Origin: Candidatus Denitrolinea symbiosum
GTDB lineage: Bacteria > Chloroflexota > Anaerolineae > Anaerolineales > Villigracilaceae
Assembly: GCA_017312345.1 (NCBI GenBank)
Contig: BLAA01000001.1
Location: 124,001 to 188,000 of the forward strand
Direction of reading: 5' to 3'
DNA: 64,000 bases
Under the pieces are notes generated by a model. The model saw nothing but the letters and a program-made list of their open reading frames with translations, did not search any database and had not been told where the DNA came from. Both the position numbers and the translations under genes were made by a program. Positions 1-64,000 of this stretch are shown here, piece after piece. Every line of letters starts with the position of its first letter. The first letter of the stretch is position 1.

Positions 1-1238
1 TCAGCGCGGCGATTGTCGCCCTCGCCTGGAGACGCCCGCTTTGGATTTCGCTTCCGCTCCTCGCCGCGGCGGGATACTTCGCCTCGGTCAGCCGCTTCAC
101 CTGGGCCTTCGCGCCCGCAATCTGGGCGGGGACGCTCTGGCTGGCGAGCGCGGGACTGGACAACGGACGCCTCGCCGCGCGCGACTGGGGACGCGCCATC
201 CTCCTCGCTCTCGCGGGACTTTTGGGCGGCCTCGTCCTCCCGCAGCTGACTGGCCTGCTCGCGGGGACGGGCAACGCCTCAGTGCTGCGAGCCGCCGAGT
301 CGATGGGACGGCAGCCGCTCTTGTGGTACCGCCTGCTCCCAAACAGCACCTACAACCTCGGCATCCTCGTCAACCTGGTCATCGCCGTCGCGCCGCTCGT
401 CATCGTCCTGCTCTTCGCGGTTCGGCAAAAACTGTGGACTTTGAATCCCTGGCAGCGTCTCGCCATCCTCGGCGCGCTGACCGCGTTCCTCCTCGTCGGG
501 CTGGTCGCGTCCACCAAGATCGGCGGCGGCGGCGACCTGCACAACCTGGACATGTTCCTCATCGGCCTATTGTTCTGCGCGGGCATGGTCTGGGAAAAGA
601 CCGACCGACTCCGCTTCCTCGACGACGCCTCGCTCTCCATCGGGATGCGCGTCGTCTTCATCGCGCTCGTCGCGCTGCCCGCCTACGGCGCGCTGATGCG
701 CCTGCGTCCGCTCCTCTACGCCGACGACTTCAACCGCCTCAAAGTGCTGACCGACGTCGCCGATCCCTACGCCGACCCGCGCGTGCTCGGCCTGCTCCCT
801 CCCCGCGTCGAAGTGGACGACGCGCTCGCTCTCGTGCGCGAATATGCCGCCAACGCGCGAACGCGCGGCGAAGTCCTCTTCATGGACCAGCGCCAATTGC
901 TCGCCTTCGGCTACATCAAAGATGTCCCGCTCGTGGCCGAATACGAAAAAAAATACCTGATGGACCAGGCCATGGGCGAAACCGCCGCGCAGACCTTCCC
1001 CGCCTTCTACCGCGATCTCGAACAGCGCCGCTTCGCGCTCATCGTCAGCGACCCGCTCCGCCTGCCGATCAAAGACAGCGACTATAGTTTCGGCGAAGAG
1101 AACAACGCCTGGGTCAAGTGGGTCGCCGCGCCCATCCTGTGTTACTACGAACCCGCCGTCACGCTGGCGGAATTCAGGATCCAGCTCCTCGTCCCGCTCA
1201 AAACCGTCTCGCCCGATTGTGTAATGCCATTGCCGTAA
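1..1238 (+). CDS. Polytopic membrane protein, 3' part (glycosyltransferase-39-like, truncated by window edge)
   Basis: The frame is open from base 3 to the stop at 1238, so the start lies outside the window. The visible part has several hydrophobic segments (for example LGILVNLVIAVAPLVIVLLF and the stretch ending AGMVWEK) followed by a soluble C-terminal region of about 170 residues. This layout fits integral-membrane sugar transferases or O-antigen-ligase-like proteins with a lumenal tail. It also resembles the complete membrane protein at 12173-13717 in general style. No catalytic motif can be seen because the N-terminus is missing, so the function is only a class-level guess. The next gene follows after 75 bp on the same strand. 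Confidence 0.6.
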   Translation, partial: SAAIVALAWRRPLWISLPLLAAAGYFASVSRFTWAFAPAIWAGTLWLASAGLDNGRLAARDWGRAILLALAGLLGGLVLPQLTGLLAGTGNASVLRAAESMGRQPLLWYRLLPNSTYNLGILVNLVIAVAPLVIVLLFAVRQKLWTLNPWQRLAILGALTAFLLVGLVASTKIGGGGDLHNLDMFLIGLLFCAGMVWEKTDRLRFLDDASLSIGMRVVFIALVALPAYGALMRLRPLLYADDFNRLKVLTDVADPYADPRVLGLLPPRVEVDDALALVREYAANARTRGEVLFMDQRQLLAFGYIKDVPLVAEYEKKYLMDQAMGETAAQTFPAFYRDLEQRRFALIVSDPLRLPIKDSDYSFGEENNAWVKWVAAPILCYYEPAVTLAEFRIQLLVPLKTVSPDCVMPLP

Positions 1239-1313
1239 TCCGAGAGTAGAACTCACAGAATCCAAATTCATCCGTAGAATCCGCAAGTTCTACTTGCGGA
1301 CTTTAGGTGACTT

Positions 1314-2123
1314 TTGAACCTCAACTATCTCCTCCTCCGTCTCATCCGACATTTTCTCCCCGAACCTGTCACCCGCTTCCTCCTCCGTCGCGGACTCGTC
1401 ATCCGCCCCGGGCTGGAGACGCGCGAACCAGCCAGCGCGGCGGCGCGTTACCGCGACGCGCTCGAGACGCGCGGCGCGTCGCTCGCGGGGAAGCGCGTCC
1501 TCGTCTTCGGCTACGGAGGCAACTTCGCGGTCGGCGCGGAACTCCTGAAAGCGGGAGCCGCCCACGTCGTCCTGCTCGACCGCTTCGCCCCTCCCGACGA
1601 CCGTCGCAACCGCGAACTCGTCCGCGCCTATCCCGACTACTTCAGCCTGCAAGGCGGCCAGGTCGCGGCGAACGACGCGTTCCTCACCCTGATCCACGAC
1701 GACGTGAAAAACGTCCGCGCCGCGAAATTCGACCTCGCGCTAAGTTCCTCCGTCTACGAGCATCTCGACGACGTGGACGGGTTGACCGCCGCGCTCGCCG
1801 CGTTGACCGCGCCGGGCGGCGTCCACCTCCACTATGTGGACTTGCGCGACCACTACTTTGACCTGCCTTTTGAAATGCTGAAATTTTCCGAGCGGACGTG
1901 GAAGGCCTGGCTCAATCCCACCAGCAATTTAAACCGCTTCCGCCTGCGCGATTACCGGCGCGTCTTCGAAAAATATTTTGCGGACGTAACCGTCAAAACG
2001 CTGGCGCGCGAGCCGGAGGCCTTTGCCCGCGCCCGCGACAAAATCCGCCCCGAATTCCTGACGGGCGACGACGCGCACGACACGACGACGCTAATCGAGA
2101 TCGCGGCGTCCAGGCCCAAATAA
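1314..2123 (+). CDS. Class I SAM-dependent methyltransferase-like protein
   Basis: 269 residues. A glycine-rich motif I (VLVFGYGGNFAVGAELLKAG, about residues 62-81) followed by an acidic-end strand (VVLLDRF) is typical of Rossmann methyltransferases. SSSVYEHLDDVDG then matches the usual post-II region of methyltransferase type 11/23 proteins. The in-frame stop TGA at 1308-1310 leaves TTG at 1314 as the first possible start; AGGTGA sits just upstream, though the spacing is short. The substrate is unknown. Its place after a glycan-type membrane protein suggests modification of a surface or secondary metabolite, which is inference. Confidence 0.7.
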   Translation: MNLNYLLLRLIRHFLPEPVTRFLLRRGLVIRPGLETREPASAAARYRDALETRGASLAGKRVLVFGYGGNFAVGAELLKAGAAHVVLLDRFAPPDDRRNRELVRAYPDYFSLQGGQVAANDAFLTLIHDDVKNVRAAKFDLALSSSVYEHLDDVDGLTAALAALTAPGGVHLHYVDLRDHYFDLPFEMLKFSERTWKAWLNPTSNLNRFRLRDYRRVFEKYFADVTVKTLAREPEAFARARDKIRPEFLTGDDAHDTTTLIEIAASRPK

Positions 2124-2128
2124 GAACG

Positions 2129-2238
2129 GTTCTTCCGTTTCTCTTTTCAACGCGAAGGATTACGAAGGAAAATCCTGTAAAGCGCCTTTGTGTCCCTCTG
2201 CGTTTAGACCCTTTCCCGTTAATTGTGGAAGAGCCGTA
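2129..2238. repeat. Degenerate intergenic repeat, copy A
   Basis: This stretch shares several blocks in the same order with 30917-31077: GGTTCTTCCGTTT, then AACRCGAAGG...ACGAAG, AAGGAAAATC, GCGCCTTTG, and TTTCCCGTTAATTG followed by GAGCC. Copy B is longer by internal insertions. A similar CTTTGTR/CGAAG flavour occurs at 36455-36515. No open reading frame is conserved between copies, so this is a non-coding repeat of unknown nature. Confidence 0.5.
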
Positions 2239-2243
2239 AAACG

Positions 2244-2276
2244 AAAAGTCGGGTTTCTTTGCGAAACCCGACTTTT
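2244..2276. terminator. Bidirectional intrinsic terminator hairpin
   Basis: A perfect 14-bp inverted repeat, AAAAGTCGGGTTTC at 2244-2257 and its complement at 2263-2276, has a 5-nt loop and A/T ends on both sides. It lies 121 bp downstream of the methyltransferase-like gene. Confidence 0.75.
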
Positions 2277-2291
2277 ACTTTGCCGTTTAAG

Positions 2292-2332
2292 TGGCAAATG
2301 GCTGGGTGAGGGGGGCACCCAACCATTTGCCA
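2292..2332. repeat. Hairpin with 17-bp arms
   Basis: TGGCAAATGGCTGGGTG (2292-2308) faces its reverse complement at 2316-2332 with a single mismatch. The mismatch would be a G-U wobble in RNA read from the minus strand and C-A from the plus strand, which slightly favours a minus-strand transcript. The loop is AGGGGGG. Function is unknown. Confidence 0.5.
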
Positions 2333-2404
2333 ACGCCAATATTACTATGACTTCTTTCAAAATGCAAGACCTTTTTTGGGGCAATTCATGGCTTTCTCAA
2401 AGTT

Positions 2405-2577
2405 AAGTAGTTGATCGTAAGCGTTTGGAAATCCACCTGCATAGTCGGCGTTCTCTTACGCCGATCGGGACTACTTAGCCGATTCTCATCGCGAAGGCCG
2501 CGAATTTGCAAACCCTAGCGCCGCCCACAAGGGCGGTGTGACGCGAATATCCCAAGGGGATTCGTCCAGTCTCGGCA
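2405..2577. ncRNA. Candidate structured RNA of unknown family
   Basis: No credible gene lies here, but helices are stacked densely. AAGTAGT (2405-2411) pairs with ACTACTT (2470-2476), continued by GATC/GATC (2413-2416 with 2463-2466) and GTAAG/CTTAC (2417-2421 with 2455-2459). GCCGA (2478-2482) can close with TCGGC (2572-2576). Inside that lie a CCGCCC-ACAA-GGGCGG hairpin (2521-2536) and a hairpin of GAC.GAAT.CCC with GGG.ATTC.GTC (2540-2566). I compared it by eye with tmRNA, SRP RNA, RNase P, TPP, SAM and cobalamin motifs and recognised none. Strand and function are open. Confidence 0.3.
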
Positions 2578-2609
2578 TTCACGATGGGGGTTGTACGGTA
2601 CGCTGTTTA

Positions 2610-2648
2610 AAGGTTATGCGGCATGTCAGTGACATGCCGCATAACCTT
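2610..2648. repeat. Perfect 19-bp-arm palindrome
   Basis: AAGGTTATGCGGCATGTCA (2610-2628) is followed by one base and its exact reverse complement (2630-2648). A second nested hairpin follows at about 2662-2708, where ACCACCA pairs with TGGTGGT and GCATG (2676-2680) with CATGC (2688-2692). The rest of 2650-2820 shows no gene. This could be a cruciform-forming site, a protein-binding dyad or an element end. Confidence 0.6.
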
Positions 2649-2820
2649 GAGGGGGGAGGGACACCACCACAGCCTGCATGGGGGGGACATGCCTGCCATC
2701 CTGGTGGTTGACACCGAAATACCAGTAAAAGGGAAGGTTGGTGTCTTGCCGATAATATACACCTTATTTCTCCAAAATACATTAAAACTGCATAAGTAAA
2801 CTGGACTTAAATTATCTAAA

Positions 2821-3288
2821 TTAGCGTTCTTTTTCACGAAAGAGCCGGAGCCACTCCTCCACCTCCGCGTCCGACATGGCCGCCTCGCCCGCGGACCGTT
2901 TAGCGGGCGCGCGCGTCGACGCTTTCACCCGCGCCGCGAACGCCTCCGACGAGACGACGGCCGCGCCCGCCGCCCGCGCCTCCGCCTGGACGGCGCGGTC
3001 CGAGGTGACCACCATCCAGTTGCGGGCCGCGCGGCCGAGCGATTCCAACCGGGCGCGGATGGCCGCGTCGGCGGTGGTCCCGAGGCGGACGAAATGCCCG
3101 GCGACGCGTCCCCACTTCCTCGTCCCGGATTGACCGGCCGGCGCGCCGTCGAAGTAGACCTCCGCGTTCGTCCGTTCGGCGCGGCTCCAGGCTTGCAGGA
3201 TCGTCGCCAGTTCCATCTCGTCGTCCACCGAGCGCAGGCTGAGACCGAGTTTGGGGATCAGGTTGTGGCCGTCAATCAAAAAGGGCAT
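2821..3288 (-). CDS. NYN/PIN-like RNA-processing domain protein (YacP-type)
   Basis: 155 residues. It starts MPFLIDGHNLI, the typical first strand with the catalytic Asp and the DGHN motif of NYN (Nedd4-BP1/YacP) nuclease folds. Further family marks are an EVYFDGAP strand near residue 45 and WMVVTSDRAVQAEARAAGA near residue 90, carrying the conserved T-S-D. The C-terminal 35 residues are basic then acidic (AKRSAGEAAMSDAEVEEWLRLF). YacP-like proteins are predicted ribonucleases in RNA turnover. It stands alone, convergent with no partner. Confidence 0.8.
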   Translation of the reverse strand: MPFLIDGHNLIPKLGLSLRSVDDEMELATILQAWSRAERTNAEVYFDGAPAGQSGTRKWGRVAGHFVRLGTTADAAIRARLESLGRAARNWMVVTSDRAVQAEARAAGAAVVSSEAFAARVKASTRAPAKRSAGEAAMSDAEVEEWLRLFREKER

Positions 3289-3369
3289 GGGCGGATTTTA
3301 AAGCAAAACCTCGTTCTCCGCGCCCCAATTTGTTCCGGGCGTTTGGGAAACGAGGTCTCCGAAGGCGCG

Positions 3370-3774
3370 TCAGGCTGGCTGGACTTCGGTGGTAGTGATC
3401 TCGAATTTAGGCGGATTTTCGAGCGTCTTCTTCACCAGGCACAGGTCCGCCGAGCGGATGAGGGCGCTGTGATACTGCTTGGGGAACGTGGGCGGGACCT
3501 GGATGTCCAGTTCCACTTTTTCGAGCGCGCCGTTGAACGGGTTGCGGTGGTTGCGCTGGACAATGCGGATGCCCTCGGCGGGGATGTTGCGCTGGCGGCA
3601 AAAACCGAGGACGTAGATGCCCGCGCAAGTCCCGATGGAGGCGAGAAAGACCTCGAAAGGCATGGGGGCTGAATCCTGGCCGCCGCCCTGGGGAGGCTGG
3701 TCGGTGGGAAGGTCGTGGCCGCGGAAGTGCGCGTCCACGCGCGCGCCGCCGGGGAAGTCAATGATCATTTCCAT
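3370..3774 (-). CDS. OsmC/Ohr family protein
   Basis: About 134 residues from the ATG at 3774, which has GGAG eight bases upstream; in-frame ATGs at 3789 and 3807 are alternatives. It carries the two conserved cysteines of the OsmC fold, in FLASIGTCAGIYVLGF and in ADLCLVKKTLENPP. OsmC/Ohr proteins reduce organic or fatty-acid hydroperoxides with a thiol pair in the cytoplasm. It is divergent from the gene at 3885, so the roughly 110-bp gap probably holds both promoters. Confidence 0.85.
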   Translation of the reverse strand: MEMIIDFPGGARVDAHFRGHDLPTDQPPQGGGQDSAPMPFEVFLASIGTCAGIYVLGFCRQRNIPAEGIRIVQRNHRNPFNGALEKVELDIQVPPTFPKQYHSALIRSADLCLVKKTLENPPKFEITTTEVQPA

Positions 3775-3805
3775 TTGTAATCGCTCCATTTTCGAATTTC
3801 CATAC

Positions 3806-3855
3806 ATTGGGCAGACAGCCCAATTTACAAAAAACTTACCCGTTCAGCGTATAAT
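3806..3855 (+). promoter_or_regulatory. Promoter region with dyad upstream of the DUF1232 gene
   Basis: TATAAT at 3850-3855 is a perfect -10 box. No good -35 is found at 17 bp (TTTACA at 3824 is 20 bp away). A dyad, ATTGGGC (3806-3812) and GCCCAAT (3818-3824), lies just before it and could be an operator for either divergent gene. An AGGAGA ribosome site precedes the ATG at 3885. Confidence 0.45.
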
Positions 3856-3884
3856 TTAGCGTACCTTATTTTCCAGGAGATACC

Positions 3885-4253
3885 ATGTCTGAAAAGAAAC
3901 CCGGCAGCATCGTCGTCTCGCCCTCCGGCGGGATGTTGCACGATCTCGTTGTGCGCCTCAAACTCATCCTGCGGCTCATGGGCGACAGACGCGTCAACGC
4001 GTTCATCAAGCTTCTGCCAGTGGCGACGCTGGCGTATCTCGTCTTTCCGATCGACCTGATCTCCGCGATCCCGGGGCTGAGCGCGCTGGACGATATCGCC
4101 ATCGTGTCGCTGGGCAACTATCTCTTCGTGGAACTCTGCCCGCCCGACGTGGTGCAGGAACACATGCAGCGCCTGGCGGTCAACTCCGCCGTCTCGCCGT
4201 CCGACGAGATCGTGGAGGCGGAGACCACCGAACTGCCCGACGAAAAGCGATGA
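3885..4253 (+). CDS. DUF1232 (YkvA-type) small membrane protein
   Basis: 122 residues. The DUF1232 signature is clear: KLLPVATLAYLVFPIDLISA followed by IPGLSALDDIAIV, the usual hydrophobic pair with the P-x-D-x-x-P core. Members are small membrane-associated proteins of unknown function. The start has an AGGAGA ribosome site. Its stop overlaps the next start by ATGA, so the two genes are likely translated together. Confidence 0.8.
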   Translation: MSEKKPGSIVVSPSGGMLHDLVVRLKLILRLMGDRRVNAFIKLLPVATLAYLVFPIDLISAIPGLSALDDIAIVSLGNYLFVELCPPDVVQEHMQRLAVNSAVSPSDEIVEAETTELPDEKR

Positions 4254-5491
4254 GACGACTCGCGATCCTGACTCTCATTTTGACGACGGCCTGCGCGCCG
4301 GCTTTGACACCCGCGCCGGCCACACACGTCCCGACCCTGCCGCTTCCCGCCACGCTCGCGCCGGCTGCCCCGTCCCCGGCGACGGCGGCCCCGGAAACGG
4401 AACCCGCCCCCACCGTCCAGCCCGGAGGCGTGACGGATTTCCCGAATCCCGATTCGTACCAGTGGGAAACCGTCGCGGATGGACTTGAGCGTCCCGTAGA
4501 CATCCAAAACGCGGGCGACGGCTCGGGACGCCTGTTCATCGTGGAGCAGCCGGGCGTCATCCGAACGCTGGCAAACGGACGGCTGGTCGCAGAACCGTTC
4601 CTCGACATCCGCGACCGCGTGGACGACAGCGACAACGAACAGGGTTTGCTGGGGCTGGCGTTCCATCCCCTTTTCAAGGAAAACGGCTTCTTCTACGTCA
4701 ACTACACCAAACGCGGCGGAGACACGGTGATCGCGCGCTTCCACGCGCCGCTCGACCAAAACGCCGACCCGGATAGCGAAGTCCGCCTGTTGACGGTGAA
4801 ACAGCCCTTCGGGAATCACAATGGCGGCGGGCTGGCTTTCGGCCCGGACTTCTATCTCTACATCGCGCTCGGCGACGGCGGTTCGGGCGGCGATCCGTAC
4901 GGCAACGGACAGTCCCTGAAAACTTTGCTCGGAAAAATTTTACGAATTGACGTGGACAACGGCGACCCGTACGCCATCCCCGCCGATAATCCCTTCGGGA
5001 ACGAGATCTTCCATTACGGGCTGCGAAATCCCTGGCGTTTCTCCTTCGACCCGCAAACCCGCGACCTGTGGATCGGCGACGTGGGACAGGGAGAGTGGGA
5101 GGAGATTGACTTCCTGCCGGCCGGCACGCCCGGCGGCGTCAACTTCGGCTGGAACCGCTTCGAGGGAATGCACGATTACACAACAGGCGCCGTCCCCGAA
5201 AATTACCGCCCGCCGCTCTTCGAGTACAGTCACAACGAGGGCTGCTCGGTGACGGGCGGTTATGTCTACCGCGGCGCCATGCGCGAATGGCAGGGCGTCT
5301 ATTTTTACGGAGACTTCTGCTCCGGCAAGGTGTGGGGCGCGCTTCGGACGGTCGGCGCGGCGGACGAGACCGCCGTTTCCACGATCCTGTTCGAGACGGG
5401 CGCGCAAGTCTCCTCCTTCGGCGTGGACGAAGTCGGCGAACTCTACATGGCCTCCCTGAGCGGGAGCATCCTGCGCCTGGCGCGCCGCTGA
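4250..5491 (+). CDS. PQQ-dependent sugar (glucose/sorbosone) dehydrogenase-like lipoprotein
   Basis: 413 residues. The N-terminus is a lipoprotein signal (LILTTACAPALTPAP, Cys at residue 15), then a Pro/Ala/Thr-rich linker to about residue 60. The six-bladed propeller of the GSDH family follows. Marks include VEQPGVIRTL, LLGLAFHPLFKENGFFYVNY, NHNGGGLAFGPDFYLYIALG (the metal and quinone site region), GKILRIDVDNGDPY, and GLRNPWRFSFDP. These enzymes oxidise sugars outside the membrane with PQQ. No PQQ synthesis genes lie in the window, so the cofactor source is unknown. Confidence 0.85.
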   Translation: MRRLAILTLILTTACAPALTPAPATHVPTLPLPATLAPAAPSPATAAPETEPAPTVQPGGVTDFPNPDSYQWETVADGLERPVDIQNAGDGSGRLFIVEQPGVIRTLANGRLVAEPFLDIRDRVDDSDNEQGLLGLAFHPLFKENGFFYVNYTKRGGDTVIARFHAPLDQNADPDSEVRLLTVKQPFGNHNGGGLAFGPDFYLYIALGDGGSGGDPYGNGQSLKTLLGKILRIDVDNGDPYAIPADNPFGNEIFHYGLRNPWRFSFDPQTRDLWIGDVGQGEWEEIDFLPAGTPGGVNFGWNRFEGMHDYTTGAVPENYRPPLFEYSHNEGCSVTGGYVYRGAMREWQGVYFYGDFCSGKVWGALRTVGAADETAVSTILFETGAQVSSFGVDEVGELYMASLSGSILRLARR

Positions 5492-5628
5492 CGGAGGCAG
5501 GACATTAATCGGACAAAAACGAGGAATGTCATTCGGAATCAGGCCAATTGTCAAACCAGAAAATGACGCGTGTCACTGGAAGTTTCATCCTAAATCCCGT
5601 AAACTACGGACGTAATCTGGAGGCTGAA

Positions 5629-5847
5629 ATGGCGTATCGAGCCTGGCAAGTCGAAAAGATCGAGTATTGCGAGAACGCCGGCCGCGAGGTCACGCTGGAA
5701 ACCGAAATGGCGTACCCGGCCGACCATCTCCCGGACCAGCCGCCCCGCGTCATCGCCCACCGCTGCTCCAACGCCGAAGTCTGCAACCTGCTGGACAAGG
5801 CCGCCTGCAAGTGGTGCGGCACCAACCCGGATTACTCACCCTTATAA
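5629..5847 (+). CDS. Small Cys-rich protein, unknown function
   Basis: 72 residues from ATG 5629, which has GGAGG six bases upstream; a longer reading from TTG 5548 is less likely. There are five cysteines: one near residue 14 (KIEYCENAG) and four in the last third (HRCSNAEVCNLLDKAACKWC). This looks like a small zinc- or metal-binding domain. I recognise no family. A short hairpin (5852-5868) follows the stop and may end the transcript. Confidence 0.6.
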   Translation: MAYRAWQVEKIEYCENAGREVTLETEMAYPADHLPDQPPRVIAHRCSNAEVCNLLDKAACKWCGTNPDYSPL

Positions 5848-5851
5848 ATCC

Positions 5852-5868
5852 ACAGGCCGCAAGCCTGT
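5852..5868 (+). terminator. Possible short terminator hairpin
   Basis: ACAGGC (5852-5857) pairs with GCCTGT (5863-5868) just after the 72-residue gene. A C/T-rich tract follows rather than a clean T-run, so termination would be weak. Confidence 0.35.
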
Positions 5869-5904
5869 AGATCATCTCTCTCTCCTTTGAGTTGGCGAAA
5901 GGCG

Positions 5905-5926
5905 CCCCCGCGAGAAATCGCGGGGG
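5905..5926 (-). terminator. Intrinsic terminator hairpin
   Basis: CCCCCGCGA (5905-5913), a GAAA tetraloop in plus-strand reading, and TCGCGGGGG (5918-5926) form a 9-bp GC stem. On the minus strand the stem sits 12 bp past the stop of the capsule-like gene, but the T-tract after it is short. Confidence 0.5.
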
Positions 5927-5937
5927 TTGCCGTTAAG

Positions 5938-7557
5938 TCAGTCCTGCGGCAGGAGAAAATCCCCGTTTTCCAAAAGTCCCTTCAACACGGTTTTCGCCGC
6001 GTCCGATTCCAGCAACTCGTCCAGACCAAACGACTTCAACTTCGTCTGCGTCGTCCGCACCGAGGGCGCGAGGAAAGCCCCGAACGGCAGGGACGTGCGG
6101 AACAGCTGGTAATACAAAAACCGCCGCGCGTTGCGCTTAAACTCAGGCGGGACCTCGATCCGCTCCGCCGATAAAAATCCCTCCATTGTCCTCCTCACGT
6201 CTTCGACCGTCTGCGGGAAGAACACGGTGGGATATTGCGTGAAGCGCGCCTTGCCCGCGCACAAGACCGCCGCGCCCAGGATGGACGCCTCCAGCCCGAT
6301 GGTCGAGTTGTAGATCATGACGAATTTCGAGCGCTGGATCAACTCATACGAACTCAACGGCTCCTTCGGACCCACAACGACGACGTTCGCTTCCTCCCTG
6401 ACCCCGCGCCGCGTCGCCCAATCCTCGACGGTCTCGCGGCTGGATTTGCGGACGCGCGTCTCGTCCGGGTGCGCGCGGACGACGAAGAGTGTCTCAGGGT
6501 GTCGGCGAATCACTTCGAGCGCCATATCCAGCCAGGCGAACATATCCTCGAAAACCGTGTTGGCGTGCGGCTGGCTGGTGTCAAAGATGACGTTGGTAAA
6601 GATGGGGACGATCTGCTTGAACCGCGCGGCTTTCTGCAAAAACGACTCGTCGAGTCCCTTCATGTCCGGCCAGAATTTGATGCCCGCCATCGTGAAGTCG
6701 CCTTGAAAGCGTTTCGCCAGATACGAATCGAGTTTAGCGTCCTGCTCCGCGGTCATCTCAAATTCAGCGGGGATGTGGATCGGGTAGATGGTCGCTTCGT
6801 CGTCGGTGAAGAAGGCGGAGGCGGGCTGGAGTCCCACCTCGTGAGTGACGACGCGCAGTCCGCGCTTGCGAGCCAGGTGCGCCGCCGTCGCTTCGGGGAA
6901 GAATTGCCCGTTGAAAACGACCACCGCGCGCGGCTGGGTCTCGTCGAGGAATTTCGAGAATTTCCGCGCCACGTTCCACGCGGAGAGGATGTACTCGCGC
7001 AGCAGGTAGCGCGTCGGCTCGTCGTCGGTCAAGTGATGGATGCGGAGAATCCAGCGCAGACCGGGCAGGCAGAGCGCGCCGAGGGGAAGATCCTGCCATT
7101 CGAACTTCATCAACTCTTGCAAAGAAAGCGGAGCGACGGCTGACGCGAGTTTTTCGTCCCGCTCAAAATCGAACCAATTTACCTGTGTCCCCGCCCCCCC
7201 GTCTGCCGGCACACCCGCGTACAGCGTCTTCGATTGTGCGATGCACGTTTTGCACGGCATGGGACGGTACACATCGTCGCGGTTGACGCCCAGCACACAT
7301 TTGCTCATCCCCGCGTGACAGGCGAAGTACGCGACGGGAATCCCTTTCAGGCGCAGCGCCCACGAGACGAGCAGATGAAAGCCAGAGTTCCACGAGAAAT
7401 CGTCTATGCCTGTGGAGGCTTTGAAGAAGACGATGGGCGCGCCGGAGGGAGGAGGCGAGATACGCGATACGAGATACGCTGCGCGCGCGATCTTGAGATT
7501 GTTGAGGCGGCGGACCAGTCCGCGCTTGAGGCGTTGGGTGAAGAAATCTTGAAACAT
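5938..7557 (-). CDS. Capsule polysaccharide biosynthesis-like glycosyltransferase
   Basis: 539 residues, without signal peptide or membrane spans. The C-terminal half has the layout of the capsule-synthesis (KpsS/LipB-like) GT-B fold: IVPIFTNVIFDTSQP near residue 310, LFVVRAHPDETR, then PKEPLSSYELIQRSKFVMIYNSTIGLEASILG, the usual nucleotide-sugar region with a conserved Glu. The N-terminal half has a cysteine set (ACHAGMSKCVLG, MPCKTCIAQ), probably metal binding. It likely builds or attaches a surface polysaccharide in the cytoplasm. It is the last gene of the glycan island in the minus direction. Confidence 0.7.
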   Translation of the reverse strand: MFQDFFTQRLKRGLVRRLNNLKIARAAYLVSRISPPPSGAPIVFFKASTGIDDFSWNSGFHLLVSWALRLKGIPVAYFACHAGMSKCVLGVNRDDVYRPMPCKTCIAQSKTLYAGVPADGGAGTQVNWFDFERDEKLASAVAPLSLQELMKFEWQDLPLGALCLPGLRWILRIHHLTDDEPTRYLLREYILSAWNVARKFSKFLDETQPRAVVVFNGQFFPEATAAHLARKRGLRVVTHEVGLQPASAFFTDDEATIYPIHIPAEFEMTAEQDAKLDSYLAKRFQGDFTMAGIKFWPDMKGLDESFLQKAARFKQIVPIFTNVIFDTSQPHANTVFEDMFAWLDMALEVIRRHPETLFVVRAHPDETRVRKSSRETVEDWATRRGVREEANVVVVGPKEPLSSYELIQRSKFVMIYNSTIGLEASILGAAVLCAGKARFTQYPTVFFPQTVEDVRRTMEGFLSAERIEVPPEFKRNARRFLYYQLFRTSLPFGAFLAPSVRTTQTKLKSFGLDELLESDAAKTVLKGLLENGDFLLPQD

Positions 7558-7563
7558 GATTTG

Positions 7564-7710
7564 TTATAAAGGTAAGGCTTCCGTACAAACTGGCGGAAAT
7601 CGTCCGTTTTTCGCCTCTTTAGCAACGGCAAAAAAGAATGCCTGGGCAGGCATCGATTCTTCGAACAGCAACGCGCTGACCAGGACATTCGTATCGAAAA
7701 CGACACGCAT
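7564..7710 (-). pseudogene. PIN-domain (VapC-like) toxin remnant
   Basis: 48 residues, starting MRVVFDTNVLVSALLFEES, the first strand of a PIN nuclease with its first catalytic Asp (FDTNVLVSA). The remaining ~90 residues with the other acidic residues are missing; the frame ends at TAA 7564 right next to the capsule gene start (7557). It begins one base after the stop of the 40-residue ORF, in an operon-like row. It is a 3'-deleted fragment and very unlikely to be an active nuclease. Confidence 0.65.
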
Positions 7711-7711
7711 C

Positions 7712-7834
7712 TCAGTCCGCCAGTAGTTCTTTCTCTGGCGTTACTTGAGTCGAGCGATTAATTTCAGAAAACCGCTCGACCAGTGTATACAAAAATAATT
7801 CGTAATCTTCAGGAGTGCGAAAGAAATCGCTCAT
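7712..7834 (-). CDS. Small ORF in toxin-antitoxin-like row, possibly a truncated TumE-like protein
   Basis: 40 residues. Its start overlaps the stop of the 90-residue gene by ATGA and its stop is one base from the PIN fragment. The sequence (DFFRTPEDYELFLYTLVERF) resembles the start of short proteins paired with antitoxins, in which an aromatic helix is followed by an RST motif. It ends right after INRSTQVTPEKELLAD, so it is either a very short antitoxin or a truncated toxin. Family assignment is weak. Confidence 0.45.
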   Translation of the reverse strand: MSDFFRTPEDYELFLYTLVERFSEINRSTQVTPEKELLAD

Positions 7835-8103
7835 GCGGCGGAGACCCGAATAAGGCCAGCCAGCGGGGAAGAATTATGCTGGAGGCGGCGGATTTCGTTC
7901 CGATACTGCGCCTGGCGTTCCAGCCAGGTCTTGTACACGCTGCCCCACTCGCCAAAATCAAGAACCCACTCATCCCTTTCGGGTTCTTCGCCATTTACAT
8001 AAGCCGCGTAGAATATTTCGGAGCGAATTCCGTATTTGCGCTCGAAGGCGAGCAGATCCTCCTCCAGCGCGTGGATGTCGGCAAGGATCTGTTGGGCGTT
8101 CAT
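7831..8103 (-). CDS. Antitoxin-like small helical protein
   Basis: 90 residues, predicted mostly helical, with the pattern LLAFERKYGIRSEIFYAAY followed by an acidic stretch and a Trp-rich DFGEWGSVYKTWLERQAQ. Proteins of this shape commonly sit directly before TumE- or PIN-type toxins in cyanobacteria and Chloroflexota (recalled family knowledge, not searched). Coupled by ATGA overlap to the following 40-residue ORF. It is the only apparently full-length member of this decayed locus. Confidence 0.6.
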   Translation of the reverse strand: MNAQQILADIHALEEDLLAFERKYGIRSEIFYAAYVNGEEPERDEWVLDFGEWGSVYKTWLERQAQYRNEIRRLQHNSSPLAGLIRVSAA

Positions 8104-8152
8104 GGTAAATCTCCTGCGGAATTATACAACACTTCCCAAGGCCGATTTCAAT

Positions 8153-9007
8153 TCACCAATCATTACTCACCTCGTATCCCAACCTCACCAACAGGTCTCC
8201 CGCCACGTCCTTGAACAGGCGTTTGTGTTCGTCGGTGAAATATTCCTTCCAGTTGCCCGTCCTGCCCACGCGGAAGGTGCGACTCTTCTTCGGCTGGATC
8301 GCCTCGACCAGGATCGCGGCCGCCGTCTCGCGCGGCGTGGGGATTTTGTAACCTGTCCGCTCCACCTCGTCGAGCATGGACGCCAGCGTGGACTCGCGGC
8401 GGTCCACCAAATCCTCGTAGCGGATGCACATCACGTTGGGCTGTTCGAGCCATTGGAACACGCCCTCGTAGCGTCCTTTCACGCTGACCATGTAGAGTCC
8501 GTCGCGGTCAACGCCAGTGATGGCAACTTTAAGTCGCTCGCCGAAATCGGGCAGGGACTGATAGTAGTCGTGCATGCCATGTTCTTCGTGCATGTCGGTG
8601 GCGAAGAAGACCTGTGAGACGAGCAGGTCGCGCGGGTCGCGGTAAATGAAGAAGTTGACGCGCCCGCTCGAAGTCAGGAAAGACGCGTTTTCGGGCGCGG
8701 CGTCCACGTATCCCCAGCCGATCACGCCGCGCGGGATCGCCTTCAAGTCTGACAGCACGCGGTCCGCCGTCCGCCGTCCGCCGTCCTTGTTGATCGTCCG
8801 CACGGGTTCGGCCTCCACGTAGCGGTAGGGCATGATGCGCGTGAAGCCGTTGAGGACTTGCAGGAGCAGGTGCGAGCCGCTCTTCGGTTTGGCGTTGCCG
8901 AAGATGGGCGGCGCGTCGTCGAAAGAGAATCTCTTCCAACGCGCAACGGCTTGCAGGTTTTTCCCGACAGGTCTAAGAGCGCGGCGGAGGCTTTGAGTCA
9001 GTCGCAT
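8153..9007 (-). CDS. Sulfotransferase family protein
   Basis: 284 residues. The PAPS-binding motifs are visible: AKPKSGSHLLLQVLNG (5'-phosphosulfate loop, about residues 39-54) and FFIYRDPRDLLVSQVFF (3'-phosphate site, about residues 119-135), with RYEDLVD near 197. The C-terminus has the GRTGNWKEYFTDEHKRLFKD signature of Sulfotransfer_1 proteins. It should transfer sulfate from PAPS to a sugar hydroxyl. A second sulfotransferase (16914-17942) and the PAPS synthase (13784-15508) lie in the same island. Confidence 0.88.
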   Translation of the reverse strand: MRLTQSLRRALRPVGKNLQAVARWKRFSFDDAPPIFGNAKPKSGSHLLLQVLNGFTRIMPYRYVEAEPVRTINKDGGRRTADRVLSDLKAIPRGVIGWGYVDAAPENASFLTSSGRVNFFIYRDPRDLLVSQVFFATDMHEEHGMHDYYQSLPDFGERLKVAITGVDRDGLYMVSVKGRYEGVFQWLEQPNVMCIRYEDLVDRRESTLASMLDEVERTGYKIPTPRETAAAILVEAIQPKKSRTFRVGRTGNWKEYFTDEHKRLFKDVAGDLLVRLGYEVSNDW

Positions 9008-9052
9008 TGATCACCACAGGCTTGCAAGTATACACGCAACTTGTAACCCGCA

Positions 9053-9934
9053 TTACTCGTCATTGACGCGGCGCAGTTTCTTTAATGACGACTTCTCAGA
9101 TTCGTACACTTTCTTCACGCCGTCGCCCAACGCGGCCTCGGTGACGCGGATATATTTGACGAGGCGCTCAAAGCCGCCAGGTTCGACGGAGGCGGCCTGG
9201 TCGCTGCCCCACATGGCGCGGTCGAGGGTCAGGTGACGTTCCACCATGCACGCGCCGAGCGAGACGGCGATCGTCGAGGGGACGAGTCCGACTTCGTGTC
9301 CCGAATAGCCAATGGGGGTGTTCGGAAATTCGCGGCGGAGCGTCTCGATCATTTTAAGATTCAACTCCTCGGGCTCGCACGGATAGGCGCTGGTGCAGTG
9401 CATGACGACGAGATTTTCCTCGCCCGCGGCCTTCACGCCTTTGTGGATCTGCTCCATTGTGGACATGCCCGTGGAAATAATGATGGGCTTGCCCGTCTTG
9501 CGGGCGTACTTGAGCAGCGCGTGATCGGTCAGCGAGGCGGACGGGATCTTATACGCGGGTGTGTCGAACTGCTCCATGAAATCCACAGCGGGTTCGTCCC
9601 ACACCGAGACCATCCAGGCGATGCCCTTCTCTTTGCAGTGACGGTCAATCTCGCGGTACTCCGCTTCGTTGAACTCCACTTTGTAACGATACTCGATGTA
9701 GGGAATGTAGCCCCACGGCGTCTCGCGCATTTGACTCTTCTGCGCCTCGGGCGTGGACACGTCGGGCGTGCGCTTCTGGAACTTGACCGCGTCCGCGCCC
9801 GCGTGGGCGGCGGCGCTGATCATCTCTTTGGCGATGCCGACGTCGCCGTTGTGGTTGATCCCGATCTCGGCGATGACGTAGGCGGGATGCCCGTCGCCGA
9901 CCATGCGATTTCCGAGTTTGATTTCGCGTGTCAT
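9053..9934 (-). CDS. neuB: N-acetylneuraminate (nonulosonate) synthase, SAF-less form
   Basis: 293 residues. NeuB core motifs are clear: YVIAEIGINHNGDVGIAKEM (residues 19-38), AGADAVKFQKRTP, IISTGMSTMEQI, HCTSAYPCEPEELNL and IGYSGHEVG. It condenses phosphoenolpyruvate with an acylhexosamine to give a nine-carbon acid. Classical NeuB enzymes carry a C-terminal antifreeze-like SAF domain of roughly 60 residues. Here the protein ends soon after the barrel (EKSSLKKLRRVNDE), so this is a short form. It lies next to the neuA fusion, so the product is probably activated with CMP. Which nonulosonic acid is made cannot be told. Confidence 0.88.
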   Translation of the reverse strand: MTREIKLGNRMVGDGHPAYVIAEIGINHNGDVGIAKEMISAAAHAGADAVKFQKRTPDVSTPEAQKSQMRETPWGYIPYIEYRYKVEFNEAEYREIDRHCKEKGIAWMVSVWDEPAVDFMEQFDTPAYKIPSASLTDHALLKYARKTGKPIIISTGMSTMEQIHKGVKAAGEENLVVMHCTSAYPCEPEELNLKMIETLRREFPNTPIGYSGHEVGLVPSTIAVSLGACMVERHLTLDRAMWGSDQAASVEPGGFERLVKYIRVTEAALGDGVKKVYESEKSSLKKLRRVNDE

Positions 9935-9965
9935 GTGATCTCCTTCAATTAGTTATGAGATGACA

Positions 9966-10044
9966 AGAGAACAGAGAGCGGTCAAAATCAATTCCCAATC
10001 CCTGCTCACTACTCTCTGTTCTCTACTCTCTACTCTCTACTCTC
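9966..10044. repeat. Inverted-repeat spacer with ACTCTCT tandem
   Basis: AGAGAACAGAGAG (9966-9978) is repeated inverted at 10012-10024, then ACTCTCT/TCTCTAC units run on to about 10044. The stop codon of the neuA fusion (10037) falls inside the repeat. A related sequence lies just before the same gene (about 11273-11325). Confidence 0.6.
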
Positions 10045-11269
10045 CGATCTCCATCTTCTTCAACACCAACTCGCACAGCTCGCGCACCGCGCCATGACCG
10101 CCAGGTTTGGACAGCACATGATCGGCGGCTTGCAACACTTCGGGATACGCGTCCGCAACGGCGACAGCCCAGCCCGCGATCTCGAAGCAGGGCAGGTCGT
10201 TCAAGTCGTTGCCGATGTATACCACATTCGCAGGCTCGACATTTCTCTCAGCCAGCAACTTTGTCAACGCCTCGCCCTTGCCGCGGATGTCTATCCCGTG
10301 GACGGCGTCCACGCCCATCTTCGCGGCCCGCGCCTGGACAACGGGATTCGGCTCCGACGACAGGATCATCACTTCGACCCCGCGCTCGCGCAGCGTGCGG
10401 ATGTGCATCGAATCGGACCGTGAAGCGGCTACCGTTTCCTTGCCGTTTTCGTCCGTCCAGACGCGGTTATCGGTGACGACGCCGTCGAAGTCCGAAACGA
10501 TCAACTTCACAGACGCGGGCATCGGACGCCGCGCCCGTCCCGCCCAAACCATGTCCAGTCCGCCCGCGGCGACGAGATGTTCGTAGCGCGCCCAGTCTTG
10601 CAGGTTGTCAATGTCCACGGTGAAGACCGAGTCGATGATGAGCGGATAAATATTCTTCCCACTCATCGAGCCATTGAGAATGGTCTCCGCGCGGACCGCG
10701 TCAATGTGACCCGTCTGCCAGTAGACGGGCGGGAGGATCTGCCGCGGCGCGTTGTACGGCTCGTCAATCCCGTCCACGTCCAGCAGGTTTTTCATCGGCG
10801 CGTTTTCGCCATCGGGCAGTCGCCACATCTTGTGTGGATTCTGTCCCGCCGAGACGACGCCGCGCACGCTGTCCGCGTCGGGATGCGCCAGCAGGATGGC
10901 GATGGCCTTGTCCACCAGTCCGCGCGGGCGGATGGGCGAAGTCGGGCGCAGTTGCACCGCCACATCGGGCTTGTAGTTTTCGTGTTCATCCAGCCACTTC
11001 AGCGAGTGGACGAACACGGGCAGGTCGGTGGTGTGGTCCTGCGCGAACTCGGCGGGACGCAGGAAGGGCGTCTCCGCGCCGAACTGACGGGCGACCGCCG
11101 CGATCTCCTCGTCGTCCGTGCTGACGATGACGCGCGTCACGGACGCGGCCTGCTTCGCCGCGGCGATACTCCATGCAATGAGCGGATAGCCCGCGAAGTT
11201 GCGGATGTTCTTGCGCGGAATGCCTTTCGAGCCGCCGCGAGCGGGGATGAGGGCGAGGACTTCGGTCAT
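10037..11269 (-). CDS. neuA: Bifunctional CMP-nonulosonate cytidylyltransferase / HAD phosphatase
   Basis: 410 residues, two domains. The N-terminal ~230 residues are a CMP-acylneuraminate synthetase: LIPARGGSKGIPRKNIRNFA (residues 7-26), then STDDEEIAAVA and QLRPTSPIRP. The C-terminal ~170 residues are a KdsC-like HAD phosphatase: VSDFDGVVTDNRVW with both catalytic Asp, MILSSEPNPVV, and GNDLNDLPCFEIAG. The pair would remove the 9-phosphate and load the sugar onto CMP, or the HAD part may be structural as in animal CMAS. It sits directly upstream of neuB in one direction. Confidence 0.88.
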   Translation of the reverse strand: MTEVLALIPARGGSKGIPRKNIRNFAGYPLIAWSIAAAKQAASVTRVIVSTDDEEIAAVARQFGAETPFLRPAEFAQDHTTDLPVFVHSLKWLDEHENYKPDVAVQLRPTSPIRPRGLVDKAIAILLAHPDADSVRGVVSAGQNPHKMWRLPDGENAPMKNLLDVDGIDEPYNAPRQILPPVYWQTGHIDAVRAETILNGSMSGKNIYPLIIDSVFTVDIDNLQDWARYEHLVAAGGLDMVWAGRARRPMPASVKLIVSDFDGVVTDNRVWTDENGKETVAASRSDSMHIRTLRERGVEVMILSSEPNPVVQARAAKMGVDAVHGIDIRGKGEALTKLLAERNVEPANVVYIGNDLNDLPCFEIAGWAVAVADAYPEVLQAADHVLSKPGGHGAVRELCELVLKKMEIGE

Positions 11270-11332
11270 AGTGAAGAGAGTAGCGAACAGAGAGCAGAGA
11301 GTAGTTGGAGCGCGGACTGCTCTCTAATTATC

Positions 11333-12163
11333 TTACCAGGCAGTCCATCCTCCATCCACCACCACATTATTTCCCGTCATGTACGAGGACGCGTCGGAGG
11401 CGAGGAACAGCAATGCGCCGTTCATCTCGTCCTTGCGTGCCATGCGGCCGAGGATGGTCTTGGCGGAATAGTTGGCGACGAAGTATTCTTCGTGGTTGTT
11501 GAACACGCCGCCAGGGGTGAGCGCGTTGACGCGGATCTCCGTGCCAGCATAATACGCGGCGAGATATTTGGTGAATCCCAGCGCTCCCGCTTTGGTCACG
11601 GTGTAGTAGACAGGCTTGAACGCTACGCGCTTCCCGTCCTTGATGTAGATGCGCTGGTCGGGGCCGTTAAGTCCATACGTGGAGCAGATGTTGATGACGC
11701 TCCCCTTCCTTCCCTGCGCGACCATCTGTTTGACGCAGGCCTGCGTGACGAGAAACATGCCCGTCAAATTGACGTTGAGCGCGGCGTTCCACTGCTCGAG
11801 CGGATAGTCCTCGAACGCGCCTGGCGCGATTCCCCGCGCGGCCGCGTCGGGATCGAACTTCGGGTCGAGGGCCGCGGAGTTGACGAGGATGTCCACCCGC
11901 CCGAACGTCGAGAGGACGGAGACGGTCAGCGCGTCCACCGACGCGGGATCGGTGATGTCCGCCGCGATCCCCTGCGCGCGGAATCCGTCGCGGGTCAGGT
12001 CAGACGCGACCTGATTGGCCGCGTCCGCGTCCAGGTCAACGACCGCGACAGCCGCGCCTGCTTCGGCGAGCGTACGGCAAAATTCCCTGCCGAGCAATCC
12101 CGCGCCGCCCGTCACGACGGCGACGCGTCCGGTCAAATCAAATTTTTCCTGAATGGTCATCAT
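11333..12163 (-). CDS. SDR-family NAD(P)-dependent oxidoreductase
   Basis: 276 residues. It has the classical short-chain dehydrogenase layout: a TGGAGLLGREF cofactor loop (residues 19-29), NSAA at about 104, the catalytic Ser region ICSTYG and the YYTVTKAG (YxxxK) catalytic pair near residue 184. The C-terminus YMTGNNVVVDGGW is typical. Neighbours neuA/neuB suggest it acts on a nonulosonic acid or its precursor. The gene ends 10 bp after the start region of the next gene, suggesting one operon. Confidence 0.85.
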   Translation of the reverse strand: MMTIQEKFDLTGRVAVVTGGAGLLGREFCRTLAEAGAAVAVVDLDADAANQVASDLTRDGFRAQGIAADITDPASVDALTVSVLSTFGRVDILVNSAALDPKFDPDAAARGIAPGAFEDYPLEQWNAALNVNLTGMFLVTQACVKQMVAQGRKGSVINICSTYGLNGPDQRIYIKDGKRVAFKPVYYTVTKAGALGFTKYLAAYYAGTEIRVNALTPGGVFNNHEEYFVANYSAKTILGRMARKDEMNGALLFLASDASSYMTGNNVVVDGGWTAW

Positions 12164-12172
12164 ACTCCTCGG

Positions 12173-13717
12173 TTACGGCGACGCGTAGAAGACCGCGCCC
12201 CCGCCGCCTTTGAACGCCAGCGGCAGGCCGGACGTCAACAGGTCGAAATCGGCGTCGGCGGCCGCGTCGAAGACCGCCAGCGCGGCGCGGCCTGCAAGCA
12301 CGTCGTCGCGGACGGATGCGATGCCCGCGTCGAAATTATCCCACGCGAGGCCCGTCACGGGGTCCACGCGTTCGGGCAGGACGCGGCAGCCGCGCCCCAG
12401 GTAGAGATAGACCGCGCCCGGCTCGTTGGTGTAAATGGGCGCATCGGCAGGCAGGGTTTTCAGATACGCGATGACTTTCGAATCGTACCACTTGAACGAC
12501 GCGTATCCCTGCCCGCCTTTGGAGAGTTCCGTCACCGCGCGCGCCTGCCCCGTGATGGAGACGCCGAAAATATAGACCGTCAGGAGGACGATGGCCGCGC
12601 GTCCAATGAGGCTGAAATTTTTCCACATCCACGTTCCCGCGCAGACGAGGAGCAGCATGAGCGGCAAGTAGAGCGGCGCGAGGATGCGAACCTTCAGCGG
12701 CGTGCTGGCGTCGAAGAGGCTGATCGAGAACAGCGTCGAGGCGAGGTAGCCGAAGATGTACAACCCGTTGGTGAAGCCGATCGCTTCGGGCATGGGCATG
12801 GACGGCTTGAAGAATCGCCGCAAGCCATTGACTAAAATCCACAGCAGGATCGCCAGGAGGACCAGGACGGCGAACGCGGTGAAGATCTGCGGCGTTCGGA
12901 ACAACTCGCGCCGCCATTCTTCCACAGGGACGAGGAACTCAGAGAATGTGCGAAGTCCCTGCCGCAGCGTTTCGGGCGTGACGGGATGCCAGACGAACGT
13001 GCGGTTGGTGGCGTTCCCCGCGACGAGGCGGTTGCGGAGTCCCCACGCGAGGGCCGGGGGCAGGAAGCCGGCGAGGAAAAGCGCGGCGGAGGAGAGACGC
13101 TTCTTCCAGGTCTCGTTCAGGAGGATGAGCGTCAGTGCAAAGGTGGCGGCCAGCGCGAGGCCGGAGTAGCGCGTCAGGTAGGCGAGGGAACTCGCGAGAC
13201 CGGCGGCAAGGAGCCAGGCCGGTTTGCCGAAATCGAAATAAAAGGCGAAGAGCAAAAACGCGATCAGGCTGAAAAATAAAAACAGCGGCTCGCTCATCGC
13301 GACCGCGTGGACGCGCAAGAGCGAGGCGTTGACGACGACCAGCGCGGCGAGGACGATCCCCGCCAGGGACGATTTCGCCGCGCGCCAGCCGAGCAGACCG
13401 AGCAGCGCGGCGTTGATGCCGAACAGCGCGGCGTTGAGCAGCCGCGCCGCATTGATGGGATTGGCCCCGGTCAGCCCGATCAACGCCAGCGTCCCGGAAA
13501 AGGCCGGGGGGAAGTGGGTGACAAATTTGTTCGATTCGAGCCAGGCGGCGCGGTAGCCGTCTCCCGCCAGGAGGCTGCGCGCCCCCGCGATGTACGCGAT
13601 GGAATCGTCGGAGAGGCCGAGGCCTTCGGGAGTCGCTTTGAGGACGAGGAAACATCCGAGAGCGGCAAGCAAGCCCAACGTCAAGTAGGAGGCGAAGGAA
13701 AGTCGGCGGGAGGTCAT
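12173..13717 (-). CDS. GT39-like integral membrane glycosyltransferase
   Basis: 514 residues with about ten hydrophobic segments. It starts with an N-terminal anchor, then DDSIAYIAGARSLLAGDGY, the acidic loop typical of GT-C enzymes (dolichyl-phosphate-mannose or arabinosyl type), and FPPAFSGTLALIGL. A soluble C-terminal portion of about 90 residues follows. GT-C enzymes take a lipid-linked sugar and add it to a protein or glycan outside the membrane. It lies in the nonulosonate/sulfate island. The donor is unknown. Confidence 0.7.
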   Translation of the reverse strand: MTSRRLSFASYLTLGLLAALGCFLVLKATPEGLGLSDDSIAYIAGARSLLAGDGYRAAWLESNKFVTHFPPAFSGTLALIGLTGANPINAARLLNAALFGINAALLGLLGWRAAKSSLAGIVLAALVVVNASLLRVHAVAMSEPLFLFFSLIAFLLFAFYFDFGKPAWLLAAGLASSLAYLTRYSGLALAATFALTLILLNETWKKRLSSAALFLAGFLPPALAWGLRNRLVAGNATNRTFVWHPVTPETLRQGLRTFSEFLVPVEEWRRELFRTPQIFTAFAVLVLLAILLWILVNGLRRFFKPSMPMPEAIGFTNGLYIFGYLASTLFSISLFDASTPLKVRILAPLYLPLMLLLVCAGTWMWKNFSLIGRAAIVLLTVYIFGVSITGQARAVTELSKGGQGYASFKWYDSKVIAYLKTLPADAPIYTNEPGAVYLYLGRGCRVLPERVDPVTGLAWDNFDAGIASVRDDVLAGRAALAVFDAAADADFDLLTSGLPLAFKGGGGAVFYASP

Positions 13718-13727
13718 TCAAAGAAAG

Positions 13728-13770
13728 ATACGCAACACGCAATATGTAGTACGTACTGCGTATTGCGTAT
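13728..13770. repeat. Imperfect 43-bp palindrome
   Basis: ATACGCAA at 13728 mirrors TTGCGTAT at 13763-13770, and the centre TAGTACGTACT is self-complementary, with a few mismatches between. It fills the gap between the GT39-like gene and the PAPS synthase gene. Confidence 0.55.
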
Positions 13771-13783
13771 CCATGTCAAGCAA

Positions 13784-15508
13784 CTACTGTGGCAGCAGGT
13801 AGCCCTGCTCTTCGAGGTACGCGACGATCTTGCGGGCGTTTTCCTCGGGCGTGGCCCCGTAACCCAGGAGCGTGATCTCGGGTTCGATGGGCGGTTCGTA
13901 CGGATCGTCAATGCCGGTGAAGCCCATCGGCTTGCCGTCGGCCATGGCCTGGCGCGCTTTGGCGTAGAGGCCTTTCACGTCGCGTTCTTCGCAGACTTCG
14001 ACGGGCGTGTCCATGAAGACTTCGATGAAGTTCTCGCCGACCATCTTGCGGGCTTCGTTGCGCGTGGCGCGGTACGGGCTGATGGCCGCGCAGACGACGA
14101 TGCCGCCCGCGTGGGCGATCTCGCCCGCCACGAATCCGATGCGGAGGATGTTGGTGTCGCGGTCTTCCTTGCTGAAGCCGAGACCCTTGCTCAAGTGCGT
14201 GCGCACCACGTCGCCGTCGAGGATGGCGGTCTCGCGGCCGCGTTCGAGCAGCAGCGTGGTCAACACCTGCGTGGTGGCCGATTTGCCCGACCCGCTCAAG
14301 CCTGTGAACCAGACACAAAATCCCTGCTTGTGGCGCGGCGGGTACATCTCGCGCAGGATCTCGGCGGTTTCGGGGCGGGTGAACCATTCGGGGAGCAGTT
14401 TGCCCTTGGCGAGATATTGGTCGCGGACCTGCGTGCCGGAGATGTTGGCGGTCTTCGCGCCCTTCGGCACGTCCTTCTCTTCGACGTAGCGGTCTTCGTC
14501 GGGGAGATAGACAAGCATCTCGAACGGGATCATCTTGACGCCGAGCTCCGCTTCGTATTTCTTCATATTCTCCTGCGCGTCATACGGACCGTAGAACGGC
14601 TTGCCCGTGGAATCGTTCCCCGGCCCCGCGTGGTCGCGTCCGACCACGAAATGATTCGCCCCGTGGTTGCGGCGGATGATGGCGTGCAACAACACTTCCT
14701 TCGGTCCCGCCATGCGCATGGCAAGCGGAAGCAGGCTGAGCAGGGTGGCGCTCTTGTCATAGTGATTGTCCACCAGCGCCTTGTATGTGCGGACGCGGGT
14801 GTAATGGTCCACGTCGCCGGGCTTGGTCATGCCCACGACCGGATGAATGAGCAGCGAGCCTTTCACTTTGGCGGCGGCGCGCTTGGTCAACTCTTCATGG
14901 ATGCGATGGAGCGGGTTGCGCGTCTGGAACGCGACCACGTTGTCGTGTCCCATATTCTCCAGAATGGCGCGCACTTCGGCGGGCGTGCGGCGCAGGCTGA
15001 CGAAGTCGTAATACTTCGGCATGTTCACGACCTTGATCGGGCCGCTGATGCAGACCTTGTCCCAGCGCTGCATTTCCGAGACCATGGGATGCTTCGGATC
15101 GGTGGAGCCGTACGCCAGCGCGGCCTCCACATCGGCGTCCCAGCGGAAGACCTCGTCCAGCCGCATGATGGCGATGGTGTCGTTGTTGGCGTTGCGCAGC
15201 ACAAGTTCCTCGCCGACCGCGGGAAGTTCGGCCGGGTCCGCCGTCAATGTGATGGGCAGCGGGAAGAGCGTCCCGTCCGAGAGACGCATCTCGCGCAGGA
15301 CGCGGTCGTAATCGGCCTTGCCCATGAAAGTGGTCAGGGGCGAGAATCCGCCCGAAGCGATCAACTCCAGATCGCACAGATTCCGCATCGTGATTTTGAT
15401 GGAAGGCAGTTTGGACGCGCTGGCGAGGAGTTCCTCGCGCTCTTTCCCTTCGACGACCAGGTTTACCAGTTTTCCGCCATAGGGAGGGATCAGTTTTGCT
15501 TTTGCCAT
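13784..15508 (-). CDS. sat-cysC: Bifunctional sulfate adenylyltransferase / adenylylsulfate kinase
   Basis: 574 residues. The N-terminal ~390 residues are ATP sulfurylase, with the QTRNPLHRIHEEL motif (QxRNPxHxxH, about residue 193) and VVGRDHAGPGND. The C-terminal ~180 residues are APS kinase, with Walker A GLSGSGKS (about residue 402), LDGDVVRTHLSKGLGFS and FMDTPVEVCEERDVKGLY. Both active sites look intact, so the protein should turn sulfate and ATP into PAPS. No sulfate-reduction genes are nearby, but two sulfotransferases are, so the likely purpose is sulfation of glycans. A perfect TATAAT on the minus strand (15573-15578) may be its -10 box. Confidence 0.92.
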   Translation of the reverse strand: MAKAKLIPPYGGKLVNLVVEGKEREELLASASKLPSIKITMRNLCDLELIASGGFSPLTTFMGKADYDRVLREMRLSDGTLFPLPITLTADPAELPAVGEELVLRNANNDTIAIMRLDEVFRWDADVEAALAYGSTDPKHPMVSEMQRWDKVCISGPIKVVNMPKYYDFVSLRRTPAEVRAILENMGHDNVVAFQTRNPLHRIHEELTKRAAAKVKGSLLIHPVVGMTKPGDVDHYTRVRTYKALVDNHYDKSATLLSLLPLAMRMAGPKEVLLHAIIRRNHGANHFVVGRDHAGPGNDSTGKPFYGPYDAQENMKKYEAELGVKMIPFEMLVYLPDEDRYVEEKDVPKGAKTANISGTQVRDQYLAKGKLLPEWFTRPETAEILREMYPPRHKQGFCVWFTGLSGSGKSATTQVLTTLLLERGRETAILDGDVVRTHLSKGLGFSKEDRDTNILRIGFVAGEIAHAGGIVVCAAISPYRATRNEARKMVGENFIEVFMDTPVEVCEERDVKGLYAKARQAMADGKPMGFTGIDDPYEPPIEPEITLLGYGATPEENARKIVAYLEEQGYLLPQ

Positions 15509-15529
15509 TGTCTACTCCAAAATTGATAG

Positions 15530-15605
15530 GACGACTGAAGTCGTCACTACATGGTTTTTCAAACGCCCGCAAATTATACTCCAAAATTCAGCAATTGAAT
15601 TTTGG
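15530..15605. repeat. Two short hairpins upstream of the PAPS synthase gene
   Basis: GACGACT (15530-15536) pairs with AGTCGTC (15539-15545). CCAAAATTCA (15581-15590) pairs with TGAATTTTGG (15596-15605). The second overlaps the -35 zone of the minus-strand TATAAT at 15573-15578 and could be an operator or the terminator of the oxidoreductase gene. Confidence 0.45.
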
Positions 15606-15634
15606 AATTTAAAAACGTCGAGACAAACACGCGC

Positions 15635-15707
15635 GTTGGGGCGAACGTTGGGGCGAACGTTGGGGCGAACCTGCGTGTTCGCCCTGGGCAGACACGCAGG
15701 TCTGCCC
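15635..15707. repeat. Covarying hairpin repeat, cluster 1
   Basis: Three tandem GTTGGGGCGAAC units (15635-15670) lead into a full hairpin GGGCGAAC-CTGCGT-GTTCGCCC (15663-15684). An opposite-facing hairpin GGGCAGAC-ACGCAG-GTCTGCCC follows (15686-15707). The stem bases differ but stay paired. The element abuts the stop codon of the oxidoreductase at 15708. Confidence 0.8.
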
Positions 15708-16733
15708 CTACCGAAAATTGAACACCCGCCCCGACTTTTGGGATTCTTGCGCAGCCAGCGCGAGACGGAGGGCGGCCGCGCCATCCGCAAGCGTGCACCT
15801 CGGTTCGGACTCCCCCGCAGCGACCTCCACAAAATGACGCGTTTGCCTCACGAAGAGCTGGTTCCGCTCGAAGCCTTCGGGCGGCGCGAACGTCTCGACG
15901 ATGGACGCGGGCGGAGAGTCGCTCCACGTCCCGAACACGGCGGACGCTTTGAAGAAGTGAAGGATGCCGTCCGTATTGTCCCAGCGGAGAGTCCCACCCG
16001 TCCCGATGATTTCAAGACGATGCGCCGGGGGTCTCTGCACATAGTTGAGGTGGACGCTTCCCACCGCCCCATTGACGAACTTCAACCCGACTTCAGCCAC
16101 CTCTTCCACGTCGAGTTCGAGCGGTGAGATGTGTCCATTGAACGACCAGAGCGAATTCACTTCGCCGATAAGATAGCGCAGATAATCGAGCGGATGTGTG
16201 AGCGTTCGCAGGACGCCCCCGCCCAAATCGGCGCGCGCCGCGTACGACTGGCGGTAATCCTCCCATGGATGCCACTGCGGAAGGTACTCTCCCCAATGCG
16301 CGTGGACGGCGAGGACCTGTCCGAGCGCGCCCGCCTGAATCAGTTCGTGCGCTTTATTGAGCGTGGGATGGTAGCGAAACTGAAATCCCACCAGAATTTT
16401 GCTCCCGCTCTTTTCGGCGGCTTCACGAAGTTCGTCCACGCGGTCGAGCGAATCGGCGATGGGTTTCTCCAGCAGGATGGCGCAGCCCGCCTCCGCCGCA
16501 GGGATGGCAACGTCCATGTGCAGGGAGGTCGGGTTGGCGACGATAACCGCGTCGGGCTGGCGCTTCGTCAGCGCGGCACGGATGTCGGTCTCGACGGGAC
16601 AGCCCATCAGTTCGTCGTCGGGCAATGTGGCGCGGTGACTGCGGAGGAGGACGATGTCCGTCTCGCCCAGCGCGACCAAATTGCGAAAGTGACGGCGTCC
16701 AATGGAGCCAAGACCAGCGATCAAAAATTTCAT
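15708..16733 (-). CDS. Gfo/Idh/MocA family oxidoreductase
   Basis: 341 residues. Rossmann start MKFLIAGLGSIGRRHFRNL, then VIVANPTSLHMDVAIPAAEAGC and ILLEKPIADS, the EKP motif of the family (about residue 94). The second half is the usual alpha/beta substrate domain with HWGEYLPQWHPWEDYRQSY. Family members oxidise or reduce sugar nucleotides or acylamino sugars with NAD(P). In this island it probably makes or edits a surface sugar; the exact substrate cannot be read from sequence. Confidence 0.87.
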   Translation of the reverse strand: MKFLIAGLGSIGRRHFRNLVALGETDIVLLRSHRATLPDDELMGCPVETDIRAALTKRQPDAVIVANPTSLHMDVAIPAAEAGCAILLEKPIADSLDRVDELREAAEKSGSKILVGFQFRYHPTLNKAHELIQAGALGQVLAVHAHWGEYLPQWHPWEDYRQSYAARADLGGGVLRTLTHPLDYLRYLIGEVNSLWSFNGHISPLELDVEEVAEVGLKFVNGAVGSVHLNYVQRPPAHRLEIIGTGGTLRWDNTDGILHFFKASAVFGTWSDSPPASIVETFAPPEGFERNQLFVRQTRHFVEVAAGESEPRCTLADGAAALRLALAAQESQKSGRVFNFR

Positions 16734-16744
16734 TGTTTCCTCGT

Positions 16745-16896
16745 AAGGGCAGACCTATGTTTCCTCGTAGGGGCAGACCTATGTGTCTGCCCAGATGTCT
16801 GCCCAGATGTCTGCCCAGGTTTTCTCAGGGCGGACCTGCGTGTCCGCCCCAACGTTCGCCCCAACGCAGGTCCGCCCCAACGCAGGTCCGTCCCAA
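16745..16896. repeat. Covarying hairpin repeat, cluster 2
   Basis: A partial unit GGGCAGACCTATGT is followed by a complete GGGGCAGAC-CTATGT-GTCTGCCC hairpin (about 16769-16792). Two AGATGTCTGCCC half-units, a GGGCGGAC-CTGCGT-GTCCGCCC hairpin (about 16828-16849) and a row of right-facing half-units ending CCGTCCC come next. It sits between the oxidoreductase start and the second sulfotransferase stop. Confidence 0.8.
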
Positions 16897-16913
16897 TAAG
16901 TTCGTCATTATCA

Positions 16914-17942
16914 TTACCAATCGTTGTTTTTCTCATATCCCCATTTCACCAACATCGCGCCCGCGGCCTCTTTGAAGATGGACTTATCGCGCGCGGTGAA
17001 GAGACGCGACCAATTCCCAGCCTGTCCTTTGGGAAGGAAGGAGGAAATGTCGCCGTTGCGGCGTTCCTGCCATTCCTCGTCGGGGTTGGAAGACATCTCG
17101 GTGACGATTTCTTTTTCCAGCGCGGCGTCCACTTTCTTCACGCCGAGGAAATTCCAGAGTTTGGTCGTCTCATCGAACGGAGTCGAAAGCAAATCTTCGT
17201 AGCGCAGGGCAAAGTAATTTTCGCCGAACAATCTCTGTCCCTCGGACTCCGTCTCTTGCAGGTTGGCGATCCAGCCTTTGGCGACGCGGCGGATGAAGGT
17301 CTCGGTGAAGATCGAGCGGCGTCCGTCGCTGAACGGAGCGGGATCCAGCCGAAGGTCAGAGATGATGCGTCGGTCTTCGGCGGTCAGAAATTTGGATTCC
17401 TCCACGAAGTTGCGGAAGCGTTCCGAGATCAGGACGTCGCGTCCGTCGCGGACGATGTAGACCAGTTTCGCGTCGGGATAGACCGCGTGGAGGTCGCGCA
17501 CAGCCTGACCGTGAATCGTGGACGAGGGGCTTTTGTCGCCGACGATCATCTTGCCTGCGCGGGCGGCGTCACGCTCGAGGATCACGTCCGCCGCGGCGCG
17601 CAGGACGAGGGGCGAGAGGTCGCGTCCGTCGTTCCAGCGGTTGGACTTGCGCGTCAGCCATTCTTCGATCTCGGCGGAATCCACCAGCGATTTGAGCAGC
17701 GGCTGGCGCGTGAAGAAGTGCGCCTGATAGTTGCAATGCACTTCGGGGTGCAGGCGGACGAGGCGCATCAGGAGGGTCGTCCCTGAGCGGGCATGGCCGA
17801 AGATGAAGAATTTTTCGCGCGGGAAGAATTGCCTGATCTCCGCCACTCCCTCGTCCGTGATGGCGGGGATGGGATTGCGGGTTTTCTTTTTGGGGTCGCC
17901 CTTGAGGAGGATGCGGGCGGCGGATTTGAGACGGGAAAGCAT
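16914..17942 (-). CDS. Sulfotransferase family protein
   Basis: 342 residues. The 5'-phosphosulfate loop is FIFGHARSGTTLLMRLVRLH (about residues 47-66), and the 3'-phosphate region is KLVYIVRDGRDVLISERF (about 155-172). The C-terminal QAGNWSRLFTARDKSIFKEA signature is followed by MLVKWGYEKNNDW. The last residues closely match the end of the sulfotransferase at 8153-9007 (LGYEVSNDW), pointing to a shared C-terminal signature. It should use PAPS made by the nearby bifunctional enzyme. Confidence 0.88.
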   Translation of the reverse strand: MLSRLKSAARILLKGDPKKKTRNPIPAITDEGVAEIRQFFPREKFFIFGHARSGTTLLMRLVRLHPEVHCNYQAHFFTRQPLLKSLVDSAEIEEWLTRKSNRWNDGRDLSPLVLRAAADVILERDAARAGKMIVGDKSPSSTIHGQAVRDLHAVYPDAKLVYIVRDGRDVLISERFRNFVEESKFLTAEDRRIISDLRLDPAPFSDGRRSIFTETFIRRVAKGWIANLQETESEGQRLFGENYFALRYEDLLSTPFDETTKLWNFLGVKKVDAALEKEIVTEMSSNPDEEWQERRNGDISSFLPKGQAGNWSRLFTARDKSIFKEAAGAMLVKWGYEKNNDW

Positions 17943-17983
17943 GAAGTGACTCCGAGTTAGGCGCTTATTAAGTGCGCTCTATT

Positions 17984-18430
17984 TTATCGCTTCCAATTCA
18001 ACATCACCAGCCCAACCAGGCAGACGAAAATCCCAGCGATATTGACCCACGAGATTTCGTCTTTGAACAGAAAAATCGCCACAGGGACGAGGATGAGCGT
18101 TGCGATCACATTGACCAGCACCGCGGCGATGCCCACGCTCCAGCCTGCGCGGTAGGTGAGCAAAAAACCGAACTCGATGCCGACGATGGCGACGGCGAGT
18201 CCGACGCTGGCCCAGTTGAGTTTTCGCAGTTCGGCTCCGAGACCGCCCTGGAGCGGGAAGAAAAAGAGGGTCAGCAGCACAACGCCAAAGGCGACCGCAT
18301 ACGTAACGAGGAGGGAGATCGTAAAGTTCACGTTCGCGGGCGTATTCTTGGCAACGAAATGATAAAACGCGCTGGAAGCGATGGCGAGGGTGATGGAGAA
18401 ATAAAAGAGAAACATGCTGCCTGTTTTCAT
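17984..18430 (-). CDS. Small EamA/EmrE-like membrane transporter
   Basis: 148 residues with four or five hydrophobic helices. The pattern is a half-size drug/metabolite transporter: YFSITLAIASSAFYHFVAKN, then WASVGLAVAIVGIEFGFLLT, and a last pair ending FKDEISWVNIAGIFVCLVGL. Such small proteins work as dimers, and relatives flip lipid-linked sugars in surface-glycan loci. Its start overlaps the stop of the gene at 18427 by 4 bp, tying it to the transferase operon. Confidence 0.75.
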   Translation of the reverse strand: MKTGSMFLFYFSITLAIASSAFYHFVAKNTPANVNFTISLLVTYAVAFGVVLLTLFFFPLQGGLGAELRKLNWASVGLAVAIVGIEFGFLLTYRAGWSVGIAAVLVNVIATLILVPVAIFLFKDEISWVNIAGIFVCLVGLVMLNWKR

Positions 18431-19890
18431 GGTTGCGTGGTTGACTTGTACGTATCGAGAATTTCCAGAATAAACTCTGCTGTGCGCTTGCCTGATGTGC
18501 CGTCAATGAAGGTAATCTCGTCCTCGACGAACTTCCGCCTCGCTGCCGCGTCCGCGTTTGGATCCGCCAAATAGACATTTAACGCGTCGCGAAGCTGACT
18601 CTCGTTCTCAGCCACGCGTCCTGCTTTCGCCTCGCGGAATCTTTGGTGCGTGGGCCAGTTGCCGATCTCTTTTAGCGAGAGCGAAAATTTGTTGGGCTTG
18701 TTCCAGCCGTTTGGCGCGTCGATCACGGCGGCGATCATCGGCGTGTTGTAGACGGCGGTCTCGACCAACATCGTCGAGTAAACGGTCACCACCACATCGG
18801 AATATGCCATCATGGACGATTTCTCGTCCATATCTTCGCCGCCGTAGTAACCGAGCGAGCCTCCCAACGCGACGGGCTGAACGACGTGCACATGCGGATA
18901 TTTCTTTTCAAGTTCAAATACGCGCTGACGTTCCTCCGCGAAAATCTTCGGCTTGTCTTGAAAGTGACTCGGGTGCAGGCGGATCAACAACTGCGAAGGC
19001 TCCGTCAGCGCATCGGACGAGACCAATTTTGCCAGCGCTTCGATGTTCGGAAAGTTCGGCGCGAAGTGGACGAAACTGCTGGCGTATGAAATCAACTTGC
19101 GATTCGGGTCGAGTCCGTGCAATTTGAAATACTCGTCGCGCGGCATGAGCCATTGCTTGCGGAAATATCCATCATACGAGGGGATGCCGCCGATGTGGAC
19201 GCGGTCGGGATCCCAATCCGAGCCGAGGACGAGCTCGTCTTTTTGCAATTGAGACCAGCACGTCGCCCACTGCACGTCCGCGCCGCTGACGTTGTACGAG
19301 GAGGAGTTGTCCCAGCCGACGATGACGGTCATGTTCGGGATGCCGCGGCGGGCCGATTCGCGCAGGAGGTAACGGTCCATCCGCCAGCCAGGCGTCGAAG
19401 CGATGACCATGTCGGGTTGGTAGCGGTCGAAGAGGTCGGTATAGATTCCAGGGTCAGGCGTGAAGCGGTTTTGCATCCGCACGAGGAGTTTGCGCGCCCA
19501 CGAAAAATTCCGCAGGAGGAGAATCATCAGCGCGGCGGGAATCCAAATCCCCAGGCGGAACTTCCACGAGTTCTCCGCCCAGACTTCCCAAATGTGACTG
19601 TCCATGGCTTCGGTGTTGATGCGGCGCGAGCCGCCGACGCGGCGCAGATAGGCGAGCAGCCATTGCAGGCGCGGTTGATGAGTAGTGGCAAATTCATTCG
19701 CCCGCTTCAAACGCAAGCCTTCGAACGTCAAATTCGGCTGCGCGAATCGCTGCGATATTTTTTCTTTGGTGTCGTCGTCGGTGAGGACGACGACTTCCAC
19801 GCCCGCTTTGAGCAGCGTCGGGACGACGTCGCTTTGCAGGAAGTACACGATCGCCATGCCGTGGTCGGCAGAGATGAAGATGCGTCTCAC
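18427..19890 (-). CDS. CDP-glycerol-transferase-like surface polymer transferase
   Basis: 487 residues from GTG 19890, which overlaps the stop of the upstream phosphomutase (GTGA); a longer reading from 20010 would run back into that gene. The fold looks like GT-B: an N-terminal FISADHGMAIVYFLQSDVVP region, then RLHPSHFQ and SSMMAYSDVVVTVYSTMLVE, which resembles the C-terminal site of CDP-glycerol glycerophosphotransferases and related capsule enzymes. It likely extends a surface polymer. Coupled by 4-bp overlaps on both sides. Confidence 0.65.
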   Translation of the reverse strand: MRRIFISADHGMAIVYFLQSDVVPTLLKAGVEVVVLTDDDTKEKISQRFAQPNLTFEGLRLKRANEFATTHQPRLQWLLAYLRRVGGSRRINTEAMDSHIWEVWAENSWKFRLGIWIPAALMILLLRNFSWARKLLVRMQNRFTPDPGIYTDLFDRYQPDMVIASTPGWRMDRYLLRESARRGIPNMTVIVGWDNSSSYNVSGADVQWATCWSQLQKDELVLGSDWDPDRVHIGGIPSYDGYFRKQWLMPRDEYFKLHGLDPNRKLISYASSFVHFAPNFPNIEALAKLVSSDALTEPSQLLIRLHPSHFQDKPKIFAEERQRVFELEKKYPHVHVVQPVALGGSLGYYGGEDMDEKSSMMAYSDVVVTVYSTMLVETAVYNTPMIAAVIDAPNGWNKPNKFSLSLKEIGNWPTHQRFREAKAGRVAENESQLRDALNVYLADPNADAAARRKFVEDEITFIDGTSGKRTAEFILEILDTYKSTTQP

Positions 19891-21347
19891 ACCACCCTCT
19901 CCGCCACCTTCTCCCCATACCCCAGCAGCGCCTGCACCATCTCCTGACTCCGCCCCTCCGCGTAGACGCGCAGGACGGGCTCCGTCCCCGATGGGCGGAT
20001 CAACAGCCACGAGTCGTCGGCCATGATGTATTTCACGCCGTCGCGTTGACTGATCTCGGTCACTTTCTCGCCGCCGATCTCCGCGGGGGCTTGCTTCGTC
20101 AGGAACTCGGTCATCTCGGCTTTCGCGACGGGACGGCTGAGACGCAGGTCGGTACGCTCGTAGAACGCGGGGCCCACGTCCTTGAGCAGGTCGTCCACCA
20201 GCGCGTTCAGCGGCTTGTTCATGGCGGACACAATTTCCACCAGCAAGAGTCCCATGATCGGGCCGTCGCCTTCGGGGATGTGTCCCTTGAACGAGATCCC
20301 GCCCGACTCCTCGCCGCCGATCAGCACATCTTCGCTCATCATGTAATCGGCGATGTGATTGAAGCCGACGGGCGTCTCGTACAGTTTGAGCCCATAGCGC
20401 TTGGCGAGACGGTCAATCATGCGCGTCGTCGAGACCGTCCGCACCACCGCGCCGCTCATGCCGCGCTTCTCCACGAGATATTTCAGCGCGAGTGCGAAGA
20501 TCTTGTGCGGGTCCACGAAGATGCCGCGCTCGTCCATCGCGCCGATGCGGTCCGCGTCGCCGTCGGTGCAGAGACCGAAGGCGCCCATTCCCGAAGAGAT
20601 CGCGGAAGCCAGCGCGCCCAAATTCTTGGCGATGGGTTCGGGATGGACTCCGCCGAAGCCAGGATTCATCTCGCTGCGCACTTCCGCCACCTCGCAGCCC
20701 GTCCCCTGCAAAAAGCCCTTGATCACGCCGCGCCCCGAACCGTACATCGAGTCCACCACGATGCGCTGGGGATTATCGGCGATCACGTCGCTTTGGATGA
20801 GCGTGCGCAGGTGTTCATAATACGCGGGCAGCGGATTGAATCTCTGGATCAAACCCGCCTCGCGCGCCTTTTGGAAATCCATCAGGTTCGGTCCGCGCGC
20901 CTGCTGCTCGTTGTCGTTGATGTAGATTTCCACGCGGCGGCATTGCTCAGGCAGCGCCGACCCGCCGAACGCGCCCTTCAACTTGACGCCGTTGTAGCGC
21001 GGGGCGTTATGCGACGCGGTGATCATCACCCCGCCCGCCGCGCCGAGATTCTTGACCGCGTACGAAATCGCGGGCGTGGGCGAATCGGACTGGGCGAGGT
21101 AGACGACGAATCCGTTCGCGGCCAGGACGCGCGCCACCTCGCCCGCGAATCTATCGGACAGGAATCGCGTATCGAAGCCGACCACGATCCTTTCCTGACT
21201 TTGAGCGGACGCGCCGTTCTTCGGCTTGGTCCAATGCTCGGACGCGACCGCGTCGGCGATGGCCTGCGCCACCATGCGAAGATTATCGAAGGTAAAAGTA
21301 TCCGAAATGACGGCGCGCCAGCCGTCGGTGCCGAAATGGATGGGCAT
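19887..21347 (-). CDS. Phosphoglucomutase/phosphomannomutase
   Basis: 486 residues. All four family motifs are visible: GTDGWRAVI at the start (sugar recognition zone), GVMITASHNAPRYNGVKLKG with the phosphoserine near residue 116, CTDGDADRIGA (metal site, about residue 254), and GGEESGGISFKGHI. The C-terminal domain ends in IRPSGTEPVLRVY. It interconverts hexose 1- and 6-phosphates, feeding sugar nucleotides for the glycan island. The stop overlaps the start of the following transferase. Confidence 0.9.
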   Translation of the reverse strand: MPIHFGTDGWRAVISDTFTFDNLRMVAQAIADAVASEHWTKPKNGASAQSQERIVVGFDTRFLSDRFAGEVARVLAANGFVVYLAQSDSPTPAISYAVKNLGAAGGVMITASHNAPRYNGVKLKGAFGGSALPEQCRRVEIYINDNEQQARGPNLMDFQKAREAGLIQRFNPLPAYYEHLRTLIQSDVIADNPQRIVVDSMYGSGRGVIKGFLQGTGCEVAEVRSEMNPGFGGVHPEPIAKNLGALASAISSGMGAFGLCTDGDADRIGAMDERGIFVDPHKIFALALKYLVEKRGMSGAVVRTVSTTRMIDRLAKRYGLKLYETPVGFNHIADYMMSEDVLIGGEESGGISFKGHIPEGDGPIMGLLLVEIVSAMNKPLNALVDDLLKDVGPAFYERTDLRLSRPVAKAEMTEFLTKQAPAEIGGEKVTEISQRDGVKYIMADDSWLLIRPSGTEPVLRVYAEGRSQEMVQALLGYGEKVAERVV

Positions 21348-21370
21348 GTTTTCTCCTGTTGGGCAAATTT

Positions 21371-21606
21371 GTTGGGGCGGTCTCGTTGGGGCGAACTCGT
21401 TGGGGCGGTCTCGTTGGGGTGGACTCGTTGGGGTGGACTCGTTGGGGCGGACTCGTTGGGGCGGACCTACGTGTCCGCCCTGGGCTCGTTGGGGCGGACC
21501 TGTTGGGGCGGTCTCGCTGAGGCGGACTCGTTGGGGCGGACCTGCGTGTCCGCCCTGGGCTCGTTGGGACGGACTCGTTGGGGCGGACCTACGTGTCCGC
21601 CCTGGA
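21371..21606. repeat. Covarying hairpin repeat, cluster 3 (left-arm array)
   Basis: About thirteen 14-bp units of the form GTTGGGGCGGACTC, some with GGTCTC, GAACTC or TGGACTC changes. Three of them are completed to full hairpins GGGCGGAC-CTRCGT-GTCCGCCC followed by TGGGCTC or TGGACAC. The array fills the gap between the phosphomutase and the DUF389 gene. Confidence 0.85.
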
Positions 21607-21618
21607 CACGATCTGCTT

Positions 21619-22878
21619 TTATGGCGTGAGCGTCACGGTCGGCGTCTCCGTCGGCTGCCAGTTGACCACCGGGGTGGCGATCGCGAGCAGCGAGCGGATG
21701 ATCCAGCCCTCCACTTTTTCGCCGTTGCGGTCCACCTGAATCTTGACCCAGGCCACGCCGTTGCGATCGGCCGTTTCGCCGAGAAGGATGACGATATATC
21801 CGTTGCCAAGCGTCATCAGGTACTCGCCGCCGGGCGCGTCGCGGACGATGGCCCCGCCGCCCTCAGGCGAGTCGATGCGCGCGAAGATGGGAGTCGGCTC
21901 GACGGTGAGGGAGGGCGTCCACGTCTCGGCGGGAGACTCGGTGGCCGGGACCTGCGTCTCAGTCGGGGAGACGGTCGGGCTGGGCGGACGCGGGGTAGCG
22001 CTCGGGCTGGGACTCGGCCGCGGGGAGGGCGACGCGGCGAAGGTCAAGGAAGGAAGCGGCGAGGGAATCGGCGCGGGCGGAGGCGAAGTCCCATTGACGA
22101 GGCTGCGCGCGGCCCCGCCTAGTCCCGTCCATGTCGCCAGAACCGCGAGGAGGGAGATCAAAAGGACGAGGCTGAAAATGAATCCGCCAAACGAGCGCGG
22201 ACGGAATCGCATGAAGGCGAGAGTGAGCAGCCCGACGAAGGTCGCCCACGCAAAGTGGACGAGCGCCACGAGCGCGGCCTGCGGCCAGACTCCCTCGAGG
22301 CGGGCGCCGAGTCCGAAGCCGGCCGCGCCGAGGGGAAGGTAGAAGGCGTACGCGAGGACGACGCTGGGCAGGTAGGGTTTGTCTTCGGTACGGACGAAGG
22401 TCACGACGAGCAGGGCGGCGCCGATGGCGAGGACGATGATTTCGGGAGGCCAGAGCGCGGCATGGAGAAGGACTTCGTTGTGGGTGCGAGGCCCGAAGGG
22501 GAGTTCGGCAAAGCCCGCCGCCAGGCCGATGAGGAAGACAATGATGGCGCTGACGAGCAGCGCGGCAAAAGTCTGGATGAAATAACGCGGCGAGCCGGTG
22601 ACGATGGCGATGGAGAGGCCCACCCAGGGAGTGAGTATCGGCGCGGCGAGAACGCCGAAGATGATGACGGCTTGCGAGTCGAGCAGGTAGCCCGCGGCGA
22701 TGATGGCGCCGCTCAGGATGGCGTAAATGAACAGTTCAAAGGTCGGGTATGAGCGCCGCGCCAGATCCGCGAGGACGGCGGCCTGGCCCTCGGCGTCGGC
22801 GGGAAATAACATGCGGCGGGCGCGGCGTCGGCGGGCGCGGGCATCGTGAGGGATGGGCGGGGAATCGGGTTCGTTCAT
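21619..22878 (-). CDS. DUF389 membrane protein with C-terminal SH3-like domain
   Basis: 419 residues. The first ~215 residues hold six or so membrane segments with the DUF389 flavour (AAPILTPWVGLSIAIVTGSP). A further span follows near 255. A 70-residue Pro/Ser/Thr-rich linker (PSPRPSPSPSATPRPPSP) comes next. The C-terminal 100 residues look like a bacterial SH3 domain (IVRDAPGGEYLMTLGNGYIV, then VAWVKIQVDRNG and VEGWIIRSLLA). The linker and SH3 unit would lie outside the membrane and may bind the wall. Fusion of DUF389 with SH3 is unusual to my knowledge. Confidence 0.75.
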   Translation of the reverse strand: MNEPDSPPIPHDARARRRRARRMLFPADAEGQAAVLADLARRSYPTFELFIYAILSGAIIAAGYLLDSQAVIIFGVLAAPILTPWVGLSIAIVTGSPRYFIQTFAALLVSAIIVFLIGLAAGFAELPFGPRTHNEVLLHAALWPPEIIVLAIGAALLVVTFVRTEDKPYLPSVVLAYAFYLPLGAAGFGLGARLEGVWPQAALVALVHFAWATFVGLLTLAFMRFRPRSFGGFIFSLVLLISLLAVLATWTGLGGAARSLVNGTSPPPAPIPSPLPSLTFAASPSPRPSPSPSATPRPPSPTVSPTETQVPATESPAETWTPSLTVEPTPIFARIDSPEGGGAIVRDAPGGEYLMTLGNGYIVILLGETADRNGVAWVKIQVDRNGEKVEGWIIRSLLAIATPVVNWQPTETPTVTLTP

Positions 22879-22952
22879 TTTGTCAGGCTGGCAGCGAGGC
22901 GCAGAGATTTTTCGAGCGGTTAGCGCGGCATCCGCAACCGCCTTTCAAGCGC

Positions 22953-23156
22953 TCATGCCATCGAGAAAGAAAACATCAGGGCGGGAACGCTTTCCCCATT
23001 GTCAAGCCTGTCGGCGACAACGCGTAACGCCAATGCCTGGGCATGTGCAACAGCCTCATCGGGGTTCCTGCCATAGGTCATCACGCCTGGAAGTTCCTTC
23101 ACCTCCGCCAGCCAGCGTCCATCCTCTTCCTGTTCGTATTCGACTGTAAATTCCAT
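22953..23156 (-). CDS. hicB: HicB-like antitoxin
   Basis: 67 residues from ATG 23156 (an upstream ATG at 23174 adds six). The sequence MEFTVEYEQEEDGRWLAEV, then ELPGVMTYGRNPDEAV and AQALALRVVADRL, is the HicB partial RNase-H fold. HicB normally neutralises the HicA mRNA interferase. The ~75 bp on either side do not contain a hicA frame, so this copy appears solitary and may act as a regulator or be a leftover. Confidence 0.75.
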   Translation of the reverse strand: MEFTVEYEQEEDGRWLAEVKELPGVMTYGRNPDEAVAHAQALALRVVADRLDNGESVPALMFSFSMA

Positions 23157-23199
23157 TCTGCGTCCTTTCGTCATCCATCACGAGTATAGCACAACCAGA

Positions 23200-24045
23200 T
23201 TATTTTGCCCTCACCGCCGCGAAGCCGAGTCCGTTGGGGCCGACGTGCGCGCCGATGACGGTGGCGACGTTCACGACCAGGATCTCGCGCGGCAGTTCGC
23301 GGCGGCATTCTTCCATGAGGCGGGAGAGGAAGCCGCGGGCGCGGGATTCCGCTCCTGTGTGCAGGATGGCGAGACGTTCGATGGGCAGTCCCGCTTTGAG
23401 CAGCGCGGCCATGCGCTCGTCGGCTTGACGCGTCGTCCGCGTCGCTCCGGCGGGTTTAAGCAGTCCGTCGGTCAGTTCGATCAGCGGTTTGATGGAAAGC
23501 ATCCCGCCGAGGAGGGTGACCGCGGCTGGGACGCGTCCGCTGCGGCGGAGGTAGTCCATCGTGTCGAGCGCGGCAAAGACGCGGAGTCGGCGGCGGACGT
23601 CGGCGATGGAGGCGATGGCTGTTTCGACGTCCGCGCCCGATTCGGCGGCCTCGGCCGCGGCCAGCGCCTGGAAGCCGAGTCCGAGCGAGAGCGAGCCGCT
23701 GTCCACAATGGCGACGCGGCCGGGGAAGTCGTCCGCGGCCTGGCGCGCGATGTCGCAGACGGCGGTCAGTTGCGAGGCGGCGTGGATGGAGAGAACGAAG
23801 TCGCAGCCGGAGTCGAGGAGTTTCTGGTAGCGCGCGGAAAATTCGCCGATGGAGGGCGCGGCGGTGGTCGGGAACGTCCGCATCGCGGGCAGGCGCGCGT
23901 AAAAGTCGCCGCGGCTGAGGTCCTTGCCGTCGGCGTATTGTTTCCCTTCAACGACGAGGATGGTGGGGACGACTTCAACGTCGAAACGCCGCGCCAAGTC
24001 GCCGGGCAGGTCGGAGGTGGAGTCGGTGACGACGCCGATTTTCAT
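23200..24045 (-). CDS. DegV family fatty-acid-binding protein
   Basis: 281 residues from ATG 24045 (MKIGVVTDSTSDLP). The upstream extension to 24105 looks like non-coding translation. The DegV fold is clear: VTDSTSDLP at the start, FPTTAAPSIGEFSARYQKL near residue 77, SGSLSLGLGFQ and MDYLRRSGRVP with GGMLSIKPLIEL. DegV (FakB) proteins bind fatty acids and present them to a FakA kinase; no fakA is in the window. The last residues include HVGPNGLGFAAV, typical of the family C-terminus. Confidence 0.85.
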   Translation of the reverse strand: MKIGVVTDSTSDLPGDLARRFDVEVVPTILVVEGKQYADGKDLSRGDFYARLPAMRTFPTTAAPSIGEFSARYQKLLDSGCDFVLSIHAASQLTAVCDIARQAADDFPGRVAIVDSGSLSLGLGFQALAAAEAAESGADVETAIASIADVRRRLRVFAALDTMDYLRRSGRVPAAVTLLGGMLSIKPLIELTDGLLKPAGATRTTRQADERMAALLKAGLPIERLAILHTGAESRARGFLSRLMEECRRELPREILVVNVATVIGAHVGPNGLGFAAVRAK

Positions 24046-24184
24046 CGCCGCGAGTATAGCACAGGGACGGGAGCGAATCGGGGCGGTTGCGTCCTGGCTT
24101 TTCAAATTTGTTCGCCGGATGTTAGTTGATTCTCAGGTCAAATTTTCTGAAATGCGGTTATGATAGGCGGAAATTGGAGAACGA

Positions 24185-24283
24185 ATGGTACTATTCCTTG
24201 TCCTGACCCTGCTTTCCATGTTCATCGTCTTTGGCGTGGACGTGCGCCAGAAGCGGCGCGAGTTCATCCGCACGGGTAAATAG
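24185..24283 (+). CDS. Small 32-residue membrane protein
   Basis: The reading MVLFLVLTLLSMFIVFGVDV followed by RQKRREFIRTGK and a TAG stop gives one hydrophobic helix of about 18 residues and a strongly basic tail, a typical small membrane-protein design with the tail inside. GGAGAA lies five bases before the ATG. It lies between the divergent-start region of degV and the convergent SCO1664-type gene. No family is recognised. Confidence 0.5.
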   Translation: MVLFLVLTLLSMFIVFGVDVRQKRREFIRTGK

Positions 24284-24350
24284 CTCATGGTTTCATCCGC
24301 GAGAATCTGTGTAGTTAAGAAACGGTCTTAAAGGGCGGCGCGGCCGTCGC

Positions 24351-25049
24351 TTACAAGGGCGGATAGGGAAAGGCGCGACGGTCTTCGGGAAGGAGGGGGA
24401 AGCGGCGCGTCGCGCGCAGACGTTCGGCGCGAGACTCGAGGGCGGCGACTTCGTCGGGGCTGAGGAGAGGCGTCAGGTCGGCGCGGACGGCTGAAAGTCG
24501 GGAGAGAGGCGGGAGGAGGGAATCGGGAATCGGTTCGCCAGCGAAGTCCCAGATCACCGTCCGCAATTTATCTTCAGCGTGGAAGCACAGTCCGTGGTCA
24601 ATGGCCCAGAGTTTGCGCGCCGCGTCGAAGAAGACGTGACTGCCTTTTCGGTCGGCGTTGTTGCAGAGCAGGTCGAAGAGCGCGACGGGTTTGAGCAGTT
24701 CCTTTTCTTCGTCGGTGAAGTTGAAGTAGTGGCGGCTGGGGTCGTATTCGATGTATTGCTGGAGCGAGCCCGCGCCGAAGGGACCGTCGCCGCGCAGGAC
24801 GGTGTAGGGGACGAGGCCGAAGCCCAGCGCCTCGCTGACGAGGTAGGCGGCAGTCTCGCGCAGGGCGAGGGTGTTGTCTTCGAAATCCCAGAGCGGCTGC
24901 TCGCCGCGTGTCGGCTTGTAGACGGCGGGGAGAACCTCGCCTTCGCAGCGGACGTTGACGAGGAAGGTGTAGTTCGAGCCGAGCAGGAACTGGCCTTTGA
25001 GTTCGATCTCGCCGTGTTGCAGGGCGCGCTGAAGTTGGTCTGTAGACAT
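24351..25049 (-). CDS. SCO1664 family protein (kinase-like fold, unknown function)
   Basis: 232 residues. Matches the remembered features of the SCO1664/TIGR03843 family: VLPAVYKPTRGEQPLWDF (a lysine-bearing strand like that of PI3K/HipA-type kinases), TLALRETAAYLVSEALG, VALFDLLCNNADRKGSHV with the catalytic-loop-like DLLCNNADRK, and WAIDHGLCFH with a metal-site-like Asp. This points to an atypical kinase or nucleotide-binding protein. Divergent from the attenuator-controlled GNAT genes, from which it is separated by 21 bp to the -35 box. Confidence 0.75.
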   Translation of the reverse strand: MSTDQLQRALQHGEIELKGQFLLGSNYTFLVNVRCEGEVLPAVYKPTRGEQPLWDFEDNTLALRETAAYLVSEALGFGLVPYTVLRGDGPFGAGSLQQYIEYDPSRHYFNFTDEEKELLKPVALFDLLCNNADRKGSHVFFDAARKLWAIDHGLCFHAEDKLRTVIWDFAGEPIPDSLLPPLSRLSAVRADLTPLLSPDEVAALESRAERLRATRRFPLLPEDRRAFPYPPL

Positions 25050-25070
25050 GATGAAATTTTACTGCAAACC

Positions 25071-25099
25071 TTGACGTTCCGCCGCCGCGCTGATAGACT
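25071..25099 (+). promoter_or_regulatory. Sigma-70 type promoter for the GNAT leader
   Basis: TTGACG (25071-25076), a 17-bp spacer, then TAGACT (25094-25099). This is one of the best promoter matches in the window and points to a transcript that starts near 25106 and runs through the leader ORF and both hairpins. Confidence 0.65.
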
Positions 25100-25145
25100 C
25101 GGCCTGCTTGTAAAAGCAAATCTCACGAAAGGAGGCGCACGACCC

Positions 25146-25229
25146 ATGGTGAAAACCGTTATCCGCATCAAGACCTTTAGCGCCGATTCCGGCGTTTTGC
25201 CTTGTCGTATTGCGCCTGCCCGTCGTTAG
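25146..25229 (+). CDS. 27-residue leader peptide upstream of the GNAT cluster
   Basis: ATG 25146 has GGAGG ten bases upstream (25131-25135), a strong ribosome site for such a short frame. The peptide starts MVKTVIRIKTFSADSGV and ends LPCRIAPARR before TAG. There is no run of one amino acid, so a classical amino-acid attenuator is not obvious. A 7-bp hairpin, CGCCG (25181-25185) with CGGCG (25190-25194) plus two flanking pairs, lies inside the frame and could be a pause hairpin. The arginine-rich end close to the first terminator is where a stalled ribosome would matter. Confidence 0.5.
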   Translation: MVKTVIRIKTFSADSGVLPCRIAPARR

Positions 25230-25251
25230 TCTATACGTACTCGTTTCGTCA

Positions 25252-25289
25252 ACGGCCGCGGCGCAAAAGCCCGCGGTCGTTTTGTTTTT
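25252..25289 (+). terminator. Attenuator hairpin 1
   Basis: ACGGCCGCGG (25252-25261) pairs with CCGCGGTCGT (25271-25280), one G-U pair, loop CGCAAAAGC, followed by TTTGTTTTT. It is a strong intrinsic terminator, 22 nt after the leader stop. Confidence 0.75.
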
Positions 25290-25297
25290 GCCGTCTC

Positions 25298-25338
25298 ACG
25301 GCCGCGGGTCACGCAGACCTGCGGCCGTTTTGTTTTTT
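25298..25338 (+). terminator. Attenuator hairpin 2
   Basis: ACGGCCGC (25298-25305) pairs with GCGGCCGT (25321-25328) and GGTC (25307-25310) with GACC (25316-25319), followed by TTTGTTTTTT. It starts with the same 10 bases as hairpin 1, so the two can exchange partners. The GNAT ribosome site begins at 25340, directly after it. Confidence 0.75.
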
Positions 25339-25348
25339 CGGAGGAAGA

Positions 25349-25939
25349 ATGCTCGATTTTCAAACCCAATTGCTCGAGGCAAAGGATATCCGCTTCGGTC
25401 CCATTGACCATGAAGCGCATCCCGCCGTCGAATCCAGATGGACGCACGACGCCGAATTCATGCGCCTGATGGACCTCAGTCCCGCCCGCCCGCTTTCGCC
25501 CGCGCTGGTCAAGAAGAAGTACGAGGCCATCGAAAAGCAAATGGACGAGGACAAAAACCTGTTCTACTTCACCATCCGCGCCCGCGAGGACGACCGCCTG
25601 ATCGGCAAAGCCATGATCGAGTGGATCAGTTGGAACAACGGCAACGGCTGGCTCCGGCTGGGCATCGGCGAGGCGGATTGCCGCGGCAGGGGCTACGGGA
25701 CGCAGGCGCTGTCCATGCTCTTGCGCTTCGCGTTCGCGGAGCTGAATCTCTTCCGCGTCAGCGCCGCGCTGGCCGAATACAACGAAGCCGCGCTCGGCCT
25801 CGTCCACAAATTCAGTTTCGTGGAAGAGACGCGCCGACGCGAAGGACTCTACCGCGACGACCGCCGCTGGGACCTGACCTGCCACGGACTGCTCCACTCC
25901 GAATGGGAGCAGCGGCTTGCGAAAGGAGGCGCGGCATGA
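25349..25939 (+). CDS. GNAT N-acetyltransferase (RimJ/RimL-like)
   Basis: 196 residues from ATG 25349, with GGAGG at 25340-25344; the longer open frame upstream runs through the attenuator and is not used. Acetyl-CoA-binding motif A is GIGEADCRGRGYGTQALSML (about residues 108-127), followed by FAFAELNLFRVSA and the aromatic tail typical of RimJ/RimL-type acetyltransferases. Its substrate could be a protein N-terminus, an amine or a drug. First of four consecutive GNAT genes; the stop overlaps the next start (ATGA). Confidence 0.87.
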   Translation: MLDFQTQLLEAKDIRFGPIDHEAHPAVESRWTHDAEFMRLMDLSPARPLSPALVKKKYEAIEKQMDEDKNLFYFTIRAREDDRLIGKAMIEWISWNNGNGWLRLGIGEADCRGRGYGTQALSMLLRFAFAELNLFRVSAALAEYNEAALGLVHKFSFVEETRRREGLYRDDRRWDLTCHGLLHSEWEQRLAKGGAA

Positions 25940-26493
25940 CCGACATCTTCCGAGGCGAACTCGTCCGCTTGACGAGCGAGGAACCGCAAACCGTGGCCGC
26001 CGCTTTCGCGCGCTGGGGCCGCGACAGCGAATTCAACCGCCTGCTGGATTTCGATCCCGCCCGCGCCTGGTCCGAAAAAAAATGGAAGGAGTTCCTGGAA
26101 AAGGACCTCGATCCCGACCAGAACCACAGTTACTTCTTCCACGTGCGCGAACTTGTCGAAGACAAACTCATCGGGTTTGTCGGCCTTTCTCCCATCTGGG
26201 CGCACGGAAACGCCTGGGTGGGGATCGGCTTCGGCGAACGCGATTACTGGGGCAAGGGCTACGGCACAGACGCCATGCGACTTGCCCTGCGTTTCGCGTT
26301 CATGGAACTCAACCTGCACCGCGTCACGCTCGACGTGTTCGAGTACAACCCGCGCGCCATCCGCTCGTACGAGAAGGCGGGCTTCCGCGAGGAGGGCCGC
26401 CGCCGCCAACTCCTGCTCCGCAATGGCCGCCGCTGGGACGAGATCGAGATGGGCATCCTGCGCGAGGAATGGTTGAAGTTGAATGAAAAGTGA
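25936..26493 (+). CDS. GNAT N-acetyltransferase, paralogue of the preceding gene
   Basis: 185 residues from ATG 25936, with AAAGGAGG upstream and a 4-bp overlap with the previous stop. Similar in order and length to the preceding protein: EFNRLLDFDPARAWSEKKW, then motif A GFGERDYWGKGYGTDAM (about residues 100-116) and FAFMELNLHRVTLDVFEYN. The C-terminal half ends with RRRQLLLRNGRRWDEIEMG. The shared HDAEFMRLMD/RDSEFNRLLD block in both proteins indicates a tandem duplication. Confidence 0.87.
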   Translation: MTDIFRGELVRLTSEEPQTVAAAFARWGRDSEFNRLLDFDPARAWSEKKWKEFLEKDLDPDQNHSYFFHVRELVEDKLIGFVGLSPIWAHGNAWVGIGFGERDYWGKGYGTDAMRLALRFAFMELNLHRVTLDVFEYNPRAIRSYEKAGFREEGRRRQLLLRNGRRWDEIEMGILREEWLKLNEK

Positions 26494-26514
26494 CTTTCAA
26501 GAAGGAAAAACATC

Positions 26515-27525
26515 ATGGCAACGCCAACTCTCACGGCTGAACTTCCCGCCGCGCCCGCCATCCCTGGGCTGGTCTTCCGCCGCTTCCGCGGTCCCGAAGA
26601 TTACCCGTTCATGCTGGCCGTCATCAACGGGAGCAAGGCTGCGGACAACATCGAACGCTCCGACACGCTCGAAGCGATGGTCAACAATTACTCTCACCTC
26701 GAAAACTGCGACCCGTACCGCGACATGCTGATGGCCGAAGCGGACGGGCGGATGATCGGTTACAACCGCGTCTTTTGGGAACAGCAGGAGGATGACGCCC
26801 GCCTCTACGTGGTGTTCGGCTTCCTCCTCCCCGAATGGAGGCGCAAGGGCCTCGGCTCGTCCATGCTTGCTCTCGGCGAAGCGCGCCTGCGCGAGATCGC
26901 CGCGGAGCAGGCCTACGCGGGCCCGCGCTTCTTTCAATCCTGGGCGATGGACACTGAGAAAGGAACCATCGCCTTGCTCGAAGGCGCGGGATACCAACCC
27001 GTCCGCTACGGGTTCGACATGACGCGCAGCCTCTCCGAGCCCTTCCCCGACTTCCCCATGCCCGAGGGTCTGGAAGTCCGCCCCGTGGAGGATGGACACC
27101 TGCGCGCCATCTTCGACGCGGACTCGGAATCCTTCCGCGACCACTGGGGCTACGTGGCGCCGACCGAGGCGCGCTTCGACGCCTGGCTCCACCAGCCCGA
27201 CTTCGACCCCTCGCTGTTCAAAGTGGCCTGGGACGGCGATCAGATCGCGGGCGCGGTGCAGAACTTCGTCAACAAGGAAGAGAACGAGGAGTACAACCGC
27301 AAGCGCGGCTACACCGAGGGAATCTTCGTCCGCCGCCCGTGGCGCAAGCGCGGGCTGGCGCGCTCGCTCATCGTCCAGAGCATGAAAATGTTCAAGGAAA
27401 TGGGCATGACCGAAACCGCCCTCGGCGTGGACAGCGAGAACACCAGCGGCGCGCTGCGCGTCTATCAAAGCTGCGGCTACAAACAGGTGAAGATGGGAAT
27501 CACCTTCCGCAAGCCGCTGGAATAA
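26515..27525 (+). CDS. Double-GNAT acetyltransferase
   Basis: 336 residues with two GNAT domains. Domain 1 (about 15-160) has VVFGFLLPEWRRKGLGSSML. Domain 2 (about 180-336) has GIFVRRPWRKRGLARSLIVQ with LGVDSENTSGALRVYQSCGY. The layout is like mycothiol-synthase-type tandem GNAT proteins, but a mycothiol role is not implied. It starts 21 bp after the previous gene with AAGGA upstream, so it belongs to the same transcription unit as the attenuator. Confidence 0.85.
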   Translation: MATPTLTAELPAAPAIPGLVFRRFRGPEDYPFMLAVINGSKAADNIERSDTLEAMVNNYSHLENCDPYRDMLMAEADGRMIGYNRVFWEQQEDDARLYVVFGFLLPEWRRKGLGSSMLALGEARLREIAAEQAYAGPRFFQSWAMDTEKGTIALLEGAGYQPVRYGFDMTRSLSEPFPDFPMPEGLEVRPVEDGHLRAIFDADSESFRDHWGYVAPTEARFDAWLHQPDFDPSLFKVAWDGDQIAGAVQNFVNKEENEEYNRKRGYTEGIFVRRPWRKRGLARSLIVQSMKMFKEMGMTETALGVDSENTSGALRVYQSCGYKQVKMGITFRKPLE

Positions 27526-27551
27526 CCCATTCCGTGATCACCGCCCCGCGC

Positions 27552-28050
27552 GGGGCGAATCCACGTATTCGCCCCGCGCGTTCGCCCATGTGTTCCCCCG
27601 CGCGTTCACCCGCGCGTTCACCCGCGCGTTCACCCCGCGCGTTCACCCACCAATTCGCATGGGCGAACCTGCGTGTTCGCCCGCGCGTTCACCCGCGCGT
27701 TCACCCGCGCGTTCACCCGCGCGTTCGCCCGCGCGTTCGCCCCACGCGTTCGCCCCGCGCGTTCGCCCCGCGCGTTCGCCCCACGCGTTCGCCCCGCGCG
27801 TTCGCCCCGCGCGTTCACCCATGTGTTCCCCCGCGCGTTTACCCCGCGCGTTCGCCCGCGCGGTCACCCACCAATTCGTAGGGGCGAACCTGCGTGTTCG
27901 CCCAGGGCAAACACATACCCAGGGCAAACACATACCCAGGGCAGACACATACCCAGGGCAGACACATACCCAGGGCAGACACATACCCAGGCCAGACACA
28001 TACCCAGGGCAAACACATACCCAGGGCAGACACATAGGTCTGCCCCTACG
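27552..28050. repeat. Covarying hairpin repeat, cluster 4 (long array)
   Basis: It begins with hairpin GGGGCGAAT-CCACGT-ATTCGCCCC (27552-27575). GCGCGTTCACCC and GCGTTCGCCCC half-units then run to about 27860, with a full GGGCGAAC-CTGCGT-GTTCGCCC hairpin at 27661-27682 and another at about 27880-27903. Next come eight 17-bp units CCCAGGGCARACACATA (27901-28036), closed by GGTCTGCCCCTACG. Long open frames through it are low-complexity repeat translation. Confidence 0.88.
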
Positions 28051-28075
28051 ATATGATGATAGAAATGATGACACC

Positions 28076-29080
28076 ATGACCAACAACCAACCCATTCTCG
28101 CCTCCGGGCTTCGCCTTCGCCGCCCGCGCATAACGGACGCGGAGGCAGTGGCCGCGCTCACCTACGCGGTCTGCGCGGCAGACGGCGACGCGACCGTGGC
28201 CGCTTCCGCTGAAGAGATTCATCATCTCTGGCAGGACCCTGGCTTCGACCTCGCGGCCGACGCGTGGGTGATAGAAGCCGCCGACGGAAAAATCGTCGGC
28301 TACGAGGAACTCTACAACCGGCACGGCTTCGCCGCCTTCGAAGGCGACGGCTACGTCCACCCCGATTTCCCCAACCAGGGCATCGGCACGGCCCTCCTGC
28401 GCGCAATGGAACAGCGCGCCCGCGAATTGGCCCCTCAAGCCGAGCCGGACCTGCAGGTCTACCTCCGCAACGGATTTGGAACGAAGGACCAGCGCGCCGT
28501 TGAACTGCATCAAAACGAGGGCTACGCGCCGGTCCGCTACACATGGCGGATGGAGATTAGGCTCGACGAGCCGCCTCCCGCGCCGGCCTGGACTGCGGGC
28601 GTGGAACTGCGTCCCTACGACCCGGACGGGCAGGGACGCGTCTTACACGCCGCCTCGGAGGAAACCTTCAAAGACCACTGGGGGAGCGTCCCCATTTCTT
28701 ATGAGACCTGGCAGGAGAAAACCGTCCGCCGTCCGGGATTCGATCCCAGCCTGTACTTCGTCGCCTGGGACGGAGACCAGATCGCGGGGATGTCGCTCTG
28801 CCGCCTCAAACCCGACGGGATGGGCTGGGTCGGCACGCTGGGCGTCCGCCGCCCGTGGCGCAAGCGCGGACTGGGTCAGGCGCTGCTCCTCCACTCGTTT
28901 GGCGAGTTCCACCGCCGCGGCATCCACACCGTCGGCCTGGGCGTGGACGCCGGGAGTCTGACCGGCGCGACCCGTCTTTATCAGCGCGTCGGGATGGAGG
29001 TGGCGCATGAGTACGTTATCTACCAGAAGACGCTCCGGCCCGGCCGCGCCCCGGGATATGCGGAGAACAACGACGGCTGA
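28076..29080 (+). CDS. Double-GNAT acetyltransferase
   Basis: 334 residues from ATG 28076. The upstream open frame is repeat sequence and is rejected. Domain 1 motif A is GYVHPDFPNQGIGTALLRAM (about residues 91-110), and domain 2 has LGVRRPWRKRGLGQALLLHS with LGVDAGSLTGATRLYQRVG. The second domain closely parallels domain 2 of the gene at 26515 (ESFRDHWG versus ETFKDHWG, FDPSLF/FDPSLY, WDGDQIAG), so the two genes are paralogues now separated by the repeat array. There is no clear ribosome site before the ATG. Confidence 0.83.
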   Translation: MTNNQPILASGLRLRRPRITDAEAVAALTYAVCAADGDATVAASAEEIHHLWQDPGFDLAADAWVIEAADGKIVGYEELYNRHGFAAFEGDGYVHPDFPNQGIGTALLRAMEQRARELAPQAEPDLQVYLRNGFGTKDQRAVELHQNEGYAPVRYTWRMEIRLDEPPPAPAWTAGVELRPYDPDGQGRVLHAASEETFKDHWGSVPISYETWQEKTVRRPGFDPSLYFVAWDGDQIAGMSLCRLKPDGMGWVGTLGVRRPWRKRGLGQALLLHSFGEFHRRGIHTVGLGVDAGSLTGATRLYQRVGMEVAHEYVIYQKTLRPGRAPGYAENNDG

Positions 29081-29163
29081 AAGACAATCCGCCCCGGCTG
29101 GGAAATCACGGGAAATCAGGTAGAATTAGGCCAGCGCGCTCTTCCTCCACGAAAGGAGACCCA

Positions 29164-29802
29164 ATGAACCTGCGTTGCACTTACTGTCAGACCCCCTTTA
29201 CCATCGGACGGCTCGAAAAACTGGCCGCTCTCCAACGGATGCAGGCTGAACACCTGCACCATTACGACGCCTTCTGCCCGCGCTGCCGGCGCGCCAACTC
29301 CGTCTCGCGGCAGCGGCTGGAGATGTTCACCCCCGGCTGGCAGGAGGGATTAAAGACCCTGGAACAGGAAGCCGCCCGCCTCGAAAAGGAACGGACGGCC
29401 TCCGCCTCCGCCCCGGCCGAAGCGCAGCCCGCCTCCGCCGCCCCCGCGCCGGTCCGCGAGGCTCACAGCCGGCGCCACCGCCCATCGACTCTCGCGCCGG
29501 CCGCAATCAAGGCGGAATCGGCCCCGAAGGAGTCCCCGAAGGTCAAGGCTGAGGCAAAAGCGTCCCCGACGAAGGCGAAACCGGCCGCGAAATCCAAACC
29601 TGCGGCGAAAAAACCGGCTGCGAAGCCGTCCGCCGCCAAAGCGGAGAAGAAGCCCGCCGCGAAGCCGTCCGCCGCCAAAGCGGAGAAGAAGCCGGCCGCG
29701 AAGCCGGCCGCCGCCAAAGCGGAGAAGAAGCCCGCCGCGAAGCCGTCCGCCGCCAAATCAGCGAAGAAATCCGCCGCGAAAAAGACCGTCAAGAAAAAAT
29801 AG
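29164..29802 (+). CDS. Zinc-ribbon protein with histone-H1-like basic tail
   Basis: 212 residues. The N-terminal 55 residues form a zinc ribbon (CTYCQTPF ... FCPRCRRAN, two CxxC pairs). A short helix follows, and from about residue 120 the protein is a Lys/Ala/Pro-rich tail with a 13-residue repeat (KPSAAKAEKKPAA type, three to four copies, encoded by 39-bp DNA repeats at about 29620-29760). Such tails bind nucleic acids non-specifically, as in bacterial H1-like proteins. A ribosome site GAAAGGAG precedes the ATG. The role is inferred to be DNA or RNA binding. Confidence 0.7.
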   Translation: MNLRCTYCQTPFTIGRLEKLAALQRMQAEHLHHYDAFCPRCRRANSVSRQRLEMFTPGWQEGLKTLEQEAARLEKERTASASAPAEAQPASAAPAPVREAHSRRHRPSTLAPAAIKAESAPKESPKVKAEAKASPTKAKPAAKSKPAAKKPAAKPSAAKAEKKPAAKPSAAKAEKKPAAKPAAAKAEKKPAAKPSAAKSAKKSAAKKTVKKK

Positions 29803-29804
29803 AC

Positions 29805-29833
29805 GCGACAGCGTTTCAAAAATCGAATATACT
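29805..29833 (+). promoter_or_regulatory. Weak promoter upstream of second zinc-ribbon gene
   Basis: GCGACA (29805-29810), a 17-bp gap and TATACT (29828-29833). The -10 is good and the -35 poor. AAGGAG lies before the ATG at 29867. Confidence 0.35.
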
Positions 29834-29866
29834 TGAGCCATCACCATCATTTCAAGGAGTAATCAA

Positions 29867-30175
29867 ATGGATATCACTTGTTGGAATTGCAAAACCGTCG
29901 CCAAATTGGACAAGGCCGCCGTTGAGGCCGCCATCGCTCAAATGGACACGACCAAACTGGGGTTCTACGACGTGGCCTGCGCTTCGTGCGGTAAATCGAA
30001 CCGCACCACCCGCGCCGTGTTCGAAGCCGCGTTGAAAGACCTCATGACGCCGGTATTGACCAAGCGCGAGATCAACGAGCAGGCCAAGAAGGCCCGGGCC
30101 GCGAAAGAAGAGGCGCAGAAAGAGAAGGCCGCCATCAAGGAAGCGGTTCGGAAGAAAGCCGGGAAGAAGGGATAA
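29867..30175 (+). CDS. Small zinc-ribbon protein with basic helical tail
   Basis: 102 residues. An N-terminal CWNCKT and a later CASCGKSN make a four-cysteine ribbon like that of the previous protein, with VAKLDKAAVEAAIAQMDTTK between them. The last 40 residues are Lys/Ala/Glu rich (AKKARAAKEEAQKEKAAIKE), probably one long helix. It is a short paralogue of the gene at 29164 in the same direction. The function is unknown; nucleic-acid binding is plausible. Confidence 0.7.
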   Translation: MDITCWNCKTVAKLDKAAVEAAIAQMDTTKLGFYDVACASCGKSNRTTRAVFEAALKDLMTPVLTKREINEQAKKARAAKEEAQKEKAAIKEAVRKKAGKKG

Positions 30176-30177
30176 TC

Positions 30178-30792
30178 ATTTCCGCTTCAGTCAAAACGCC
30201 CCGCGCCGTCTTTTTTGACCTTGGCGGGGTCATCGTCCGCACTGAATTTCAGTCGCCGCGCCAGCGCCTGGCTGAACGGCTCGGCATGGAATATGAAGAC
30301 CTCGTGCGGCTGGTTTTCGAAAGCGAGACCAGCCGCACGGCTTCGCTTGGCGACATCACGGAAGAGGCTCACTGGAAGGCGCTTGCGCGCCGCCTCAATC
30401 GTCCGCGTGAGGCGAACGCGCTCCGCGACGAGTTCTTCGCGGGCGATGTGGCGGACCACGTCCTAATTGACTTCATCCGCTCGCTGCGGCCGCGCTGGAA
30501 GACCGGGCTGATCTCCAACGCCTGGTCAGGAATGCGTGCCTACATCGCCGGGAAAAAATTCGACGACGCCTTCGACCATCTTGTCATCTCAGCCGAAGTG
30601 GGGATGGTGAAACCGCAGGCAGGCATCTACCTCCACGCGCTGGAGCAACTCGACGTGCAACCGGGCGAGGCGATCTTCGTGGATGATTTCATCGAAAACG
30701 TGGAGGGCGCGCGGGCGGTCGGGATGTCCGCGATCCATTTCAAGGATACGCGGCAGGCCATTCGAGAAATTGAAGAATGGCTGGCCGCCTGA
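30178..30792 (+). CDS. HAD-superfamily hydrolase (subfamily IA), non-canonical start
   Basis: About 204 residues. The protein begins around SASVKTPRAVFFDLGGVIV; motif I (FFDLGGV) must be included for activity, yet between the previous stop (30175) and motif I there is no ATG, GTG or TTG in frame. ATT at 30178, six bases after AAGAAGGG, is the most likely start; ATG 30286 would cut off motif I. Later motifs are present: TGLISNAWSG, VGMVKPQAGIYLHAL and AIFVDDFIENVEGARAVGM. A phosphatase of unknown substrate. Confidence 0.75.
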   Translation: MSASVKTPRAVFFDLGGVIVRTEFQSPRQRLAERLGMEYEDLVRLVFESETSRTASLGDITEEAHWKALARRLNRPREANALRDEFFAGDVADHVLIDFIRSLRPRWKTGLISNAWSGMRAYIAGKKFDDAFDHLVISAEVGMVKPQAGIYLHALEQLDVQPGEAIFVDDFIENVEGARAVGMSAIHFKDTRQAIREIEEWLAA

Positions 30793-30824
30793 CGGCAGGA
30801 CGCGGCATCAACCGCAAAATGAAG

Positions 30825-30854
30825 GACGGACGCTTTCACAGCGTCCGTCTTTTT
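30825..30854 (+). terminator. Intrinsic terminator of the HAD gene
   Basis: GACGGACGCT (30825-30834) pairs perfectly with AGCGTCCGTC (30840-30849), loop TTCAC, then TTTTT. Confidence 0.85.
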
Positions 30855-30916
30855 GCGCGAAGTCAAAGCGACGTCCTCTAACGTTGTCCTTGCGCTAGAG
30901 AGCGCAGACTATTTTT

Positions 30917-31077
30917 CGTGGTTCTTCCGTTTTTGACGGGAAATTTCCTTTTAACACGAAGGGTCACGAAGTCTACAAAGGAAAATCTTAGAAAATAGGC
31001 ACGACTTCACCCTTTGAGCGCCTTTGCGCTCCTTTGTGTTTGGCTTTTTCCCGTTAATTGCAGGAGAGCCTTTTTCA
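30917..31077. repeat. Degenerate intergenic repeat, copy B
   Basis: The same ordered blocks as 2129-2238 (GGTTCTTCCGTTT, AACACGAAGG, ACGAAG, AAGGAAAATC, GAGCGCCTTTG, TTCCCGTTAATTG, GAGCC), with extra material between. It lies between the HAD terminator and the Met-type tRNA. No gene is seen here. Confidence 0.5.
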
Positions 31078-31087
31078 TAAAACAAGG

Positions 31088-31160
31088 TGGGCCCGGTTGG
31101 ATTCGAACCAACGACCAAGCGATTATGAGTCGCCTGCGCTAACCACTGCGCCACGAGCCC
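31088..31160 (-). tRNA. tRNA with CAU anticodon (Met, elongator-type)
   Basis: 73 nt. Acceptor GGGCTCG pairs with CGGGCCC at the 3' end, discriminator A, T-arm GTTGGTTCGAATCCAAC. The anticodon stem GGCGA/TCGCT encloses CTCATAA, giving anticodon CAU. A CAU tRNA can be initiator Met, elongator Met or Ile2; the fully paired first acceptor position argues against initiator. CCA is not encoded. Confidence 0.85.
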
Positions 31161-31172
31161 GCTATAAGTAAT

Positions 31173-31230
31173 CAGTGTTCAGTTTTCAGTTATCAGTGAC
31201 TGGCAACTGAATACTGATTACTGAACACTG
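31173..31230. repeat. Inverted-repeat spacer, CAGTGTTCAG type
   Basis: CAGTGTTCAG (31173-31182) is inverted at 31221-31230, with internal CAGTTTTCAGTTATCAGT-like units. It fills the gap between the two tRNA genes. The same ends bound a spacer at 46487-46537. Confidence 0.65.
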
Positions 31231-31237
31231 GCAGAGG

Positions 31238-31309
31238 AGCGGGAGACGGGATTCGAACCCGCGAATATCAGCTTGGAAGGCTGATGCCTTACCGCTTGGC
31301 GACTCCCGC
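31238..31309 (-). tRNA. tRNA-Gly (UCC)
   Basis: 72 nt. Acceptor GCGGGAG pairs with CTCCCGC; discriminator U. Anticodon loop CTTCCAA in stem CAGC/GCTG gives anticodon UCC. T-arm is GCGGGTTCGAATCCCGT. CCA is not encoded. Confidence 0.9.
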
Positions 31310-31316
31310 GCGGCCA

Positions 31317-31345
31317 TCATTTTACCATAACTGGTCTGTTATAAT
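31317..31345 (+). promoter_or_regulatory. secA promoter
   Basis: TATAAT at 31340-31345 is a perfect -10 box; the -35 position (ATCATT at 31317) is poor. An AAAGG ribosome site precedes the ATG at 31366. Confidence 0.5.
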
Positions 31346-31365
31346 CTCCCGCCGAAAGGTCGAAT

Positions 31366-35391
<4,026 letters not shown>

Positions 35392-35392
35392 G

Positions 35393-36427
35393 TTGACCGT
35401 GGCTCGTTCCTTCACCGACACCGACGTATTCCGCCCCTTCCCCAAAGTGGACCTGCACCGCCACCTGGAGGGGACCCTGCGCATCGAGACGATGCTCGAG
35501 ATCGCGCGGGCGCACGCCATCACCGTGCCGGCCAGCCTGAGCGGACTGGTGCAGGTGCAGGACGGCGACCCGCAAACGTTCCAGAATTTCCTCGCCAAGT
35601 TCAACACGCTGCGACTCTTCTATCGCTCGCCCGAGGTGATCCATCGCATCACCCGCGAGGCGGTGGAGGACGCCGCGAAGGACAACGTCCGCTATCTCGA
35701 ATTGCGTTTCACGCCAGTGGCGCTTTCGCGCGCCGAGCGTTTCCCGCTGCATGATGTGATGAACTGGGTGGCGGACAGCGCGCGCGAGGCCGCGAAAAAA
35801 TTCAAAGTGAAAGTCGGACTGATCGCCTCGGTCAATCGGCACGAAAGTCCCGAACTGGCCGAGCAGGTGACGTGGCTGGCGGCGGAACACTTCAAGGACG
35901 GGATGGTCGGGATTGACCTGGCCGGGAACGAGGCGGAATATCCCGCCCAGCCGTTCCTGGGCATCTTCAAGGAAGCGCGCCAGGCGGGACTGCACACCAC
36001 CATCCACGCCGGGGAGTGGGGCGGCGCGCAGAACGTGCGCGAGGCCATCGAGTCGTTCGACGTGGAGCGCATCGGTCATGGCGTGCGGACGCTGGAAGAC
36101 AGTTACACGACCGCGCTGGCGAAGGAACACGGCACGGTATTCGAAGTCTGCGTCACCAGCAACATGCAGTCGGGCGTGATCCCCGCGTCGCAAAAGCATC
36201 CCCTGCCGAAAATGATGGAGGCGGGACTGAACGTCACCGTCAATTCGGACGACCCGTCCATTTCACGCATCAACCTCAGCCACGAATACCGCGTCGTCTG
36301 CGCCGAGCTGGGCGTGCCTGTGGACGCGCTCAAGCAGCGCATCCTGGCCGCGGCGCAGGCGTCCTTCCTGCCCGAAAAAGATAAGAACGACCTGGTCAAG
36401 AGCGTCAAGAAAGAGTTGAAACTGTAG
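35393..36427 (+). CDS. add: Adenosine deaminase
   Basis: 344 residues, TTG 35393 or GTG 35399 as start, only 1 or 7 bp after secA, so it is probably co-transcribed. Metal and catalytic residues are present: KVDLHRHLEG (two metal His), HAGEWGGAQ (third His and the Glu), IGHGVR, and NSDDPSISR with the metal Asp. It converts adenosine to inosine in purine salvage. Linkage with secA is unusual and probably local. Confidence 0.9.
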   Translation: MTVARSFTDTDVFRPFPKVDLHRHLEGTLRIETMLEIARAHAITVPASLSGLVQVQDGDPQTFQNFLAKFNTLRLFYRSPEVIHRITREAVEDAAKDNVRYLELRFTPVALSRAERFPLHDVMNWVADSAREAAKKFKVKVGLIASVNRHESPELAEQVTWLAAEHFKDGMVGIDLAGNEAEYPAQPFLGIFKEARQAGLHTTIHAGEWGGAQNVREAIESFDVERIGHGVRTLEDSYTTALAKEHGTVFEVCVTSNMQSGVIPASQKHPLPKMMEAGLNVTVNSDDPSISRINLSHEYRVVCAELGVPVDALKQRILAAAQASFLPEKDKNDLVKSVKKELKL

Positions 36428-36591
36428 CGCGAGGCGCTATCTCGCGTTGCTGTCCATCACGAAGACCCGAAGGGTAACAAAGGCGCTCCTTTGTACTTTT
36501 CGTGATTTTGTGATGAAACCTCGCCCCGCCCTCTCCCTTTGAAGAAGGGCTGGGAATGAGGGCAAACATCGCCCAACCAAAGGAGTCAGCC

Positions 36592-39300
36592 ATGAACGAT
36601 CTATTTAAATCCCGCGACGTATTGAAAGTGGGAAATCGGGAATACGTCATCTTTCGCCTCGACGCGTTGGAGAAGGCGGGTTTGACCAAACTGAACAAAC
36701 TGCCCTATTCGATCCGCGTCGTGCTGGAAGCCGCGCTGCGCCAGTGCAACGACAGGGAGATCGCCCAAAACGACGTGAAGAACATCGCCGCGTGGACGCC
36801 CAAAGGCGCGCGGCCGGGCATCCCGTTCCTGCCGGCCCGCGTCCTGATGCAGGACTTCACGGGCGTGCCGGCGGTGGTGGACCTCGCCGCGATGCGCGAC
36901 GCGGTGGCCCGTCTCGGCGGCGACCCGAAGAAGATCAACCCGCTCGTCCCCGTGGACCTCGTCATAGACCATTCCGTGCAGGTGGACTTCTTCGCCACCG
37001 CCGACGCGCTCAACCGAAACGCCGAGATCGAATTCCAGCGCAACCGCGAGCGCTATGAATTTCTCAAGTGGGGACAGAAGGCCTTCCGCAATTTCCGCGT
37101 CGTCCCGCCGATGACCGGCATCGTGCATCAGGTCAACCTGGAACATCTCGCGCAGGTGGTGATGACGAAACAGGAGCCGGGTTCCTCGGAAGTCGTCGCC
37201 TTCCCCGACACCCTCGTCGGCACCGATTCGCACACCACCATGGTCAACGGCCTCGGCGTCGTCGGCTGGGGCGTGGGCGGGATCGAAGCCGAAGCCGTGA
37301 TGCTCGGCCAGCCGATGGACATGCTCCTGCCCGACGTGATCGGGGTCAAACTCACCGGCAAACTGAAAGAGGGCATCACCGCCACCGACCTCGTCCTCAC
37401 CGTGACGCACATGCTCCGCAAAAAAGGCGTGGTGGACAAGTTCGTGGAATTCTTCGGCCCCGGCCTGGACTCGATGTCCCTGCCCGACCGCGCCACGATC
37501 GGCAACATGGCTCCCGAATACGGCGCGACCATCGGCTACTTCCCCGTCGACGCGGAGACGCTCCGCTACATGAAGTTGACGGGACGCTCCGACGAGACCA
37601 TCGCCCTGACCGAGGCCTACTGCCGCGCCCAGGGACTCTTCCACGCCGCGGACTCGCCCGAACCTGAATTCACCGACATGCTCGAACTCGACCTCGGGAC
37701 GGTCGCGCCCTCCCTCGCGGGGCCCAAACGCCCGCAGGACCGCGTCGCCCTGGACGAGATGAAGGAGACCTTCCACAAGGCGTTGACCGCCCCCGTCAAG
37801 GAGCGCGGCTTCGAACTCTCCGGCGAGGCGTTGACGCGCGAAGCCGTCTTCGGGACCAACGGCGGCTCGCAGAAGATGAAGCACGGCGCGGTCGTGATCG
37901 CGGCCATCACCTCCTGCACGAACACGTCCAACCCGTCCGTGATGATCGCGGCGGGACTGGTCGCGAAGAAGGCCGTGGAAAAAGGCCTGCATGTCAAACC
38001 GTACGTCAAGACCTCGCTCGCGCCCGGCTCGCGCGTGGTGACGGAATATCTCCAACTGGCCGGTTTGATCGACCCGCTCTCCAAACTCGGATTCAACATC
38101 GTCGCCTACGGATGCACCACCTGCATCGGCAACTCGGGGCCGCTGCCCGGCGAGGTGGCGAAGGCCGTGACCGGGTCCGACATCGTGGCGGCGGCAGTCA
38201 TCTCAGGCAACCGCAACTTCGAGGGACGCGTCCACCCGCTGGTCAAGGCGAACTACCTCGCCTCGCCGCCGCTGGTCGTCGCCTACGCCCTCGCGGGGAC
38301 GGTGGACATTGACCTCGTCCACGAACCCCTCGGCGCGGACGCGAACGGCGCGCCCGTCTATCTCAAAGATCTGTGGCCCTCGCAAAAAGAGATCAGCGAC
38401 ATCATCGCGGCCAGCGTCAAAAACGACATGTTCACGCGGAAATATGCCGACGTGTTCAGCGGCTCGGACATGTGGCAGGCCATCAAAGTAAAGGAAGGCG
38501 ACCTGTTCGAGTGGGACGAGGCCTCAACCTACATCCATCACCCGCCCTACTTCCAGGACCTGACGCTCGACGCGGCTTCGATCCAACCGATTCGCGGCGC
38601 GCGCGTCCTCGGACTTTTCGGCGATTCCATCACCACCGACCATATCTCCCCCGCGGGCAACATCGCCATCAACTCGCCCGCCGGGAAATTCCTGCAGGAG
38701 CGCGGCGTGCAGCCCAAAGATTTCAACCAATACGGCACGCGCCGCGGCAACGACCTGGTGATGGCGCGCGGCACGTTCGCCAACATCCGCCTGAAGAATT
38801 TGATGGTCGCGCCGAAGGAAGGCAACTGGACGAAGTACTTCGGGACGGGCGAGGCGCAGGTCATGCCGATCTACGACGCGGCGATGAAATATCAGGAAGC
38901 GGGCGTTCCCACCGTCATCCTGGCGGGCAGGGAATACGGGACAGGCTCCAGCCGCGACTGGGCCGCGAAGGGACCGATGCTGCAAGGCGTGAAGGCCGTC
39001 ATCGCCGAGTCGTTCGAACGCATCCACCGCTCCAACCTGGTGGGCATGGGAATCCTGCCCCTGCAATTCGTCGGCGGACAGAACGCCGAGTCCCTCGGGC
39101 TGGACGGAAGCGAGACGCTCGACATCGAGGGCCTGGGCGACGGCATCCAGCCCAAGGCCGAGTTGACCGTCAAAGCGCGGAAGTCCGACGGGCGCGTAAT
39201 CGAGTTCAAAGTCACCGCGCTGCTGAACACGAAAGTGGAAGTCAACTACTACCGCGACGGCGGCATCCTGCACACGGTGCTGAAGCATTTGATGCAGTGA
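36592..39300 (+). CDS. acnA: Aconitate hydratase
   Basis: 902 residues from ATG 36592, which has AAAGGAG upstream; the longer reading from 36556 is not needed. The iron-sulfur cysteines are in [14 protein letters not shown] and [13 protein letters not shown]. Other marks are [20 protein letters not shown] and the swivel domain [16 protein letters not shown]. It interconverts citrate and isocitrate in the TCA cycle. Length and order match the AcnA/IRP type. A strong terminator follows. Confidence 0.95.
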
Positions 39301-39314
39301 GACGCATCGCGAAA

Positions 39315-39348
39315 AAAAAGAGACTCGCCTCATAACGAGTCTCTTTTT
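39315..39348. terminator. Bidirectional terminator between acnA and nuoN
   Basis: AAAAAGAGACTCG (39315-39327) and CGAGTCTCTTTTT (39336-39348) form a perfect 13-bp stem with A and T tracts on each side. It serves both convergent transcripts. Confidence 0.9.
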
Positions 39349-39367
39349 ATTTTAGGCAACTCTACGT

Positions 39368-40825
39368 TTATTTCAACAACGCCGTACTTGCCATCAGGAA
39401 CAGCGCCTGCGGGACGAAGCTGAGCGCCACCGTCACAAAGGCGGAGAGTCCCCAGGTGAGGTCGAGCCAGAACTCGCGCTCGATGGCCGGCGCGCCGTCC
39501 TTCATGTACATCGTCACGACAACGCGCAGGTAGTAGTACGCGGAGACGAGCGAGGTGATCACGCCGATGATCGCCAGTCCGACGAATCCGCCCGCGATCG
39601 CGGAGCGGAAGAGATAGAACTTGCCGACCAGCCCGAGCGTGGGCGGGAAGCCGATGAACGAAATCAGGCAGACGGTCATCGCGGCGGCGAGGGCGGGATG
39701 TTTCTTCGCCAGTCCCGCGTAGTCGCTGATGGCGAGACCGCGTCCCTCGGCTTGTTCCATGGCAACCACAACGCCCCACGCGCCAAAGTTGGCGGCCGCG
39801 TAGGCGACGAGGTAGAAGAGTCCCGAAGCGATCGCGACTGGCGCGACCTCGGCGTTGCCGTAGGGGACGAAGGCCATCAGGATGTAGCCCGCGTGCGCGA
39901 TACTGGAGTAGGCCAACATGCGTTTGATGTCGGTCTGCGAAATGGCGACCAGGTTGCCGATCACCATCGTCAGCGCGGAGAGTCCCCAGAGGACGTTGGT
40001 CATGTCCACGGCGAGGGAGGGGAAAGCCGTCGCGAAGACGCGGAACATGGCCGCGAATCCCGCGATCTTGGCGCCCGCGGCCATGAAGCCGGTGACGGAA
40101 GTCGGCGCGCCCTGGTAGACGTCGGGCGTCCACATGTGGAAGGGGACGACCGCGGTCTTGAAGGCGAAGCCGACGAGGATGAGGGCCGCGCCGACGGTCA
40201 GGAGCGGGACCGAGGTCGGGGCGGAGGCGAAGATGGCGACGAGGTTGGTGGTCCCGGTCGCGCCGAAGACGAGCGCGATCCCGTAGACGAGGAATCCCGT
40301 CGAGAAGGCGCCGAGCAGGAAGTATTTCAGTCCCGCTTCTTCTGAGGCGGCTTGCGAACGGTTGAATGCCGCCAGGAAGTACAGCGGGATGGAGAGCAGT
40401 TCGAGGGCGATGAAGACGAGGATCAGGTCGGTGGCCTGCGCCATGAGCATCATCCCCGTGAGGCTGAAGAGGAGCAGGGTGTAGTATTCGCCGCGTTCGA
40501 TCCCCGTGCGTTTGATGTAGCCAAAGGCCAGGGTCACGCCGAGCAGTCCGCAGGCCAGTTGCAGGGCGTTGAGGAAGGTGGAGAAACCGTCGCGCGCGAC
40601 CATGTCGTTGAAGCCCAAGACGGCGGGTTTGCCTGCCTGCGCGAGGGTGACGCCGAGCGCGACGGCCAGTCCCGCGGCGGCCAGCGCGGCGGTGATCCAC
40701 TTTTGGCTTTTGGGGACGAACAAGTCCACGACCAGGAGCGCGCAGGCCCAAACGATCAGGATGGTCAGCGGGAGGATGGTTTGAAGGTCTTTGGTGAAAT
40801 CGAAAGGAGTCATGCACTGCTCCAA
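39368..40825 (-). CDS. nuoN: NADH-quinone oxidoreductase subunit N
   Basis: 485 residues, about 14 membrane helices. It is an antiporter-like proton-pumping subunit of complex I. Family marks are AFKTAVVPFHMWTPDVYQGA (about residues 218-237) with the conserved Lys, and DIKRMLAYSSIAHAGYILM. It is the last gene of the nuo operon, separated from nuoM by a decayed toxin-antitoxin pair. Confidence 0.93.
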   Translation of the reverse strand: MEQCMTPFDFTKDLQTILPLTILIVWACALLVVDLFVPKSQKWITAALAAAGLAVALGVTLAQAGKPAVLGFNDMVARDGFSTFLNALQLACGLLGVTLAFGYIKRTGIERGEYYTLLLFSLTGMMLMAQATDLILVFIALELLSIPLYFLAAFNRSQAASEEAGLKYFLLGAFSTGFLVYGIALVFGATGTTNLVAIFASAPTSVPLLTVGAALILVGFAFKTAVVPFHMWTPDVYQGAPTSVTGFMAAGAKIAGFAAMFRVFATAFPSLAVDMTNVLWGLSALTMVIGNLVAISQTDIKRMLAYSSIAHAGYILMAFVPYGNAEVAPVAIASGLFYLVAYAAANFGAWGVVVAMEQAEGRGLAISDYAGLAKKHPALAAAMTVCLISFIGFPPTLGLVGKFYLFRSAIAGGFVGLAIIGVITSLVSAYYYLRVVVTMYMKDGAPAIEREFWLDLTWGLSAFVTVALSFVPQALFLMASTALLK

Positions 40826-40834
40826 TAGGTTGTC

Positions 40835-41101
40835 TTAATGCGCCTGTTGTAATCGTTCGGCCAACCACATGTTGACCAATGTTTCAGGAGAGACGCCGCG
40901 CCGAAGCGCCTGGGCGACGATGTTACCGAAGATATCAGGGTCCAGAGTAACGCGATGGCGAGGGGCTGCCCTGACTTCAAATTCGACTTCATGAATCTGA
41001 TCGGCATAATCGGCAAGGCTGTGCGTGTCCCAAAAATCGGCAATCTCCTCGAGCGTTGGAGCGTGGGAGATGCTTGTGACTTGTTTCTTATTTTCTGCCA
41101 T
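40835..41101 (-). CDS. CopG/BrnA-like antitoxin
   Basis: 88 residues. TLEEIADFWDTHSLADYADQ is the N-terminal toxin-binding part usual in these small antitoxins. The C-terminal RHRVTLDPDIFGNIVAQALR and GVSPETLVNMWLAERL form a ribbon-helix-helix DNA-binding unit. Its start overlaps the end of the BrnT-like toxin pseudogene. It lies between nuoM and nuoN on the operon strand and seems intact. Confidence 0.75.
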   Translation of the reverse strand: MAENKKQVTSISHAPTLEEIADFWDTHSLADYADQIHEVEFEVRAAPRHRVTLDPDIFGNIVAQALRRGVSPETLVNMWLAERLQQAH

Positions 41102-41372
41102 AGCGTTTCCGTTCCTTTAGATCCATATCACGCGCGCTCAAAATCAACGCGATGTGACCCGGTTTATGGATAAAGAACACGACTCAATAACGACCTGCAT
41201 CGGTCTGACCACTGGCGGAGTACACATCTTCATTGGGCATGTTTCCATGCTCGACAAAGAAGTAGCGCGGTTTGTTGAAAAAGACTTGCTCAACTTCATC
41301 CTGGATGACATGATGCTTGACTTCCAGTTTTTCCAGAATGTCACGCAGCCAGAAAAAACCGTCAATGTACAT
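41088..41372 (-). pseudogene. BrnT-like toxin gene with internal stop
   Basis: Reading from ATG 41372 gives MYIDGFFWLRDILEKLEVKH and continues through RYFFVEHGNMPNEDVYSASG and TDAGRY to a TGA at 41184-41186. The same frame then continues VVFFIHKPGHIALILSARDM and ends at TAA 41088, inside the antitoxin start. The second part is the usual C-terminal strand-helix of this toxin family, so a single nonsense codon divides an otherwise full-length 94-codon gene. A short product of 62 residues may still be made. Confidence 0.75.
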
Positions 41373-41423
41373 CCGCGACGCTCCAGCCAATGGTCATTGT
41401 AACACCGCGGCGCAGCAAAGAAA

Positions 41424-42959
41424 TTACGGCATCGCCATTGCGGCGGCGGAGAGAGCCTCCGCCAATTTGCTGACGGAAGGCTCCATCAACTTGAAGAACG
41501 GCGCGGGGTAGAGACCGATCCAGAAGATGAAGATCAGGAGCGGGACCATGGTGAGGATTTCGCGCCAATTCAGGTCGCGCAGCGTGTGTCCGTGCTTCTT
41601 GACTTCCTCGACGATGGAACCTTCGGGACCGAGGAACATGCGCTGGAACATGTAGAGCAGGTAGACCGCCGCCATGATGACGCCCAAAGCGGAGATGCCC
41701 GCGAACCACGGCGAGCCGATGGCCTGGGAGCCGAACGCGCCGAGCAGGATGGTGAACTCGCCCACGAAGCCATTCAGTCCGGGCAGACCCATCGAAGACA
41801 GCGCGACGATGAGCATGAGCGTGCCGTAGATCGGCATGACCTTCCACAGCCCGCCGTAGACCTTAAACTCGCGGGTGTGCGTCTGCTCGTAGACCATGCC
41901 GACGAGGAGGAACAGCGCGCCCGTGCTGAGTCCATGGTTGATCATCTGCAGGATCGCGCCGGAGATGCCCTGCGCGTTCAACGCGAACAGGCCGAGCATG
42001 ACGAATCCCAGGTGGGACACGGACGAATACGCGACCAGTTTCTTCACGTCTGATTGCGCGTACGAGACGGCCGCGCCGTAGATGATGCCGATGGTGGCGA
42101 GCAGCGCCATCCATGGGGCGGCTTTGATCGTCGCTTCAGGGAAGAGCGGGAGGTTGAAACGCAGGAAGCCGTACGTTCCCATTTTTAGCAGGACGCCCGC
42201 CAAAATGACGGAGCCAGCCGTCGGCGCCTCGACGTGGGCGTCGGGCAGCCACGAATGCAGCGGCCACATCGGGACCTTAATGGCGAACGCGGCGGCGAAG
42301 GCGAGGAACAGCCACAGTTGAATGTTGGCGGGAATCCCTCCGGCCGCGATCAGGTCGGGCAGGGAGAAGGTCTTGCCCTGAATGCCAAGCCACAGGATCG
42401 CCAGCAGCATCAAAATGGAGCCAGCCATCGTGTACAGGAAGAACTTGAGGGCGGCGTAGATGCGGCGCGGTCCGCCCCAGATGCCGATGAGGAAATACAT
42501 CGGGACGAGGGTGAATTCCCAGAAAATGTAGAAGAGAAAGAGGTCCTGCGCCAGGAAGACGCCCAGCATCCCCATTTCGAGGAGCAGGAAGAAGACCATG
42601 AATTCCTTCACGCGCTCCTCCACCGCCGTCCACGTGGAGAGGATCGAGATCGGGCTGAGGATGGTGGTCAGCAGGACGAGCAGGATGGAGAGTCCGTCCG
42701 CGGCGAGGTAGTATTGGATGTTCCAACCGGCGACGGTGATCCAGTCGTAGCGGGCGACCAGTTGCAGGTCGGGGTTCGAGACGACGTACTGTCCGCTGAA
42801 GAAGAACGCCCAGATGGAGATCCCAAACGTGACGAGGCTGGCGATGAGCGCGATCCAGCGCATGAGGTTTTTCTGCGCGGACGGGACGAAGAGCAGGACG
42901 ATCACGCCCACCAGCGGGAAGAAGGTCATCAGGGTCAGGGGTTCAGTGAAAAAGTTCAT
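41424..42959 (-). CDS. nuoM: NADH-quinone oxidoreductase subunit M
   Basis: 511 residues with about 14 helices. The conserved proton-channel residues appear in FFLLLEMGMLGVFLAQDLFL (Glu) and AAFAIKVPMWPLHSWLPDAH (Lys), with SDVKKLVAYSSVSHLGFVML. It is one of three antiporter-like subunits of complex I. It is flanked on both sides by toxin-antitoxin-type genes rather than directly by nuoL and nuoN. Confidence 0.95.
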   Translation of the reverse strand: MNFFTEPLTLMTFFPLVGVIVLLFVPSAQKNLMRWIALIASLVTFGISIWAFFFSGQYVVSNPDLQLVARYDWITVAGWNIQYYLAADGLSILLVLLTTILSPISILSTWTAVEERVKEFMVFFLLLEMGMLGVFLAQDLFLFYIFWEFTLVPMYFLIGIWGGPRRIYAALKFFLYTMAGSILMLLAILWLGIQGKTFSLPDLIAAGGIPANIQLWLFLAFAAAFAIKVPMWPLHSWLPDAHVEAPTAGSVILAGVLLKMGTYGFLRFNLPLFPEATIKAAPWMALLATIGIIYGAAVSYAQSDVKKLVAYSSVSHLGFVMLGLFALNAQGISGAILQMINHGLSTGALFLLVGMVYEQTHTREFKVYGGLWKVMPIYGTLMLIVALSSMGLPGLNGFVGEFTILLGAFGSQAIGSPWFAGISALGVIMAAVYLLYMFQRMFLGPEGSIVEEVKKHGHTLRDLNWREILTMVPLLIFIFWIGLYPAPFFKLMEPSVSKLAEALSAAAMAMP

Positions 42960-42978
42960 GTTCTATCCTCATTCAGGT

Positions 42979-43203
42979 TTAAGCCATATCGTATGCAAGC
43001 ACGTGCAAAATTTCCGAAGGCTGGGCTTGCTCGAGCATTTCCAGGATTTGCTGGGTCACGCTCGGCGAAAACTCTTTCTCGCCGCAACGCGAACATACTT
43101 TAGCGGGAACGTGCCGAATTACGCGTAGTTGCCCGTTCTCCTCGTGGACGAACGTGGTCAATTGCTCCACTTGTTCGCCGCCGCAAAAGTAGCACTTATT
43201 CAT
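42979..43203 (-). CDS. YgiT/MqsA-type zinc-finger antitoxin
   Basis: 74 residues with two CxxC pairs: CYFCGGEQVEQL and VCSRCGEKEFSPSVTQQILE. This is the N-terminal zinc domain of MqsA (YgiT) antitoxins; the C-terminal helix-turn-helix of full MqsA is absent, as in many short YgiT-type proteins. The start overlaps the stop of the DUF4258 gene by 4 bp. The pair sits between nuoL and nuoM. Confidence 0.78.
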   Translation of the reverse strand: MNKCYFCGGEQVEQLTTFVHEENGQLRVIRHVPAKVCSRCGEKEFSPSVTQQILEMLEQAQPSEILHVLAYDMA

Positions 43204-43502
43204 TTCTTCCTCCGCCGATAATCAATCCATTCTTCCTGGTTTGGTTCGTAAACAGTAACAATTCGAACAAAGGGAGGCAGTGAGCAAACAACATGCAGGC
43301 GCTTTTGCGCCACTGTCTGGCCGTAGACGAGGCAACTGGGGCTGTATTTATCGTCAGGATGCTTCTCGATGATTTCGCCGTTTAGAATCGCCTGTTGAAC
43401 TTCATCGACTTTTATTTGGCGGTCTCTCATCTGGCGCACAGCATGTTCGGTGAAAGACCAATCTCCTTGATTCACAGCCTCGCGAATGAGATGGATATCC
43501 AT
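43200..43502 (-). CDS. DUF4258 toxin-like protein
   Basis: 100 residues. WSFTEHAVRQMRDRQIKVDE followed by VQQAILNGEIIEKHPDDKYS and CLVYGQTVAQKRLHVV is the DUF4258 pattern (RelE/BrnT-like fold with a leading His), a family often paired with YgiT-type antitoxins. Probably an mRNA-targeting toxin. It starts 7 bp from the stop of nuoL and overlaps the antitoxin, so it is transcribed with complex I. The frame is complete. Confidence 0.78.
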   Translation of the reverse strand: MDIHLIREAVNQGDWSFTEHAVRQMRDRQIKVDEVQQAILNGEIIEKHPDDKYSPSCLVYGQTVAQKRLHVVCSLPPFVRIVTVYEPNQEEWIDYRRRKK

Positions 43503-43509
43503 CTGCGTC

Positions 43510-45597
43510 TCATTTCAATAACAGATAGCCAAGAATAACGACGACGCCCAGCATGATGGACAGCGCGTACGAACGCACGAATCCGTTCTGGACCTTGCGC
43601 GTGGTTGCCGAGAGCCATTGCGTTGCCTCGCCGAGGAAATTCGCGAAGCGGTCTATGCCTTTTTGATCGGCGTACCGGTCGAGAGCGATGTTGGAAATCC
43701 AGTTGTAGGTCCCCACAATGACTGTATCATGGAACCAGTCGTGCCAGAATTTCCAGTCAACCACGTCCGCGAGGAAGCGGGAGACGTCCTTATAGCGGTC
43801 CACAAACGCGGCCCGGTAGATCTCGTCCACGAACCATTTGTTTTCCATGCCGGTAAAGATGAATCCGAGCGGTTTCTTGAGCGGGTCGGGCTGTCCCTTC
43901 GCGAGCGATTTGCGTCCGTAGATGAACCAGGAGAGGACGATGGCGATCAGCGCCAGGGCAGTGGAAACGCCGGCCACCGTCCAGTCGAGGGAGAGTCCCT
44001 CCACCTCGCCGAGGGTGTGACTGAGCCAGTGCGTCAGGTTGTGGAACCCGTCAAACGGCAGGTTGAGCGCGCCGCCGAGAAGCGAGAGCGCCGCCAGAAC
44101 CATCAGCGGGGCAGTGATGATGAGGGGACTTTCCTGCGCGTGCGCGGCGGCCTCGTGACGCGGCTCGCCGAAGAAGACCATCCAGATCTGGCGTCCCATA
44201 TAGAAGGCGGTGAAGAAAGCCGCGATGGAGAGCAAAATGTAGACGGTCGGGTAGTGCAGGCTGGCGTCGAGGAGGATTTCGTCCTTCGACCAGAAGCCCG
44301 CGAAAGGGACGATGCCCGCCAGGGCGAGAGTCCCGATGATGTAGAGCCAGAACGTCACGGGCATGGTCTTGCGGAGTCCGCCCATGTTGCGCATGTCGCC
44401 GGGGTCGAAGACCTCCTCGTGATGGTCGTCGTGACCGTGATGAGCCAGATGATGATGACCGCGTTCCAATCCCAGAATGATGGAACCGGCCGAGAGGAAG
44501 AGCAGGGCTTTGAAGAAGGCGTGCGTCGCGAGGTGGAAGACTCCCGCCACGTAGGCGCCCATGCCCACCGCCGCGACCATGAAACCGAGTTGGCTGATGG
44601 TGGAGTAGGCGAGGACTTTCTTGATGTCGTATTGACCGACGGCGATCGTCGCGGCAAAGAGCGCGGTGACCGCGCCGGTCATCGCCACGATGTATTGCGC
44701 TTGCGGGACCAACGTGTAGAGCGGCGCGGAACGGGCGATGAGGTAGACGCCGGCCGTCACCATCGTGGCGGCATGGATCAACGCCGAGACGGGCGTCGGG
44801 CCGGCCATCGCGTCGGGCAGCCAGACGTAGAGCGGGATCTGCGCCGATTTGCCCGTCACGCCGATCAGCAGGAAGAGCGTGATGGCGACGATGACTCCCG
44901 GCGGCGCGGTTTTGGCGGCCTCAAAGACCTGGTCGAATTGGAAGGATTTCGCGTACCAGAAGGTGATGAACCCGGCGATGAGAAAGCCAAAGTCGCCGAT
45001 GCGGTTGACAATAAGGGCTTTGTTCCCCGCGTTGGAGTTCGCCCACGAGGGACGTCCGAGCGTGTCCATGTCGTACCAGAAGCCGATGAGCAGGTAGGAG
45101 CAGAGTCCCACCCCCTCCCAGCCGACGAAGAGCATCAGGTACGAGTCGCCGCCCACCAGGATCATCATGGAGACGATGAAGAGGTTGAAAAAGACGAAGA
45201 AACGCTGGTACCGCGCCGGGTCCGATTTGAAGCGGACGTCTTCGTGCATGTATCCGATGGCGTAGATGTGGATGAGCGTCCCCACGCTTGAGACGACCAG
45301 CATCATCGTGGTGGAGAGCGAGTCGACGCGGAAGGTCCAGTCGAGTTGCAGTTCGCCGATGTGGATCCACTGGGCGACGAATTGATGCCCGCCTTCGGGA
45401 TGGCCCGCGACCGAGTAGGCCAGCAGCACGCTGACGACAAAGGCCGCGCCGGAGGCCGCGGATGCGATCCAGCCGATGGCCTTTTCGCCCCAGGGCTGTT
45501 TCATGAACCAGCCGCCGAAGGCGAGGTTGGTCAGCAGCCCGATGAGGGGGAAGAACACGATCCACGGAGCGAGATGAAAGAAGCCGGTTGTTTCCAT
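43510..45597 (-). CDS. nuoL: NADH-quinone oxidoreductase subunit L
   Basis: 695 residues with some 16 helices and the long lateral C-terminal helix region. Marks are VGWEGVGLCSYLLIGFWYD, GKSAQIPLYVWLPDAMAGPT (proton-channel Lys) and DIKKVLAYSTISQLGFMVAA. A His-rich loop (GHHHLAHHGHDDHHEE, about residues 389-404) is an oddity that could bind metal. Proton-pumping subunit of complex I. Confidence 0.95.
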   Translation of the reverse strand: METTGFFHLAPWIVFFPLIGLLTNLAFGGWFMKQPWGEKAIGWIASAASGAAFVVSVLLAYSVAGHPEGGHQFVAQWIHIGELQLDWTFRVDSLSTTMMLVVSSVGTLIHIYAIGYMHEDVRFKSDPARYQRFFVFFNLFIVSMMILVGGDSYLMLFVGWEGVGLCSYLLIGFWYDMDTLGRPSWANSNAGNKALIVNRIGDFGFLIAGFITFWYAKSFQFDQVFEAAKTAPPGVIVAITLFLLIGVTGKSAQIPLYVWLPDAMAGPTPVSALIHAATMVTAGVYLIARSAPLYTLVPQAQYIVAMTGAVTALFAATIAVGQYDIKKVLAYSTISQLGFMVAAVGMGAYVAGVFHLATHAFFKALLFLSAGSIILGLERGHHHLAHHGHDDHHEEVFDPGDMRNMGGLRKTMPVTFWLYIIGTLALAGIVPFAGFWSKDEILLDASLHYPTVYILLSIAAFFTAFYMGRQIWMVFFGEPRHEAAAHAQESPLIITAPLMVLAALSLLGGALNLPFDGFHNLTHWLSHTLGEVEGLSLDWTVAGVSTALALIAIVLSWFIYGRKSLAKGQPDPLKKPLGFIFTGMENKWFVDEIYRAAFVDRYKDVSRFLADVVDWKFWHDWFHDTVIVGTYNWISNIALDRYADQKGIDRFANFLGEATQWLSATTRKVQNGFVRSYALSIMLGVVVILGYLLLK

Positions 45598-45600
45598 GCG

Positions 45601-45903
45601 CTATCCCTTGAGGCCGTTCATATCGTCCACGTTGATGCTGCGTTTGGACTTGAAGATTTGCACGATCAACGCCAGGCCGACCGCCACCTCCGCCGCCGCC
45701 ACCGCGATGACGAAGAAGACGAAGATCTGTCCGCTGAAACTCTGGATGACGCTGCTGAACGCCACCATCGCCAGGTTTGCGGCGTTGAGCATCAACTCGA
45801 TGGACATGAAGATGATCAACGGGTTGCGGCGCGCCAGCACGCCGGCCGCGCCAATGGTAAAGAGGATGGCTGAGAGAATAATATAGTAATTGACTGGAAC
45901 CAT
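45601..45903 (-). CDS. nuoK: NADH-quinone oxidoreductase subunit K
   Basis: 100 residues with three helices and the conserved membrane Glu residues in [17 protein letters not shown] and [18 protein letters not shown]. Length is that of the family. Only 3 bp separate it from nuoL. Confidence 0.95.
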
Positions 45904-45952
45904 ATCGAGTCTGCGGTCCGTATTTTACAGCGCGTATCGCGTCGCGCCGCGT

Positions 45953-46483
<531 letters not shown>

Positions 46484-46486
46484 TCC

Positions 46487-46537
46487 CAGTGTTCAGCAAT
46501 CAGTCATCAGTTATCAGTCACTGATCACTGAACACTG
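46487..46537. repeat. Inverted-repeat spacer, CAGTGTTCAG type
   Basis: CAGTGTTCAG (46487-46496) is inverted at 46528-46537, with CAGTCATCAGTTATCAGTCA between. It shares the ends of the spacer at 31173-31230. It sits between nuoI and nuoJ inside the operon. Confidence 0.65.
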
Positions 46538-46548
46538 ATAACCGATCA

Positions 46549-47070
46549 CTAGTCTTGAGGATCCTTCATCTCCGGCACCGACCGGGTGAACACGCCCGGT
46601 TCCGTCTTGCGCGGCGTGGTCATCTCCGCGGAAGGCACGGGATCGAGCAGGCGCTCCTTGGTGTAGATGGCGTCGAAGCGATTCGTGAAGGACAACTCGT
46701 AGTTGTCGCCGAGGACGATCGCCTCGGTGGGACAGGCGTCCTCGCAGAAGCCGCAGAAGATACAGCGCATCATGTTGATCTCGTAAGTGGACGCGTACCG
46801 CTCGCCCGGCGAGAAGCGTTTCTCGTCGGTGTTCTCGGCGGCCTCCACGAAGATCGCGTCCGCAGGACAGGCCGCCGCGCACAGCGAACAGCCGATGCAT
46901 TTCTCCAGTCCGTTCTCGTAGCGTTTCAGTTCGTGGCGTCCACGATAGCGCCTGCTGACCTTCCGCTTCTGCTCGGGATACGAGACCGTGACGACCGGGT
47001 TGAAAAACGTCTGTTTGAACGTTATCGCCAACCCGCGCACGAGCTCGACCATGGGTTCAAACACGCTCAT
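46549..47070 (-). CDS. nuoI: NADH-quinone oxidoreductase subunit I
   Basis: 173 residues. Two ferredoxin-type cluster motifs are present: CIGCSLCAAACPADAI (about residues 57-72) and CIFCGFCEDACPTEAI (about 97-112), which bind clusters N6a and N6b. It overlaps the nuoH stop by 14 bp. Confidence 0.95.
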   Translation of the reverse strand: MSVFEPMVELVRGLAITFKQTFFNPVVTVSYPEQKRKVSRRYRGRHELKRYENGLEKCIGCSLCAAACPADAIFVEAAENTDEKRFSPGERYASTYEINMMRCIFCGFCEDACPTEAIVLGDNYELSFTNRFDAIYTKERLLDPVPSAEMTTPRKTEPGVFTRSVPEMKDPQD

Positions 47071-48175
47071 AGGCTTTTCTCCTCAAATCGCGGTAGATTA
47101 CCGTCACCGCGAACAAGCCAGCCAGTACCGATAAGATCGGGATGATCCAGTAATTGTCCAGCAGGATGCCCAGCGCCGTGATGAAGATCACCGCCAGCGA
47201 AAGCGGGATCAAAATTTTCCAGCCGAGATTCATCAGGCGGTCATAGCGGATGCGCGGCCACGACGCACGGATCCAGATCATAATGCCCAGCAGGACAAAG
47301 ACCTTGATAAACAGGTAGATCGGGCCGAGGAACCAGGCGCGGTCCACGCTCAGGAAGGTATCCTTCAGGAACCAGAGCTCGCGGTACCCGCCCAGGAAGA
47401 GCGTCGCGCCGATCATCGAGACCACGATCATCTTCTGGTATTCAGCCATGAAGAACAGCGCGAACTTCATCCCCGAATACTCGGTGTGGTAACCCGCCGT
47501 CAGTTCCTGCTCGGCTTCGGGCATGTCGAACGGATGACGGTTCACTTCCGCCAGCGATGCAATGAAGAAGAGCAGGAAACCCACAGGCTGGATCACGCCG
47601 ATCCACATGCCTCTTTGCGCGTCCACGATGTCCACCAGGCTCATTGAGTTGCCCAGCAGGACCGCCGCCACAAACATCAACCCCAGCGTCAACTCGTACG
47701 AGATCATCTGCGCCGTGGAGCGAAGTCCGCCCAGCATGGCGTATTTATTGTTGCTCGACCAGCCCGCCAGCACGATACCGTACACCGCGACCGAAGCGAT
47801 GGACATCAGGTACACGACGCCCACGTTGATATCGGCAAGATACAGGGGGATGACCCGCCGTCCCAGCGAGAACGATGTCCCCCACGGGATGACCGCCGCG
47901 ATCACGATGGACGGCGCCATCGTCACGATGGGAGCGAAGAAGAACACGAGTTTGTAAACCTTCGCGGGCGTCAATTCTTCCTTGAAGATCAACTTGACCG
48001 CGTCCGCCATCCACTGCATCAAACCCTGCGGCCCGGCGCGGTTCGGTCCGACGCGCACCTGAATGCGCGCCAGGAGACGGCGCTCATAATAGGTGAGATA
48101 CCCGAAACCGATCAGCAGGGTAAAGATCAAAACCAGCGATTTGATCAGCCATTCCCAAAACAATGCCCACGACAT
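47057..48175 (-). CDS. nuoH: NADH-quinone oxidoreductase subunit H
   Basis: 372 residues from ATG 48175 (MSWALFWEWLIKSLV); the extension to 48319 only reads back into nuoG. Quinone-site marks are YYERRLLARIQVRVGPNRAG and EVNRHPFDMPEAEQELTAGY. About eight helices. It lies 2 bp after nuoG. Confidence 0.94.
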   Translation of the reverse strand: MSWALFWEWLIKSLVLIFTLLIGFGYLTYYERRLLARIQVRVGPNRAGPQGLMQWMADAVKLIFKEELTPAKVYKLVFFFAPIVTMAPSIVIAAVIPWGTSFSLGRRVIPLYLADINVGVVYLMSIASVAVYGIVLAGWSSNNKYAMLGGLRSTAQMISYELTLGLMFVAAVLLGNSMSLVDIVDAQRGMWIGVIQPVGFLLFFIASLAEVNRHPFDMPEAEQELTAGYHTEYSGMKFALFFMAEYQKMIVVSMIGATLFLGGYRELWFLKDTFLSVDRAWFLGPIYLFIKVFVLLGIMIWIRASWPRIRYDRLMNLGWKILIPLSLAVIFITALGILLDNYWIIPILSVLAGLFAVTVIYRDLRRKAYERV

Positions 48176-48177
48176 AG

Positions 48178-50649
48178 TTACTTCACCTTCCCGGCGGATT
48201 TGAGCGTGACGACGACCGGGGCGCGCACCGTCAGACCGAAACTGCGCGGCACAAGCGCCACGCCCGTCGCAATCGATTCGTCGGTTCTCACGCGGACCTC
48301 GGCCCGGCTGCCGCTCCAACTGAGTTCGACCAACTCCCCGGCCTGCGCGTCCAACGCCTTCGCCGTCGCCGGGTTCAACGTCACCGTCGGCTCGCCGATG
48401 CGTTGCGCGAGCAAAGCCGCCGGCAGGACGGTGTTGCCCTGGTCGTAGAGTTTCGTCACCGGGACGGCCAGCAGTTCGCCCTCCTTCGGACGCAGGGACT
48501 TAGTCTTTTTGACGGCGGGCAGTTTGAAGGTCTCGCCGCGAGCCGCCGCGCTGGTCAACTGCGCGCCCAGTCCGCTCTTGTTATCGTAGCAAGTCCCGCC
48601 GAATGTGATATCGCTGCGGCCGACGATCGGCCATTGGTCGGGCGCTTCGGCGAGTTTTGCGTAATTCAATCCCTCGAACGATTTCACGTCCAGCGCCAGG
48701 TAATCGAACGCGATGGAAGCCGACGCGCCCTCGAGGATGTAGCCCATGCCGCGCGCCACCTGCGAAGTGACGACAAAATCGGGACGCGACTCGCCCGTCA
48801 CCGGGACGGCGGGATGGAAACGCTGCACGCGGCGTTCGCCCGAAGTGTACGTGCCTTCGCGCTCGACGTAAGCCTGCGCCGGCAGGACGACGTCCGCGAG
48901 ACCGGCGGTGGCTGTGAGCGAAATGTCCTGAACGACCACGAACTTCGCGCCCTTGAGCGCCTTCGCCAGCGCGGGATCGTCCCCGGCCGGGTCCGCGCCC
49001 GCAATGTAAACCGCCTTGCCTTTCAGTTCCTCGGCGAGGTCCCCGACGGGCTCGAAGCCCAGTTCCCACGCGCCCTGGTCGTTGACGCGCGGCCAGACGC
49101 CGATCAGCCCGCTGTTGGCTTTGCCGACGTGACCGGCCGCTTTCAACAAGTCCGCCGCGGCCGCCGCGAGCGACTCGGAGCCGTCCAGGCCCAGCCCTTC
49201 GCTTCCGAAGAACACGACGGCGTTCTCGGCCTTCGCGAACGCCTCCGCGATCTTGCCCTTCCCCTTCAAATCTTCCAGCGTGGCGGCTTCATCGCCGTAC
49301 GCGTAGCGGATGACGAACTGCGCGTGCTTGTCGAGTTTCGTCTCACGCGGGTTGGCGACGATGAGAACCGCGCCGCGTTCCGACGCGGCTTTGAGTCTCA
49401 GCCACCAGATGGGCGCTTCCTCATATAGGTCCGACGCGACGACGAGAACCGCGTCCCCCGCGCCGAGTTTGCCGAGGTCGAAGCCCGCGCTCACGCCGAC
49501 GCGCGTCGTCACGTCTCCGCCGCCCATGTCGCTGTAGAGGACGGCTTTCCCGCCAGCCATGTCCGCCAGGGATTTCAGGTTGAACAAATCCTCGTTGGAG
49601 AGTCGACCCGAGGCCAGCACGACGAAATTCTTTTTGTGTTCGGCCAGTTTCTCCGAAGCCATATCCAGCGCGGACTTCCACGAAGTCTTGCCGAGTTTTC
49701 CGTCTTTGGAGATTAGCGGCTTGTCCAGGCGCTCTTCGCTTTCTACATAATGATAGGCAAAGCGTCCCTTGTCGCACATCCAAATCTCGTTGACCTGCTC
49801 GTTCTGCCGCGGCATCACGCGCTTGATGACGATCCGCCCGTCGGACCTTGCCTCGCGCCGCGTGTTAAACGTGATGTTGCACCCGACCGGGCACTGCGAG
49901 CAGATCGAGTCCGCGGCGTCCAGCTCCCACGGACGCGCGCCGAAGCGGAAGTCCGCGGTGGTCAACGCGCCGACCGGGCAGATGTCGGTGGTGTTGCCCG
50001 AGAAAATCGAATCGAAGCCGGGTTCCGAGGAGGAGAAAATCTGCATCTGGCGTCCGCGCTCGGCAAACTCGATGACCGGTTCGCCCGCGATGTCGCTTTG
50101 GAAGCGGACGCATCGTCCACACAGGATGCAGCGTTCGCGGTCCAGCCAGATGAGTTCGCCCAGCGGATAATGCTTGGCGAGGCGCTGCTTCTCCTCCAGG
50201 AGGAAGCGGCTCGTGCCGGGCCCGTACTTCATGGTGTGTTCCTGGAGCGGACATTCGCCGCCCTTGTCGCAGACCGGGCAGTCGAGCGGGTGCGAGGTGA
50301 GCAGGAACTCCACCGTGCCGCGCTGGCCGTCGCGCGCTTTCTCGGAGGTGGCCTGCGTCTTCACCACCATGCCCTCCGAGACGGGATTGGTGCAGGCCGT
50401 TTCGAGTTTGGGCATAAACTGGATCTTCGGCTGTCCGTTCTCGTCGAGGACGGGTTTGCCGGTGGCGCGGTCCATCATCGGACGGCCGATCTCCACCAGG
50501 CACATGCGGCACATGCCGGCCGGTTCCATCTTCGGGTGGTAGCAAAAGACCGGGACGTCGAGACCGGCGCGTTTGGCCGCGTCCACCACCAAAGTCCCGG
50601 CGGGAACGGTTACTTGTGTATTGTCAATCGTCAGCGTTACGTCTGTCAT
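48178..50649 (-). CDS. nuoG: NADH-quinone oxidoreductase subunit G
   Basis: 823 residues from ATG 50649 (MTDVTLTIDNTQVTVPAG). Cysteines in order are CYHPKMEPAGMCRMC (2Fe-2S, about 36-50), HPLDCPVCDKGGECPLQ (N5 region), CILCGRCVRF, and CSQCPVGCNITFNTR (an extra cluster of the N7 type, near residue 250). The C-terminal half is molybdopterin-oxidoreductase-like without a molybdenum function. The four-cysteine N7-type motif is kept here, although it is lost in many lineages. Confidence 0.93.
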   Translation of the reverse strand: MTDVTLTIDNTQVTVPAGTLVVDAAKRAGLDVPVFCYHPKMEPAGMCRMCLVEIGRPMMDRATGKPVLDENGQPKIQFMPKLETACTNPVSEGMVVKTQATSEKARDGQRGTVEFLLTSHPLDCPVCDKGGECPLQEHTMKYGPGTSRFLLEEKQRLAKHYPLGELIWLDRERCILCGRCVRFQSDIAGEPVIEFAERGRQMQIFSSSEPGFDSIFSGNTTDICPVGALTTADFRFGARPWELDAADSICSQCPVGCNITFNTRREARSDGRIVIKRVMPRQNEQVNEIWMCDKGRFAYHYVESEERLDKPLISKDGKLGKTSWKSALDMASEKLAEHKKNFVVLASGRLSNEDLFNLKSLADMAGGKAVLYSDMGGGDVTTRVGVSAGFDLGKLGAGDAVLVVASDLYEEAPIWWLRLKAASERGAVLIVANPRETKLDKHAQFVIRYAYGDEAATLEDLKGKGKIAEAFAKAENAVVFFGSEGLGLDGSESLAAAAADLLKAAGHVGKANSGLIGVWPRVNDQGAWELGFEPVGDLAEELKGKAVYIAGADPAGDDPALAKALKGAKFVVVQDISLTATAGLADVVLPAQAYVEREGTYTSGERRVQRFHPAVPVTGESRPDFVVTSQVARGMGYILEGASASIAFDYLALDVKSFEGLNYAKLAEAPDQWPIVGRSDITFGGTCYDNKSGLGAQLTSAAARGETFKLPAVKKTKSLRPKEGELLAVPVTKLYDQGNTVLPAALLAQRIGEPTVTLNPATAKALDAQAGELVELSWSGSRAEVRVRTDESIATGVALVPRSFGLTVRAPVVVTLKSAGKVK

Positions 50650-50704
50650 TAAGAGGCTCCATGTCAACTTCAGCCACGAAAGAGCGGTTTCTAATTACCA
50701 ACCA

Positions 50705-51937
50705 TTACTTGCCGAAATCCTCGGGGAATCTCTCGATTCCCGTCGTAACTGCCATCGTCGAAAACTCGCCCAGCGCGCACAGGCATTTGCCCTGCATCTG
50801 CTTCGCGACGCTGTAGACCAGGTCAACGTCGTGCTGCTTGACCTGCTGATCCATGTGGTTCGCGAGATTCCACATCCAATACGTGCCTTCGCGGCAGGGC
50901 GTGCATTTGCCGCAGGATTCGTGCTTGAAGAAATGGATCGTCTTGCTGATGACCCATTCGATGTTGACCGTGTTGTCAATCACAATGACGGAGGCCGAAC
51001 CGAGGTCCGCGCCCAACGTTCGGACGGCCGCGTATTCCAGCGGCGTGTCCAACGCCTTGTCGTCCGCCACGATGAACGAGGAGGACGCGCCCGCCGGCAT
51101 GATGGCTTTGATGGGACGGTCATCGATCAGTCCGCCGCCGCATTCATAGATCAGGTGACGGAAGGTCTTGCCGAAAGGCAGCTCATAGTTGCCGGGCTTT
51201 TTGACGTGACCCGAGAGCGAGAAAATCTTGACGCCGGCGCTGTCGGCTGTGCCGAAGGACTTATACCAGTCCGCGCCGTTGGATACGATGAGCGGGACGT
51301 TGGTCAGCGTCTCCACATTGTTGACGACGGTCGGCTTGCCGTACAGCCCGTAGGAGGGCGGGAACGGCGGGCGCACGCGCGGCTGTCCGCGTTTGCCTTC
51401 GATGGATTCGAGCAGGGCGGTCTCTTCGCCGCAGATGTACGCGCCCGCCCCGAGGTGGGTGTGGATGCGGAGCGAATAGTCGGAGCCGAAAATTTTCTCG
51501 CCGAGGTATCCCGCGGCTTCCATCTCGGCGATCTTCTCGTCGAGGAATTTCGCCACCTGCCAGAACTCGCCGCGCAGGTAGACGTAAGCCGCGTTCGCGC
51601 CGACCGCGTACGAGGCCAGGGCAACTCCCTCCAAAAACTGGAAGGGATTCTGCTCCATGATCTCGCGGTCTTTGAAGGTGCCAGGCTCGGATTCGTCCGC
51701 GTTGGCGACCACGTAATGCGGCCAGTTCTTGTTGTCTATGAACTGCCACTTCATGCCGGTGGGGAAGCCCGCGCCGCCGCGGCCGCGCAGTCCCGAATTT
51801 TTGATGACTTCGGTCACGGCTTCGGGTTTCATTTTCGCGACGGCATTCTTCCAGGCTTGGAAGCCGCCGTTCTTTTCGTAGACATCCAACCGATTGATGC
51901 CGGGGATGTCTCGGTGACGGAGGAGGATGTATGTCAT
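50705..51937 (-). CDS. nuoF: NADH-quinone oxidoreductase subunit F
   Basis: 410 residues. The NADH/FMN site is GLRGRGGAGFPTGMKW and YICGEETALLESIEGKRGQP; the N3 cluster ligands are ESCGKCTPCREGTYW (about residues 336-350). It is the NADH dehydrogenase subunit. Normally it follows nuoE directly; here a nucleotidyltransferase and a HEPN fragment lie between them. Confidence 0.95.
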   Translation of the reverse strand: MTYILLRHRDIPGINRLDVYEKNGGFQAWKNAVAKMKPEAVTEVIKNSGLRGRGGAGFPTGMKWQFIDNKNWPHYVVANADESEPGTFKDREIMEQNPFQFLEGVALASYAVGANAAYVYLRGEFWQVAKFLDEKIAEMEAAGYLGEKIFGSDYSLRIHTHLGAGAYICGEETALLESIEGKRGQPRVRPPFPPSYGLYGKPTVVNNVETLTNVPLIVSNGADWYKSFGTADSAGVKIFSLSGHVKKPGNYELPFGKTFRHLIYECGGGLIDDRPIKAIMPAGASSSFIVADDKALDTPLEYAAVRTLGADLGSASVIVIDNTVNIEWVISKTIHFFKHESCGKCTPCREGTYWMWNLANHMDQQVKQHDVDLVYSVAKQMQGKCLCALGEFSTMAVTTGIERFPEDFGK

Positions 51938-51943
51938 AGGTCT

Positions 51944-52273
51944 CTATTCCGCTAAAGGGATGATTTTTCCTTCTCGACGGGCGATCTCAATGATCAAATT
52001 TGCGTCGTCTTCCTTGTATTGTTTCTCGCCAACAGGGATGGGTTCAATGCGAAAATCGGTGTGAGCGGCAATGCGCCACAACTTGACGAGGTCTTTGTAA
52101 GTGCGCCGTTTATCATACAATGGCGATACGACTAACAGGTCAATGTCGCTCCATTCGTGCTCCTGTCCTCGCGCGTGTGAACCATACAGAACGCCGTATT
52201 TCACGGGAATGCCTTTCTGTTTTACCGCTTGAAGGTAATTTCGAACAGACTTTACAATTTTTTTATCAGCCAT
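51944..52273 (-). CDS. MNT-type nucleotidyltransferase (antitoxin of a HEPN/MNT pair)
   Basis: 109 residues. The minimal nucleotidyltransferase core is GVLYGSHARGQEHEWSDIDL with GS and two Asp, and a further Asp near FRIEPIPVG. MNT antitoxins modify and silence HEPN RNase toxins. Its start overlaps a truncated HEPN frame. The stop is 6 bp from nuoF, so it is co-transcribed with complex I. The core residues look intact. Confidence 0.8.
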   Translation of the reverse strand: MADKKIVKSVRNYLQAVKQKGIPVKYGVLYGSHARGQEHEWSDIDLLVVSPLYDKRRTYKDLVKLWRIAAHTDFRIEPIPVGEKQYKEDDANLIIEIARREGKIIPLAE

Positions 52274-52353
52274 TCCAGGACCTCCTTTGCATGTTCAATA
52301 ATGGTCCGGGCATATTCGTAAGGCGGAATCTGACTGACATTCTCGCCATTCAT
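52252..52353 (-). pseudogene. HEPN toxin C-terminal remnant
   Basis: 33 residues from ATG 52353: MNGENVSQIPPYEYARTIIE then HAKEVLEWLIKKL. The last 20 residues look like the terminal helix of HEPN proteins (ARxxIExAxEVLEW pattern). The rest of a HEPN domain, including its RxxxxH catalytic motif, is missing, because nuoE ends at 52357. It overlaps the MNT start by 22 bp, the usual HEPN-MNT order. Inferred remnant. Confidence 0.5.
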
Positions 52354-52356
52354 TTC

Positions 52357-52857
52357 TTACCTTGTGTCGCCGGTCCTCAACGCCTCGATCAACTCCATCG
52401 TCTTCTCGACGGTCATGTTCTCGTGATATTCCAGGCCGCCGGGACGCTGCGTCTGGAACACGGGCGCCTTGTCGCACGCGGCGAGACACATCACCGCCTC
52501 CACCGACACCAGGCCGTCGGGCGTGACGCCGCCCGGCTGGATGCCGAGTTTGTCGCACAGGTCGGCCAGGAATTTGTCCGCGCCGCGCAGCGCGCAGGGC
52601 AGGTCGTTGCAGACCTGGATGCGGATCCGGCCTCCGGGCTGGTCGTGATAGAGCGTGTAAAAGGCGATGATGGAAGCCACCTCGGTCTCGGTGGTGTCGG
52701 TCAAAGAGGCGATTTCCTGCACGGCGTGATGGCTCACAAAGCCTTCCTGTAATTGCGCCAAGTGAAGCAGGGGCATCACCGCCGAGCGCTTCCGCTCCGG
52801 CGGATACTTCGCCAGGATCTGTTCAACTTCCTTTGGGTGTTGTTCAGCCAAACTCAT
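52357..52857 (-). CDS. nuoE: NADH-quinone oxidoreductase subunit E
   Basis: 166 residues. The N1a 2Fe-2S ligands are in VCNDLPCALRG and VEAVMCLAACDKAPVFQ. The first cysteine pair here is CxxxxC, as usual for NuoE. The gene's start overlaps nuoD by 4 bp. Confidence 0.94.
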   Translation of the reverse strand: MSLAEQHPKEVEQILAKYPPERKRSAVMPLLHLAQLQEGFVSHHAVQEIASLTDTTETEVASIIAFYTLYHDQPGGRIRIQVCNDLPCALRGADKFLADLCDKLGIQPGGVTPDGLVSVEAVMCLAACDKAPVFQTQRPGGLEYHENMTVEKTMELIEALRTGDTR

Positions 52858-54083
52858 CGGTCAATATCTCCCAGCACAAAGTCAAGCGAGCCAATAATGG
52901 CGATCAGGTCGGCCACCAGGTGGCCCTTGGAGATCGCGGAGACGAGCGCCACGTTCTCGAAGGACGGCGTGCGCATGTGGATGCGGTACGGGTTGGGGCC
53001 GCCGTCGCCTTCGAGGAAGACGCCCAGTTCGCCGCGCGGACTTTCCACCGCCGAATAGATGGAGGCCTTCGGCGCGTCGAAGCCGTCCGTCCACAACTTG
53101 AAGTGGTGGATGAGCGCTTCCATGCTGACTCCCACCTCCGAGCGCGGCGGCGGGACGAATTTGCGATTGTCCGAGCGGACGGGGCCCATCGGCAGTTTGT
53201 TCAGCGCCTGCTCGACGATCTTGAGCGACTCGCGCATTTCCTGCACGCGGACGAGGTAGCGCGCGTAGTTGTCGCCCTCGGTGAGGACGGGGACATTGAA
53301 GTCGTACTGTTCGTAGCCCATGTACGGGCGCGCTTTGCGCAGGTCCCAGTCCACGCCGGTGGAGCGCAGGATCGGGCCGGTCGCGCCGAGGCTGAGGGCC
53401 TTTTCCTTCGTCAACTTTCCGATGCCGTACAGACGGTCAAGGAGGAACGGGTTGCGGGTCAGCAGGCCTTCGTACTCGTCCACGCGCTTCGGGAAGATCT
53501 TGATGAAATCCCGCACCGCGGCTTCGAACTCCACCGGGGCGTCGCGCCACACGCCGCCGGGACGGAAGTACGTGGTCATCATGCGCTGGCCGGAGATCAG
53601 CTCGAACATGTCGAGGATGAGCTCGCGCTCGCGGAAGGCGTACATGAACATGGACATCGCCGCCAGGTCGAGGCCGTAGGTGCCGATCCAGACCAGGTGC
53701 GAGGCGATGCGCTGAAGTTCGGTCATAATGACGCGCAGCCCCAGGGCGCGCGGCGGCACGTCCAGGTCCACCAGTTTTTCCACGGCCATGCAGAAGGCCA
53801 GGTTGTTGCCCACCGGGTTCAGGTAATCGAGGCGGTCGGTCATCACTTCGGCCTTTTGGTAAGACTTGGCCTCCATGTTCTTCTCGACGCCCGTGTGCAG
53901 AAAGCCGATATCCGGGATCACGTTGATTACGATCTCGCCGTCCAGTTCGAGCAGGAGGCGCAGCACGCCGTGCGTGGCGGGGTGTTGCGGTCCCAGGTTC
54001 AGCATCATGGTCTCGCCAGTCAGGGCGCGGTCCGAAACCATGTTCTTCAGTTCTTCAAGGGTGACTTCTTCGAGTTGCGGCAT
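52854..54083 (-). CDS. nuoD: NADH-quinone oxidoreductase subunit D
   Basis: 409 residues, the 49-kDa-type quinone-site subunit. Marks are LNLGPQHPATHGVLRLLLEL with the quinone His region, YLNPVGNNLAFCMAVEKL, and the C-terminal DFVLGDIDR. It is not fused to nuoC, unlike in enterobacteria. Confidence 0.95.
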   Translation of the reverse strand: MPQLEEVTLEELKNMVSDRALTGETMMLNLGPQHPATHGVLRLLLELDGEIVINVIPDIGFLHTGVEKNMEAKSYQKAEVMTDRLDYLNPVGNNLAFCMAVEKLVDLDVPPRALGLRVIMTELQRIASHLVWIGTYGLDLAAMSMFMYAFRERELILDMFELISGQRMMTTYFRPGGVWRDAPVEFEAAVRDFIKIFPKRVDEYEGLLTRNPFLLDRLYGIGKLTKEKALSLGATGPILRSTGVDWDLRKARPYMGYEQYDFNVPVLTEGDNYARYLVRVQEMRESLKIVEQALNKLPMGPVRSDNRKFVPPPRSEVGVSMEALIHHFKLWTDGFDAPKASIYSAVESPRGELGVFLEGDGGPNPYRIHMRTPSFENVALVSAISKGHLVADLIAIIGSLDFVLGDIDR

Positions 54084-54095
54084 GAAATTCCCTTT

Positions 54096-54608
54096 TTATT
54101 CTTTCGCGTACGGCTTGCGCGAGTCGATCTCTTTAATATTGAAGGTGAACTGCGGCTCTTCGTAACCCAGCGGATAATCCTTGCGCAGGGGATGTCCCTC
54201 CCAATCGGGCGCCATCAGGATTCGGCGCAGGTCGGGATGACCCGTAAAGCGGACGCCGAACATATCCCAGACTTCGCGCTCGCGCCAGTTGGCGTTTCCG
54301 TACACGCCGGTCACGGTCGGGACCTCCGGCTGGTCGCCGTCCACCGGGACGCGGATCATCAGGGACAGGTTTTCCGCGATGGACGTCAATTGGTAGATCA
54401 CGTGGAAGCGCGGCTGGGTCTGCGGCCAGTAATCCACGGCGGTCAACGCCGAGAGCAGTTCGAAGCGATGCCGGTCGCGCAAAAACGTCAGCGCGTCCGC
54501 GATCCGCGCCGCGTCCACAAAGACGTGCGCCTCGCCGCGAAATTCCTCGGCCTGCGCCTTGAATTCCGCCTGCAACGCCTGGACGATCTTTTCGAGTTTC
54601 GTGTCCAT
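54096..54608 (-). CDS. nuoC: NADH-quinone oxidoreductase subunit C
   Basis: 170 residues, the 30-kDa subunit. The signature is GNANWREREVWDMFGVRFTG followed by HPDLRRILMAPDWEGHPLRK, with the usual DYPLGYEEPQF end. It lies 12 bp before nuoD. Confidence 0.95.
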   Translation of the reverse strand: MDTKLEKIVQALQAEFKAQAEEFRGEAHVFVDAARIADALTFLRDRHRFELLSALTAVDYWPQTQPRFHVIYQLTSIAENLSLMIRVPVDGDQPEVPTVTGVYGNANWREREVWDMFGVRFTGHPDLRRILMAPDWEGHPLRKDYPLGYEEPQFTFNIKEIDSRKPYAKE

Positions 54609-54634
54609 AAAACAATCCCAATTGGCCGGCGCGG

Positions 54635-55123
54635 TTACTTCGCCGCCAAATCCTTGAACTTCATGGCCTGCACTTTTTCGTGCAGCGTCACCACGCCGTG
54701 GATCAACGCTTCGGGGCGCGGCGGACAGCCGGCCACGTACACGTCCACCGGCACCACCTCGTCCACCCCCTGGAAGATGGCGTAGTTATTGAAGACGCCC
54801 CCGGTCGAGGCGCAGTCGCCCATCGCCAGCACCCATTTCGGTTCGGGCATCTGATCGTACAAACGGCGCAGGACGGGTCCCATCTTGCGCGAGACGCGTC
54901 CCGCCACGATCATCAGGTCCGATTGGCGCGGACTGGCGCGCATCAGTTCCATGCCGAAGCGGCTCATATCGTAATTCGCCGCCTGCGCGCCCATCATCTC
55001 AATGGCGCAGCAGGCCAGTCCAAACAGCATCGGCCACATGGCGCGCGTCCGCCCCCAATTCACGACGGTTTCCAGCGTGGTGGTCACCACGCCCATGTTT
55101 CCAAGTTTCGATTCTACTCCCAT
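54635..55123 (-). CDS. nuoB: NADH-quinone oxidoreductase subunit B
   Basis: 162 residues. The N2 cluster cysteines are seen in [24 protein letters not shown] and [14 protein letters not shown]. It overlaps nuoA by 10 bp. Confidence 0.95.
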
Positions 55124-55470
55124 TCGAGCGCTCCTTTCTTCCAGGCATAGACGTAGCCCACCAGTAAGATCACAATAAAAACCGCCATTTCGATGAAGCC
55201 GAATAATTTCAACTGGCGGAACACGATCGCCCAGGGCAGGAAGAACACCACTTCGATGTCGAACAGGATGAACAGGACCGCGACGAGATAGAATCGCACC
55301 GGCATCCGCCGCGTGCCTGGTCCGATGGGGGACATGCCCGACTCATACGATTCACTCTTCACCTGGGACTTACGCTTCGGCCCGAACAGTTCTCCCATCC
55401 CGATGGCGACCAGACCGACTATAACAGACAGCGCAATCAGCAAAGCAATTGCAAGGTACTCAAGCAACAT
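55114..55470 (-). CDS. nuoA: NADH-quinone oxidoreductase subunit A
   Basis: 118 residues with three helices. Conserved parts are [20 protein letters not shown] and [18 protein letters not shown]. It is the first gene of the operon; the leader of about 130 nt upstream carries a dyad. Confidence 0.95.
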
Positions 55471-55533
55471 GACAACCTCGATAGGAAATTGAGACTTGCG
55501 CTATCAGCAGATCACGAAAACCACGCGTAATTT

Positions 55534-55568
55534 GCGTTCTCTACCGCCAAGTTTGCGTTAGAGAACGC
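55534..55568 (-). promoter_or_regulatory. Dyad in the nuo leader
   Basis: GCGTTCTCTA (55534-55543) is inverted at 55559-55568. It lies between the predicted start of transcription (near 55602) and nuoA, and could be an operator or a leader hairpin. Confidence 0.4.
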
Positions 55569-55609
55569 CTAATGCCGCTTTCGTGAAGTACTGATTATCC
55601 TAAAAGTAT

Positions 55610-55638
55610 ATCATAATGATTTTTGAGTGACTAGTCAA
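55610..55638 (-). promoter_or_regulatory. nuo operon promoter
   Basis: On the minus strand TTGACT (55633-55638), a 17-bp spacer and TATGAT (55610-55615). This matches sigma-70 promoters well and is correctly placed for nuoA. Confidence 0.65.
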
Positions 55639-55689
55639 AGTGTCACTTTTCACAAGAAAAAAGTAACAAAAGACAGCCTCCCAGCGCGG

Positions 55690-56094
55690 TTACGCGGGTT
55701 GGAACTGCGACCCCGCCTCCGCCACCGTCCCACAGGACAGCGCCTGTCCGTCGGGACACCTTTGATATTCATAGCTTCCCCCGCCCGGCGTCGGCGTGCC
55801 GGGACCGAGCGTGATGCAAATATAATCCACACAATACTGCCCGGGCGGACAATTGAGCTTTCCCGGAGAGCATTGAGTTATAGTTTTCGTGCAGAAGCCA
55901 TATCTTTCTGCATCAGGGCAAGGGCTTGGAATTGAAAGGCAAGTGTAGCCAAAGCCGCATGCGTTGCTATTACAACATGGATCATCTTCTTTGGCATAGA
56001 GTCTGAAAAATTGCGGGACAACTACAAAAGACAAAAAGCAAACGATAAGCGCTGTGAAAAGAGCGGTCTCTATTCTGCGAAGATACGTTTCCAT
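55690..56094 (-). CDS. Secreted Cys-rich protein, cassette copy 1
   Basis: 134 residues. An N-terminal hydrophobic segment (TALIVCFLSFVVVPQFF) is a signal anchor. The exported part has eleven or more cysteines: DPCCNSNACGFGYTCLSIPS, then PCPDAERYGFCTKTITQCSP, NCPPGQYCVDYICI and a GPGTPTPGGG linker. The paired-cysteine spacing suggests several disulfides. No family is recognised. Near-identical in design to the protein at 57437-57820, and downstream of a lipoprotein gene in each case. This copy has 20 extra C-terminal residues. Confidence 0.7.
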   Translation of the reverse strand: METYLRRIETALFTALIVCFLSFVVVPQFFRLYAKEDDPCCNSNACGFGYTCLSIPSPCPDAERYGFCTKTITQCSPGKLNCPPGQYCVDYICITLGPGTPTPGGGSYEYQRCPDGQALSCGTVAEAGSQFQPA

Positions 56095-56124
56095 AATTTA
56101 ATATTAGCAGATTGTGGCTTTTTA

Positions 56125-57414
56125 TCACTTGAAAACTCCATAGAAGATTATCTTTTCTATTTCCGGCGTGATAACTGCCTCTTTGCCCTCGTCAACCAGA
56201 CTTTGTAAAAGTCCGTTTTTGTAGTCGCCACCACCTTGAAGACCGTTTAAAGGTCTAATAAACGGGTTGTAACTTTCCTCTGGTATTTCTCCCATAAACA
56301 GCGGCGTATGCAGCCCACTTTTATATTCGTCTAAGAAATACTGTAATCCTCTTTTGGGAATTACTATGTGTAAAATGCCGATGGTTGTCTTATCGGGGTC
56401 TTTGCTCGGATTGGGGTTGTTGATGGCGATGCCAAGCAGAAGTTCTTCTTTATTTGGAAGATTTTTATCAAATATTCTGTCGTTTATCACGCCGATGGAA
56501 ACCACTTTATAGGGCGGTTCGCGATTTGGACTATCGGCTACATTGTAGATAGGTCCGAAATACTTTACATCAGATATATTGCCATCTATCCCTATTCTTT
56601 CAAACCGATTCCACCCATAATTGACCGCCTGCGGATCCACCGCCACCTTTCCCTCGCGAAGCGCCTGCGCTTCCGACGCGACCAGAAACTCCATAAATTT
56701 ATCAATCCCGCCTATCTTCTCAACGTCGTATTTGGGATATTTGCCGTCGGCTCTGGCTTCGGTCGCAATTTCCAACGGGAAGTCCACGCCCGCCTGCTCC
56801 GGCGCCAGCCACCCGCCGCTCCCAACGTCGAAGACCGCCAGCGGATTGCCATGCTCGTCGCGGAAGACCATCTTTCCGTCCAGCGTCTTTTCCGTCTGAT
56901 CGGGCCATTCGCGGACGAAGGCGGGTTTGTTTTTCGCCAATTGTCCGCCGATGACCATCGTCTCCGCGACCTCGTCGGCGGGGATCTTCGACACCTCGTC
57001 GAAGTCCGCGTACTGCTTCGCCCACTGTCCGCTTTCGAGATCGTAATACAGCGTCACCTTCTCGCCCGATTTGGTCGTCCCTTCATAGGCGACGACGCGA
57101 TCCCAGAAGGTCAGCGACTTCCCGCTCCAGGCGATGTCCCTGGCGCTCTCCCCCGCCGCAAACGACGAGACGACGTCCTCCGGCGCGCTCTCCGCCTGCG
57201 GGGCCATCTTCAACTTATCCGCGCCCGACATTGACTTCAAATCTTCCCGCGTCAACTTTGGCATCGGCGTGACGGTCGCGGTCGCCGTCGGCGGGACTGG
57301 CGTTCGCGTGGCGGCTGTCGTGGGCGGCTCCTCAACGGGTGAGGGGACCGGGGTGAGGGTCGGCGCGCAGCCCGCCAGCAGAATGACAAAGCACAGGGAC
57401 AGGACGATTTTCAT
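56125..57414 (-). CDS. Lipoprotein of unknown function, cassette copy 1
   Basis: 429 residues from ATG 57414 (MKIVLSLCFVILLAGCAPTL); the extension to 57603 is unrelated. The lipobox is LLAGC with Cys 16, then a Pro/Thr linker (PVPPTATATVTPMP). The body has no known motif by eye. Conserved blocks shared with copy 2 are VAYEGTTKSGEKVTLYYDLE, PADEVAETMVIGG, FPLEIATEARADGKYPKYDV and LGIAINNPNPSKDP near the end. Probably sits on the outer face of the membrane beside the Cys-rich partner. Confidence 0.75.
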   Translation of the reverse strand: MKIVLSLCFVILLAGCAPTLTPVPSPVEEPPTTAATRTPVPPTATATVTPMPKLTREDLKSMSGADKLKMAPQAESAPEDVVSSFAAGESARDIAWSGKSLTFWDRVVAYEGTTKSGEKVTLYYDLESGQWAKQYADFDEVSKIPADEVAETMVIGGQLAKNKPAFVREWPDQTEKTLDGKMVFRDEHGNPLAVFDVGSGGWLAPEQAGVDFPLEIATEARADGKYPKYDVEKIGGIDKFMEFLVASEAQALREGKVAVDPQAVNYGWNRFERIGIDGNISDVKYFGPIYNVADSPNREPPYKVVSIGVINDRIFDKNLPNKEELLLGIAINNPNPSKDPDKTTIGILHIVIPKRGLQYFLDEYKSGLHTPLFMGEIPEESYNPFIRPLNGLQGGGDYKNGLLQSLVDEGKEAVITPEIEKIIFYGVFK

Positions 57415-57436
57415 CACGACCTCGCTGTTGCGAATA

Positions 57437-57820
57437 TTATCGCACAAATCGCGCGGCGAGCGTCCAGGAATTCGCGAATTCGTGCCGTATTCGTGGACGG
57501 GTTTGCCCCCCGCCCGGCGTCGGCGTGCCGGGACCGAACCCGACACAAACATAGTCCATACAATACATCCCAGCCGGACAGCCGTAACCGTTAGGGCATT
57601 CAATTATAGATTGCGTGCAGGAGCCGTATTTTTTATTTTTCGGACAAGGACTTGGAATTGAAATGCAAGTGTAGCCAAAGCCACAAGCGTTGCTATTGCA
57701 ACATGGATCGCCTTCTATAGCGTAAGCATTGAAAAACTGCGGGATAAGTGCAAAAGACAAAAAGCAAGCGACAAGAGTTCCCAAAAGAACGGTCTTTATT
57801 CTGCGAAGATACGTTTCCAT
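57437..57820 (-). CDS. Secreted Cys-rich protein, cassette copy 2
   Basis: 127 residues. It begins METYLRRIKTVLLGTLVACF and has the cysteine block DPCCNSNACGFGYTCISIPS, then CPKNKKYGSCTQSIIECPNG and GCPAGMYCMDYVCV, as in copy 1. After the GPGTPTPGGG linker the last 20 residues differ from copy 1. It lies between the two lipoprotein genes, 30 bp after the interrupted copy. Confidence 0.7.
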   Translation of the reverse strand: METYLRRIKTVLLGTLVACFLSFALIPQFFNAYAIEGDPCCNSNACGFGYTCISIPSPCPKNKKYGSCTQSIIECPNGYGCPAGMYCMDYVCVGFGPGTPTPGGGQTRPRIRHEFANSWTLAARFVR

Positions 57821-58327
57821 AATCTCATATTAGCAGTTTTCGATTTTTTATCAATAAAAGACTCCCCAAAATATGATTTCTTCCATTTTAGGCGTGATGA
57901 CTGCCTCTTTGCCCTCGTCAACCAGACTTTGTAAAAGCCCACTCTTATAATCGCCTCCGCCTTGAGATTCATTAATAGGCCCAACACTTGGGTCATTACT
58001 TTCTTCTGGTATTTCTCCCAAGAATAATGGAACATGCACTCCACTTTTATACTCATCGAGAAAATACTGCAACATATCTTTTTGGATTGATATGTGTAAA
58101 ACGCCAGTAATAGTTTTTTCTGGGTCTTTGCTTGGGTTGGGATTATTAATGGCAATACCCAAAAGATATCTTTCTCTACCTGCCAGTTTCGAATCAAATG
58201 TTGAACTATCTATCACGCCGATGGAAACCACTTTGTAGGGCGGCTCGCGATTTGGGCTGTCGTTGACGTTGTAGATGAGTCCGAAGTCTTTTGTCTCCAT
58301 TGGAATACGCACCCCATTTTCCATCAA

Positions 58328-59300
58328 GGCTCATGTTCAGAACAAGTGATTACGGACCAGTTTAGCGACGAGACTCGGCGAGATGCGTTTATGGTTCACA
58401 GCCAATTCGTGGATGGCGGCATAGCCTGACAAGTATGCTTTATGAACACCGCGATAGGGTCGCAAGAAATTACGCAACCCTGTCCAGCCGCCTTCGTTGG
58501 AGTTGACGTGGACTTCCCGAACGCCATCTCCATCGTCATCACGTGCATATTCATTCTTTCCATGACAGACGGTGTGACGCACGCGTTGTAAGCGATTGTA
58601 ACTGTCGTATTCATCTGTGTAGAGCGTCGCTTCTGGTCTGGTAAAGTTCTCGACAAATGGACACAAGCTATCGCCTTTTGTATCTGGCATCACTTGGATC
58701 CGCACTTGGCGCGTTTCGCGCCCAATCACTGCGCAGACCGGCGGACGATCATTCGCATACGTCCCTCGCCCGCGCCGTTTATTGGCTCGTTTGCGAGGCG
58801 GATCCTGCGGATCGCCGTGCCACTCTCCTTTTTTCCCCCGCGTTCTGGAACATTTCGTCGGTTTCGACTTCCAGATCGCTCAAGGGTTTGGTCGCTTGTT
58901 CCTTCTTGGCATTCGCCTGAAGCAGATGCCTCACGGTCAGCCCGGTTGTGCGACTGATGCTCAATTCTCGCGACAACTTCGCCGTTGGCTTCCCCTGCAC
59001 CACCTCGCGAATGAAAAGGATAGTTTGCTCAGGAGTGAAGTGTCTTCCTTCAAACGCAGTTCCGCTGTAGAGATTGTAGATGCCACGACAGGCTTTGCAC
59101 CGATATACAATCAGACCGCTTTGTTTGGTCTTACGAAATCGAGTCGCCTGCTCAAGACCAGCTTTACAATGTGGGCATTTCAATCCATCGGGATGAAAAT
59201 GCTCGGTTAGCCAGACCGTACATGCATCTCGATCCATGAGTTCAACAATTGGAAAGTCCATGCCCCTATTCTACCGAATCACTTGTTCTGAACATGAGCC
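58328..59300 (-). mobile_element. IS1595-like insertion sequence
   Basis: 973 bp. The ends are perfect 24-bp inverted repeats starting GGCTCATGTTCAGAACAAGT (58328-58351 and 59277-59300). Flanking 8-bp direct repeats TCCATCAA lie at 58320-58327 and 59301-59308. Size, 8-bp duplication and an ISXO2-type transposase all fit the IS1595 family. It carries one transposase frame, broken by a frameshift. Confidence 0.88.
58337..59261 (-). pseudogene. ISXO2-type transposase with frameshift
   Basis: The first part (59261-58779) has the zinc finger CPHCKAGLEQ...CKACRGIYNL and the first catalytic Asp in DLEVETDEMFQNAGEK. The second part (ending 58337) has the second Asp in LYTDEYDSY and the last acidic residue in HVNSNEGGWTGLRNFLRPYR. 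Between them the family sequence GEWHGDPQDPPRKRANKRRG is in a frame shifted by +1, at a run of six A (near 58842-58847). Five A would restore the frame, so one A was probably gained; a programmed shift is less likely. Confidence 0.8.
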
Positions 59301-60159
59301 TCCATCAAATATAGTTGAAACCGATTCCACCCATAATTGACCGCCTGCGGATCCACCGTCACCTTTCCCTCGCGAAGCGCCTGCGCTTCCGACGCGACCA
59401 GCAACTCCATAAATTTATCAATCCCGCCCATTTTCTCAACGTCGTATTTGGGGTATTTGCCGTCGGCTCTGGCTTCGGTCGCAATTTCCAACGGGAAGTC
59501 CACGCCCGCCTGCTCCGGCGCCAGCCACCCGCCGCCCTCAACGTCGAAGACCGCCAGCGGATTGCCATGCTCGTCGCGGAAGACCATCTTCCCGTCCAGC
59601 GTCTTCTCCGTCTGATCGGGCCATTCGCGGACGAAGGCGGGTTTGTTTTTCGCCAACCTTCCGCCGATGACCATCGTCTCCGCGACCTCGTCGGCGGGGA
59701 TCTTCGACACCTCATCGAAGTCCGCGTACTGCTTCGCCCACTGTCCGCTTTCGAGATCGTAGTACAGCGTCACCTTCTCGCCCGATTTGGTCGTCCCCTC
59801 ATAGGCGACGACGCGCTCCCAGAAGGTCAGCGACTTTCCGCTCCAGACGATGTCTTTGGCGCTCTCTCCCGCCGCAAACGACGAGACGACGTCCTCCGGC
59901 GCGCTCTCCGCCTGCGGAGCCATCTTCAACTTGTCATCAACCGACATTGACTTCAAATCTTCCATCGTCAACCGCGGCATCGGCGTGATGGTCGCGGTCG
60001 CCGTCGGCGGGACCGGCGTCCACGTGGCGGCTGGCGTGGGCGACTCCCCTGCGGGCGAGGGGACCGGGGTGAGGGCCGGCGCGCAACCCGCCAAAACAAC
60101 AGCGAAAACACACAGAACAACAACGAATCGTTTCACAGCGTCTTCCCTCATGCGCGCCT

Positions 60160-61794
60160 TCAATCTCCCAAATAATCCCTCAACAGCCTCGTCTGGGCGG
60201 GATGGCGAAGTTTCCGCAAAGCCTTGGCCTCAATCTGGCGGATGCGTTCGCGAGTCACCTCGTAAAAATCGCTCACCTCGTCCAGCGTATGACTTTGCCC
60301 GTCCGCCAGCCCGAAGCGCAGTTCGAGCACCTGACGCTCGCGCTCGGTCAGCGTCGCGAGGGCGCGCTGGATCTGCTCGCGGAGCATCTCACGCGCGGCA
60401 GAATCGAGCGGGGAAATCAAATCCTCGTCGGGGATGAAATCCTCCAGCCGGCTCGAATCGTCCCCGCCGACGGGCCCGTCCAGCGAGACGGGGTCCTCCG
60501 CGGCGCGGAGCACGCGTCCGATGCGGCGCACGGCCGAATCCAACTTGCGCTGGACTGCGGCCTCGAGCGGCTGGTTTTCCGCGCGGGCGCGCAGCACAAC
60601 CTGCACTTCCGACGTGGACAAATAACCGACCTCCAGGGCCAGCTCCTCGAAACTGGGATCGCGCCCCAATTCCTGCGTCAACTGATGCTGGGCGCGCAGG
60701 ATGCGCGTGATCGAATCGAACAGATAGACCGGGATGCGGATGGTGCGCGCCTGCTCGGCGATGGAACGGTTGATGGACTGGCGGATCCACCAGGTGGCAT
60801 ACGTGCTGAACTTGAAGCCGCGCCGCGCGTCGAACTTGTTAATGGCGCGCAGCAACCCAAGATTCCCCTCCTGGATCAGGTCGAGGAACGGGATGCCGCG
60901 CCCGAGGTAACGCTTGGCTACGCTCACCACCAGCCGCAGGTTGGCGCGGATGAGCGCGTGATGCGCCTCCTCCGCCCGGGCGCGGACGGCGTCCATTTCA
61001 GCCTCGAGGACGGAATCGCACGGCAGGCGCCCGTACATCGTCCGCAGGGCAGGCAGCGCGCCGCGCGCGCGGAGATGCGTCAGTAGCCATTCGGCGTACT
61101 CGGCCGGGAACAGGTACAGGCATAGAAAGACGGAAAAGGCCTTGCGCACCAGCGTGTCCCAGAGCGGATTGCGTCCCCACAACGCGCCGGCAAGATAGGA
61201 ATGGAAATACGAGGGCTGGCCCGCGTCCCATTGCCGATGAAGCGCCTGGGCCTCAGCCAGCGCAAGGGACAGGTCGGGCAGGGCCGCGTCGAGGTTCGCC
61301 GCGTCCTCCGCGAAACGCGTCCACGAAGTATCCAGCTCGCGGACGACGGCGTGGTAGACCGCGCAGGCCAGTCCCACGCCCTTGCGGACGGGATGCCGCC
61401 GAAACGTCAGGAGAAGGCGTTCGGCTTCGATGCAGATCGAGAGGCGGAACTCGCTGTCCACGTCCAGCAATTTCACCAGGCCGATCTCGGTCAGGTAGAG
61501 GCGGACGGGGTCTTCCATCCACTCCGCGGAGGCGGCCTGGGGCTTAAAGTCCAGTTCAGATTCGTCCAGTTCCTCTCCGGCCCGCAGAAGATTCGGCAGG
61601 TCTGGCTCCCCCATTTCTTCGTTCTGGTTCATCAAATCGCGGACGCCGTCCAAACCGCTCCCGGCCTCGTTGAAGTCTTCCTCTTCGCCATCGAACAGCG
61701 ACTCATCCCGCGCCGCGTCCCTGCGCTTTGGGGGGCGCGGATGCGGCGGGGAAGGTTCCTCGCGCCGGGGCGGATGGGAGCGTTTGGCGGTCAT
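60160..61794 (-). CDS. rpoD: Principal-type RNA polymerase sigma factor
   Basis: 544 residues. Region 1.2 is [17 protein letters not shown] (about 96-112). Region 2 is [20 protein letters not shown] to [20 protein letters not shown]. Region 3 follows, and region 4 holds [19 protein letters not shown] and the helix-turn-helix [20 protein letters not shown] stretch of about 160 residues with Trp- and Tyr-rich helices separates regions 1.2 and 2.1. The acidic/basic N-terminus is short. It lies 1 bp from dnaG, as in the macromolecular-synthesis operon but without rpsU. Confidence 0.9.
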
Positions 61795-61795
61795 C

Positions 61796-63715
61796 TCACG
61801 TTTTTCGTTTCGATGTCAACCGTCGGTTTGCCTGGTCAATGGATTGGATCAACCTTGTCAGTTGTAAAACCTGCTGCTGGTACAGCGAGGCGCGCGGGTC
61901 GCCGTCCTGCTGGGACTCCTCCTGCAAAAAACGCGTCTGGGTCAGTTCGCGGTTGGCGCGCGCCCGCCGCAATTTCTGTACCAGCCGCTGAAGTTCCTCC
62001 AGCAATTTATCTTCCAGCGGTTCGAGTTTTTCGGTCTGCGCGAGAAGTTCCTGCGCGAGTCCCTGCAGCGAATCGGGCAGGTGGATCGCCACGTACTGAT
62101 GCTGGTCGCTTTCCACCTGCTCCAACGATTGGCGCACGACGCTCAGGAACACCTGATGGTCAGTATACTCGAAATCCTCCGGCGAGAGAGACGCCAGGCC
62201 GCTCTCTTGCAGGCGGCGGTCGAGACGATACAGCAACTCGGGGCGGCGGAAGAGGATGCCAAGACAATACGATTCGGACTTCGTCCCCGGCGGAACGACA
62301 AAGGCGACCGACTCGCTCGTTTCCTCCTGGCGGATCGGCCTGCGCCGCCTCGCGCCCGGACTTCGAGCGGGCGCGCCGATCAACGCGCTTTCGTCCACCC
62401 GCAGCATTCGCGCCAACGCCTGGCGATAGGTGTCGCGCTCCAACTCGGTGGGCAGGTCTTCGATCAACGGGATGACTTGCGCGGCAATTTGATTCTTCGT
62501 CTTCGCGTCGTTGAGGTCCTGCCCGGTGGCGAGCGTCTCCATCACGTGCGTCACAATGGGCCTGGCGTTTTCGATCAGCCGCGCCCATTCGTCTTTGTCC
62601 CGCGCCGCGATCTCGTCGGGATCGAGTCCGTCGGGCAGGGAGGCCACGCGCAGGTCGGCTTGCAGGCGCGCTTCATTTTTGAGCAGGCCGCGCGCGTCGA
62701 AGCCGAGTTCGCCCTCGCGGTCCATCGCGGAGCGCGCCGCGTCCAGCCCGCGCAGGATGGCTTTCTGTCCCGCGGTGTCGGGGTCCAGCGCGAGGACGAT
62801 TCGCCGCGTGGAACGTTTGAGCAGGCGCAGCTGGTCTTCGGTTAAAGCAGTCCCCATCGGCGAGACGACGTTCTCGTACCCCGCCTGATGGAGCGCGATC
62901 ACATCGAAGTAGCCCTCCACGATGACGGCCTGGTCCGCGGCGCGGATCGGCTTGCGGGCGCGGTCGAGGCCGTAGAGCAGGCGTCCCTTCGAAAAGATCG
63001 GCGTCTCGGGAGAATTCAAAAATTTGGGAATGTCGTCCGAGTCCACGATGCGCGCGCCGAACCCGGCCATGCGTCCCTGCTCGTCGCGGATGGGAATCAT
63101 AATGCGGTGGCGGAAGCGGTCGTAGACGGCGGATTGGGAAGCGGCGGACTGGTCGGTTTCGCGGACGGTGAGGAGGCCCGCGTCGACGAGTTCCTGTTCC
63201 GAGTAGCCGCGCGCGGTGAAGTGTTTGAGGGCGGTATCGTAGCCGCGCGGCGCGTAGCCCAGACCGAAGGTCTCGATGGCGGCGTCGGTCAGTCCGCGCT
63301 TTTCGCGCAGGTAAGAGAGAATCTCGGGGTTGCCGAGCAGGTGTCCGCGATAGAAGATGACCGCGTCTTCGAGCAGTTTGCGGAGGTTGTCATAGGCTTC
63401 CTTTTGCTCGGGCGATTCGCGCTGGAACGATTCAACCTTCACCCCGGCGCGGTCGGCGAGTCTTTCGAGCGCCTCTTTGAAGTCAATCCCCTCTTTCTTC
63501 ATCACGAACTTGAAGATGTCGCCGCCTTCGTTGCACGCGCCGAAGCAGCGCCACGTCCCCGTCTCGGGCCAGACGACGAAGGCGGGCGTGCGCTTGTTAT
63601 CGTGGAAGGGACAGAAGCCCGTGTAGTTCCGTCCCGTGTGGCGCAGTTTGACTCCCGCCTCGGAGACGAGGTCCACGATGTCTATGCGGGATTTGATTTC
63701 GTCAATGGTTGACAT
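61796..63715 (-). CDS. dnaG: DNA primase
   Basis: 639 residues. The zinc site is [16 protein letters not shown]...[10 protein letters not shown] (about 35-65). The TOPRIM core is [20 protein letters not shown] and [11 protein letters not shown] (about 260-320). The RNA-polymerase domain part [20 protein letters not shown] is clear. The last 150 residues form a helical, variable C-terminal (helicase-interaction) domain. It makes RNA primers at the replication fork. It probably shares a transcript with rpoD. Confidence 0.93.
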
Positions 63716-63834
63716 TTGGTAGCTGGTAAAGGCAATTGGAGACTGGCGGCAGGTGAATTATAGACGCATTCGGAGATTTGAGAAGCGGGGGACGCTCGAT
63801 TCTTCGATGGCGGCCGCGAAACTCGTCCAAAGCG

Positions 63835-63865
63835 AAACGGGACTGGCGATGAACCAGTCCCGTTT
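63835..63865 (-). terminator. Terminator of the partial gene at the window end
   Basis: AAACGGGACTGG (63835-63846) is inverted exactly at 63854-63865, loop CGATGAA. Read on the minus strand it lies about 22 bp past the stop at 63888; the T-tract is only three bases before C. Confidence 0.6.
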
Positions 63866-63887
63866 GTTCTGGACAAAATTCGCTTCG

Positions 63888-64000
63888 TCAAGCCGCGACG
63901 GGAATGAAAATGTTGGGAGCTGAGAGAATTTTCTCCTTGCTGGATTTTACTCGCGCTAACACAACGGGTTTGCCCTGTCCGCTGCGCTTCTTTAATAAAT
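63888..64000 (-). CDS. 3' end of a gene cut by the window edge
   Basis: The minus-strand frame is open from the window end to TGA 63888, reading LLKKRSGQGKPVVLARVKSS and ending ILSAPNIFIPVAA. It is followed by a perfect hairpin, which supports a real gene end. Too little is visible to name it. Confidence 0.4.
   Translation of the reverse strand, partial: LLKKRSGQGKPVVLARVKSSKEKILSAPNIFIPVAA

What the first reader, a model, noticed from the sequence alone, without database searches (positions are those of the whole stretch)
55690..60136. Tandem duplication of a Cys-rich protein plus lipoprotein cassette
Two copies of a two-gene unit in the same order and spacing. The lipoproteins are near-identical in large blocks of their N-terminal two thirds and diverge more in the last third; the Cys-rich proteins differ after a TPTPGGG linker. 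This pattern suggests a variable surface pair, perhaps in adhesion or competition, under diversification at the C-termini.
Basis: partly seen in the sequence, partly recalled or inferred. Interest (0 to 1): 0.52.

Follow-up and report, generated by a model that had tools for sequence, protein, structure and literature searches.

The report
Swappable lipoprotein and Cys-rich cassettes
A Chloroflexota bacterium carries many copies of a two-gene cassette for probable surface proteins whose outer parts stay the same while the middle part, spanning both genes, is swapped as a block, which may be a new bacterial recognition or competition system.

Summary
The duplication is real, but it is the visible edge of something larger. 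The genome holds nine lipoprotein + Cys-rich pairs at six sites. The lipoprotein C-terminal part and the N-terminal part of the Cys-rich partner are variable (71%, dS 1.27 and 0.61) and vary together (Mantel r 0.80, p 1e-4), independently of the constant part. At one site, two genomes of one species have nearly identical outer flanks but 67%/63% identity across the two-gene middle block. A second genus shows the same pattern with the same boundary. The proteins match no Pfam, NCBIfam, PADLOC or PDB family. Best reading: recombination swaps co-inherited halves of a surface pair that probably bind each other; binding and role (recognition, competition) are inferred. The Cys-rich tails differ because a constant tail was cut off, not because of diversification; selection looks purifying.

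The parts
59327..60136 (-). lipoprotein A, constant part: signal/lipobox (LAGC), Pro/Thr linker, constant domain to NYGW (an ATG 15 nt upstream, 60151, is an alternative start)
   Evidence: lipobox read from the sequence
59301..59308 (.). target-site duplication TTGATGGA (left copy)
58328..59300 (-). IS1595-like insertion element, 973 bp, with 24-nt terminal inverted repeats; transposase in two frames (58779-59261, 58337-58819)
   Evidence: inverted repeat I1; PF12762 3.9e-17; NF033547 2.3e-18
58320..58327 (.). target-site duplication TTGATGGA (right copy)
57851..58327 (-). lipoprotein A, remainder of variable C-terminal part (type 1), cut off from its start by the IS
   Evidence: (L010, 73% to aa 282-428)
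57536..57820 (-). Cys-rich A, variable N-terminal part (hydrophobic leader, 11 Cys)
57506..57535 (-). GPGTPTPGGG linker of Cys-rich A (the ORF runs on to 57437 through the border element)
   Evidence: linker 96% nt identity
57461..57505 (-). cassette 5' border element joining cassette A to cassette B
   Evidence: 7 copies with at most 1 mismatch in the genome, all at cassettes or a cassette remnant
56611..57414 (-). lipoprotein B, constant part (start codon to NYGW); 2 differences in 804 nt from the K3097b cassette about 2.9 Mb away on the contig
56125..56610 (-). lipoprotein B, variable C-terminal part (type 1)
55807..56094 (-). Cys-rich B, variable N-terminal part (hydrophobic leader, 11 Cys)
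55777..55806 (-). GPGTPTPGGG linker of Cys-rich B
55690..55776 (-). first part of the constant Cys-rich tail (SYEYQRCPDGQALSCGTVAEAGSQ), truncated; full tail seen in L021:10454-11359 and L053:3117-3848

Best explanation
The region is one site of a dispersed family of two-gene cassettes for probable surface proteins. Gene 1 makes a lipoprotein with a constant N-terminal part and a variable C-terminal domain. Gene 2, about 30 nt downstream, makes a small exported-looking Cys-rich protein with a variable N-terminal part, a TPTPGGG linker and a constant tail that most copies have lost. The two variable halves lie next to each other across the gene boundary, so homologous recombination in the constant flanks can replace both halves as one block while keeping anchor, promoter region and linker. 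SHOWN by sequence: the constant/variable/constant layout, near-identical constant parts at distant sites with unlike variable parts, the replacement of the two-gene block at one site within a species, the same layout in a second genus. INFERRED: that the two variable parts bind each other as a cognate pair at the cell surface, which would explain why they are inherited together; and that the pair serves recognition of, or competition with, close relatives, where many alternative specificities are useful.
For: Nine cassettes at six sites. Nine type-1 cassettes compared (7 of the 9 in the genome plus 2 from L053): constant part dS 0.136, variable parts dS 1.27 and 0.61; distances of the two variable parts correlate (Mantel r 0.80, p 1e-4), the constant part does not correlate with them (r -0.15 and -0.10; p 0.80 and 0.66). 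Trees of the constant and variable lipoprotein parts reject each other (AU p 7e-44 and 2e-81). W_B and K3097b: 2 differences in 804 nt, then 62% identity. W_A and L053_2: constant part 95%, variable block 98.5%/98.6%, different neighbours. K250 site, G000 against same-species G150: left flank 98-100%, constant part 96.5%, variable block 67.1% and 63.2%, right flank mostly 95-100%. G071, another genus: 5 type-1 pairs, dS 0.122 against 1.68, boundary again at NYGW. Pairing kept across species: a congener (G005) has a type-3 lipoprotein end (66%) followed by a type-3 Cys-rich protein. Type-2 and type-3 lipoprotein ends each have their own kind of Cys-rich partner.
Against: The C-var and Cys-N trees also reject each other (AU p 6.6e-5 and 1.9e-4), so the pairing is not strict. 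The correlation can come from physical linkage alone. Three of nine cassettes carry an insertion element in or next to the lipoprotein gene, and most Cys-rich genes lost the constant tail, so not every copy need be functional. No fold or domain supports binding: both AlphaFold models were poor (pLDDT 37.8 and 34.8). There is no direct evidence of surface location or expression. G150 and L053 are metagenome assemblies with breaks in the repeats.
Confidence: 0.5

Rival explanations
1. Lipoprotein polymorphic toxins: the constant lipoprotein part delivers a variable C-terminal toxin domain to neighbours and the downstream Cys-rich protein protects the producer, as SitA/SitI do in myxobacteria.
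For: Lipobox, constant N-terminal part, at least three unlike C-terminal types in one genome, several cassettes per genome, adjacent co-inherited gene. SitA1 and SitA2 share N-terminal regions and have unrelated C-terminal domains (PMC5562445, passages).
Against: No toxin domain by Pfam, NCBIfam or PADLOC. The partner looks exported and disulfide-rich, has a constant tail, and varies only at its N-terminus; an immunity protein would be expected to be wholly specific. Within type 1 the variable domains are alleles of one domain, not different toxins.
Confidence: 0.2
2. Plain concerted evolution: an ordinary multi-copy lipoprotein operon in which gene conversion homogenises the first 800 nt only, while the rest drifts; no cognate pairing, no special role.
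For: Explains the constant part, the IS hits and tail losses, and the correlation of two linked downstream segments. No congener among six shows the type-1 lipoprotein.
Against: At the K250 site identity is high again outside the block on both sides: the block itself was replaced. L053_2/W_A show the block together with a different constant part. The same boundary in two genera and the conserved partner types argue for a functional unit. C-var dN/dS about 0.2.
Confidence: 0.25
3. Antigenic-variation-like or phage-escape system: the copies are a donor repertoire for one expressed locus, changed by gene conversion.
For: Repertoire of related modules and segmental exchange. MgPar repeats of Mycoplasma genitalium also span two adjacent genes (PMC2169797, passages).
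Against: Copies have their own start codons and promoter-like leaders rather than being headless donors (sequence reading). No single expression locus was found. No host immune system is known to apply.
Confidence: 0.12
4. A mobile cassette that inserts by itself, with the 5' border element as its recognition site.
For: The border element occurs seven times with at most 1 mismatch in the genome, always at cassettes or a cassette remnant; palindromes abut cassettes in G071; empty sites in congeners.
Against: No recombinase or transposase is part of the unit, no consistent target duplication or 3' border was found, K250 and K3097b start without the border element, no relative on plasmids or confirmed on viral contigs.
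Confidence: 0.08

Closest known systems
SitA/SitI (SitBAI) lipoprotein polymorphic toxins of myxobacteria (PMC5562445, passages read)
   Same: Lipoprotein with shared N-terminal region and unrelated C-terminal domains; several cassettes per genome; adjacent gene inherited with it.
   Different: No toxin domain detected here; the partner looks exported, is Cys-rich and has a constant part; phylum and delivery (outer-membrane exchange) differ.
agr and comQXP pherotype loci (PMC5981134 and PMC4408185, passages read)
   Same: Adjacent genes whose variable parts lie together (agr: variable region marked across neighbouring genes, AgrC variation mainly in its first 200 residues); comQ clusters have 65-70% nt identity in one species, close to the values seen here.
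   Different: Those are single loci with a peptide, its maturation enzyme and a sensor kinase (recalled); here no kinase was found and there are nine copies per genome.
MgPa operon and MgPar repeats of Mycoplasma genitalium (PMC2169797, passages read)
   Same: Variable stretches in two adjacent genes (MG191, MG192) changed by recombination among repeats that hold parts of both.
   Different: MgPars are partial donors for one expressed operon; here each copy looks like a complete gene pair. No sequence relationship was tested.
esaG/tipC immunity gene arrays (PMC9484751, abstract read)
   Same: Paralogues exchanged by homologous recombination between conserved sequence blocks.
   Different: Single-gene units in tandem arrays that code for immunity proteins; here two-gene units, also dispersed.
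IS1595 family insertion sequence (for the element inside lipoprotein A)
   Same: Transposase domains, 8-bp target duplication, inverted repeats.
   Different: Transposase split over two frames near a run of A.

Membership tests
Polymorphic toxin system (SitA-like) | constant N-terminal part and unrelated C-terminal domains among paralogues | tested here: met
   types 1, 2 and 3 behind one N-terminal part
Polymorphic toxin system (SitA-like) | C-terminal toxin domain | tested here: inconclusive
   no match in Pfam, NCBIfam, PADLOC; structure models too poor
Polymorphic toxin system (SitA-like) | downstream immunity gene, wholly allele-specific | tested here: not met
   partner has hydrophobic leader, 11 Cys and a constant tail
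Polymorphic toxin system (SitA-like) | growth inhibition relieved by the partner | not testable with these tools
   bench assay needed
Pherotype locus (agr/com-like) | neighbouring variable halves flanked by constant parts, exchanged as a block | tested here: met
Pherotype locus (agr/com-like) | sensor kinase and signal-peptide gene | tested here: not met
   no such domain in either protein
Silent-cassette antigenic variation (vls/MgPar-like) | one expressed locus and headless silent donors | tested here: not met
   copies have start codon, lipobox and promoter-like leader; expression itself not testable
Silent-cassette antigenic variation (vls/MgPar-like) | segmental exchange among copies | tested here: met
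IS1595 insertion sequence | IS1595 transposase domains, inverted repeats and 8-bp target duplication | tested here: met
   (that the family makes 8-bp duplications is recalled)

The most novel reading that the evidence does not exclude
A previously undescribed cell-surface recognition system in Anaerolineales: a lipoprotein receptor and a secreted Cys-rich ligand whose facing variable halves form a co-inherited specificity block, swapped among about nine loci and between strains by recombination in constant flanks, so that each strain carries its own set of matched pairs.
Probability: 0.3. Interest if true: 0.78.

Novelty: new variant of a known kind. Interest (0 to 1): 0.55.

Why it matters
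Well-studied constant/variable modular systems in bacteria mark self/non-self recognition, competition or immune escape. Here such a layout spans two facing gene halves, in many copies, in an uncultured Chloroflexota order where no such system came up in our paper searches. It gives concrete, testable pairs and a within-species natural experiment at one site. It also explains why the draft assembly of the same species breaks at these loci.

Tried and rejected
Rejected: a simple recent tandem duplication (dS of 0.14 and 1.27 in one gene cannot share one age). Rejected: the Cys-rich C-termini as the diversified part. Rejected for want of support: plasmid or phage cargo (no relative in 72,556 plasmid records; none confirmed in viral contigs); a structured RNA (Rfam finds only two tRNAs in the window). 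Led nowhere: both structure predictions (pLDDT 37.8 and 34.8), so no fold search was made; PDB sequence searches. The idea that the border element is a genome-wide repeat was dropped after (all 7 copies with at most 1 mismatch are at cassettes or a remnant). The rpoD-nuoA site is not a dedicated cassette site: of 82 loci assessed (90 fetched, 8 repeats dropped, from 108 genomes with a nuoA match among 110), 52 show rpoD upstream on the same strand, 45 with under 400 nt between, 7 with more, of which one (L192) holds a lipoprotein with a similar leader.
Full report
Setting. The finding lies in a genome of 3.7 Mb in 4 contigs (window = G000:C1:124001-188000). The nearest named relative is Anaerolineales bacterium UBA7227 (L055, same rpoD and dnaG neighbours), so the organism is an Anaerolineales member, phylum Chloroflexota (placement of the order recalled). 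The habitat is not known from any call.

What is there. On the minus strand between rpoD (60160-61794) and nuoA (55114-55470) lie two units of lipoprotein + Cys-rich protein. Lipoprotein A is interrupted by a 973-bp IS1595-like element (58328-59300) with 24-nt inverted ends and an 8-bp target duplication; with the flanks joined in a script the frame is open for 434 aa. An uninterrupted near-copy of its variable block exists in contig L053. Cassette A is joined to cassette B at the TPTPGGG codons by a border element that also precedes other cassettes.

A dispersed family. Six full-length lipoproteins, two with a different C-terminal end (L008, L009) and the split copy A make nine in the genome, at six sites: three in tandem at 44-51 kb, two in the window, one at 250 kb, one at 1125 kb, and two at 3095-3101 kb with another gene between. 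Each is followed by a Cys-rich gene. The leader alone also occurs twice near 626-637 kb, once fused to a phosphonate-binding-protein-like lipoprotein. Short names used below: W_A, W_B (window), K44_1 to K44_3, K250, K1125, K3097a, K3097b (by position in kb).

Constant and variable parts. I compared nine type-1 cassettes: 7 of the 9 in the genome (K44_1 and K3097a, with other C-terminal types, dropped) and 2 from L053. Constant lipoprotein part (aa 20-215): nt identity 0.946, dS 0.136. Variable lipoprotein part: 0.708, dS 1.27, median dN/dS 0.22. Cys-rich N-terminal part: 0.713, dS 0.61, median dN/dS 0.59. Linker: 0.963. The step falls just after NYGW. Distances in the two variable parts correlate (r 0.80, p 1e-4) and neither correlates with the constant part. 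Trees of the constant and variable lipoprotein parts reject each other strongly. Against strict pairing, the trees of the two variable parts also reject each other, at p 6.6e-5 and 1.9e-4.

Exchange seen directly. Lipoprotein B and the K3097b lipoprotein, about 2.9 Mb apart on the contig, differ at 2 of 804 nt and then drop to 62% identity. The A block recurs in L053 at 98.5%/98.6% identity behind a constant part that is only 95% identical, after a different neighbour. At the K250 site the same-species genome G150 (the genome of L054, UBA7227) has a left flank at 98-100% identity, a constant part at 96.5% (231 nt seen), a variable block at 67.1% and 63.2%, and a right flank mostly at 95-100%. 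The G150 left and right pieces lie on different contigs, as the assembly breaks in the repeat; constant part, block and right flank lie within one contig (C146). Eight of eight G150 flank contigs fetched run into cassette sequence; 4 of the 12 genome flank pieces had no match in G150, and one G150 cassette flank (L054) has no match in the window's genome.

Other genomes. Five of six congeners have only 138-356 nt between rpoD and nuoA, that is, an empty site (in the sixth, G002, no rpoD was found there); the K1125 site is empty in G006. With the type-1 protein only weak matches, nearly all to the leader, were found in relatives (11 of 60), but the type-3 query found a congener (G005) with a matching lipoprotein end and a matching Cys-rich partner. 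G071, in another genus of the family, has six dispersed pairs; in the five type-1 pairs (the sixth dropped as another type) the constant part has dS 0.122 and the variable part 1.68, with the boundary again at NYGW. G115 has a type-3-like lipoprotein and a Cys-rich gene between rpoD and nuoA. So the layout is older than the genus and is kept by recombination separately in each lineage (inference).

The Cys-rich tail. The full tail is kept in L021:10454-11359 and, up to the contig end, L053:3117-3848. In the other nine of these eleven genes it is cut at or soon after the linker: by a junction to the next cassette (W_A, K44_2, L053_1) or by palindromic repeats or other sequence (the rest).

Identity. 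No Pfam, NCBIfam, PADLOC or PDB family covers either protein above its cut-off; weak PHROG hits (E 0.0009-0.09) fall mostly on the leader and linker. Lipobox and hydrophobic leader are read from the sequence; no signal-peptide program was available.

Mechanism and its limits. Homologous recombination in an 800-nt constant stretch and in the linker/tail is the simplest way to replace the two-gene block (outcome shown, mechanism inferred). Why the variable halves face each other is best explained if they interact (inferred). Comparison with agr, com, MgPa and SitA rests on passages or abstracts read and is one of layout, not of descent. Paper searches found no description of such a system in Anaerolineae or Chloroflexi/Chloroflexota (open-licence papers only, search listings read).

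Noticed in passing
window 58779-59261 and 58337-58819: The IS1595-like transposase is split over two frames next to a run of six A; either decay or slippage-dependent expression.
   Followed up: partly
L021:7760-9005 and L024:7626-8871: A second insertion element (374-aa transposase-like ORF, 1246 bp, 100% identical copies) sits at the lipoprotein/Cys-rich junction of two cassettes; in L024 it overlaps the end of the type-3 lipoprotein ORF.
   Followed up: partly
L025:13885-14937 (minus strand): A phosphonate-binding-protein-like lipoprotein (PF12974, 3.6e-26) carries the cassette's leader, signal and linker, just downstream of a degraded Cys-rich tail (63% over 75 aa, three stops): a leader captured by an unrelated gene.
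   Followed up: partly
L134 (G006) against L025 and L021: A membrane-protein gene (L025) and surE-like gene (L021) are neighbours in G006 but about 580 kb apart in the window's genome, each next to a cassette or leader remnant, as if cassette repeats had mediated a rearrangement.
   Followed up: no
L053 (JAJVHZ010000112.1): A contig filed under a Gammaproteobacteria bin carries two cassettes of this family, the only matches in that bin; probably misbinned.
   Followed up: partly
window 51944-52273 (minus strand): A lone 109-aa nucleotidyltransferase-domain gene (PF01909, 1.2e-9) sits inside the nuo operon between nuoF- and nuoE-like genes.
   Followed up: partly
L106-L111 (G071): Several cassettes have a truncated second leader just upstream of the real one, and palindromes CGTCCCGAAGGTT..AACCTTCGGGACG lie at both ends of cassettes, suggesting repeated insertion at the same place.
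   Followed up: partly
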